Assembly: GCA_027618255.1 (NCBI GenBank)
Contig: JAQCFG010000014.1
Location: forward strand, 1 to 37,703
Length of the DNA stretch: 37,703 nucleotides
Origin: Cyanobacteriota bacterium
GTDB taxonomy: Bacteria; Cyanobacteriota; Vampirovibrionia; LMEP-6097
Direction: 5' to 3'
Shown: positions 1-37,703 of the stretch, piece by piece
Layout of the letters: the number at the start of each line of letters is the position of its first letter
How positions within the stretch are numbered: position 1 is the stretch's first letter
The notes under the pieces: model-generated
The model's database searches: none
The model's input: the letters and a program-made list of their open reading frames with translations, nothing else
Told to the model about the DNA's origin: nothing
Translations under genes and position numbers: made by a program

Positions 1-651
1 GAAACAATTGATCGTAGGAAAGGTGATTCTATTAATTTAAAAGCTAAGTTGATACAAGCTGGCTTTGATAAACTAACTTCTGAACAAAAATATTTTATTG
101 TTGACGCTTTACTACGCACATATATATTAAATGAGAATGGTGAGCAGAAACAAGCAGAAGATGCATCGGTTACAAGATTTGTTAAATTAATAAATCAACT
201 CAAATCAATTTCTACGACTCCATCACCTGAAATAGAATTACCCGCTGTAACTCCAATACCATTTGATTCTAAAATTGTTAGTCAAGGAGCAAGCTTAGTT
301 CAAGATACAATTGATGCTACATCAAATGAGACTATAGATTTAGAAAAAATGATCTTAAGGCTCACTGGAGAGAGTGAACATGATTGGGATACATTGGTTG
401 GTCATAGTGGGCGTGAAACTTTGTCACCTCAAGAGGCGGCAGACCATTACAGAAGGGTTGCAATTAATGATAAATTTGTTAATGGTAGAGATTCAGAGCC
501 GATTATGCAAAATGCTTTAGAGATCTTGGCTCAGGCTTATAGACTTACTGAGGCTTATGGTTCATTTTCGAAAAATAAAGTAGAAGCTCTTGCAGAGATT
601 CATGAAGAGATGATGAATATTGCACTTACTATGCTTACTGAGGTTTACTAA
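1..651 (+). CDS. Hypothetical protein, 5' end outside window
   Basis: The reading frame is open from base 1, so the gene starts upstream and at least 216 residues are visible. An internal TTG at 49 is not a convincing start. I recognise no domain. The protein is soluble-looking, acidic and mostly helical, with a Pro-rich linker around visible residues 70-85 and a helical C-terminus rich in Ala, Glu and Met. It has no signal peptide or membrane segment in the visible part. Its stop codon overlaps the end of the convergent DUF2283 gene by 17 bp. No function is proposed. Confidence 0.7.
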   Translation, partial: ETIDRRKGDSINLKAKLIQAGFDKLTSEQKYFIVDALLRTYILNENGEQKQAEDASVTRFVKLINQLKSISTTPSPEIELPAVTPIPFDSKIVSQGASLVQDTIDATSNETIDLEKMILRLTGESEHDWDTLVGHSGRETLSPQEAADHYRRVAINDKFVNGRDSEPIMQNALEILAQAYRLTEAYGSFSKNKVEALAEIHEEMMNIALTMLTEVY

Positions 652-856
652 AACTCTCACTTTCAATAATTAGCCGATGTGGTTCCTTTGGTTTATAGTT
701 TAGCTGCTCAAAGCCAACTGTTTCACCTGTGTTTTCATCTTTGATTAATAGGCTGCCATTACCTAGTTCTTCGCAAATATGATTTTCGCTAGGTTCGTGG
801 AAATAGATAGTTAGAGTTTCACCAATAGTATCGTGTATAACTTTTATTTTCGCCAT
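635..856 (-). CDS. DUF2283 family small protein (putative antitoxin)
   Basis: This 73-residue protein has the DUF2283 pattern: a short beta-rich domain with 'DTIGETLTIYF' near the start and 'GFEQLNY' near the middle. Small DUF2283 proteins are often encoded next to a partner of about 100 residues in toxin-antitoxin-like pairs. Here the start overlaps the end of the upstream 109-residue gene by 13 bp, so the two are translationally coupled, with the putative toxin first. The antitoxin role is inferred from family and arrangement only; DNA binding is not evident in the sequence. Confidence 0.6.
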   Translation of the reverse strand: MAKIKVIHDTIGETLTIYFHEPSENHICEELGNGSLLIKDENTGETVGFEQLNYKPKEPHRLIIESESFSKPQ

Positions 857-1173
857 ATTTCTTTACCTTCTTTTATTTTATCAGTAATGTAGGCAGTTTT
901 CACAAAACCTATTCCATTAAGTTTTTTAAATATGACTACAAGCCAATATTGACCTTCTTTGATATAGCATAAAAAAGAATTGTCAATGTAAATGCTTTTT
1001 CTAATAATTTCGGGTTTTTTGATACATTCAACCAGCTTGTCAATTTTGCCTATGAGTTTAACGTGTTTCGTTTGTATTTTCCACCATTGCTCTTTTGTCA
1101 TGCGTACTCTACATGATAAATAAGCCTCCACCTCAAACATTGCTTCAGGCAATTCAGTCTCATCTAAACTCAC
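844..1173 (-). CDS. Putative toxin partner of DUF2283 protein (PBECR-like?)
   Basis: This is a 109-residue basic protein. The layout 'RVRMTKEQWWKIQTKH', then 'IKKPEIIRKS', a central beta hairpin ('CYIKEGQYWLVVIFKK') and 'VKTAYITDKIKEG' resembles small RelE/PBECR-type nucleases that sit beside DUF2283 antitoxins. The assignment rests on pattern recall and is tentative. The start is a GTG whose bases overlap the TGA stop of yifB (GTGA at 1173-1170), so translation is probably coupled to yifB. An alternative ATG lies at 1140. If the toxin reading is right, the pair has become the tail of the yifB transcript. Confidence 0.45.
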   Translation of the reverse strand: MSLDETELPEAMFEVEAYLSCRVRMTKEQWWKIQTKHVKLIGKIDKLVECIKKPEIIRKSIYIDNSFLCYIKEGQYWLVVIFKKLNGIGFVKTAYITDKIKEGKEIWRK

Positions 1174-2720
1174 TTCCTATACCTCTCCCAATCAATAGAC
1201 CTAAAACTCAGTGCTTCAGCCAAATGTTGAATTCGCATAAACTCACTAGCATCCAAGTTTGCAATAGTCCTAGCAAGTCGCAAAATCTTCTGGTGAGAGC
1301 GAGCAGAAAGATCTAGATTCAAAATAGCTTTGTCCATAAACTCCAGTTCGGTTTGTTCCAAGACAAGTCCCTTTGATTCTTTTATCGCAAACTGACGTGC
1401 TTGGATGATTTTAGTTTTGCAACTGTCAGTGAGACTAGAGTTTTTGACTAGAGTCGAGCCACTAGCACGGCGATTGAGTAGTTTGATTTGATCATAATCG
1501 AGCCGGCACAGTTCTATGTGCATATCGATGCGGTCTAATAATGGACCAGAAAGCCTACCTATGTAATTGCTTATTTGTTTTGGAGAGCAGCTGCAGGGCT
1601 TGACTGTGTCTCCCAAATAGCCGCAGGGACAAGGGTTGCAGGCGGCAATCAAAGTGAAGCTCGCCGGGAAGCGTAAGGATTGTCTAATGCGATTGATGTT
1701 AATTGATTTATCTTCAAGTATTTGCCTAAGCTGCTCGATGCTATGTCGGTTAAATTCTGTGAGTTCATCAAGAAACAAAACACCGTTGTGAGCCAAGCTC
1801 ACTTCACCAGGTTTGACTTTGGAGCCGCCACCAACTAGTGCTGCGTTACTTGTGCTGTGATGCGGCGCACGTAGCGGCGGTTCGAGCATCAAGTCACCAT
1901 TGCTCATACCACTTATGCTGTAGATCTTAGTTAGTTCAAGTGCTTGATCAAAACTAAGAGCTGGCAACAAATCAATGAAGCGATTAGCGAGCATTGATTT
2001 GCCGCAACCAGGTGGACCAATCATTAGTACATGATGCCCGCCCGCTGCTGCAATCTCCAAGCCACGTTTGGCTTGTTCTTGTCCAATAACTTCGCTCAGG
2101 TCGCGATTGGATTTTGTTTTGTTTTTGAGTTTTGTTCTGTCTAGTACCGGTACCTGATATTGTTCTAAGATTTCATTATTGCTTCTGTCAATTGCTTCAA
2201 TCAATGATTGAAGTTCAAAGAGGTTTTTGATTGCATAGATTTCTGAATTAGATTTGCTTGCTAGTTTAATCAAGCTCGCTTCATTACGGTTATCATAGGG
2301 AACTACTATATGTTGGATCTTGGCTTCTTGCGCTTGCAAGGCTAGTGGTAGTAGCCCAATGATTTGTTTGAGCTTGCCATTGAGCGAGAGCTCACCAAAA
2401 AAACAACAGCTGGCAAGTAATTGAGGAGCTACATTAATATAGCCGTGATTGACCATCAGTGTTGCCGCGATAGCCAAATCAAAATGACTACCTTCTTTGG
2501 GCAAGTGAGCAGGAATTAAATTAACCAGGATCTTGCCAGCGTCAAGCGGATAGTTGCTTGATTCCAAAGCAGCTCTGACTCTATCTTTGGACTCGCTAAT
2601 GGATTTACTAGCAAGTCCAACGATATTGAATCCAGGCATGCCGCCTCCAGAATCAAGTTCAACTTCAATAATTTGTGCGTTAATTCCCTCGAGGGTTGCG
2701 GAGTGAGTTTTGCTGTACAT
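1170..2720 (-). CDS. comM: YifB/ComM family Mg-chelatase-like AAA+ ATPase
   Basis: The N-terminal lobe starts 'MYSKTHSATLEG' and contains 'GGMPGFNIVGL' and 'LVNLIPAHLPKEGSHFDLAIA', the fold shared by YifB/ComM. The AAA+ core has Walker A GPPGCGKS at about residue 235 and Walker B 'VLFLDELTEF' with Asp near 318. The cysteine cluster 'CNPCPCGYLGD...CSC' and a C-terminal helical domain follow. In naturally competent bacteria ComM is a branch-migration helicase that extends incoming DNA during recombination. I chose the ATG at 2720 because family members begin just before this block and a GGGGA sits upstream; in-frame ATGs at 2732 and 2744 are alternatives. It ends in a GTGA overlap with the next gene. 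Confidence 0.9.
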   Translation of the reverse strand: MYSKTHSATLEGINAQIIEVELDSGGGMPGFNIVGLASKSISESKDRVRAALESSNYPLDAGKILVNLIPAHLPKEGSHFDLAIAATLMVNHGYINVAPQLLASCCFFGELSLNGKLKQIIGLLPLALQAQEAKIQHIVVPYDNRNEASLIKLASKSNSEIYAIKNLFELQSLIEAIDRSNNEILEQYQVPVLDRTKLKNKTKSNRDLSEVIGQEQAKRGLEIAAAGGHHVLMIGPPGCGKSMLANRFIDLLPALSFDQALELTKIYSISGMSNGDLMLEPPLRAPHHSTSNAALVGGGSKVKPGEVSLAHNGVLFLDELTEFNRHSIEQLRQILEDKSININRIRQSLRFPASFTLIAACNPCPCGYLGDTVKPCSCSPKQISNYIGRLSGPLLDRIDMHIELCRLDYDQIKLLNRRASGSTLVKNSSLTDSCKTKIIQARQFAIKESKGLVLEQTELEFMDKAILNLDLSARSHQKILRLARTIANLDASEFMRIQHLAEALSFRSIDWERYRK

Positions 2721-2883
2721 TGTAATCCCCATCTGTATATTCAAATGGGTGTTTTTTTCTTAGCCAAGGGTTAAATAGTGGAGTGCACAAAGGTGCTATA
2801 AGTCCAAATAGGCACATAAAAGTCATTGTAATTAGTTCACTAGTCTCGTATTTAGCTAGTTCACTTTGAATAAAGTTGTGCAT
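2680..2883 (-). CDS. Small membrane protein, unknown
   Basis: This 67-residue reading frame has one clear hydrophobic segment at about residues 18-43 and a polar C-terminal tail. The ATG at 2883 is preceded by a good Shine-Dalgarno-like AAAGGGA at a spacing of 8. It overlaps the upstream small gene by 23 bp and runs about 40 bp into yifB, which suggests coupled translation. No family is recognised. Part of the C-terminal tail overlaps yifB coding sequence, so its composition there may be constrained by the other frame. Confidence 0.5.
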   Translation of the reverse strand: MHNFIQSELAKYETSELITMTFMCLFGLIAPLCTPLFNPWLRKKHPFEYTDGDYNVQQNSLRNPRGN

Positions 2884-3103
2884 TGTTAATGTCCCTTTCT
2901 TGCATAATTATATAGCTATTAGCAATATAGAGCAAACCGGCTATTAGAAAGAGGCAAGCAAGTAGCATTGGCCATAAGTTTGGTTTAAAGTTGGTAGTGA
3001 TCATATTGAGAACTCCTATACAAAATGGTGTTGACAGAACCGACCCAAAAAAGAAATGTACTTTGGCTTCAAACTCCTTTGATCTATCATATATGTATAC
3101 CAT
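2861..3103 (-). CDS. Small membrane protein, unknown (2 TM)
   Basis: An 80-residue protein with two hydrophobic stretches, about residues 18-37 and 46-66, and charged ends. I chose the ATG at 3103, although a TTG at 3127 is also in frame, because a TGC-TATAAA box ends 7 nt before this ATG, as for other apparently leaderless genes here. No Shine-Dalgarno is visible. It leads a leftward group with a second small membrane protein and yifB. Function unknown. Confidence 0.5.
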   Translation of the reverse strand: MVYIYDRSKEFEAKVHFFFGSVLSTPFCIGVLNMITTNFKPNLWPMLLACLFLIAGLLYIANSYIIMQERDINNAQLYSK

Positions 3104-3110
3104 TAATAAA

Positions 3111-3119
3111 TTTATAGCA
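3111..3119 (-). promoter_or_regulatory. Extended -10 (TGC-TATAAA), leaderless start
   Basis: Read on the minus strand, TGC-TATAAA ends 7 nt before the ATG at 3103. This puts the expected transcription start at or next to the start codon. No strong -35 is seen. Confidence 0.45.
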
Positions 3120-3139
3120 AGGCTCAAATCAGAACGAAA

Positions 3140-3253
3140 GGGGTCATTTAACCCCTGGGTGTTTTCTGTGCATCCCTTTGTTTATAGGAGATTTAGCTGG
3201 ATTGAGTTTTTGAGTGAGTTAATGTTTTTGATTTAAGGGGGTCATTTAACCTC
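3140..3253. repeat. Paired palindrome GGGGTCATTTAACCCC, two copies
   Basis: Copy 1 (3140-3155) is an inverted repeat with GGGGT/ACCCC arms. Copy 2 (3238-3253) reads GGGGTCATTTAACCTC, one base different. They are 98 bp apart in the divergent intergenic region before purA. They could be paired operators or the ends of a small element. Confidence 0.55.
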
Positions 3254-3281
3254 TGACTTCTCGGTATCTTTTGTCCCGACA

Positions 3282-4650
<1,369 letters not shown>

Positions 4651-4823
4651 GCTGCACTGAAAAATGCAAAATATCAACCCTTATCTGACACGTGCGGGTC
4701 CTTACAGACCCAACATGGGTCATACTTTTTCCTTTATTTTCAGCTCTTTTTCCCACAACCATGTTATACGGACAGAACCTTTTTCATGGACCCGACTAGA
4801 AAACTTCGTTTTTCAGCGTGTCC

Positions 4824-5099
4824 TTAACCAGGCAACGACATCTCTGGAATCCTTTCTATGATTGAGCTTGTGTAGTTCACCATATAACGGATGATCCAAG
4901 GTCCGGCAAAGAAATAACTAATAATCATGATGACTAGTTTAGGCACAAAGGTTAGTGTTTGCTCACTGATTTGAGTTAGTGCTTGAAACAAACTTATGAG
5001 CACACCACCAATCAGACTTGGTACCAAGATTGGAATAGAGACAATTGCTGCTGTCAACAATGCTTGATTTGATATATCTATAAATTGTGCTTGATCCAT
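4824..5099 (-). CDS. fliQ: Flagellar export apparatus protein FliQ
   Basis: FliQ is a small two-helix membrane protein of the flagellar type III export gate (with FliP and FliR). The 91-residue product has 'IVSIPILVPSLIGGVLISLFQALTQISEQTLTFVPKL', the family's conserved helix-loop, then a second membrane helix ending 'AGPWIIRYMV'. I start it at the ATG at 5099, which overlaps the TAA of fliP (TAATG), rather than at an in-frame codon 42 bp upstream; this gives the family length of about 90. fliR does not follow; the next gene is convergent purA. Confidence 0.95.
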   Translation of the reverse strand: MDQAQFIDISNQALLTAAIVSIPILVPSLIGGVLISLFQALTQISEQTLTFVPKLVIMIISYFFAGPWIIRYMVNYTSSIIERIPEMSLPG

Positions 5100-5818
5100 T
5101 AAGCAAATCCTTTCATTAAGCCTTCGCTCAAGAGTGCCCAACCATCAATTAATACAAAGAGCACGATTTTAAATGGCAGCGAGATAGTCGTTGGCGGCAA
5201 GAACATCAAACCAATCGAGACCAGGGCACTGGCTACAATCATGTCTATGATAATGAAAGGCATGAAGATCATGAAGCCAATTTTGAATGCTTTTTTTAAT
5301 TCGCTAAGTATGAACGAGACTACCAAAATGTGAGGCGGCAAGTCATCAAGGCTTTCTGGTTTTTCGATGTCAGCAACTCTCAGGGCTAGTTCAAACTCAG
5401 AGCTATCAGTTTGTCTGATCATGAATTCCTTCATTGGATCAAAAGCACGCTTGAAAAAAGTTTGTTCATCTATTTGCTGTTGCATGAAGGGTTGCAGCGC
5501 TTCGGAGTTGACTCGATCAAAGGTCGGTTGCATAACCATGAAAGTCAAAATTAAAGATAGTCCAACCAGTATTTGTGTTGGTGGAAGTTGCCCTAGCCCC
5601 ATTGCTGTTCTAAGCATTCCAAATACGATTATGAATCGTATAAAACTAGTGGTCATCAAGAATATTGATGGAGCCACACTTAGAATCGTGAGCATAATCA
5701 GGATTTGTACACCTGTACCTACGCCTTCAGTCCCGTCGCCAAGGCTGAGGGAAATGCCTGGAGCTGCAAGAACCGCTTGTGGGAGTAGTGTAAGAATTAA
5801 TATCGCGAGTCTATGCAT
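5099..5818 (-). CDS. fliP: Flagellar export apparatus protein FliP
   Basis: The 239-residue product has a cleavable signal peptide ('MHRLAILILTLLPQAVLA'), as FliP does, followed by four membrane segments. The hallmark 'SFIRFIIVFGMLRTAMGLGQLPPTQILVGLSLILTFMVM' and the C-terminal 'FMIFMPFIIIDMIVASALVSIGLMFLPPTTISLPFKIVLFVLIDGW' are both present. FliP forms the core of the export gate with FliQ and FliR. It is translationally coupled to fliQ and divergent from fur. Upstream is TATAAG 7 nt before the ATG, and also a weak AAGG, so the start could be leaderless or weakly SD-led. Confidence 0.97.
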   Translation of the reverse strand: MHRLAILILTLLPQAVLAAPGISLSLGDGTEGVGTGVQILIMLTILSVAPSIFLMTTSFIRFIIVFGMLRTAMGLGQLPPTQILVGLSLILTFMVMQPTFDRVNSEALQPFMQQQIDEQTFFKRAFDPMKEFMIRQTDSSEFELALRVADIEKPESLDDLPPHILVVSFILSELKKAFKIGFMIFMPFIIIDMIVASALVSIGLMFLPPTTISLPFKIVLFVLIDGWALLSEGLMKGFA

Positions 5819-5901
5819 AGTTAGCCTTATACCTAGACGCTAACTATGAGTATATGGTTTCGAAAAGAATACAAAAACTGGGATCTATGATTGATAAACT
5901 G

Positions 5902-5937
5902 AGCTTATTGAGAATATTCGCAATAAGCTGCTATACT
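5902..5937 (+). promoter_or_regulatory. fur promoter overlapped by a 28-bp palindromic operator
   Basis: A near-perfect palindrome at 5902-5929 has arms AGCTTATTG and CAATAAGCT around a GAATATTC core; only the 5911/5920 pair mismatches. It covers the -35 (TTGAGA, 5908-5913), and TGC-TATACT follows at 5929-5937 (18 bp spacing). The start codon begins 8 nt after the -10. The position is ideal for autorepression by Fur. Confidence 0.65.
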
Positions 5938-5945
5938 TAGGTTTA

Positions 5946-6410
5946 ATGACAATAGACGACAAGACAGAAGAAATGCTTAAGAGCATGAGAGAACAAGGTT
6001 ATCGGGTAACTCCTCAAAGAGAGACCGTAATTAGAATCTTTCACGAGGCAGGAGACAAGCATCTTTCTGCTGAGGATGTTTTTGACATACTCAAAGAAAG
6101 TAGTGAGCAGATATCACTTGCAACTACCTACCGCACCCTCAAAATGCTTGTCAAAATGAATATTTTGCGTGAGCTTGATTTTGCTGAAACCCACAAGCAC
6201 TATGAGCTTGTTGATGCAGACGCGCCGCCGCATCATCATATTATTTGCCTCAACTGCAATAAAACAATTGAGTTTGAAGATGACTTGGTTAATGAATTAG
6301 GCAAACGTATCGCCGAAAAACACGGTGTTGAGATCGTTGATATGCAATTTCAAATCTTTGCGAATTGTCCACATGGAGACGATGACGAGCAAAGAACTCA
6401 TAGGCAATAA
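5946..6410 (+). CDS. fur: Fur family metalloregulator
   Basis: The 154-residue protein has the winged-helix domain ('GYRVTPQRETVIRIF', 'SLATTYRTLKMLVK') at residues 18-75 and the metal-sensing dimerisation domain with His96-98 and the CxxC pair Cys101/Cys104. The second structural CxxC of many Fur/PerR proteins is not present: only Cys141 remains, in 'ANCPHGDDD'. Sequences such as 'ICLNCNKTIEFE' look cyanobacterial. Fur could equally be PerR- or Zur-like; the metal cannot be told from sequence. It probably represses its own promoter through the adjacent palindrome. The start is apparently leaderless; an internal ATG at 5973 is an alternative. Confidence 0.9.
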   Translation: MTIDDKTEEMLKSMREQGYRVTPQRETVIRIFHEAGDKHLSAEDVFDILKESSEQISLATTYRTLKMLVKMNILRELDFAETHKHYELVDADAPPHHHIICLNCNKTIEFEDDLVNELGKRIAEKHGVEIVDMQFQIFANCPHGDDDEQRTHRQ

Positions 6411-6461
6411 TTGGTTTCGTTGTTGGTACTAACCTTTGCATGAGATTAGTTTCAATTATAA

Positions 6462-6833
6462 CTAGTCTACAACCACACCCTCAACCCTAACAAACTCAGG
6501 TTTCTTTTCTGCTAAATAGGCTCTGTAAAAATCGGCAGCATTCATTGGTGCTTTGCGCGTGTCCATATGCTCATTAGACTTGTTTTGAAAGTCAGAATTA
6601 TCTCCGAAGGCAACACGCGCATTCCCCGCGGTTGCTACCTTTTTTTGAGCGACCTGTACATCAGAACTTTGTTTTGAAACAGGTCTATTTAATTGAGAAA
6701 CAAGTTTACTGGCTTCATCGATAATTTTGCTTAGTGCTCTGTCTTTGCCGTTGTCATGGGCACGACGCGCCGCTTGAAGTACCTTATTGAGCATTTCAAT
6801 AGTTTGGCGTTGATTGAGACCAAGATCTTCCAT
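6462..6833 (-). CDS. Hypothetical protein carrying an in-frame palindromic repeat
   Basis: This is a 123-residue protein of unknown function. Residues 1-48 form a basic helical segment ('NQRQTIEMLNKVLQAARRAHDNGKDRAL'). Residues about 49-87 are encoded by a palindromic repeat that recurs between rsmI and the protease-kinase gene, here open in frame. The last 35 residues ('NAADFYRAYLAEKKPEFVRVEG') look like a separate native segment. No signal peptide and no recognised domain. It is convergent with fur, and a palindromic region separates it from the upstream NagA-like gene. The repeat looks like an insertion that the protein tolerates. Confidence 0.55.
   Translation of the reverse strand: MEDLGLNQRQTIEMLNKVLQAARRAHDNGKDRALSKIIDEASKLVSQLNRPVSKQSSDVQVAQKKVATAGNARVAFGDNSDFQNKSNEHMDTRKAPMNAADFYRAYLAEKKPEFVRVEGVVVD
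6571..6687 (-). repeat. Palindromic repeat family 1, copy A (inside a reading frame)
   Basis: On the minus strand this 117-bp stretch aligns almost end to end with 25402-25519, with roughly 12-16 differences and two single-base gaps. Internal hairpins include GACCTGT/ACAGGTC and GCAAC...GTTGC arms. In this copy the frame is open through the whole element. Confidence 0.8.
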
Positions 6834-6904
6834 AGCTATAAAATGCCCAGAATCTCGGGGATAAGGCTAGGTCATTTGTATGGTAACTGACTTTGATTAA
6901 TAGT

Positions 6905-6982
6905 GGAGCGTGTTATACACCCAGCCCAAATTACTAAATATAAAGATCTCAGTTAATAAATATGGGCTGGGTTACACGCCCC
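6905..6982. repeat. Long imperfect inverted repeat downstream of the NagA-like gene
   Basis: The left arm (6905-6928) contains GCGTGTTATACACCCAGCCC, and the right arm (6963-6982) reads TGGGCTGGGTTACACGCCCC. They pair over about 20 bases with one or two bulges, separated by 34 nt of AT-rich sequence. The right arm touches the stop codon of the deacetylase gene. There is no T-run, so it is not a canonical terminator. Confidence 0.65.
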
Positions 6983-7875
6983 TAGTTGATAACCCCTAAT
7001 TTAAGCAATTTCTTGGGAGTTTCATTACAAGCTTGCTTGACAGCAGCCTCAGGAATCCCAATAGCTATAGCGTTTTGGGCATGTTTGGCAAGACTCACAA
7101 GTCCTCCTTGTAGGTTATTGATTTCGGGCCGCAAAACCACTGAATCACTCACCAAAATCATTTTGTCTTTTTTCTTGGCGAAGAGCTTTTTTAATAGGCG
7201 CGGGTCGATATGTTCATCGCCATCTTTTTTTGAGCCAGCAATTGCCATACAATAGATGTTGGGGTTTTGATAAGCAGCAAGTCCAATACCACCATCTATT
7301 TCAGTATCTAATCTGCTTAAGTCAAGATCAGAGCAATCTCGTTGCTCGAAATCGTTCATTATATACATTGCGTTTCCCCAATGAGTTACTAAGTTCACGC
7401 CATAGTTTTCAAAAGCTCTCTGAGCCTCGTTATAACTAGCATTGCTGTGACCATAACTAACTAGGATGCCATTGTCTTGAGCTAATCTGGTGACTTCACC
7501 TTGCGGGTCTAGCTTGGGACAAATCGTCCACAGCTTGATCAAACCAGGGAAATCAGCGATCAATGATTTTGCTTCTTTATAATTAAGTGCAGTTGCATGC
7601 TCTGGTGGATGCACTCCTAAACGGGTGATCAAGCCACCTTCAATGTGAACTCCAAGCAAATTCTCATTAGCAAACTTGTTACTGTAGTTTTGAATGCGTT
7701 TGAGATTTGTCACAAAGCTGTCATAGCTTGAAGTGATTATGGTGGCCAAATATTGCTCCACTCCTTTTTTATTTAGGTAGTCATTCAGTGAATTTATTGA
7801 TGCATCTTCTGGGGCCTGCCAGAAATTACAAGAAAAATCCTCCGTTGCCAAGCCATTAATTTGCAGATCAAGCAT
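6982..7875 (-). CDS. NagA-like amidohydrolase (GlcNAc-6-P deacetylase family), compact
   Basis: The catalytic barrel of NagA is recognisable: 'LDLQINGLATEDF' (cf. the family's DxQ-NG motif), 'LLGVHIEGG' (metal-binding Glu), 'SYGHSNASY' and 'THWGNAM' (metal/substrate His) and 'ILVSDSV' (catalytic Asp). NagA hydrolyses the N-acetyl group of GlcNAc-6-phosphate in amino-sugar recycling. At 297 residues it is much shorter than the usual 380 or so: the N-terminal and C-terminal beta-sandwich parts are missing, so substrate and activity are uncertain. I start at 7875 (ATG) because homology begins there and TATGAT ends 6 nt upstream; the frame stays open to a TTG at 7980. Confidence 0.75.
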   Translation of the reverse strand: MLDLQINGLATEDFSCNFWQAPEDASINSLNDYLNKKGVEQYLATIITSSYDSFVTNLKRIQNYSNKFANENLLGVHIEGGLITRLGVHPPEHATALNYKEAKSLIADFPGLIKLWTICPKLDPQGEVTRLAQDNGILVSYGHSNASYNEAQRAFENYGVNLVTHWGNAMYIMNDFEQRDCSDLDLSRLDTEIDGGIGLAAYQNPNIYCMAIAGSKKDGDEHIDPRLLKKLFAKKKDKMILVSDSVVLRPEINNLQGGLVSLAKHAQNAIAIGIPEAAVKQACNETPKKLLKLGVIN

Positions 7876-7881
7876 ATAAAC

Positions 7882-7887
7882 ATCATA
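7882..7887 (-). promoter_or_regulatory. -10 box TATGAT, leaderless start of NagA-like gene
   Basis: TATGAT ends 6 nt before the ATG at 7875 with no Shine-Dalgarno, matching the spacing of other apparent leaderless genes here. It supports the shorter start. Confidence 0.4.
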
Positions 7888-8073
7888 TCTCTTATCTAGG
7901 ATGAATTTAATCAAGATATTCTCGGCAACGACGGAGCTTGTGCTGAAAACCTGAGCCCACAAGGTTTTTCGGCTAGTCAAAATTATTCAATTTTGCGGAA
8001 CAGTAGTTATTAAAAATTAAATTTGTAAAAGACAACAGCTATTGTATTGTACAAATTAAGGTTTTTATGAGAC

Positions 8074-8150
8074 TATAATGCCTGATGGTTAACCTGGACT
8101 GGTTAGCTATGTTCTATCTCATCGAGATAACGAAGAACAAAATAGGAGAT
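8074..8150 (+). promoter_or_regulatory. Promoter -10 and RBS of beta-barrel gene
   Basis: TATAAT at 8074-8079 predicts a leader of about 70 nt, and TAGGAGAT at about 8143-8150 lies 6 nt before the ATG at 8157. The strong RBS settles the start in favour of 8157 over an in-frame ATG at 8085. Confidence 0.6.
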
Positions 8151-8156
8151 AAATTT

Positions 8157-8966
8157 ATGAGAAAATCAATACTTTTAGCTATGTTGCTTTTACTTAGTGT
8201 ATCTAGTGCAAATGCTGCATTAGCCCCGCTAAATGTACAACAAGCTACAATTGACACAGAAAATCCTGACCAATTAACAATTGGTTTTGATTGGTTCCAC
8301 GACCATGCTAGTGCTGGTGGTATCAGTGCATCTACAGATGTTTTTAATTTACTTAGAGTAGATTGGAGACACAGTTTAGATACTGGAATTCCAACTAGAA
8401 TTGGTTTAAATACAGCCCTATCTCACGGTAGTGTTGATATTGAATTACTTGGAGTTGAAGCTGGTACTTCTGCTTTTGGTTTTAATAACCTTGGACTAAC
8501 TTTAGAAGCTGGTTTAGTACAAGAAGAAGATTTTGCTTTAACTTGGTACATCAACCAAACTTTCCCAATGGTACAAAGCGGATTGCTTACAACTAATACT
8601 TTAAGACCTGTTTCTGGTCGTAATGCTTACGGCTTCCAAACTGGTGCTGAGTACACAATCAGCCTAGGTGATAACCTAGCTTGGCATGGTGATGTTGGAT
8701 ACAGATTCGACGTGCCAGATGCTGGTGCAACTCAACACTCACTTGTTTATTACAATGAAGCTGTTTGGTCAGGAGATGACTTCGGTCTTTCTCTAGGTCT
8801 ACTTGGTAACACTGTTTACACAGATGATATCGGTACTGACCTAAGACTAGTTCCTGGTATCATCATCCCTATGGATGACATGCAACTTAGAGCTGGTTTA
8901 CCACTTGGTATGAATAGCGATTCACCAGACATTGGTGTTCAAGCTAGCATATACAAAGTTTTCTAA
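8157..8966 (+). CDS. Probable outer-membrane beta-barrel protein
   Basis: The 269-residue product starts with a signal peptide ('MRKSILLAMLLLLSVSSANA'). Alternating polar and hydrophobic strands follow ('LTIGFDWFHDHA', 'LRVDWRHSL', 'AYGFQTGAEYTISLGDNLAWHGDVGYRFDV', 'DFGLSLGLLGNTVYT'), and the protein ends 'GVQASIYKVF', a C-terminal aromatic residue typical of beta-barrel outer-membrane proteins. No specific family is recognised; it may be a small porin or barrel of 10-12 strands. The strong RBS, T/A-ending codon preference and strong terminator suggest high expression. It is evidence that the host has an outer membrane. Confidence 0.75.
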   Translation: MRKSILLAMLLLLSVSSANAALAPLNVQQATIDTENPDQLTIGFDWFHDHASAGGISASTDVFNLLRVDWRHSLDTGIPTRIGLNTALSHGSVDIELLGVEAGTSAFGFNNLGLTLEAGLVQEEDFALTWYINQTFPMVQSGLLTTNTLRPVSGRNAYGFQTGAEYTISLGDNLAWHGDVGYRFDVPDAGATQHSLVYYNEAVWSGDDFGLSLGLLGNTVYTDDIGTDLRLVPGIIIPMDDMQLRAGLPLGMNSDSPDIGVQASIYKVF

Positions 8967-8995
8967 GAGACTTGTATTTGTAGATTAAATTAATT

Positions 8996-9024
8996 AAGAC
9001 CTCGCTTCGGCGGGGTCTTTTTTT
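8996..9024 (+). terminator. Rho-independent terminator with UUCG loop
   Basis: The 10-bp stem is AAGACCTCGC, the loop TTCG and the return arm GCGGGGTCTT (one G-T pair), followed by a T-run to 9024. It ends the beta-barrel gene 29 bp after its stop and sits 4 bp before the end of the convergent gene. Confidence 0.95.
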
Positions 9025-9028
9025 GGAA

Positions 9029-9811
9029 TTATTTTCTCTTTAGTTTTGCAAGAATTGGTCTAAGACGTTCAGCAGTTTTGGAATTGCCTTGGTGTTTAAT
9101 ATATTGTTCCATAAATTCTTGGGCTTCATCTGACATATCTGCAGCGATCAAAAGTTCTGCTTTGATTTTTTGATAGTCTGCTAGTAATTTTGATACTGTA
9201 ATTGTTTTACTTTCACGTCCCTTATCTACAGATCTGATAATTGGTATTAGTTTGTCTTTGATAAACTGAACTTCTTTGCTTTGATCATTAGCTGCAACTC
9301 TTTTGTCTGTAGCAATTTGTTGTCCAAGTGCAAGCACGGTGAGCGAATGAGTAAAAGTGTCTTGGCTTGATTCAAGGTCTGCTTTAATCTTGTCAAACTC
9401 TTGTTCTAATGAATAGCTTCGATCACCTTGTAATTTCATGATTTCTTCTTTAGCTAAGAAGATTTTAAGACGGCTTTCAGGATCACTGCTGAGTTTTTCT
9501 TTTTGTTGCATTTTTTCTATTGCAGCGTTTAACTTGCCTAGGACTAGTATTCTGTGTTTGCCACTCTTAGCCCATCCTGATATTACAGCCTCGGCATAGT
9601 CTAAATAGAGCTCTGAGCTGTAGGGGTTGTTAGCTAGATTTTGGGAGAGGCTATCTAGTTTATGGACATCTTGAGCCATTGTATTGCCAGTGCATTGATT
9701 GCTTGGTCTATTAACTTCAGCAGCTTTTGGCGGTCGATAAGCTCGACCCGTTTGAGCATTTTTATTTGCCATATCTTTTGTTGAACCATAACTATCTTGA
9801 AAAACATACAT
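9029..9811 (-). CDS. Hypothetical helical protein
   Basis: This is a 260-residue, mostly helical, charged protein with no signal peptide or membrane segment. The first 45 residues are polar and probably disordered ('AYRPPKAAEVNRPSNQ'). From residue about 50 on, helix-turn-helix repeats reminiscent of TPR-like arrays appear ('NPYSSELYLDYAEAVISGW', 'MSDEAQEFMEQYIKHQGN'). No family is recognised. The start at 9811 is supported by TGC-TAGAAT ending exactly 6 nt upstream. It is divergent from moxR, the two promoters sharing a 64-bp gap. Confidence 0.65.
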   Translation of the reverse strand: MYVFQDSYGSTKDMANKNAQTGRAYRPPKAAEVNRPSNQCTGNTMAQDVHKLDSLSQNLANNPYSSELYLDYAEAVISGWAKSGKHRILVLGKLNAAIEKMQQKEKLSSDPESRLKIFLAKEEIMKLQGDRSYSLEQEFDKIKADLESSQDTFTHSLTVLALGQQIATDKRVAANDQSKEVQFIKDKLIPIIRSVDKGRESKTITVSKLLADYQKIKAELLIAADMSDEAQEFMEQYIKHQGNSKTAERLRPILAKLKRK

Positions 9812-9817
9812 ATCTCG

Positions 9818-9826
9818 ATTCTAGCA
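9818..9826 (-). promoter_or_regulatory. Extended -10 TGC-TAGAAT, leaderless start
   Basis: On the minus strand TGC-TAGAAT is followed by 6 nt and then the ATG at 9811. The same box and spacing occur before the gene at 16001. Confidence 0.6.
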
Positions 9827-9841
9827 ATATGTATGCTCTAG

Positions 9842-9868
9842 TTGCAAGAGGCAAAGATGAGTTATAAT
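9842..9868 (+). promoter_or_regulatory. moxR-bat operon promoter, leaderless
   Basis: TATAAT at 9863-9868 ends 7 nt before the moxR ATG (9876). TTGCAA at 9842-9847 is a possible -35, although the spacing is short (15 bp). No Shine-Dalgarno fits between the -10 and the ATG. Confidence 0.55.
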
Positions 9869-9875
9869 CATTAAT

Positions 9876-10901
9876 ATGACAGAAACCATTGATACAGGCG
9901 CAGAATTGGAGCAATTGACAACTGACATACAGATTCACTCCAAGAGTTTTCAGCAAGTTCGTGAAGAAGTTGCCAGGAAAATCATAGGGCAAGAGCATTT
10001 TGTTGATAGATTATTACTTGGTATTATAGCCGGCGGCCATATTTTGATAGAGGGAGTGCCAGGTTTGGCTAAGACTGAAACAGTTAAGGCATTATCGGAT
10101 TGTATCGGGCTTGGTTTTCAGCGAATTCAGTTTACGCCGGATTTGTTGCCAGCCGATTTGATTGGTACACAGATTTATAGACCGAATACTAGTGATTTTG
10201 AAACTAAGAAGGGTCCGATATTTAGCAACTTGATTCTTGCCGATGAGATTAACCGTGCTCCAGCTAAAGTGCAATCTGCTTTGCTTGAAGCGATGGCAGA
10301 GAAACAAGTAACGATTGGTGACATTACTTACCCACTTGATCAGCCTTTTATTGTGCTGGCAACTCAGAACCCGCTTGAGCAAGAAGGTACTTATGCATTG
10401 CCTGAAGCGCAAATGGATAGATTTATGATGAAGCTCAAGATTGATTATCCTAATCGTGTTGAAGAAAAGAAAATCATGAACATGATGGCACTTAAACAAG
10501 TTATCAATTTGAAACAAGTTCTCAGTAAGGATGATATTTTCAAGGCGCGTGAGTTTGTAGATAAGGTTTATATCGACGAGAAAGTACAGGACTATATTGT
10601 TGATATTGTTTTTGCTAGTCGTACTGGTGAGTCGCAAGCTGGTGGTAAAACACACAAGATCAAAGAACTTGATGGTTTAATCCAAGTTGGTGCATCGCCG
10701 CGTGCCTCTATAGCACTAGTTTTGGCAGCTAGAACTCATGCTTATCTGCAAGGGAGAGCATATGTGACTCCTCAAGATGTTAAGAGTGTTGGCTTTGAAG
10801 TTTTGAGGCAACGTATCATAGTAAGTTTTGAAGCTGAGGCTGAAGACAAGAACTCAGATGATGTAATTAAGATCATCTTTGATTCAATAGAGGTCCCCTA
10901 A
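9876..10901 (+). CDS. MoxR family AAA+ ATPase
   Basis: The 341-residue protein has Walker A GVPGLAKT (residues 60-67), Walker B 'LILADEINRAPAKVQSALLEAM' (Asp123-Glu124), sensor 1 'FIVLATQNPLEQEGTYALPEAQMDRF' and the C-terminal lid with 'VGASPRASIAL'. MoxR ATPases are chaperone-like and act with DUF58 and VWA proteins encoded beside them, as here. It heads the operon moxR - DUF58 - membrane protein - batA - batBC. A MITE-like repeat separates it from the next gene by 113 bp. Confidence 0.95.
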   Translation: MTETIDTGAELEQLTTDIQIHSKSFQQVREEVARKIIGQEHFVDRLLLGIIAGGHILIEGVPGLAKTETVKALSDCIGLGFQRIQFTPDLLPADLIGTQIYRPNTSDFETKKGPIFSNLILADEINRAPAKVQSALLEAMAEKQVTIGDITYPLDQPFIVLATQNPLEQEGTYALPEAQMDRFMMKLKIDYPNRVEEKKIMNMMALKQVINLKQVLSKDDIFKAREFVDKVYIDEKVQDYIVDIVFASRTGESQAGGKTHKIKELDGLIQVGASPRASIALVLAARTHAYLQGRAYVTPQDVKSVGFEVLRQRIIVSFEAEAEDKNSDDVIKIIFDSIEVP

Positions 10902-10903
10902 GC

Positions 10904-11003
10904 GTCATTGCGAGCCCTTGATGAGGGCGTGGCAATCCAATGTAAAGACTTAGGATTGCTATTAAGATCTTGCATTAGATTGCTTCACTATGTTCACAAT
11001 GAC
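10904..11003. repeat. MITE-like repeat with GTCATTG/CAATGAC ends
   Basis: A 100-bp element is bounded by GTCATTGCGAG and TTCACAATGAC. Internal GGCAATCC...GGATTGC and ATTGCTTCAC pieces are typical of the common 'GTCATTGCGAG...GAAGCAATC' intergenic inverted repeats of many bacteria. It sits inside the moxR-bat operon, between moxR and the DUF58 gene. Confidence 0.75.
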
Positions 11004-11014
11004 AACAATAACAA

Positions 11015-11956
11015 ATGTTAATCTCTAAAGAACTACTTTCTCAAATAAAGAAAATTCAGATCAAATCTGATCGTATGGCATCTGAAATTCTTTCTGGTGA
11101 GTATAAGTCAGCGTTTAAAGGCAAGGGGCTCAATTTTGAATCGATACGTGAATATCAAATTGGTGATGATATTCGGGGGATTGATTGGAAGGTGACAGCT
11201 CGGATGCAAGAGCCGTTTATTCGTCAGTATAAAGAAGAAAGACAACTCTCGATTATAGTGATCCTTGATTTGAGCGCTTCTAATGATTTTGGTACTCAAA
11301 GACAAAGTAAACAAGAAATGGCTGTGGAACTGGCTTCAGTACTGGCTTCGCTGGCTATCAAAAGTAACGACAAAGTCGGTATGATTTTAATTACTGATGA
11401 AGTTGAGAGTTATATACCACCGAAACAAGGCAAGGCGCATATTTTTAGATTGATCAAGGACTTGTTGACTTTTAAGCCCAAATCACGGAAAACTAATCTC
11501 AAACGTGCCTTGCAAGAAGTGATTTCAATGATCCCTAAGCACTCTGTGGTGTTTTTGATTTCGGATTTTATTAAATCCAAAGCTCCTGTAATGAAAGAGC
11601 TGACCAAGCAGGCGGCGGATGATGTTTTTGTTGAATCATTTGATTATGAGAAAGAGTTGAAGTTGTTGCGCAAGACTCAAGACTTAATTGCTATCTCAAT
11701 TAGAGATCCTCGTGAGTTTTGGTTACCAAATATTGGTTTTGTTGAAGTTATTAACCCAGAGACTGGACAAAAGCAGCTCTTGAATCTTAATCGCAAATCG
11801 ACTCGTGAACTTTTTGCACATTTGCAAAGTGATCACATCAATAGATTGAGTGCCAAATTCAAAAGATTAGGTATTGATTTCTTAGATCTCTCTACCCATA
11901 AGCCTTATCTGCAAACTCTTTTGCAAATGTTTTTAACAAAGGAGCGTAGATCTTAA
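11015..11956 (+). CDS. DUF58 family (VWA-like) protein of MoxR/Bat operon
   Basis: The 313-residue product has the DUF58 signature 'YQIGDDIRGIDWKVTARMQEPFIRQYKEERQ', followed by a VWA-like fold with a MIDAS-type 'DLSAS' (around residue 89) and 'RKTNLKRALQEVI'. DUF58 proteins are encoded next to MoxR ATPases and are thought to be MoxR clients or adaptors. No obvious Shine-Dalgarno precedes the ATG; the upstream bases are the end of a repeat element. Its stop overlaps the next start (TAATG). Confidence 0.93.
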   Translation: MLISKELLSQIKKIQIKSDRMASEILSGEYKSAFKGKGLNFESIREYQIGDDIRGIDWKVTARMQEPFIRQYKEERQLSIIVILDLSASNDFGTQRQSKQEMAVELASVLASLAIKSNDKVGMILITDEVESYIPPKQGKAHIFRLIKDLLTFKPKSRKTNLKRALQEVISMIPKHSVVFLISDFIKSKAPVMKELTKQAADDVFVESFDYEKELKLLRKTQDLIAISIRDPREFWLPNIGFVEVINPETGQKQLLNLNRKSTRELFAHLQSDHINRLSAKFKRLGIDFLDLSTHKPYLQTLLQMFLTKERRS

Positions 11957-12588
11957 TGCCAGCTGCAACAGCCAACGGTCAAATGATTCAATCCATGCAG
12001 CAAGCCTCTACTGGTTTGCCTGATGCTGGTGCTGAAGGTTTGAGAGATATCAAGGGTTATATTTCAATCATCATTCCAACTTGGTTTGTAGTTTTGCTCA
12101 TTCTTGTCGTGGTTTCAGCTTTGGCTTATTTCGTTTATGTCAAATTCTTTCGTCAGGAAATTATTGAGGAGTTGAGTATTTATGAACGTACTATCAAAAA
12201 CCTAACTGAATTAAATCTCAATCTTGATAGTAAGCAGTTTTATTTGATTTATTCGGAATATATGAAGAGCTATCTTGAAGAGCGCTTGGGTATCGCTTGT
12301 CTTGAGAAGACAGCTGATGAGATGGCAGATGTTTTAATTAATGAAAGTCGAATACGAACCAACCATGCGATGTTTCTTACCAAAATCTTTCAGAGAGCGG
12401 ATTTGGCCAAATTTGCCAAACAAAATGTTTCACTTGAAACTAAAGCAAAAGATCTAGAATTGAGTTTGGATATTGTGCGCACTACCGAAAAATCAATGGT
12501 GGCTGAAGAAACTGAAGAAAAAGAAGTGAAGCCAGATCACACAGCAGAGCTTCATGAGCAAGCACTGGCAGAGGGGGCGCGAGTATGA
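11956..12588 (+). CDS. Membrane-anchored protein of Bat operon (DUF4381-like)
   Basis: This 210-residue protein has a polar N-terminus, one membrane helix at about residues 38-65 ('IIIPTWFVVLLILVVVSALAYFVYV') and a cytoplasmic helical domain ('FYLIYSEYMKSYLEERLGIACLEKTADEMADVL'). This matches the arrangement of the small DUF4381-type membrane protein found between DUF58 and batA in aerotolerance operons; sequence-level confidence is moderate. It has an AAGGAG about 12 nt before its ATG, overlaps the DUF58 stop by 1 nt and overlaps batA by 4 nt (ATGA). Confidence 0.65.
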   Translation: MPAATANGQMIQSMQQASTGLPDAGAEGLRDIKGYISIIIPTWFVVLLILVVVSALAYFVYVKFFRQEIIEELSIYERTIKNLTELNLNLDSKQFYLIYSEYMKSYLEERLGIACLEKTADEMADVLINESRIRTNHAMFLTKIFQRADLAKFAKQNVSLETKAKDLELSLDIVRTTEKSMVAEETEEKEVKPDHTAELHEQALAEGARV

Positions 12589-13577
12589 CATTTGCTAATC
12601 CATGGGTGCTTAGTTTTCTTCTAGTACTTCCAGTACTCTTGTTGATTTATTTATTTGGATCCAAGCAAAGTAATTTGAGCATCGCACTGAGTACTCAGCA
12701 CCGGAGTTTTTCTTCTTTCTTCGACAATGTTGGTTTTCATATGCCGTTTGTTATGAGATTACTGCTACTTGCTATTGTGATTGTGACTTTGGCAAGACCT
12801 CAGCTCGGGCAATCGATTACTGTAAACAAACACCTTGGCTTGGACATCGTGCTTGCCGTTGATACATCGCAATCTATGTCTGCCTTAGACCTCAAGTTGG
12901 CGGGCAAGACTACTGATCGATTGACTGTTTTGAAAGCCATACTTGAAGATTTTGTCAGTAGACGTAGTGGTGACAGACTTGGTTTGTTGGTTTTTGGTGA
13001 GAAGGCTTATACTCAATGTCCTTTGACTATGGATCACGGTGCGATAGTTGATTTGATTAATCATTTGAAAATAGGGATGGTGGGTAACTCGACGGCGATT
13101 GGTGATGCTATAGCCGTTGCTCTCAAGCGTCTCAAAGATCTTCAAGCAAAGTCACGGATTTTGATTCTAATGACTGACGGTCAAAGCAATTCAGGCTCTA
13201 TTAGCCCGCAACTCGCTGCTGAGATGGCCAAACAACTGAGGGTCAAGATTTATACAATTGGCATTGGTCAAGATGGAGAGGTGCCGTTTTTGGTGCCAAC
13301 TCCTTTTGGAATGCAAAAAGTCAAACAAGCTATTCCAATTGACGAGGAGACCTTAATTGAGATCTCCGAAAAGACAGGTGGCGTCTACTTTAGAGGTAAG
13401 ACAACTGAGGATCTTGTCAAAATTTATAATCATATCGATAAGCTAGAGAAAACAGAGATTCAAGTCAAAAAATATAATTCTTACAGAGATATCTATGAGC
13501 CATTCCTTTGGACTGCGTTGATATTCTTTTTGGTCGAAATGCTTTTAGCAAATACAGTGTGGTTTAGGGTTAGCTAA
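12585..13577 (+). CDS. batA: BatA-like VWA domain membrane protein
   Basis: The 330-residue protein has an N-terminal 'ANPWVLSFLLVLPVLLLIYLF' helix, a second helix at about residues 56-71, a VWA domain with MIDAS 'AVDTSQSMSALDL' (Asp93, Ser95, Ser97), 'RSGDRLGLLVFGEKAYTQCPLT', 'LMTDGQSNSGS' and a C-terminal membrane helix. This is the Bat (Bacteroides aerotolerance) layout: a periplasmic VWA domain held by flanking helices. It is in tandem with a second VWA gene one base downstream. The biological role of Bat proteins is stress- or envelope-related but poorly defined. Confidence 0.92.
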   Translation: MTFANPWVLSFLLVLPVLLLIYLFGSKQSNLSIALSTQHRSFSSFFDNVGFHMPFVMRLLLLAIVIVTLARPQLGQSITVNKHLGLDIVLAVDTSQSMSALDLKLAGKTTDRLTVLKAILEDFVSRRSGDRLGLLVFGEKAYTQCPLTMDHGAIVDLINHLKIGMVGNSTAIGDAIAVALKRLKDLQAKSRILILMTDGQSNSGSISPQLAAEMAKQLRVKIYTIGIGQDGEVPFLVPTPFGMQKVKQAIPIDEETLIEISEKTGGVYFRGKTTEDLVKIYNHIDKLEKTEIQVKKYNSYRDIYEPFLWTALIFFLVEMLLANTVWFRVS

Positions 13578-13578
13578 T

Positions 13579-15333
13579 ATGAATATAAAACATCCAGAAT
13601 TTTTATTTTTACTTCTTTTGATTCCAGCTGGGATATTTTTCTTTTATAGTGTTTGGACTCGTAGAGAAAAGGTACTAGCTTTACTTGCTAAACCAAGCCG
13701 TATCAAAACTCTATTTCCCAATAGCTCTAGTATTAAGTCGTTATTGCGCTTTTTCTTGCTTACTGTTACCTTGGCAATGCTTGTTGTAGCCTTGATTTCA
13801 CCACGTTGGGGTTATGATTGGAAAGAAATTGAAACTCAAGGCACCAATATCATTGTGGCTTTGGATCTTTCCAAGAGTATGCTGGCTGAGGATATTAGCC
13901 CTAGCCGGTTAGCACGGGCTCGCTATGAAATTAACAAATTGATTGATAAACTAACTGGTGATCGCATTGGTTTAATTATTTTTGCTGGTGATGCATTTTT
14001 GCAGTCGCCTTTGACTCATGATTATTTAATGGTCAAGGACTGGATTAGTAAACTCAGTGTAGATTCAATCGAAACACCTGGTACTTCATTCAAGTTAGCT
14101 TTACAAAAAGCTCGTAAGGCATTTAAATATATTAAATCAGAAGGCAAAGCACTTATCATTATGAGCGATGGCGAGGAGCAGGACGAAGCTGCTCTAGAAG
14201 AAGCTAAGGGAGCTAAGTCTGAAGGGATTAGGATATACACCATTGGTATCGGTACTGCTAAAGGTGCCCCAATACAATACAACGGAAGCTTGGTGCGTGA
14301 TGTTGCTGGTGAAGTTGTGGTTTCTAGATTGAATGATACTTTGCTGAAAGAACTTGCCGAAGCTGGTGGCGGTGAGTATTTTAGATCAAGTGGTAGTGAT
14401 TTCCATTTGGATAAACTATATTATGATCACATCAAAACCAAAATAGATAACGAGTTACTGAAATCAGGCAGGTCTAAGAAGTGGTACGAGACTTACCAAA
14501 TATTTACATCAATTGCTTTCGCAGCTTTATTGCTTGAATTGATTTTGGGTTTAAATATGGGAGTTTATACCAATATCAAGTTTTGGTTCACTAAGCGCAT
14601 TGACAATTCTTTTGAGAAATTACGTAGAAATAAAAAATCTGGTTTATTTGTTTTGTTCTTCATGTTAATGACTGCTCCGGCAATGGCAAACCCAGTGGAT
14701 CCGAGGCTTTGGCAGGCTGATATGGCGTTGCAGGCTGAATCGTTTACTGATGCTCGGTCTCAGTATCTCAAGCTTCAAGTCGAGCATCCACATAGTTCGA
14801 GGCTTAATTATAATTTGGGTATTGCTCATTATCGCGAAGGGGTTTTTGATCAGGCTCTTACTAGTTTTGCGCGCGCTACTGAAACGGCAGAGAACGAGAT
14901 CCTTAAAGAAAGTGCTTTTTATAATCTTGGCAATGCTAATTTCAAAATCGCTGATTATGAAGCAGCTGTCAAAGCATATGAAGCAGCTCTTGAGATTGAT
15001 CCCGATGATGAGGATGCAAAACATAATTTGCAACTAGCTAAAGACAAACTTGATGAGCAAGATGACGAGGAAGACAAAGATAAAGACGGCGAAGGCGAGG
15101 ATGAAAAGGATCAGCAGCAAAAACAAGATCAGCAAAACCAAGACCAGAACCAAGATCAAAATCAAGACCAGCAACAGCAGCAACAACAAAAACAGCAGCA
15201 GCAAAATCAATTGAGTCAACAAGATATTGAGAATTTACTTAGACAGGTTAATGAAGCCAAACCTAGTGAAGTTGATAATGGAGAGGATCAGCAGGGTGCC
15301 GGCGCCCCTAACTCTAATTTGAATCCTTGGTAG
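13579..15333 (+). CDS. batB: BatB-BatC fusion: VWA plus TPR protein
   Basis: Residues 1-330 repeat the BatA/B layout: two N-terminal helices, a VWA with MIDAS 'ALDLSKSMLA' (Asp96, Ser98, Ser100), 'TGDRIGLIIFAGDAFLQSPLT', 'IMSDGEEQDEA' and a helix at about residues 308-325. A second signal/anchor-like segment follows near 353-373 ('GLFVLFFMLMTAPAMA'), then two or three TPRs (about residues 385-495, ending 'AYEAALEIDPDDEDAKHNLQLAKDKL'), an acidic stretch, a Gln/Asp-rich low-complexity run and a conserved-looking 'LSQQDIENLLRQVNEAKPSEVDNG' tail. In other bacteria batB and batC are separate genes; here they are one. Confidence 0.88.
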   Translation: MNIKHPEFLFLLLLIPAGIFFFYSVWTRREKVLALLAKPSRIKTLFPNSSSIKSLLRFFLLTVTLAMLVVALISPRWGYDWKEIETQGTNIIVALDLSKSMLAEDISPSRLARARYEINKLIDKLTGDRIGLIIFAGDAFLQSPLTHDYLMVKDWISKLSVDSIETPGTSFKLALQKARKAFKYIKSEGKALIIMSDGEEQDEAALEEAKGAKSEGIRIYTIGIGTAKGAPIQYNGSLVRDVAGEVVVSRLNDTLLKELAEAGGGEYFRSSGSDFHLDKLYYDHIKTKIDNELLKSGRSKKWYETYQIFTSIAFAALLLELILGLNMGVYTNIKFWFTKRIDNSFEKLRRNKKSGLFVLFFMLMTAPAMANPVDPRLWQADMALQAESFTDARSQYLKLQVEHPHSSRLNYNLGIAHYREGVFDQALTSFARATETAENEILKESAFYNLGNANFKIADYEAAVKAYEAALEIDPDDEDAKHNLQLAKDKLDEQDDEEDKDKDGEGEDEKDQQQKQDQQNQDQNQDQNQDQQQQQQQKQQQQNQLSQQDIENLLRQVNEAKPSEVDNGEDQQGAGAPNSNLNPW

Positions 15334-15394
15334 CCACCCACGTTGAGCTGCGCGAAGAATGGACATGGAGCAGGTTGAATCCTTAATTCCTTAA

Positions 15395-15922
15395 CCAAAA
15401 CCTGCGTTGTGCGGATACGACCCTGAGTCCCTTGTTAAGAATGTCACCACTGTAAAAAATTACATAGACTATCTAGAGCAGGCATGGCTACTCTTTACGG
15501 TTAATTCTTATGCAGCATCAATCAAGAAACAACAAATAGCAGCTAAGAAAATTTATGCAACAGATACAGGTATGGTTAATCAGGTGGCATTTGGGGTTAG
15601 TGAGAATAAAGGACAGACTTTGGAGAATATAGTTTTCTTAGCTCTGCGTAAACGCCAAGAAGATATTTTTTATTATAAAACTGCTAAAGGATATGAAGTA
15701 GATTTTTATCTCAGGTGTACGCGAGAGCTATATCAAGCATGCTGGGATCTTAGTGATAAAGATACTCGCGAGCGTGAAGTCCGCGCGCTAATTGAAGCGC
15801 AGTCTGAACTTAAGGCTAAAGAGCTTTATATTATTAGTTTTGATAGCAAGGAAGATATCGTGATAGGCAAGGATTTGATCAAGGTTATACCGGTCTGGGA
15901 GTGGTTGTTAGAAAAAGTTTAG
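15395..15922 (+). pseudogene. Remnant of a DUF4143-type ATPase (C-terminal half)
   Basis: The frame opens after a stop at 15392 and has no good start (TTG at 15407 is the best candidate). The residues match the C-terminal half of ATP-binding DUF4143 proteins: 'TTVKNYIDYLEQAWLLFTVNSY', 'KKIYATDTGMVNQ', 'GQTLENIVFLALRKRQEDIFYYKTAKGYEVDFYL'. The last part resembles the PD-(D/E)xK-like fold. The N-terminal AAA domain with Walker A is absent from the preceding bases, so I call it a decayed gene. A full-length member of the same family lies at 19951-21342. It could also be a short surviving gene. Confidence 0.75.
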
Positions 15923-15985
15923 TGTAGATGATAATACTAAGAATCTTAAACCATGGTAACTCAAGGCAGAACTTATTTTAACCTA

Positions 15986-15994
15986 TGCTAGAAT
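15986..15994 (+). promoter_or_regulatory. Extended -10 TGC-TAGAAT, leaderless start
   Basis: TGC-TAGAAT is followed by 6 nt and the ATG at 16001. There is no Shine-Dalgarno. It is the same box and spacing as the minus-strand promoter at 9818-9826. Confidence 0.6.
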
Positions 15995-16000
15995 CTTATT

Positions 16001-17065
16001 ATGCAAGTATCGGAAGCAGTTAAATTAGTAGAATCCTATAAAGATAGGACTAAGGGTCTTATGAAGATAATCCCTAGGATTGATGAGAGAATAGAAAAAT
16101 GTAGAGAAGATCTAGAATTAATGCATCAACCCTATCCTTATCATGATTCTATGTTGGTGAATTTGAGATCTATAACTGATTGTTTTAAGATCTCTTTGGG
16201 GATTATTCATAAATTTTTAGATTCTTTAACTAGTTATCAAAACAATGGAGTTGTTAATGAAGATATAGATGATACTACTCACCATCAAGTGTTTAGGCTT
16301 ATGACCAATACAGTTGATAGAGGTTTCGTTAAACCTGGTCATATTGCACATTGGTTAGATGGTAATTTTGAATACTATCTGTCTCAGTTTACAGGGTTGG
16401 CTAATGATATAGTAAATTCTCATGTTCCTTGTTCTGATGATCCTAATGAAGCTGAGCGGGAAGACGAAGCAGCATGGAAGAGTATTGGTGATTTTTTCAC
16501 TAACGATTTTTATGAATTTGCTGGATTTCAGCAGCAAGCTAAAGAATTATTTGGAGATCTAAGGCTCAATTTAGATAATGCCGTAAGGGAATTGCCAAGA
16601 AATAAAGAGCTAAAAGATTTTGATCCTCAACAATATTTACAGATTAATACCGCACTTTATTTTATTATGTGTTCAATATTAGCTGGATCTATATTGGAGT
16701 CTATACGTAATAGATTAATTGATCATAGGTTTAGAACAGACCCTGATAATGCTGCAAATTTAGATCACCCGATAGAATATTATGACTATGTAACGGATCA
16801 TCCGAAGAACAGAGCAAGAGAGCTGGAACTAAGACAAGAGTATGATCGAGCAAATAGTGTTAAGCAAGGTCTGAATAAACAGATGGTTAAATCTGGACTT
16901 GCAGATTGTAAACTTGAGCAGTTAAGAACTACAGGCTTTGATTTTGACAAAATCGCTCAACTTCTGAATAGCTCCAAATCCTTTGCCAATCATTTCCCAC
17001 AAATTGATTTATCTCACAGGCTGGATAGTTTAACTCAGATGGAACGATTAACACCAACGCAATGA
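16001..17065 (+). CDS. Hypothetical protein
   Basis: This 354-residue soluble, largely helical acidic protein matches no family I know. The N-terminal 40 residues are basic and coiled-coil-like ('IPRIDERIEKCREDLELM'). One moderately hydrophobic segment, 'ALYFIMCSILAGSILESI', near residue 220 could be a buried helix. No signal peptide. It stands alone between the ATPase remnant and the large secreted protein, with its own promoter. Confidence 0.65.
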   Translation: MQVSEAVKLVESYKDRTKGLMKIIPRIDERIEKCREDLELMHQPYPYHDSMLVNLRSITDCFKISLGIIHKFLDSLTSYQNNGVVNEDIDDTTHHQVFRLMTNTVDRGFVKPGHIAHWLDGNFEYYLSQFTGLANDIVNSHVPCSDDPNEAEREDEAAWKSIGDFFTNDFYEFAGFQQQAKELFGDLRLNLDNAVRELPRNKELKDFDPQQYLQINTALYFIMCSILAGSILESIRNRLIDHRFRTDPDNAANLDHPIEYYDYVTDHPKNRARELELRQEYDRANSVKQGLNKQMVKSGLADCKLEQLRTTGFDFDKIAQLLNSSKSFANHFPQIDLSHRLDSLTQMERLTPTQ

Positions 17066-17241
17066 TAAATTTACCCAAAGCACTTTCCAACTTCTAACTT
17101 CAATTTGTAATAAAATAAGCCTACGGAATAGAAAATTAGTCCAAAATTGACGATCGCTTAGATATTATCTGGTAAAAGTGAAGGTTCAACATGGGTGGGA
17201 GCTTAGGTTAACTGTACTACCGCAAGCCACATGCCGTCGGG

Positions 17242-17247
17242 TAGAAT
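17242..17247 (+). promoter_or_regulatory. -10 box TAGAAT before secreted protein gene
   Basis: TAGAAT lies directly against an ATG at 17248, but 6 nt before a second ATG at 17254. The constant 6-nt spacing elsewhere in this window points to 17254 as the leaderless start. Confidence 0.5.
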
Positions 17248-17253
17248 ATGGCT

Positions 17254-19917
17254 ATGAGAAAATTAGCTTTAGTACTAGTCATGGTTGCTTTTGGATTGCA
17301 GGTCTCTGCAATTGACATTGTGCCAAGTGATGATGATTTGCGTTTTAGTGAATCGAGCCCGACTCAAACCTTTACGGTGACTTTGAGTGATGACCCGGCC
17401 AAGCTTGCTGGCAAGTCTGGTAATATCAAAGCCAAGCTCCAATTTAATAAAAAACTATACGAATCGAGTCTTACAGGACCGGTTTTGATTCCTTATGAAG
17501 ATGGTGTAATGCAAAATAGCTCCCCTATCACTTTGAGTCTTAAAAATACTGACAATATTGTCAATGCTTCTGAATCCACTTTTGCTATCAGTGTATCTAA
17601 TGGACTAAAAAAGAAACTGGGAATTAATCTATATAAAGATGCACTTAGTGTAGATGCTGATGCTGTGACTCTCTCTGGAAGAGTGATTATACCTTCTGGA
17701 AGTACTAATAATTTTAGTACAAGAAGAAGAACTCCACAGAATATGGGCAAGGCAAGACAAATCACTCCATTAAATACGGATCTGGGTGCTGGTGTAGAAG
17801 TTGAAATCGTAGAGATTGCTACTGATGGCACGCAAACTCCAACTGGAATCACTGCGGTTGCTGATGAAGATGGCAATTTTGAAATTGCAATGCCAGAAGA
17901 TGCCACACCAAGTGTTGAATATGCAGTTCATGTTCAAGCTGATACAGGTGAGGATTTGATAGCTTTTGCAACAGAGTCAGAAGATATTGTGGTTAATCCT
18001 GTTTCTACTTTTATATATGACCAGTTTGTTGAAGGAGTCCAAGATTCTGACGCACCATTGATACAAGAACAAATTACTCCAACAGAGATGAACGATATTG
18101 TTGAACAATTTGAAGAGTTTAATCCTGGTATTGAAGAGACTATTGAAGAGACACAAGCCAAGCTTGAAGATCTTTTTGAGCCGGTAATCGACAATATGCT
18201 TGGTGTTGCAAATGATGCAGACGTTGAGCTGCCAAGTCAGCTTCCTGATGAAGATTCGATTGATGATGATGAAGTGCCTGATGAAGATCAGCCTCCAGAA
18301 GATGAACAAGATTCTCTTTCTGATGATGATTTCGTTTTTGAAACAACTCCTACAGACTTAGGGCTTGCTGCTGAAGAAATTGCTGGTGATTACTTTGTTG
18401 TATTCTATGAAGGAGCCCTTGGTGGTTCAACTGAGAATAATCCTTTTGGTGATGAATCAAGAGTGAGTGCTGAGCTTGAAATTGGTTTAGCAAGACTTTC
18501 TAGACCTAGTGAAGCTGGTGTGCTTACTGTAACTCCGCAACCAGTACTTTTTTCAGAGGCTTCTTTGTTAGCACATTCTGATGATCAAGGTGGTTCTGTG
18601 CAAGAAGATGATCAGGATCAACCACAAGGCGATCAAGGACCTGGAGATGATTTTGGTGACGGTGGACAAGATGGTCCAAACGATGATTTTGGTGATGGTG
18701 GACAAGATGGTCCAAACGATGATTTTGGTCAAGGACCACAAGATGGCTCTAATTGTTTTACACTAGAAGCTTATTCTGGAACACCAGAGGGAGATTTTGG
18801 TGAAGCAGGTTTTCTTGCAACCGTAGATACTAGTAATGTAGTTTCTGTAGTAGTTCCAGCTTTTGAAGAAAGCCATAGCTTTACTGATGATTTTAGTGGT
18901 ATAACTTACAACACTACTTTTAGAGATAAAGATGAGGTATTCCAGTTCTATCCTGTTAGTGGAGGCTTCTCTGTTGCTAACAATATAGGTGGTGGCGAAG
19001 AATTTAATGCTGATACTGGTTTGAAGATTTCTGAAGATACCATCGTTGGTTTTCAAGTAATTATTAAACAGTCTGATGAGGTGCTTGAAGGACTTTATGG
19101 AATAGTTGGTGTTGGTACTGATTTAGGTGGTCCAGGCCGAATAGGTGTAATGAGTCTTAAAGGTACTTTAGATATTGCTGCGGGCGGTTCTGTTGTTTAC
19201 AGTTTTGACGCTAGTACTCAGCTTGAACGTGAGTATCTTGAGAGTTCAATAGCAAGTTGTGGTGATGAATACACTGTCTCAGTGTCAACTGACGGTGATG
19301 AATTCTCTGAGGCAGAAACTGGTTCTGCGCAATTCACTTCGCGCAATGGTCGTTTTACTATTGACGTAGCTGATGAGGATAACGAAGAGGGGCAGATGGT
19401 TTTTGAGGGTTATGCTGCTCAAGATGCGTCTATTGCAGCTTTTGTGATTGCTACTGATCGTAATGATCAAGGTGGACCTGCTCGCAGATCTAATCAAATT
19501 GATAGTGCTAGTCGTGAGCTTAGTTTTGCAGTGAAGCTTCCAAGTTCTACTCCAAGCCTCAGTGGAACTTATAAGATATTTAGTTATTCTACTAGTTTAG
19601 GTACAACTGGGGAAGTAGTTCTTTCAAGTCACAAGGCTGGTAGTATTGTTTTCTCGGGTACTAGTTTTAGTATTTCTGGTACTGTAGAGAACCAAGCAAT
19701 TAAGGCAGCTAGTTCAAATGCTGTAAGTCAAGCTGTTGCAAGTTCTGATTTTGAAGGAACTAGCGGTACTGCTACTATAAGTGCTAGCGGTGAGATTAGC
19801 TTTGCAGCTGGTGGACATAGCTTCTCTGGTTATGTACAAGATGGTGCTAATGCAATCGTAGCTTATGCTACAGACAATACCGATTCTTTGGGATTGTTCT
19901 TATTTGTTAAGCAGTAG
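17254..19917 (+). CDS. Large secreted acidic protein with tandem repeats
   Basis: The 887-residue product opens with a signal peptide ('MRKLALVLVMVAFGLQVSA'). Residues about 20-145 look like an Ig/cohesin-like beta domain ('SPTQTFTVTLSDDPAKLAGKSGNIKAKLQF'). A carboxypeptidase-like beta domain ('VEIVEIATDGTQTPTGITAVADEDGNFEIAMPED') and an acidic segment follow, then a 12-residue repeat ('DDFGDGGQDGPN', two copies plus a degenerate third). C-terminal beta modules built on 'GTY...' and 'FSGYVQDGANAIVAYATDN' complete it. It is Gly/Ser/Asp-rich and Cys-poor, which suggests an extracellular or surface, possibly Ca-binding, adhesin-like protein; no family is certain. Confidence 0.7.
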   Translation: MRKLALVLVMVAFGLQVSAIDIVPSDDDLRFSESSPTQTFTVTLSDDPAKLAGKSGNIKAKLQFNKKLYESSLTGPVLIPYEDGVMQNSSPITLSLKNTDNIVNASESTFAISVSNGLKKKLGINLYKDALSVDADAVTLSGRVIIPSGSTNNFSTRRRTPQNMGKARQITPLNTDLGAGVEVEIVEIATDGTQTPTGITAVADEDGNFEIAMPEDATPSVEYAVHVQADTGEDLIAFATESEDIVVNPVSTFIYDQFVEGVQDSDAPLIQEQITPTEMNDIVEQFEEFNPGIEETIEETQAKLEDLFEPVIDNMLGVANDADVELPSQLPDEDSIDDDEVPDEDQPPEDEQDSLSDDDFVFETTPTDLGLAAEEIAGDYFVVFYEGALGGSTENNPFGDESRVSAELEIGLARLSRPSEAGVLTVTPQPVLFSEASLLAHSDDQGGSVQEDDQDQPQGDQGPGDDFGDGGQDGPNDDFGDGGQDGPNDDFGQGPQDGSNCFTLEAYSGTPEGDFGEAGFLATVDTSNVVSVVVPAFEESHSFTDDFSGITYNTTFRDKDEVFQFYPVSGGFSVANNIGGGEEFNADTGLKISEDTIVGFQVIIKQSDEVLEGLYGIVGVGTDLGGPGRIGVMSLKGTLDIAAGGSVVYSFDASTQLEREYLESSIASCGDEYTVSVSTDGDEFSEAETGSAQFTSRNGRFTIDVADEDNEEGQMVFEGYAAQDASIAAFVIATDRNDQGGPARRSNQIDSASRELSFAVKLPSSTPSLSGTYKIFSYSTSLGTTGEVVLSSHKAGSIVFSGTSFSISGTVENQAIKAASSNAVSQAVASSDFEGTSGTATISASGEISFAAGGHSFSGYVQDGANAIVAYATDNTDSLGLFLFVKQ
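18646..18753 (+). repeat. 36-bp tandem repeat in the secreted protein gene
   Basis: Two units of 36 bp (18646-18681, 18682-18717) and a diverged third (18718-18753) encode DDFGDGGQDGPN, DDFGDGGQDGPN and DDFGQGPQDGSN. The near-identical DNA suggests recent duplication. Confidence 0.9.
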
Positions 19918-19950
19918 AATTCTTGTGAATGCATAATCAGCTCTAGCAAA

Positions 19951-21342
19951 CTAGATTAACAAAGCTGGAATAAAATAAACCTTATGACCATCGTAGTCAT
20001 TAATAGCTAATTTGTTTTTGGTGATTACAATTGCTGATGGGATTTGATTCTGCTTGATATGCTTAAGCAGGAATTTAATATCAGAGCTATTGATATTGTT
20101 TTTGTATTTAACTTCAATGTATGTCCACTCTGTTTTTTTATTGAGCAAGAAATCACCTGCTATGAAATCAATTTCATTGCTGCCTTTACGAAAGAAGTGG
20201 ATATTGGTAAATTCTCTATAACTTTTGAGTTTTTGATAGACATAAGTCTCAACTAGTTTGCCCATGATGTCGTTTAGCAAGGAGTTGTCGCGTTTAAGTC
20301 TTAATAAGGCAGGTAAGAAATTTGGACTAATAACATAGACTTTTTTACGTGTTTTGCGTGCTTTGTGTGCTGAACGGTGATGGCTAGGCACTATATCAAG
20401 AAAGAAACTAGCTTCAAGTGCTTCTAGATATTTGCTAATACTATTACGTTGGAGTCCAGTAGCTTCAGCCAAGTTTTTGTTTTCAAAAATAGAAGAACTG
20501 TCCTGTATCAAACACTTGACCAGGGATTTGAGTTCATTGCGTTTATTGATTTTGTAGATCTTGGGTATATCGTTTTCTACTAATTTATTGATGACTGAGT
20601 TTTCAATGTAGTCAAATTTTTTGTCTAGGTTTTCAATATTGATAGTCTCGGGGAAGCTACCATGGAGAATGAAATCAATAAATTGATCTTGATATTTTTG
20701 GTTGAATAAGTCAAAATCTAAATCTTTGAATGATTGATTATCTATTTTATTGAGCTTGATAGCACATGGTTCTTTAATTTGAGATTTGATTGTTAGGTAA
20801 TCAGCAAAATCAAGTGGGGCAATATAGCTTTCAGCAATCCTGCCTGCAAGCGATTCCCTGTCTTGTTTTGCTAGTTTGAGTGAAAATGATCCGGAGATGA
20901 TAAATTTGATTTTGCTACTTGAATCGTATAAATTTTTGAGAATTGATTGCCAGTGTTCTATATATTGAACTTCATCTAAGAAAATATATACTTTCTCTTT
21001 CAAGGTTCGAGGGTTGGTTTTTAATACTGCATCGAAGTAGTAATTGAGGATTGCTTCAAGTGCTTGAGGATCTTGTTCTTGGAGCTTTTCATCAAAGGAA
21101 AAGAAAAATACTTGTTTACTATCGTTGACTTTTTGTAAAACATGATCTTGTAGTTGAAACAGTAGTGTACTTTTGCCAGTGCGACGCAAGCCAACTAATG
21201 AAATTATCATTCGATCATCTAGAGACTGGACTAGTTCTTTGTATATTGCCCTTGTGTTAGCTAGTGCAAGTTCAGGACGATAGGATGAGTCTTGCCATTG
21301 TGGATTTGATTGTAGAATTCTTTGCTGTATAAAATTATCCAT
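19951..21342 (-). CDS. ATP-binding protein, AAA_14/DUF4143 family
   Basis: The 463-residue protein has Walker A GLRRTGKST (residues 51-59) and Walker B 'KVYIFLDEVQYIEHW' (Asp123-Glu124). A winged-helix-like 'LAEATGLQRNSISKYLEALEASFFLDIV' and a C-terminal DUF4143 domain with 'GSNEIDFIAGDFL' and 'TYIEVKYKN', a PD-(D/E)xK-like motif, follow. Family members are common in genomes as orphan ATPases, often linked to mobile or defence-like regions, and their function is unclear. It is intact, unlike the remnant at 15395. The upstream 340 bp are full of inverted repeats. Confidence 0.9.
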   Translation of the reverse strand: MDNFIQQRILQSNPQWQDSSYRPELALANTRAIYKELVQSLDDRMIISLVGLRRTGKSTLLFQLQDHVLQKVNDSKQVFFFSFDEKLQEQDPQALEAILNYYFDAVLKTNPRTLKEKVYIFLDEVQYIEHWQSILKNLYDSSSKIKFIISGSFSLKLAKQDRESLAGRIAESYIAPLDFADYLTIKSQIKEPCAIKLNKIDNQSFKDLDFDLFNQKYQDQFIDFILHGSFPETINIENLDKKFDYIENSVINKLVENDIPKIYKINKRNELKSLVKCLIQDSSSIFENKNLAEATGLQRNSISKYLEALEASFFLDIVPSHHRSAHKARKTRKKVYVISPNFLPALLRLKRDNSLLNDIMGKLVETYVYQKLKSYREFTNIHFFRKGSNEIDFIAGDFLLNKKTEWTYIEVKYKNNINSSDIKFLLKHIKQNQIPSAIVITKNKLAINDYDGHKVYFIPALLI

Positions 21343-21374
21343 GATATTACCTGATTCTTATAATTATATTGTGC

Positions 21375-21426
21375 CACAAAGGCATGTTTTATGCACATTG
21401 CTTTATGCTTAAAACATGCTTTTGTG
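21375..21426. repeat. 16-bp inverted repeat upstream of the DUF4143 ATPase
   Basis: Arms CACAAAGGCATGTTTT (21375-21390) and AAAACATGCTTTTGTG (21411-21426) pair over 16 bp with a single G-T mismatch around a 20-nt loop. It lies 33 bp upstream of the ATPase start, so it could be an operator or a transcript hairpin. Confidence 0.75.
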
Positions 21427-21447
21427 ATGATTTTGATTATCGAGCGT

Positions 21448-21476
21448 TAAAATATACCCAGGTGGGGTATATTTTA
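21448..21476. terminator. Perfect 12-bp hairpin, possible bidirectional terminator
   Basis: TAAAATATACCC (21448-21459) and GGGTATATTTTA (21465-21476) pair perfectly around AGGTG. On the minus strand, the direction of aroC, the 3' arm ends in ATATTTT, so it may terminate aroC or a read-through transcript. A protein-binding palindrome is an alternative. Confidence 0.5.
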
Positions 21477-21499
21477 TTAATTAGGCTAGAGTCTATAAT

Positions 21500-21666
21500 G
21501 TTTTGCCTTAAATTTTGCTCACTTGGGAGCAAAACTCACCGAGTTTTATCCGCAAAATTTATTCTGAGCAAGGCGAATACCCCGAAGCTTATTCGGCTTT
21601 GAAACGAAGATCATTGAGGAAACAAGGCGGAGTGTCATTGTTTTCTCCGAAAACAAACGTCAAAAC
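21500..21666. repeat. MITE-like repeat family 2, copy 1 (with internal insertion)
   Basis: It starts GTTTTGCC and ends GTCAAAAC. Bases 21500-21572 match 30506-30578 almost throughout, and the last 30 bp match again; about 75 bp in between are unique to this copy. Perfect internal hairpins include TTTTGCTC/GAGCAAAA and AAAACTC/GAGTTTT. It fills the gap between aroC and the ATPase together with the two hairpins above; no gene is seen in 21343-21681. Confidence 0.8.
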
Positions 21667-21681
21667 CTTGGCTCTCTTTCA

Positions 21682-22899
21682 TTATTTCTCACTAATCTGC
21701 TCTTGATAACTATCGTAATTACGTTTGGTTTCTGCAATGCTGTCGCCGCCAAACTTCTCTAAAAAGCATTGAGCAAGAACAATTGCCATCATTGCTTCAA
21801 GCACAACACCGGCAGCGGGCACGACACAAATGTCAGAGCGCTCAAAGTGAGACTCAGCGTTGGCTTTGGTATCAAGGTCAATAGAATCAAGTTTGGAAAT
21901 AAGGGTTGGGATTGGTTTGACACCGACTTTGCAAGTGATAGGCATTCCATTGGTCATGCCGCCTTCGGTGCCGCCAAGATTGTTTGTCTTGCGCTCATAG
22001 TGAAGCGGGTTTTTGTCCTCGGCTCTATATATTTGATCATGAACTTGCGAACCAGGGATTCTACCAACCGCTTCACCAAGTCCGATTTCAACAGACTTGA
22101 CTGTGTGAGTGCTCATCATTGCTTGAGCGATGAGACCATCAATGCGTCTATCCCACTGTACGTGCGAGCCAAGACCAACTGGCACTCCCAACGCAAAAAC
22201 TTCGACGATGCCACCAAGAGTGTCGCCCTTTTTGCGGATTGAATCGATATAATCCTTAAACTCTTGATCTTTCTTGCCACTTGGATCATAGATGCGCAGC
22301 TCAGAGCTTTCTACTTGCTCTTTAAACTGGCTGAGGCTAGTTTGGTCTGGAATTGCAGTTGCATCAATACTTAGTTCACCGATAGTAAGTACATGAGAAA
22401 AAATCTCAATACCAAATTGCTTCAAAAAAGTTTTGCATACAGCGCCAGCCGCTACTCTTGATGTAGTCTCGCGTGCAGATGATCTTTCTAAAATATCTCT
22501 TACATCTGGAGCGTCATACTTAAGTGCGCCAGCAAAATCTGCATGTCCTGGTCTTACCTTGGAGATATATTTTGCGTCTAGCTCTGCTTTGACCTTAGGG
22601 TCACTTGTATCAACTGGACTTGATGACATGACATTGAGCCATTTTTGATGATCTTTGTTGATGATTTTCATGGCAATTGGAGCGCCACCAAAAGTTCGTC
22701 CGTGCCTAATGCCTGCAGTAAAAAAGACCTTGTCTGTTTCAATCTTCATTCTGCCGCCACGACCATAACCACCTTGACGTCTTTTGAGATCGAGGTTGAT
22801 GTCTTCTTCCAAGAGAGGCATATTTGCAGGAATGCCTTCAAGAATGATGTTTAATTCAGGTCCGTGTGATTCGCCTGAGCTAAGGAATCGAAGGGGCAT
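21682..22899 (-). CDS. aroC: Chorismate synthase
   Basis: AroC converts EPSP to chorismate using reduced FMN, the last shikimate step. The 405-residue protein has 'FLSSGESHGPEL' at the start, 'RRQGGYGRGGRM', 'SKVRPGHADFAGALKY', 'RSSARETTSRVAAGAV', 'DTLGGIVEV', 'LGSHVQWDRRIDGLIAQAMMSTHTVKSVEIG' and 'TNNLGGTEGGMTNGMPI'. All signatures of the family are present and the length is normal or slightly long. No other shikimate gene is nearby. The start is supported by TGC-TAAAAT 6 nt upstream. Confidence 0.97.
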   Translation of the reverse strand: MPLRFLSSGESHGPELNIILEGIPANMPLLEEDINLDLKRRQGGYGRGGRMKIETDKVFFTAGIRHGRTFGGAPIAMKIINKDHQKWLNVMSSSPVDTSDPKVKAELDAKYISKVRPGHADFAGALKYDAPDVRDILERSSARETTSRVAAGAVCKTFLKQFGIEIFSHVLTIGELSIDATAIPDQTSLSQFKEQVESSELRIYDPSGKKDQEFKDYIDSIRKKGDTLGGIVEVFALGVPVGLGSHVQWDRRIDGLIAQAMMSTHTVKSVEIGLGEAVGRIPGSQVHDQIYRAEDKNPLHYERKTNNLGGTEGGMTNGMPITCKVGVKPIPTLISKLDSIDLDTKANAESHFERSDICVVPAAGVVLEAMMAIVLAQCFLEKFGGDSIAETKRNYDSYQEQISEK

Positions 22900-22905
22900 G
22901 CTGGT

Positions 22906-22914
22906 ATTTTAGCA
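22906..22914 (-). promoter_or_regulatory. aroC extended -10 TGC-TAAAAT, leaderless start
   Basis: On the minus strand TGC-TAAAAT is followed by 6 nt and the aroC ATG at 22899. No Shine-Dalgarno. Confidence 0.6.
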
Positions 22915-22936
22915 TGGACGTTTAAAGCTTCTGGGG

Positions 22937-23021
22937 ATAGTGTATTTTGAGGGGCTCAGATGCAATGATGACTTGTTGGAACGAGCGTAACGCAGCAGGT
23001 GAGTTCCTCAGAACACACTAT
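22937..23021. repeat. 85-bp imperfect palindrome between aroC and HTH gene
   Basis: The outer arms ATAGTGT/ACACTAT, then TTTTGAGG/CCTCAGAA and GCTCA/TGAGT, pair in register around a loop that contains GGAACGAGCGTAACGCAGC. The right end touches the stop codon of the downstream-reading gene. It has the look of a mobile palindromic element rather than a terminator. Confidence 0.65.
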
Positions 23022-23980
23022 TAGCTTTTGACCCACTTAAGTAAATGCACCCAACCACTATGTAACTTAGATCTATGCTCCAATGAATCTTTGAGATTCA
23101 TTTCTTCCATGGTGCTTAATCTTCCACGTTCAAGTTTTTGTTGAATGTATTGAACTCGTTTAGCATCATTGGCAATTTGTCTTTGAATATAGCGGAAGCT
23201 AAATTGTCTACGACGCATTTTGCGTGGATTGAGACGCTTGCCGGTTTTTTCAACGACTTCTGGAAGTTCTTCAAAATCTGCTTCATCTTCATCGAGGTCA
23301 AGATCTTCATCAAGATCAAGTTGTGCTTTTGGCTCTTCATCGATAGGGTTGTCATTATCCGCTAGGCGCATTGCCATGCTGATTTCGTCATCTTCTGTTT
23401 CATCAAGATATCTAGTGATGTCTAATCCATCTTGTTCTTTTTCTTTTTTTGCTTGAGTTTCTTCTTGAGCTTCTGTTTGAGTTGTTTTGTCTTCTGCTTT
23501 TTTTGCTTTGGATTTTTTGCGAGTTCTAGAATGTTTGCTTTTGGTCTCTGTGCTAACCTCTGTTTTAGGCTTTGCTTCGGAGCTGGTTTCAGGTTTGCTA
23601 TCTGTTTTAGGTTTTTTGAAAGTAATTTTTTTTGTTAGGATTTTTGCTTCTTGAGTTGTTTCAAGTTCTTCGTTTGAGGCTTGAGCTTCTTTTTTAGCTT
23701 CTTCTGGATTTGCTTGAGTTTCAGCCTTAGTTTCAGCTTTGATTGCAGCTTGTGCAGCATCAAATAATTCCTTGATTTCCTTATTCTTTTTGCCGCTGGC
23801 TTTAAGAGCTAAGATTTCTCGGATAGTTTTAACAGCATTGTCGTTAAGGTGAATACGTTTTTGAACTCTATCTGGCTCAATACCAAAGTCTTTAATGAGT
23901 TTCTTGAGAAGCGCATCAGTTACTTTAAGCTTGGCAGCAAGTTCTTTTATGCTGGTTAGATTGTCATTATTGATAGACAT
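23021..23980 (-). CDS. HTH-like protein with charged low-complexity middle
   Basis: Of 319 residues, the first 75 ('TSIKELAAKLKVTDALLKKLIKDFGIEPDRVQKRIHLNDNAVKTIREIL') resemble a MerR- or IF2-N-like helix-turn-helix. Residues about 80-200 are Lys/Glu/Thr/Ala-rich and probably disordered, an acidic Asp-rich run follows, and the last 60 residues are basic ('LNPRKMRRRQFSFRYIQRQIANDAKRVQYIQQKL'). It lies 77 bp after rpmB with its own -10 box. The basic tail and ribosomal neighbours suggest RNA or nucleic-acid binding, but this is inference; no family name is known to me. Confidence 0.65.
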   Translation of the reverse strand: MSINNDNLTSIKELAAKLKVTDALLKKLIKDFGIEPDRVQKRIHLNDNAVKTIREILALKASGKKNKEIKELFDAAQAAIKAETKAETQANPEEAKKEAQASNEELETTQEAKILTKKITFKKPKTDSKPETSSEAKPKTEVSTETKSKHSRTRKKSKAKKAEDKTTQTEAQEETQAKKEKEQDGLDITRYLDETEDDEISMAMRLADNDNPIDEEPKAQLDLDEDLDLDEDEADFEELPEVVEKTGKRLNPRKMRRRQFSFRYIQRQIANDAKRVQYIQQKLERGRLSTMEEMNLKDSLEHRSKLHSGWVHLLKWVKS

Positions 23981-23986
23981 GTATTT

Positions 23987-23992
23987 ATTATA
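23987..23992 (-). promoter_or_regulatory. -10 box TATAAT, leaderless start
   Basis: TATAAT on the minus strand ends 6 nt before the ATG at 23980, with no Shine-Dalgarno. Confidence 0.55.
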
Positions 23993-24057
23993 CAGTGATA
24001 AGAACTTCTAGGTTTACTTAAACCAAAGCACCACTTTTATTCTTTGCTAATCCTGGC

Positions 24058-24339
24058 TTAGGCTTCGGCTTTTGAGGCTTTATTCTTTGCTGCGTTAAGT
24101 TTACGGCGACGACCTTTTTTAAGTTGTGCGCTAGTAATACCAGACTTGAGTTCAGGGAAAGTCTTGATTGCCTTGGTGCTGACTTTAATTCTTTGTTTAA
24201 CACCATCAATAATCGCAACAATATTTTGAAGGTTAACTTCAAATCTTCTTCTTGACGTTGGGTTATAGTGAGATCTCAAGAATGAATATCTCCATCCTTT
24301 CCCAGCTTTCTTTCCTGTAATTTCGCAAATGCGTGACAT
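24058..24339 (-). CDS. rpmB: 50S ribosomal protein L28
   Basis: The 93-residue product starts 'MSRICEITGKKAGKGWRYSFLRSHYNPTSRRRFEVNLQ', the L28 signature. A Lys/Ala-rich C-terminal extension of about 15-20 residues ('KKGRRRKLNAAKNKASKAEA') goes beyond the usual 70-80. It lies 12 nt after rpsR, with a GAGG Shine-Dalgarno, so the two form an operon. Confidence 0.95.
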   Translation of the reverse strand: MSRICEITGKKAGKGWRYSFLRSHYNPTSRRRFEVNLQNIVAIIDGVKQRIKVSTKAIKTFPELKSGITSAQLKKGRRRKLNAAKNKASKAEA

Positions 24340-24351
24340 AATTCTTCCTCT

Positions 24352-24558
24352 TTAAACGTTGTATGGCAATAAACCTAATGCTCTTGCTTGTTTGATTGCT
24401 TTTTGCATAGTGCGTTGTTTCTTTGCATCCAATCCAGTTTGTCTGCGGCCGTTGATTTTACCTGTGCTATCAATGTATTGTCCTAACAAACCTACGTTTT
24501 TGTAGTTCAATTCACTAGCGTCAGGGTTATTTGTTCTTTGTCTTCTTATCGTCGCCAT
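24352..24558 (-). CDS. rpsR: 30S ribosomal protein S18
   Basis: The 68-residue S18 core is present ('LNYKNVGLLGQYIDSTGKINGRRQTGLDAKKQRTMQKAIKQARALGLLPY'). I start at the ATG at 24558 ('MATIRRQRTNN'); an in-frame ATG at 24582 would add eight unlikely residues, and TGA-TAAAAT lies 8 nt upstream of 24558. The usual partners rpsF and ssb are not here; rpmB follows instead. Confidence 0.95.
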   Translation of the reverse strand: MATIRRQRTNNPDASELNYKNVGLLGQYIDSTGKINGRRQTGLDAKKQRTMQKAIKQARALGLLPYNV

Positions 24559-24566
24559 GGCTTGAT

Positions 24567-24575
24567 ATTTTATCA
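24567..24575 (-). promoter_or_regulatory. rpsR extended -10 TGA-TAAAAT
   Basis: On the minus strand this box ends 8 nt before the rpsR ATG at 24558, the same spacing as for fur. No Shine-Dalgarno. Confidence 0.45.
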
Positions 24576-24686
24576 TGGACATTGGGCTGGATTATGAATA
24601 TTTTATAGAGTTGTTACAAAATCAAGCTGTTGCTTAATAGATTTACTGCAAAAGCCAGCTTCATTTCATCCTTGGGTGAAATAAAG

Positions 24687-24692
24687 TATAAT
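24687..24692 (+). promoter_or_regulatory. rsmI -10 box TATAAT, leaderless GTG start
   Basis: TATAAT ends 6 nt before a GTG at 24699, exactly where RsmI homology begins. Confidence 0.6.
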
Positions 24693-24698
24693 TACTTA

Positions 24699-25388
24699 GT
24701 GTCAATACTTTACGTTATTGCTACGCCAATTGGCAACCTTGAGGATATTAGCCTTAGAGCACTACGTATACTCAAGGATTGTGTCAATACTATTTATTGT
24801 GAGGATACTAGGGTGACTTCCAAGCTGATTAATCATTTTGAGATGAGTGGCAAGAAGCTTGTAAGTTGTAATAAAGAAAATGAACACAAGCGAATTGAAG
24901 AAATTAAACAGCGTTTAATTAATGGCGAGGACATCGCACTGTGCTCTGATGCTGGGACTCCGTTGATTTCAGATCCTGGTTCTACATTAATAACAAGCCT
25001 GTCTACTTGTGACGGAGTGAAGATAGTCCCAATCCCGGGTGCTTCCTCACTTACAGCAGCCCTGTCAGTCTGCCCAATTGACACTAGTCGCTTTGTTTAT
25101 GAGGGCTTCTTGCCGCATAGTCCGCAAAAGCGCCGCCGAATCCTGCGTGACATGACCGAAGAAAAACGAGCGATAGTGCTTTTTGAAAGTCCGCATCGAA
25201 TTATCAAGTGTCTTGAAGATGTCAAAACTATTTTGGGTGAAGGACGAGATGTATTTCTTGCACGCGAACTTACTAAGAAATTTGAACAGCTTTATTTTGG
25301 ACCAGTAACTGAAATTATTGAAGAGCTGCAAAGTCAGTTTCCAAAAGATATACCTGGTGAGTTTGTTGTTGTGATTGCTTCGCAATAG
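24699..25388 (+). CDS. rsmI: 16S rRNA 2'-O-ribose C1402 methyltransferase RsmI
   Basis: RsmI methylates the ribose of C1402 in the 16S rRNA decoding centre using SAM. The 229-residue protein begins 'SILYVIATPIGNLEDISLRALRIL' after GTG and has 'IYCEDTRVTSKL', 'ALCSDAGTPLISDPGS', 'IVPIPGASSLTAAL', 'FLPHSPQKRRRILRDM', 'VLFESPHRI' and 'FLARELTKKFEQLYFG'. The frame is open further upstream (ATG at 24630), but those residues have no family match and cross the -10 box. It lacks the C-terminal extension of some longer members. It is divergent from rpsR. Confidence 0.95.
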   Translation: MSILYVIATPIGNLEDISLRALRILKDCVNTIYCEDTRVTSKLINHFEMSGKKLVSCNKENEHKRIEEIKQRLINGEDIALCSDAGTPLISDPGSTLITSLSTCDGVKIVPIPGASSLTAALSVCPIDTSRFVYEGFLPHSPQKRRRILRDMTEEKRAIVLFESPHRIIKCLEDVKTILGEGRDVFLARELTKKFEQLYFGPVTEIIEELQSQFPKDIPGEFVVVIASQ

Positions 25389-25401
25389 CTAGACTTGGCA
25401 T

Positions 25402-25519
25402 TAGACCTGTTTCGAAACACAGTTTCGATGTACAGGTCGCTCAAAAAATGTAGCAACCGCGCGGAATGCGCGTGTTGCCTTTGGAGATAATTCCGACTTT
25501 TGCAAAAGGTCTATTATGA
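25402..25519 (+). repeat. Palindromic repeat family 1, copy B (intergenic)
   Basis: This copy aligns with 6571-6687. Its ends are inverted repeats, TAGACCT and AGGTCTA. Internal arms include GACCTGT/ACAGGTC (25404-25438) and a GCAACCGCGC...GCGCGTGTTGC hairpin. A one-base deletion breaks the reading frame seen in copy A, yet several differences elsewhere are synonymous with respect to that frame. Its right end overlaps the stop codon of the 1652-residue gene. Confidence 0.8.
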
Positions 25520-28500
25520 ATTGATACGAAGTTGCAGCTTCTCAATCATTGTAAAGTGTTGATCGACTGATTCTTTGACCAATGATTGAATTGTTGTTGT
25601 TAGGAATTGTGCGTGTTTATCTTCGTCACTATTAGCAGGAGCTTTCATTAGAGGAGCTAACATTGCAATAGTATTTGCGATCTTGATCCAATTCTCTGAT
25701 ACTTCTTTATCTTGGCTTGCTACAAAATCGACAAACGCTTCAAACTGTTCTTTGATTTTGTCTAGTCCTTCAGCTTCAATAGAGTCCTCTTGAAGCCAGT
25801 TTGTTAATGTTGCTTGAAATGAGTTGACTTCGTCTTCATTCAATTTGACCATTGAGCTTAGAAGAATAGGTAGCTCTTTGACTTTGTTTCCCACATCGTT
25901 AAAAGCCAAAATTAAACTGACTAAGGTTTTTTGTTCTTCTTTGGTGATTGTTTCTATTGCTCCACTGTCATACCAACAAACTAGAGGTTGATTCTTTTGT
26001 TTGATGAGCTTACCAGAGTCGTCATGCACTACTCCAAAATTACCAAGGTTGACATCTGATTGATAACAAGAGCCAAGTAAAATTTGTCTAAGGACTCTTA
26101 ATCCAACTGCATTGCTGATTCGGTTAGCTTCTTGTTCTCCTATTTGTTCAGTTAAGAGATGGCTGTCTAATTCATAACCAGGTTGGAGTTTGCTGACAAG
26201 AATATTGCCATGTGATAAATCCTTGTCTATCGTTACAGGAATGTGTACTAGTCCGTCTTTGCTTGGAGTTTGCAATTCTTCTGCAAGTAGTTCAGCTCTT
26301 TTGATTTCTTCAGATGGATCAGTTTGTGAAAGCAGCTGTTCTTTCAAAATATCACATGTGTTGCTTGGGATTTTTAGCCCATCGAATTCATCACTATGCT
26401 CATTGATGTAATTAATAAGGCTTGAAATATAAGTAATATCCATGTCTATTTCTGCTCTAATAAAGGGATGGATGATTTTGACAGCTCGTTGATTGTCTAG
26501 ATCTTGACAATGTAGAGCTGCTTGGGAAGGATTGAGTTGAGCTCGATAAGTCGTTGCCATAGAGCCTTCGCCTAGCTTTTGTCCAGAGGCATTTGGATCA
26601 AATGGTGAACCTGATTCTTGGTATTCAGCATCTAGGTGGTGATAAAAAAGATTGGTGTCTGAAATTGTATTCTCGCTAGAAAGTTTGCGGAGTGCTTGTT
26701 TGTAAGCCGTTGGGATATTCATGGTTGCAAGCTTTTGTCCAAATTTAATAAAAGCTGGACCAGAGCTTTGCATGAACTGTGCAAGTAATTCAGGCATATC
26801 AATGGATTCTTGACTGGAAATATTCCATAGATTGAAAAAAACATCGCTAATCTTTTGTTCAGGACAATTGTTCAGAGCAAAGCTTAGAAATGATTTCATT
26901 GCTTTTTTTTGATTGTCATTTTGGGACATTGAAGGACTTGACTCCACTAATCTATTGGCAACACGGTTTAAAAATTCATCTCTTAGTGTCGGATTTTTGA
27001 GTATACCTCTTGCTCCATTGAAAGCTGCTTCAAGGATTTCTATCCTTTGTCTTTTACTGCTGCTGGCTTGCTCAATTGATAATAATGTTTCAGGTTTAAT
27101 GCCGAGTTTTTTGCTGAGTTTAATTATGATATCTGGGCTTTGATAATGCAAATAGTCTCCAGTCTGATATTCGGTATCAACAAAAATTGTTCCAGCTGGG
27201 TACCTTAATCTATCATCTGTGATAATATCTTCGGAATAACTAATTTGAGCAGATGAGTCCTCTACGCTGAAATCCCTTTCTCCCAGTAAATATAAAAGGA
27301 AATCAGCTTTGTCAAGGTCTCTGGTGTTGCTCACTAAGTCTAATAATGATTCTTCAGCAAGACTAGTTTCTATCTTGCGAGTTGAATTCTTGTCTATAAT
27401 TGGAGGCTCGGTTAAGAAACTTGCAAGTAATTCTTTGTCTCCTTTACTATTTGCCCTGTCAATAAAAGGTCTTAGTAATTCATTCCTGTGATAAGAAGCT
27501 GAAGTATAACTAATTAGAATATGTTCTAATTCTTTGTTGTTTCTAATTTCTGGATCATTGATATTTCTAAGTTGAGCTTTGATTGGTGCTAGTTTTGCAG
27601 TGTCTTTTGACTGATCATCGTATTGTTCATAAATCCTAGCTTCACAAGTTTGAATAAGTATTTTGTTGTAAAAATTGTCTCTTAATTGAAATAGAGTCTC
27701 CAGGTCATTTAATTTGCGGATTTCTGCTTGTGTTGTTTTAATATCATCAAGTATAGTGATCGGTGTCAGTCCTAGAGCCTCAATCATTTTTTGATCACGA
27801 GATAAGCATGCAATGGGTTGGCTTGTGACTAAGAAATCTAATTTATTCTTGCCTTGTGTTAGCTCTGAGTATTCTTGCCCAAAACCTTCATGCCATAAAT
27901 TCCATAGCTGTGCAAAAGTAAAAACCTCAGCTTCTAATTGAGAGTATGATGTACTATCTATTTTATCTCTACCTAAGCGGTAGAATTCTTCTGTAAACTT
28001 GTCCTGTCCGTGAATAATTATATAATCCTCAGCAGAGCTAGATAGACCTAAGTTAAGTAATGATTCGAGGCTAGAGTTTCTATGTCGAGCTAATTGTTCA
28101 GTAAGGCTGGTATCATCTTGAAGCCCATACATGAATTGACGGATTTCTTCTTGACTAAGTTCAGTTTGTTCCTGTAACTTGTCATAAGCTCTGTTTATCA
28201 GGAGCCTATCCCAGTTTTCATCGAAAGTCTTAGAAAGATATTCTGGTAGCTCTGTGGCTTGTTCTCCAGGATTATGACGAGAAAAGCTTCCAAGAGCTGC
28301 TGTCGTTGCTATGATGATTTTTTGTTTCGTTTCTACTAAAAACTCAGGGCTTAGTTCATCTTTATAACTAATATGAAAAATAGGTACAATTGAATTGGGA
28401 TTTATTCTTTGTTCTAGTTTGGCTTCAAGCTGAGAAGATTTTTCTAATAATAATTTGACTTCAGGTAGATCTATTAGAGTAAGTTCTCTCAGTTTGCTTT

Positions 28501-30472
28501 TGTCAGCAATTTCTTTATCAATTTCTGCAACGAGTGTAGCTTTATCACGACTGAAATTACGGTGATTGAGCTTATGCTCTTTAGCAAAGCTTGCCATCTT
28601 GGCAAATAAATTATTTTCGCCACGGTTTACATAAAAATAGACTGGCATCAAATCTTTGGTGACTAGAATATTGTCATTCATTAGCTGGATGATTGATTTT
28701 TGAACTTCTGTGTCACCATCTTGAAAACATGACTCTAATAGCTGTATTAACCTGGGGTTATGACTAAGAATAGAAGCTCCGTGAGTCAATAAGTTGGAGC
28801 TTGCAAGTTGCACCATATCTTGAAGAATTTTTAGCTCGCTTTGACCATTAGCATGCGCTTGTTTTACCCAGCTATCTGCTAGTAGATTACTAAGAGCTTG
28901 GTATCTTAAAGTATCGGAACTAATATGTAAGTCTTGCTTATGGTCAATTAAATGACGAGTATTGATTATGCTAAATATTAGTTTAATTTGTTCTAGGTTA
29001 AGTGCAGCAAAGTCTTCTTGAAAAAAATCTAGTGCTTCAAAAGAGCCTTCATTATTACATGCAAGAGCCGCTTCTTTAAACCAATCATTGAGCAGATCTT
29101 GGGTTTCGGCGTCACCTACTTGTGGGTTATCAAGTTGTTCTATTTGAGATGCAAGAGATTCTGAAAAAAGATCATCATCTAGGTTGTCTGAATCTGTTAA
29201 GTTTAAATCTGCGATATTTTCAAGCTCTTGAACAAATTGAACAAAATCTTGATCGCTTATGCTATCTAGTTCCGCTGCATCAAAAACTAAATTTAGTTTT
29301 TTGTAGCCATACATGGTGGGTTCATTTTCTACTTTGCAATATTGAGGAAAAAGATCTGCTATTGCTTTCTTATCAGTTATGTTATTTACTATGTCATTCA
29401 AAGATCCTAGTTTTGATAGTCTTAATTGATTTTGCATGCCTTGACCTAGGTTGATATAAGGCCTTGATGCTTCAATAGCAGGTCTCATATGGTCATTATC
29501 GTAACCAGTCCAATCTTGAGAAATATCATCAGCTGCAATTTGACTTAACTGGGTTGACTTTGTCTGAGCTACTGGAAATTGTCTCGCTAATTGATTGATA
29601 ACTCTGATTCGGCGTTTAGTATGTGGGTGGGTGCTGAGTAATGTCATCTGCAAATTTTGTCCATCGTCTATTTTGTGATCGGGGTACTTTGTGTCTTTGA
29701 AATGCTGGTTTGTAATTGCTTGAGCATTTTGTTCGATTTTGCTTAGTGCATCAGCAATTGCTGATGGTTTATCGCCAGATAGAGAGGAAAGAAAGCTTGC
29801 TAGCCTATCGCAGGAATATTCTTCAGCAAAATTGCCTATATGGTTGCCAATAGGATCGAAGCGTTCGGATGGATTTGCTGGGCAATGGTGCTTAAACAAA
29901 AAGTGACCTAGCTCATGAGCCATAACAGCTCTAGTTTCAGCATGATCATAGTCAAGTGTATCTAGCAATGCTCTTGAGATGAACATATTGCCAGTGACAG
30001 GATTGATCATAGCGTTTGGTATGTCTTTAAAGTATATTTTTTTCTCTGAGAATGGAAAGGGGTACATAGATCCACGTTGATCAAATACATGTACTTTCAC
30101 TGAGCCATGTTCTAATCCGAGTAAATCCATTAAACCAGTAAGGATTTGATCAAGTTCTTGTTTGGTTGAATGATCCTCGGCTAAAAAATTATTGTTGTTA
30201 AAAAAGTTGGCATCAAACTCTTTGGCTATTTGCTCTAAGTCGTGCGGAATTATTTCCCTTGAATCAAGTAGACTTTGTGGGATTAGTGTGGGGCGGTTTG
30301 TACCTAGTGGAAAACCCTGAGCGGCTGTGGCTGCTCGCAAGGCTGAGCCTACTTGCATTTGCATTGATGTTACTGGTATTTGAGGGGTTTGCCACGTTGA
30401 TAAATTTGCCCACAAGTATAAAAAGCGAGAAGTGGGCTTATCTTGATACCAGTCAGCTTCCTGTGATGTCAA
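25514..30472 (-). CDS. Fusion of M48-like metalloprotease and ABC1/UbiB-like kinase
   Basis: This is a 1652-residue protein. Near the N-terminus 'HAETRAVMAHELGHFLFKHH' gives an HExxH zinc site (His186, Glu187, His190), and 'EEYSCDRLA' supplies the third ligand (Glu218), as in M48 peptidases. About 950 residues of charged helical sequence follow with no recognised domain. The C-terminal 450 residues carry ABC1/UbiB kinase marks: 'GPAFIKFGQ' (Lys1243, Gln1246; the KxGQ motif), a nucleotide loop 'LGEGSMATTYRA' (1300-1311), 'AVKIIHP' (Lys1332), 'QSDVNLGNFGV' (Asp1473, Asn1478) and 'WYDSGA' (Asp1502) in place of DFG. No signal peptide or membrane segment is evident. The TTG start has AGGA 5 nt upstream; an ATG at 30364 is an alternative. 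Confidence 0.8.
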   Translation of the reverse strand: MTSQEADWYQDKPTSRFLYLWANLSTWQTPQIPVTSMQMQVGSALRAATAAQGFPLGTNRPTLIPQSLLDSREIIPHDLEQIAKEFDANFFNNNNFLAEDHSTKQELDQILTGLMDLLGLEHGSVKVHVFDQRGSMYPFPFSEKKIYFKDIPNAMINPVTGNMFISRALLDTLDYDHAETRAVMAHELGHFLFKHHCPANPSERFDPIGNHIGNFAEEYSCDRLASFLSSLSGDKPSAIADALSKIEQNAQAITNQHFKDTKYPDHKIDDGQNLQMTLLSTHPHTKRRIRVINQLARQFPVAQTKSTQLSQIAADDISQDWTGYDNDHMRPAIEASRPYINLGQGMQNQLRLSKLGSLNDIVNNITDKKAIADLFPQYCKVENEPTMYGYKKLNLVFDAAELDSISDQDFVQFVQELENIADLNLTDSDNLDDDLFSESLASQIEQLDNPQVGDAETQDLLNDWFKEAALACNNEGSFEALDFFQEDFAALNLEQIKLIFSIINTRHLIDHKQDLHISSDTLRYQALSNLLADSWVKQAHANGQSELKILQDMVQLASSNLLTHGASILSHNPRLIQLLESCFQDGDTEVQKSIIQLMNDNILVTKDLMPVYFYVNRGENNLFAKMASFAKEHKLNHRNFSRDKATLVAEIDKEIADKSKLRELTLIDLPEVKLLLEKSSQLEAKLEQRINPNSIVPIFHISYKDELSPEFLVETKQKIIIATTAALGSFSRHNPGEQATELPEYLSKTFDENWDRLLINRAYDKLQEQTELSQEEIRQFMYGLQDDTSLTEQLARHRNSSLESLLNLGLSSSAEDYIIIHGQDKFTEEFYRLGRDKIDSTSYSQLEAEVFTFAQLWNLWHEGFGQEYSELTQGKNKLDFLVTSQPIACLSRDQKMIEALGLTPITILDDIKTTQAEIRKLNDLETLFQLRDNFYNKILIQTCEARIYEQYDDQSKDTAKLAPIKAQLRNINDPEIRNNKELEHILISYTSASYHRNELLRPFIDRANSKGDKELLASFLTEPPIIDKNSTRKIETSLAEESLLDLVSNTRDLDKADFLLYLLGERDFSVEDSSAQISYSEDIITDDRLRYPAGTIFVDTEYQTGDYLHYQSPDIIIKLSKKLGIKPETLLSIEQASSSKRQRIEILEAAFNGARGILKNPTLRDEFLNRVANRLVESSPSMSQNDNQKKAMKSFLSFALNNCPEQKISDVFFNLWNISSQESIDMPELLAQFMQSSGPAFIKFGQKLATMNIPTAYKQALRKLSSENTISDTNLFYHHLDAEYQESGSPFDPNASGQKLGEGSMATTYRAQLNPSQAALHCQDLDNQRAVKIIHPFIRAEIDMDITYISSLINYINEHSDEFDGLKIPSNTCDILKEQLLSQTDPSEEIKRAELLAEELQTPSKDGLVHIPVTIDKDLSHGNILVSKLQPGYELDSHLLTEQIGEQEANRISNAVGLRVLRQILLGSCYQSDVNLGNFGVVHDDSGKLIKQKNQPLVCWYDSGAIETITKEEQKTLVSLILAFNDVGNKVKELPILLSSMVKLNEDEVNSFQATLTNWLQEDSIEAEGLDKIKEQFEAFVDFVASQDKEVSENWIKIANTIAMLAPLMKAPANSDEDKHAQFLTTTIQSLVKESVDQHFTMIEKLQLRINS

Positions 30473-30505
30473 GTTTTTCCTGAATCTATCCCTTTGAACT
30501 ATAAC

Positions 30506-30596
30506 GTTTTGCCTTAAATTTTGCTCACTCGGGAGCAGAGCTCACCGAGTTTTATCCACAAAATTGATTATTTTCTTCGAAAACAAATGGCAAAAC
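30506..30596. repeat. MITE-like repeat family 2, copy 2 (compact)
   Basis: A 91-bp element has perfect 8-bp terminal inverted repeats, GTTTTGCC and GGCAAAAC. It matches the two ends of copy 1 (21500-21666) but lacks its middle. It lies between the RiPP cluster and the protease-kinase gene; a TATAGT box for the latter (30498-30503, minus) abuts it. Confidence 0.85.
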
Positions 30597-30643
30597 CTCT
30601 CCTCATCCAAGGAGCAACCCTCACGAATCTGCAAAATCAACAC

Positions 30644-32113
30644 TTAGCTACGAGCTCCTTGGTTTTCGGCTACGTTCGAATAAAAATGCTTAACGGCAGC
30701 CGCAGACTCATGAGTTTTATAAATCATTTCTAGGTATTTCACTAGTTCTGTATTGCCACTGTATTCAAAATCAACTGATTTGAGTTTTTGGCTAGCGATA
30801 TATTTAGCTAGAATAATCATTTGTTCTTTGGCTGAGAGCAAGAATTGTTTGCTGGCAACAGTACGATATTGTTCGTAGACGTACTTGAGGGTGCTGATGA
30901 CTTCAGATCGATTGCTGCGTTTCCAGGATTGATTAGACTCTATATAAAGATCAGCTTGCGGGTCCCAAGCAAGTAGGTAGTCCGAGTCACTTGCTTGATT
31001 GCTTTGAGCCAGTTTTTCAAAACTCAAATAATTCCACGGAATAGCAATCTCAGCGTGTTTGTGCCAGCCATTGCGCAGGACTTCGTGCATGCTGTTGCTG
31101 CCGTCATGTCTGCCACTAGCGCTACTTTCTGTTGCCAGAGCTGCCCAAGAGCCGCCTTCAAGATTGAGAAGAGCTTCAGGTACCGCTTCATAATCACCAA
31201 GTAAATTAAAAATCACTCTTGCTGCCTGTCCTAGACTCGATTCAAGTTCAATTGCTTCAATTTGTTGGTCTTGTTCTGGATGATAAGCCTTCTTATGAGC
31301 AATGCTGTCAATTAATTTATTACTGATTTCAAGCTTGAAGTCGCCACTGATATTTTGGTAGTTATTTGCCTGAGGCACTATGATTAGCCATCTTTCGTCA
31401 AGTTTGATTTTGTAGATTGGTGAAGCCAATGAGTCGGTAGCTTCCTCTACAAGATTTACTTCTGCTAATACTTCACGATTTTTGTTGACATGATAAATCT
31501 TGCCCTGGTTTATAGAAGCGGTTTGTTGTTTGAATTGAGGTAAGTCCCAACCACTGAATCTGTTTTTGCGAGCTGCTTTAATTGCATTGGCTGGGATCAA
31601 AGCAATAGCAAGATTGTTTTTTTTGATTTTGTGAGCATGGATACAATCACTTAGCTGTGCAATATTGCAAATGCCTTCTGTAAAATGAAAATGATCGACT
31701 GCAATATCTTTGTAATGAGCTTGATGAATATTTCTTGCAGCCATCGCTTCAATGTAAGCGATACTAAAATCACCAATGAACTTTTGTCCTGCAATTGCTT
31801 GTGTCAGGATAATGCCTGAGGGACTGCTTTTGCAGCCAGATCTTAGTTTGTAGTCTTGCTGAGTGTCGCAAAGAAAATCAGCTTGATCTATTTTATTGTT
31901 TTCGATTAGTTTGCCTAATTTAAAACTAACTCTCTTGCCGCAAGCCAAAATCTCTTGTACCTTGGCAAGTAATTCTCGAGTTCCTGGATAATCTAAATAG
32001 TCCGGGTGTTCCTGGGAAGAGTCATTTATTGTTATTGGACGACAACTTGTATCAAACAGTGAAACCTGTTTTGCATTGGCGAGATCAGAATTATGCTTGG
32101 CACCCAAACCCAT
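30644..32113 (-). CDS. Unrecognised protein, last gene of the RiPP operon
   Basis: This 489-residue soluble protein matches no family I know. It starts 9 nt after the bufC stop on the same strand, so it is almost certainly co-transcribed. Visible marks include a His-rich segment ('ARNIHQAHYKDIAVDHFHFTEGICNIAQLSDCIHAHK') near residues 130-175, a middle beta-rich stretch ('PIYKIKLDERWLIIVPQ') and 'SGRHDGSNSMHEVLRNGWHKHAEIAIPWNY' near residues 333-362. The conserved-looking His residues could bind metal or be catalytic, but that is inference. No signal peptide or membrane helix. It could be an extra maturation enzyme, since DoxX (BufD) is missing. Confidence 0.65.
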   Translation of the reverse strand: MGLGAKHNSDLANAKQVSLFDTSCRPITINDSSQEHPDYLDYPGTRELLAKVQEILACGKRVSFKLGKLIENNKIDQADFLCDTQQDYKLRSGCKSSPSGIILTQAIAGQKFIGDFSIAYIEAMAARNIHQAHYKDIAVDHFHFTEGICNIAQLSDCIHAHKIKKNNLAIALIPANAIKAARKNRFSGWDLPQFKQQTASINQGKIYHVNKNREVLAEVNLVEEATDSLASPIYKIKLDERWLIIVPQANNYQNISGDFKLEISNKLIDSIAHKKAYHPEQDQQIEAIELESSLGQAARVIFNLLGDYEAVPEALLNLEGGSWAALATESSASGRHDGSNSMHEVLRNGWHKHAEIAIPWNYLSFEKLAQSNQASDSDYLLAWDPQADLYIESNQSWKRSNRSEVISTLKYVYEQYRTVASKQFLLSAKEQMIILAKYIASQKLKSVDFEYSGNTELVKYLEMIYKTHESAAAVKHFYSNVAENQGARS

Positions 32114-32122
32114 AGCTATGGA

Positions 32123-32848
32123 TTAGTCTATCAGTATATTGGCCGCTTGCAAATCCTTTTGGAGTTGATTAATTGCTTGGATATCTACTTGCAAATTAAA
32201 TTGCTTACAAAAGCTTTTATGAATTTCTTCTAATCCTTTGCCAGAGCCAATGGCCTGGATGACAAATAAGCTAGCCGGAGTGAGCACAAATGATCTATTT
32301 TTGAGGCTGGTTTCATCTCTATAAAAGAAGCTAATTTGCGCTTCTTCTTCAATATCGGTTGTTTGAATCTCTTCGATGCTATCTTCACTAGTCTTGAGAT
32401 ATTGCACAATTGTAGTAAGTGGATAAGTGAATTGCAGGACTTGGTGCACTGGTGTGAGCTTAGTAGTGGCTTGGATATTGGGAGCGTTGTAGATTTCTAG
32501 CTCGGTCCATTCATATAGCGCTAGTTCACTTAGATAGTTTGGGTAGTTATATTTCTCTTGGAGCTTTGGCTCGGCTAATAATTTGTGAAAATCAGCTGCT
32601 AGTTTGTGATAAACTGCCGATTTGCTTGGATATTTGTTTTGATATTGGATCATCAGCTTATTCCAGTTAGGTTCAAGGATTTTATAGCAAAGTGGATAGA
32701 TATTTTGCATCAAAGAACTGAGGCTACTGACTACTAGTGAGTAATAGACGCTTAATTCATCTTGAGCTTTTTGGGGGAGTATCTCAGGATTAGCTGCTTG
32801 TCCCTGCATGCATTTGAGTATTTCTTGTTGGATTTGATAGAGTGCCAT
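32123..32848 (-). CDS. BufC-like DUF2063 partner of MNIO enzyme
   Basis: The 241-residue protein begins 'MALYQIQQEILKCMQG', like the N-terminal DUF2063 domain of BufC/HvfC proteins. It continues with 'ELSVYYSLVVSSLSSLMQNIYPLCYKIL' and 'YPNYLSELALYEWTELEIY' and a C-terminal half with a winged-helix-like end. In characterised bufferin/oxazolin clusters this partner binds the precursor and assists the MNIO enzyme. It overlaps the end of bufB by 59 bp, which implies translational coupling and a fixed ratio. The direct order with bufB makes the family assignment secure, though sequence divergence is high. Confidence 0.8.
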   Translation of the reverse strand: MALYQIQQEILKCMQGQAANPEILPQKAQDELSVYYSLVVSSLSSLMQNIYPLCYKILEPNWNKLMIQYQNKYPSKSAVYHKLAADFHKLLAEPKLQEKYNYPNYLSELALYEWTELEIYNAPNIQATTKLTPVHQVLQFTYPLTTIVQYLKTSEDSIEEIQTTDIEEEAQISFFYRDETSLKNRSFVLTPASLFVIQAIGSGKGLEEIHKSFCKQFNLQVDIQAINQLQKDLQAANILID

Positions 32849-33728
32849 TCATGATGCCTTTTATTGTTTTAAGCTCTTCGACCAGTTCACTGAGTGCCGG
32901 GAAATTAGAATCCCGTTCAAGCAAAATTGCATTGACAGGAGTTCTTGCCAGTAGTTCTTCTAGTATTGTGTAAACCACTTGAGCAATTGCTTCGCCGTGA
33001 GTATCAAGGATTTCGATACTGTGCCCAGTATGCGAGCGATAACCATGGAGATGCCCAGCGATATGTACTTGAACTACTCGATCTAGCTTGAGTTGTTCTA
33101 GAAATTCCACTGGCGTATAGCAATTATGATTTGTCGCGTTGACGTGGATATTATTTACGTCTAACAAGAGCCCACAATCTGCCTGCTCAAGAATTGAGTT
33201 GATAAACTGGGCTTCGGTCATTTCCGGTTCAATAATGGTGGAGTAAAAACTTGGGTTTTCAATTAAAAATGGTATCTGCATTGTATCTTGCAAAAATTTG
33301 ACATTGTCACTAACGACATTGACAGTCTCTTGAGTGAAAGGAATTGGCAAAAGATTTTGTAAATAAATATCACCGACCCTTGTACATGACAAGTGATCGG
33401 AGAACCAGGGCGCATCTATTTCTTGAAATAATTCTTTGCAGGCGTCAATTAGATAAGGGTCATAACTAGGCTGTCCTGGTTTTTCTGGAGCTGTGCCGAT
33501 ACTGAGATTAACACCATGTGGTATCAATTTGATTTTGGAATCTAATACTGCTTGAAATTTGTGGGCTTTAATGCCACCAAGTTTGATGTAATTCTCTGGT
33601 ACGATTTCCAGCCATTCTATTAAGCCGTCATTTTCTTTGCTTTGATAAAATTCAAGGGTTTCTTCAGTGAGTCCCCTGCGCAGTCCGAGTCCTAGTCCTG
33701 GTTTGATTAATTTGTTTTTGTTAAACAT
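32790..33728 (-). CDS. MNIO (DUF692) RiPP-modifying enzyme, BufB-like
   Basis: MNIO enzymes are multinuclear non-heme iron oxidases that rearrange Cys residues of RiPP precursors (MbnB, TglH, ChrH, BufB/HvfB). The 312-residue TIM barrel has all expected blocks: 'LEIVPENY' (40-47), 'IPHGVNLSIG' (His71), 'WFSDHLS' (Asp111, His112), 'FLIENPS' (Glu157, Asn158), 'LLLDVNNIHVNATNH' (Asp190, Asn193, His201), 'VQVHIAGH' (His222), 'ILDTHGEAI' (Asp242, His244) and 'AILLERDSNFP' (Glu271). Its AGGA ribosome site is provided by the end of the adjacent repeat. It follows the precursor gene and its terminator. Confidence 0.95.
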   Translation of the reverse strand: MFNKNKLIKPGLGLGLRRGLTEETLEFYQSKENDGLIEWLEIVPENYIKLGGIKAHKFQAVLDSKIKLIPHGVNLSIGTAPEKPGQPSYDPYLIDACKELFQEIDAPWFSDHLSCTRVGDIYLQNLLPIPFTQETVNVVSDNVKFLQDTMQIPFLIENPSFYSTIIEPEMTEAQFINSILEQADCGLLLDVNNIHVNATNHNCYTPVEFLEQLKLDRVVQVHIAGHLHGYRSHTGHSIEILDTHGEAIAQVVYTILEELLARTPVNAILLERDSNFPALSELVEELKTIKGIMNGTLSNPTRNTQMHAGTSS

Positions 33729-33734
33729 TATTCG

Positions 33735-33815
33735 TCATCCTGAGCCCATAGGGCGCCAGAATCCCATTATCGCATATCTCAAGATCCTGATGGTTTCTAC
33801 GTTCCCTCAGCATGA
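33735..33815. repeat. TCATCCTGAG-type palindromic repeat between bufA and bufB
   Basis: The ends TCATCCTGAG (33735-33744) and CTCAGCATGA (33806-33815) form an inverted repeat with one mismatch. Internal GGGCGCCAGAATCC and AAGATCCTGATGG pieces fit the widespread 'TCATCCTGAG...GGATC' intergenic repeats. On the minus strand its end (CTCAGGATGA) carries the AGGA used by bufB. Confidence 0.7.
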
Positions 33816-33819
33816 TAGC

Positions 33820-33849
33820 AAAAAAAAGCCCCGGTATAACACCGAGGCT
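33820..33849 (-). terminator. Rho-independent terminator directly after the RiPP precursor
   Basis: On the minus strand AGCCTCGG, a loop TGTTATA and CCGGGGCT (8 bp with one T-G pair) are followed by eight Ts. It starts 27 nt after the precursor stop and before the MNIO gene. Confidence 0.93.
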
Positions 33850-33876
33850 CTCTTTTAAAGTTGTAGATTGCTTCGA

Positions 33877-34131
33877 TTATTCTCCGCATTTACCTTCGCC
33901 ACATTTGTGATCTTCGCCACACTTGTGATCGTCGCCGCATTTGCCTTCTCCACATTTGTGATCTTCACCACATTTGTGATCTTCGCTGATTAATAGTGAC
34001 GATGTTGAAGTTTCAGAGATACTGAAAATAGTATCTGTGTTTACTTCAAGATTGGGAGCAGTAATTGCGCTTGCACCTAGTGTAGTTGCTAAGCCAATTG
34101 CCAATGTTGCTACTTTAACTTTATTTTTCAT
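33877..34131 (-). CDS. RiPP precursor peptide, EGKCG-type bufferin/oxazolin-like
   Basis: The 84-residue product has a Sec-type signal peptide (residues 1-22, cleavage after 'LGASA'), a Cys-free spacer (23-49) and a repeat core. The core is two 17-residue units, 'EDHKCGEDHKCGEGKCG' (50-66) and the same with Asp at position 1 (67-83). Cys are at 54, 60, 65, 71, 77 and 82. EGKCG is the motif modified by the HvfBC/BufBC-type enzymes to make copper-binding groups; here four of six Cys sit in DHKCG instead. The MNIO and DUF2063 genes follow. AAAGGAGA precedes the ATG. It probably is exported after modification and binds copper or another metal. Confidence 0.88.
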   Translation of the reverse strand: MKNKVKVATLAIGLATTLGASAITAPNLEVNTDTIFSISETSTSSLLISEDHKCGEDHKCGEGKCGDDHKCGEDHKCGEGKCGE

Positions 34132-34140
34132 AAAACGTGA

Positions 34141-34183
34141 TCTCCTTTGTTTATGTTCTTATCGAACAAATTAGATTATATCA
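34141..34183 (-). promoter_or_regulatory. RiPP precursor promoter, operator-like palindrome and RBS
   Basis: On the minus strand TGA-TATAAT (34183-34175) is an extended -10. The palindrome TGTTC-N5-GAACA (34168-34154) covers the predicted start of transcription, a good place for a repressor. AAAGGAGA (about 34147-34140) is a strong Shine-Dalgarno. Confidence 0.6.
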
Positions 34184-34221
34184 TTTGACTTCTGCAAAAT
34201 ATCTCAAAAGCCACCGCGAGG

Positions 34222-34809
34222 TTAAATAATACCCTTGGTGGTTCTAATTTCACCAGCTATTCTTGCGTCTATAGTCTTGGCTTTATCAAAAGCAAGAGCA
34301 AAAGCCTTAAAGCTAGCTTCAATAATGTGATGAGAATTTGTACCAGTAATTTTGTGGAAGTGAACAACCATGCCACTGTTATTAACTAAGGCTCTCCAAA
34401 ACTCAACACATAATTCAGTTTCAAAAGTTTTGATGCGTTCTTTATTTACTGGCAGGTCATAGACTAAATAGGGTCTAGTACCAAGATCGATATCACAACT
34501 AACCAGCGCTTCGTCCATTACTACTCGTGCTGACGCGTAGCGAGTAATGCCTCGTCTCTCACCAAGAGCTTCTTTGATAGCTTGTCCTATCACGATACCG
34601 GTGTCTTCAACACTGTGATGGTCATCGATTTCATAATCACCCATGGTGTTAACACTAAGATCTATAAAAGAATGTTTGCGAAACTGGTCAAGCATATGAT
34701 CGAAGAAAGGAACGCCAGTCATGATCGAACCTTGGCCTGTTCCGTCCAAGTTGATTTCTACTGTTACTGCGGTCTCTTTGCTTTCTCTTTTGATGCTTGA
34801 TTTGCGCAT
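34222..34809 (-). CDS. hisB: Imidazoleglycerol-phosphate dehydratase
   Basis: HisB (IGPD) dehydrates imidazole glycerol phosphate in histidine biosynthesis, using two Mn ions. The 195-residue monofunctional form is present with 'GVPFFDHMLDQFRKH', 'DDHHSVEDTGIVIG' (His64, His65, Glu68, Asp69) and 'GTNSHHIIEASFKAFA' (His160, His161, Glu164). No other his gene is nearby. TGC-TACAAT at 34843-34835 (minus) lies 25 nt before the ATG and may be its promoter. Confidence 0.97.
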   Translation of the reverse strand: MRKSSIKRESKETAVTVEINLDGTGQGSIMTGVPFFDHMLDQFRKHSFIDLSVNTMGDYEIDDHHSVEDTGIVIGQAIKEALGERRGITRYASARVVMDEALVSCDIDLGTRPYLVYDLPVNKERIKTFETELCVEFWRALVNNSGMVVHFHKITGTNSHHIIEASFKAFALAFDKAKTIDARIAGEIRTTKGII

Positions 34810-34857
34810 AGTATTGTTATTCCCAGGATTGATAATTGTAGCATCCGTCTTCTCTAT

Positions 34858-36189
34858 CTATGTAGTACCAAGCATCTCGTCGATATACTCAAGCTCTTCA
34901 GTTGTATAACCATTCAAGGCATCAATAATATCTTGGATCTGTTGAGATTTATAATCTGTTTTGCCTTTGATTTTTTTTGCTGCTTCTTTCAGTAGATCTT
35001 GAGTGTCAAGGTAAAGAGCTTCTGCTTCTTCAAAGTCGGCAAAGTCACCTTCATCAAGCTCTAAACCACCTTCACTAAATTTCTTACAAGCCTGAACTAT
35101 CTTTTGATAGACATCAGGATCTTCAGTTCCATTTTTCTTGCTGAGTTCCATTTCTTGTTCAAAGAATGTCAATGCCTCGATCATGTTGTCTTTGACTTTC
35201 ACCCATGGATCATCTTCCAGTGATTTTAAACTCTTGCGAATAATTAATAAGTAGTCTGATTCTTTTTCATTGAGGTTGACTGCTTGCATCTCTTCTTTTT
35301 TGACAGGCTCTTCTGGTTCTATAACTATTGGCTCTTCTGGGACTGCAGGAATTTCTATTGCTTCTTCTTCTTTGCTTAATTCTGATGGCTCAGGAATTTC
35401 TTCGACAACAGGTTCTGTTGGTTTATTTGTTGTTTCAAGTTCTTCAGGGTGAAGCTCAATGACATTGCCGTCAGTCTTAGTTGGACTGCCTAGTAAGCTG
35501 TTGATATAAACAGAAACTTCATCATAAGCATTGGCAGGGTCCTTTGCTTCATGAGCTTCTTCAGTCGTACTGTGGCTTTCAGTATGTCCAGTCGTGATAG
35601 TTGTTTGACTTAGGGTCTCGGTGTGGATCTGATTAGAGTGAGTTGAACCTAAAGTTGTTACAGGTGGTTGCACGACTTTGGTTTCATGTTTGATATCAAT
35701 ATAAGGATTTGGCTGATGAGTTTTTTGAGCTTTGGGCTCATGCTTAACTGCTACTGGTGCTGGTTTTGGAGCTACTACTGGAGCTGGGCTTGGCGCAGGC
35801 GCGTGAACTGCTGCTGCTGGTTTTGCTGCCGGATGAGTTTCTAAAACTACCGGGTGATGTGCTTGCTGTTGCACTGGCGCAGCGCGGTGCACGACTGGTG
35901 CCGGTTGCGGAGCGGATTGTTGTACAGGCGCAGTGTGGTGCACGACTGGTGCCGGTTGTTGCGGGGCAACTTGAACTGGTGTTTGTTTTTGAATAAAAGG
36001 TTGGATTATTTTTTCGGCTTGAATTTGAGCCGGAGCTGTTGGTTTTAGATTTGGTTTTTTAGCCTCTCTTCTTGCTTTGGCTTTTTGAAGTAATAATTGT
36101 AACTTGGCGTTATTTTCACCAATGGCAAAAACCGACGTTTGGTTAAGAACAAAGATTGAAATTATGATTAGAATTAATTTTTTGAGCAT
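34858..36189 (-). CDS. Secreted Pro/Ala/His-rich protein with helical C-terminus
   Basis: The 443-residue protein has a signal peptide ('MLKKLILIIISIFVLNQTSVFA'). A long disordered region rich in Pro, Ala, Val, Gln and His (about residues 45-205, including two 'PAPVVH' 17-residue repeats) follows, then an acidic Pro/Glu segment (about 235-300) and a folded helical domain (about 305-443, 'DYLLIIRKSLKSLEDDPWVKVKDNMIEALTFFEQEMEL'). The layout resembles TonB-like or cell-wall-spanning linkers, but no TonB motif is seen. TATAAT lies only 3 nt before the ATG. Function unknown. Confidence 0.7.
   Translation of the reverse strand: MLKKLILIIISIFVLNQTSVFAIGENNAKLQLLLQKAKARREAKKPNLKPTAPAQIQAEKIIQPFIQKQTPVQVAPQQPAPVVHHTAPVQQSAPQPAPVVHRAAPVQQQAHHPVVLETHPAAKPAAAVHAPAPSPAPVVAPKPAPVAVKHEPKAQKTHQPNPYIDIKHETKVVQPPVTTLGSTHSNQIHTETLSQTTITTGHTESHSTTEEAHEAKDPANAYDEVSVYINSLLGSPTKTDGNVIELHPEELETTNKPTEPVVEEIPEPSELSKEEEAIEIPAVPEEPIVIEPEEPVKKEEMQAVNLNEKESDYLLIIRKSLKSLEDDPWVKVKDNMIEALTFFEQEMELSKKNGTEDPDVYQKIVQACKKFSEGGLELDEGDFADFEEAEALYLDTQDLLKEAAKKIKGKTDYKSQQIQDIIDALNGYTTEELEYIDEMLGTT
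35866..35955 (-). repeat. 51-bp repeat coding PAPVVH units
   Basis: Two units with a 51-bp period encode 'PAPVVHHTAPVQQ' and 'PAPVVHRAAPVQQ'. Bases GTGCACGACTGGTGCCGG recur exactly. Local GC is higher than the surroundings. Confidence 0.85.
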
Positions 36190-36241
36190 GAAATTATAGT
36201 CTTGAGATATTATTATCCCAAGACCTTCCTATTATACTTCG

Positions 36242-37045
36242 ATGAACTTAGAAACCCAAATAGAAAAATTATTAGAAAAACCAGAGAGCTTTTTAGATCC
36301 TGCGACTAATGAGTATTTACTTGCAAACAAAAGTTCGCCTGATATCGTCGAATATCTTAAGCAAGAGCAGCGTATCATATTACCAATTGGTTCAACTGAG
36401 CAACATGGGCCCGATGGAATACTTGGAATCGATCATATAACTGCTACTGGAATTGCTTACGCTGTTGCTAAGCTCAGTGGAATTCTTTGCGCGCCACCCT
36501 TGAATTATGGAATGGCAATGCATCATCTTGGTTTTGCCGGCACCATGGCATTAAGACCAACTACTTATATACAAGTGATCGGTGATCTTTTACATTCACT
36601 TTGTATTCATGGCTTCAAGAAAGTCATTGTGATTAATGGACACGGCGGTAACAAGGGCCCGTTTCTTAATGCACTCGCTGAACGCGAGAACGAGTTTGCT
36701 GATATGGATTTCAGTTTTATTAATTGGTGGGTGATGCCAGGTCTTGAAAAAAATATCATCAAGAAGTATTTTGGCGACAAGGAGGGCTACCATGCAACTC
36801 CAACAGAGATCTCTGTAACCATGGCCCTCGTGCCTGGTGCAATGACTATGCCAGATTTTTATTCATGCCCTCAAGTTCAGGTTGATAGCGACAACTGCGC
36901 CTGGGTGATGCCTGGCAAGTTCCGTGAGTACTATCCTGATGGTGTGATGCGTGCTGATTATTCTGGGTCAAGTGCCCAGATTGGTAGAGAAGCTCTTGGT
37001 TATGCAGTTAGAGAGATTCTTGAACTTGATACACTACTTGGCTAA
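36242..37045 (+). CDS. Creatininase family amidohydrolase
   Basis: The 267-residue protein has the family's metal site: 'LPIGSTEQHGPDGILGIDH' (Glu53, His55, Asp64), 'VIVINGHGGNKG' (His134) and 'HATPTEISVTMAL' (Glu189). Relatives include creatininase, FAPy deaminase (ArfB) and the mycofactocin peptidase MftE; substrate cannot be told here. 'NYGMAMHHLGFAGTMALRP' is the typical substrate-side block. TATTAT ends 6 nt and TATACT 3 nt before the ATG, with no Shine-Dalgarno. It is divergent from the secreted Pro-rich gene. Confidence 0.92.
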   Translation: MNLETQIEKLLEKPESFLDPATNEYLLANKSSPDIVEYLKQEQRIILPIGSTEQHGPDGILGIDHITATGIAYAVAKLSGILCAPPLNYGMAMHHLGFAGTMALRPTTYIQVIGDLLHSLCIHGFKKVIVINGHGGNKGPFLNALAERENEFADMDFSFINWWVMPGLEKNIIKKYFGDKEGYHATPTEISVTMALVPGAMTMPDFYSCPQVQVDSDNCAWVMPGKFREYYPDGVMRADYSGSSAQIGREALGYAVREILELDTLLG

Positions 37046-37053
37046 TTGGGATG

Positions 37054-37698
37054 TTAGACTATCAAGTCTGCAAAAGTTTGTTCTTTGTGAGCTTCAAATA
37101 AATCAACCAAGGTTTTGGCTGGTTTGATGGTCTCTTGGATTTTTTGAATGCCTTCTAGAACTGTGATCGATTTACTTATTCCGTTCGAGCCTAGTCCGTC
37201 CCTCAGATAATGATGCTTAAATTTAAGCCTATCTAGCGCTTGATAAAACTCATCAAGACCATATTGAGATGATTCAAGTCCATTATATACATGCTTTAGA
37301 GCATCAACCATGTAAGTGAAATTAGCATAACGAAAATTATTGTTGTGCCCTAGCTCAGGCATGTTCTCATAGAGCGATTGTGCAAGTTCACCTTTAGTTT
37401 TCAGAATCTCTAATAACTTATCTAGCTTTGTAACAGCAGTAGTGATTTGTTCTACTTGTTGTTCTTTAGCACTTAACTTTACTGGGGCTGCTGGGATTTC
37501 AAAGAGAGTTTGATCTGGATCGATAACTGGTTCTTGAGGATCTGCTTTTAAAAGTGCTTGAGCTTCATCTCTATTAGTTTCTTCAAATCCAGTGAAGTGC
37601 TCAGTATAATCTATTGTATTACCATCAGGGTTAGGACTTATTGTCTCAATATGGCATAAATCTCTTGGTGTTATTGGTTGTTGTATTTTGTAGCTCAT
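37054..37698 (-). CDS. Hypothetical protein
   Basis: This is a 214-residue acidic soluble protein with an ATG five bases from the window edge, so its promoter is not visible and an upstream start cannot be excluded. The N-terminal 75 residues are polar and likely disordered. Residues about 80-214 are helical, with coiled-coil character ('EQQVEQITTAVTKLDKLLEILKTKGELAQSLYENM'). No family recognised. Confidence 0.65.
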   Translation of the reverse strand: MSYKIQQPITPRDLCHIETISPNPDGNTIDYTEHFTGFEETNRDEAQALLKADPQEPVIDPDQTLFEIPAAPVKLSAKEQQVEQITTAVTKLDKLLEILKTKGELAQSLYENMPELGHNNNFRYANFTYMVDALKHVYNGLESSQYGLDEFYQALDRLKFKHHYLRDGLGSNGISKSITVLEGIQKIQETIKPAKTLVDLFEAHKEQTFADLIV

Positions 37699-37703
37699 AT
37701 TGT

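Follow-up and report, generated by a model that had tools for sequence, protein, structure and literature searches.

A probable Lys-Cys-type captophorin operon with histidine-enriched core motifs in a non-photosynthetic relative of cyanobacteria

What is made by a short, cysteine-rich peptide gene that is followed by genes for an MNIO enzyme and a DUF2063 protein, and how far does this system depart from those already known? The window (the whole stretch of 37,703 nucleotides analysed here) is contig C14 of a 2.0 Mb genome that is 96% complete; among named organisms its nearest relatives are Candidatus Melainabacteria MAGs, and the host lineage is a non-photosynthetic relative of cyanobacteria. 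A preliminary description of this DNA proposed a variant bufferin/oxazolin RiPP cluster with an unusual repeat core and no DoxX. The minus strand carries, in series, genes for a 443-aa protein, HisB, an 84-aa precursor, the MNIO, the DUF2063 protein and a 489-aa ORF. The features are as follows, L002 and L003 being the corresponding loci in the other two genomes of the genus.

34222..34809, minus strand: hisB, upstream neighbour, context outside the system (IGPD, 200 bits)
34140..34180, minus strand: putative promoter region of the precursor gene (read from the sequence; elements also in L002 and L003)
33877..34131, minus strand: precursor peptide, 84 aa, six KCG sites (ORF call; NCBIfam NF050137; orthologues in L002 and L003)
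33880..33981, minus strand: core repeat, two 51-nt units (45/51 nt identical)
33815..33853, minus strand: intrinsic terminator, stem-loop and U run (fold z -3.4)
32790..33728, minus strand: MNIO enzyme (DUF692, HvfB/BufB branch), 312 aa (PF05114; HvfB-family model; alignment with 3BWW; tree)
32123..32848, minus strand: partner, DUF2063 plus RRE region (PME type 1, HvfC family), 241 aa (PF09836; HvfC model)
30644..32113, minus strand: 489-aa ORF restricted to the order (9-nt gap to the partner; 5/9 genomes of the order)

The precursor, the MNIO with its metal-site blocks, the overlapping partner and the ORF were all found as first described. The order precursor, MNIO, partner is kept in L002 and L003 and widely across the class. 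Each of the three genomes of the genus has intact frames for the operon, with precursor orthologues at 5674-5925 in L002 and 5547-5861 in L003; the MNIO and partner frames overlap by 59 nt in the window, an overlap that is absent from L003. The precursor consists of a putative Sec-type signal peptide, a linker (IFSISETSTSSLLIS) and two 17-residue core units, the core reading EDHKCGEDHKCGEGKCG-DDHKCGEDHKCGEGKCG-E. Its N-terminus has a basic start, a hydrophobic stretch (KD19 1.63 at residue 7) and an ASA site identified by eye. It has no lipobox cysteine, and the precursor of a relative (L035) appears to have one. Four of the six cysteines lie within DHKCG and two within EGKCG. Between the two units, 45 of 51 nucleotides are identical; all six differences fall at third codon positions, five of them silent and one changing E to D. 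Because the differences are confined to third positions with a single E/D change, the repeat reflects maintenance by selection rather than a recent duplication. The two units and six KCG cysteines reported earlier are thus real at the nucleotide level, and the clean two-unit pattern holds in the window precursor, although L002 and L003 do not retain it. The novelty claimed for the repeat is narrower than it seemed. Buf_EGKCG/oxazolin precursors, described mostly from Pseudomonadota, carry a Sec signal, which is putative in the window precursor, and share the repeated KCG and in some cases 17-residue repeats, with DoxX optional; those repeats, however, hold two EGKCG per unit and the window's hold three KCG (PMC12452194). 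In family searches, the precursor passes the NCBIfam model NF050137 (KCGExKCG_twice, HvfA family; 29.5 bits, cut-off 19.5), fails the HvfA equivalog model (14.4 bits, cut-off 95) and has no Pfam match, DUF2282 included.

The enzymes point in the same direction. The MNIO scores 264 bits against Pfam PF05114, and its best NCBIfam model is the HvfB family (241.5 bits, under the equivalog cut-off of 360), with BufB at 225, ApyH at 84, ChrH at 62 and MbnB at 48 bits. Its metal-site blocks (SDH, EN, DVNN, HIAGH, D-THGE and LERD) align with those of PDB 3BWW, which is 72% identical to HvfB (PMC13419390). N175, D242 and H244, essential in HvfB (PMC13419390), appear to fall in the DVNN/DTHGE blocks, which are identical in the window MNIO. 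The partner matches PF09836 (DUF2063) at 33.1 bits (cut-off 27.2) and the HvfC model over residues 24-240 at 66.6 bits, under the equivalog cut-off of 142. In a tree of 49 MNIOs, rooted for drawing only, the window enzyme groups with its own family (100/99), has another of the class's families as its neighbour, and lies within the partner-dependent MNIOs. Outside these fall a Hymenobacter enzyme and the photosynthetic-cyanobacterial loci L004-L007, which have no adjacent DUF2063 gene. The window enzyme therefore stays inside the MNIO/BufB branch. Since the KCG model is passed, the HvfB and BufB scores lie far above those for ApyH, ChrH and MbnB, and the tree agrees, the assignment to the oxazolin/bufferin type stands. 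The best reading is a divergent Lys-Cys (oxazolin/fontiphorin-type) captophorin operon that most likely makes an exported copper buffer with 5-thiooxazoles, to which a probability of about 0.72 can be given. As both the MNIO and the partner score below the equivalog cut-offs, the exact chemistry may differ.

The closest known system is HvfABC(X), which makes oxazolin in Haemophilus (PMC13419390, PMC13097082). It shares six KCG cysteines in steps of 5/6 residues, an MNIO of the same branch, a DUF2063/RRE partner and an identical gene order, and its precursor has a Sec signal, a feature that is putative in the window precursor. HvfA differs in its AEGKCGEGKCG x3 core, which has no DHKCG, and the system includes the DoxX-like HvfX; the window, unlike it, has enzymes below the Hvf equivalog cut-offs and a terminator behind the precursor gene. 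FonABC, which makes fontiphorin (PMC13097082), is likewise a captophorin system of the Lys-Cys group with repeated KCG, an MNIO and a PME1 partner, but comes from a Gammaproteobacterium and has seven EGKCG-type sites; His at motif position 2 is not among the FonABC variants named in the main text of that study. NedABC, an EGKCG RiPP-lipoprotein system, also has a KCG core modified by an MNIO and a partner (PMC12636315), and its product is lipid-anchored, whereas the window precursor has no lipobox cysteine. The BufABC bufferins share an MNIO and DUF2063 partner of one large cluster, but their precursor is a DUF2282 protein of the Cys-Lys type and not a KCG peptide.

The DHKCG motif had been singled out as unusual, a view that the relatives weaken. 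HKCG recurs in precursors adjacent to MNIO genes in at least three families of the class: f1 (L002, L003, L034, L035 and L038), f3 (L056, L057 and L059) and f9 (L053). Family f6, whose labels in the tree derive in part from KCG peptides located elsewhere in its genomes, has EAKCG/EGKCG, and most loci of f2 have CKG peptides. The pattern drifts even within the window's genus: the sites of L002 are DHKCG, ESKCG, ESKCG, DHKCG, DHKCG and EGKCG, and those of L003 are DHKCG, EGKCG, EHECG, EHECG, EHKCG and EGKCG. FonBC fully modifies DGKCG and tolerates non-Pro changes at motif positions 1-2, save Arg at position 1, whereas it copes very poorly with Glu at position 3 (PMC13097082). Processing of DHKCG is therefore to be expected, and the EHECG sites of L003 are the odd ones. 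The main texts of the literature examined mention neither DHKCG nor EHKCG, and a search of plasmids for DHKCG precursors returned AKCG-type Acinetobacter/Moraxella precursors and chance matches only. The His enrichment is best seen as a lineage trait and not as new chemistry, and may tune metal binding; mixed ligation by His and thiooxazole is possible. With its His enrichment, the operon is a variant from a lineage beyond the Pseudomonadota in which experiments have been made, a modest novelty.

The copper context of the genome can be read from its other genes. The window genome encodes a haem-copper oxidase subunit, so the host is probably exposed to oxygen and in need of copper. None of the genes next to the operon is a copper gene. 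A copper P1B-ATPase above the cut-off is missing from every genome of the order, the window genome included, and present in 13 of 14 control genomes. CusA-type pumps above the cut-off occur in G003 (which has no MNIO), G015 and G021, and in none of the three genomes of the window's genus, the window genome's own matches lying below the cut-off. These absences come from a small sample of incomplete genomes with one model per family. Within these bounds, the lack of pumps in the genus is consistent with copper being buffered by a peptide instead of exported. A more ambitious claim, that the operon defines a His-enriched captophorin branch with mixed His/5-thiooxazole sites that serves as the main copper defence in genomes lacking P1B-ATPases and CusA-type pumps, is doubtful and is offered as a tentative extension.

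The role of DoxX was another point on which the locus had been thought unusual. Among the matches listed, no DoxX lies beside the operon or on the window contig, and the sole one for the window genome sits on another contig (C3). This absence, however, is the rule in the class. When MNIO and PF07681 positions were compared by eye over 146 class genomes (DoxX matches listed to E ~3e-4), DoxX was found within about 5 kb of the MNIO in about 6 of 75 MNIO-bearing genomes (G002, G011, G014, G015, G036 and G114, among the DoxX matches listed). Within the same family, L038 comprises DoxX, precursor, MNIO and partner, and L034 lacks DoxX; such clusters have been described as ‘various combinations’ of the four genes (PMC12452194). 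The absence at the operon stands, and its unusualness does not.

The preliminary description went further and had DoxX replaced by an unknown protein, the product of the 489-aa ORF. In a wider form of this idea, the ORF would act within the pathway in place of DoxX, be it in transport, tailoring, protection or the delivery of metal. It is conserved in sequence and lies directly 3' of the partner gene, with gaps of 7-28 nt in genus g1 and G038 (9 nt in the window); because of this close spacing it is probably co-transcribed, and the spacing is taken to mean nothing beyond that. Against a pathway role, G003 keeps the ORF directly 3' of hisB with no RiPP genes between and no MNIO in the genome, the MNIO operons of G009, G015 and G021 have no such ORF, its product has no membrane span, and DoxX is mostly missing from the class anyway. 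The ORF was rejected as a DoxX substitute, and the wider role is unlikely. Of the nine genomes of the order, five have the ORF, and no further homologue turned up in the 146-genome class sample or the 292-genome phylum sample; family and PDB searches gave no significant match, and two AlphaFold runs (mean pLDDT 41 and 45) gave no confident model. The ORF belongs to a conserved chromosomal block of aroC, rsmI, the ORF, hisB and the 443-aa gene (names other than hisB assigned by eye), into which the RiPP genes appear to have been inserted, or from which they were lost. It is probably a co-transcribed passenger rather than a RiPP component.

Histidine is a common ligand of Zn, Ni and Cu, and its enrichment could mark a change of metal. 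The product might then serve another metal (zinc, nickel or gold) or defence against oxidative stress; gold and oxidative stress are also among the cues to which the studied family responds (PMC13097082). The studied KCG products nevertheless bind copper (PMC13097082, PMC13419390), and the window genome combines a copper-dependent oxidase with the absence of a P1B copper pump match, which makes such a switch distinctly improbable. Another modification altogether, either a methanobactin-like oxazolone-thioamide or a TglH/ChrH-like rearrangement, is suggested by the distance of the enzyme, which is at most 54% identical to class MNIOs outside its own genus and less than 60% identical to every plasmid copy. 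The scores speak strongly for HvfB over MbnB, ChrH and ApyH, the MbnB cut-off of 325 is not reached, the partner is a DUF2063 protein and not MbnC, and all characterised cases with such a partner and a KCG precursor give 5-thiooxazole (PMC13097082); this alternative is very unlikely. A decaying or non-functional operon is scarcely credible: in G021 and G015 the gene next to the MNIO and partner encodes a lipoprotein that resembles a precursor but lacks a KCG core (L036, L037), and L003 holds two EHECG sites of a kind hardly accepted by FonBC, but the intact frames in three genomes and the near-silent divergence of the window's core repeat argue against it.

What the preliminary description did not contain is a conserved terminator behind the precursor gene. 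A GC-rich hairpin followed by a U run lies directly 3' of the gene in the window, L002 and L003 (3/3 genomes of the genus), with fold z values of -3.4, -4.0 and -5.7, respectively; it is also found in L034 and L053 and is absent from 17 other loci tested. A generic promoter/terminator scan listed no terminator at this site and direct folding revealed the hairpin, the miss presumably being due to the A-/U-rich flanks, which extend the stem. Upstream of the precursor gene lie a TATAAT (34175-34180), a palindrome TGTTC-N5-GAACA (34154-34168) and a Shine-Dalgarno sequence AAAGGAGAT (34140-34148). L002 and L003 also carry the TATAAT, a palindrome of the TGTTC type and AAAGGAGAT, although the generic promoter scan scored these elements no higher than expected by chance. 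The distance from the hairpin to the MNIO start in L002 is only about 25 nt; with so little room for a promoter, expression of the MNIO most simply depends on read-through. The terminator should lower transcription of the MNIO relative to the precursor and lead to a molar excess of precursor over enzyme.

A scheme for the captophorin operon can be proposed from these elements. The precursor would be made in excess from its own promoter, most transcripts stopping at the terminator just behind, and read-through would supply the MNIO and the DUF2063/RRE partner. The remaining steps are modelled on systems such as HvfABC and FonABC (PMC13419390, PMC13097082). The partner would engage the signal-peptide/linker region of the precursor in the cytoplasm; HvfA, for instance, is best modified when its signal peptide is present (PMC13419390). 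The KCG cysteines would then be oxidised by the iron-dependent MNIO to 5-thiooxazole, with a change of -4 Da per site. After export by the Sec system, the product would bind and buffer Cu(I) outside the cytoplasm, and the His that precedes four of the cysteines by two residues may add metal ligands.

The conserved terminator suggests a simple means by which such operons may hold substrate above enzyme. If the proposed reading is true, the natural variants DHKCG, ESKCG, EHECG and EHKCG would offer a probe of what MNIOs accept and of whether His tunes the choice of metal. That the genus seems to lack classical copper export would make it a natural case for asking whether peptides can replace pumps. 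Peptide-based copper buffering would then reach an uncultured lineage that branches deeply beside the photosynthetic cyanobacteria.

The stretch ahead of the precursor gene and the linker of its product each carry a recurring pattern.

Window 34154-34168: palindrome TGTTC-N5-GAACA, between the TATAAT element and the Shine-Dalgarno sequence of the precursor gene.

Variants of this palindrome are present in the two loci of the same genus (L002 and L003), and it is possibly an operator. Between signal peptide and core, the linker reads roughly F-x-[LIM]-x-E and, some residues on, L-[IL]-[AS]; this pattern is common to the precursors of the window, L053, L056, L059, L068 and L069-L074, and may be a recognition motif for the partner protein.

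Behind the precursor gene, the region between the terminator and the MNIO gene is occupied by a repeat in the window and in L003 and not in L002.

Window 33733-33810 and L003 5917-5994: dispersed palindromic repeat starting with CGTCATCCTGAG.

This 12-mer occurs 10 times in the window genome, against a control count of 0. In L003, the 489-aa ORF seems to contain a translated insert that is similar to this repeat. Two intergenic repeat pairs were also found in the window, one inverted (6575-6687 and 25402-25513; about 110 nt, 87-91%) and one direct (21493-21563 and 30499-30569; 71 nt, 92%). One further gene lies between rsmI and the 489-aa ORF, a place it does not occupy in L003 and L039.

Window 25514-30472, minus strand: protein of 1652 aa in which an M48 peptidase domain is joined to a kinase domain of the ABC1/UbiB-like type.

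Copper P1B-ATPases were searched for with TIGR01511: none of the nine genomes of the order (G000, G003, G009, G015, G021, G027, G032, G038 and G043) has one above the cut-off, and the window genome gave no match at any score.

The genes next to the MNIO vary among the compared loci. In photosynthetic cyanobacteria (L004-L007), the MNIO is preceded by a conserved membrane protein (MDILINNPISLMYGPYFLL...), which may resemble TIGR04222 proteins, and these neighbourhoods hold no DUF2063 gene. In family f2 of the window's own class (L043, L045, L061, L063 and L064), two unlike Cys peptides stand in tandem ahead of the MNIO: the nearer one, with CKG repeats, adjoins the enzyme gene, and the farther one, about 560 nt upstream, is of the ACGKG(A/S)CG kind. 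In family f6 (L042, L044 and L047), a very short ORF with CGExxCGGDG-like end letters precedes the MNIO, and longer KCG-repeat precursors are found in f6-type genomes at other sites (L069-L074), away from this pair.

In L036 (6242-7628) and L037 (6542-7922), MNIO and partner adjoin a precursor that resembles a lipoprotein and from which the entire KCG core has been lost. The precursor of L035, a locus of family f1, has the same N-terminus but retains EHKCG, DHKCG and EGKCG behind it.

L035 7120-7353, minus strand: KCG precursor in which LNAC appears to form a lipobox.

Because of this lipobox, the L035 product is probably lipid-anchored and would be a captophorin (copper-binding peptide) resembling NedA, the lipid-anchored KCG precursor of NedABC.
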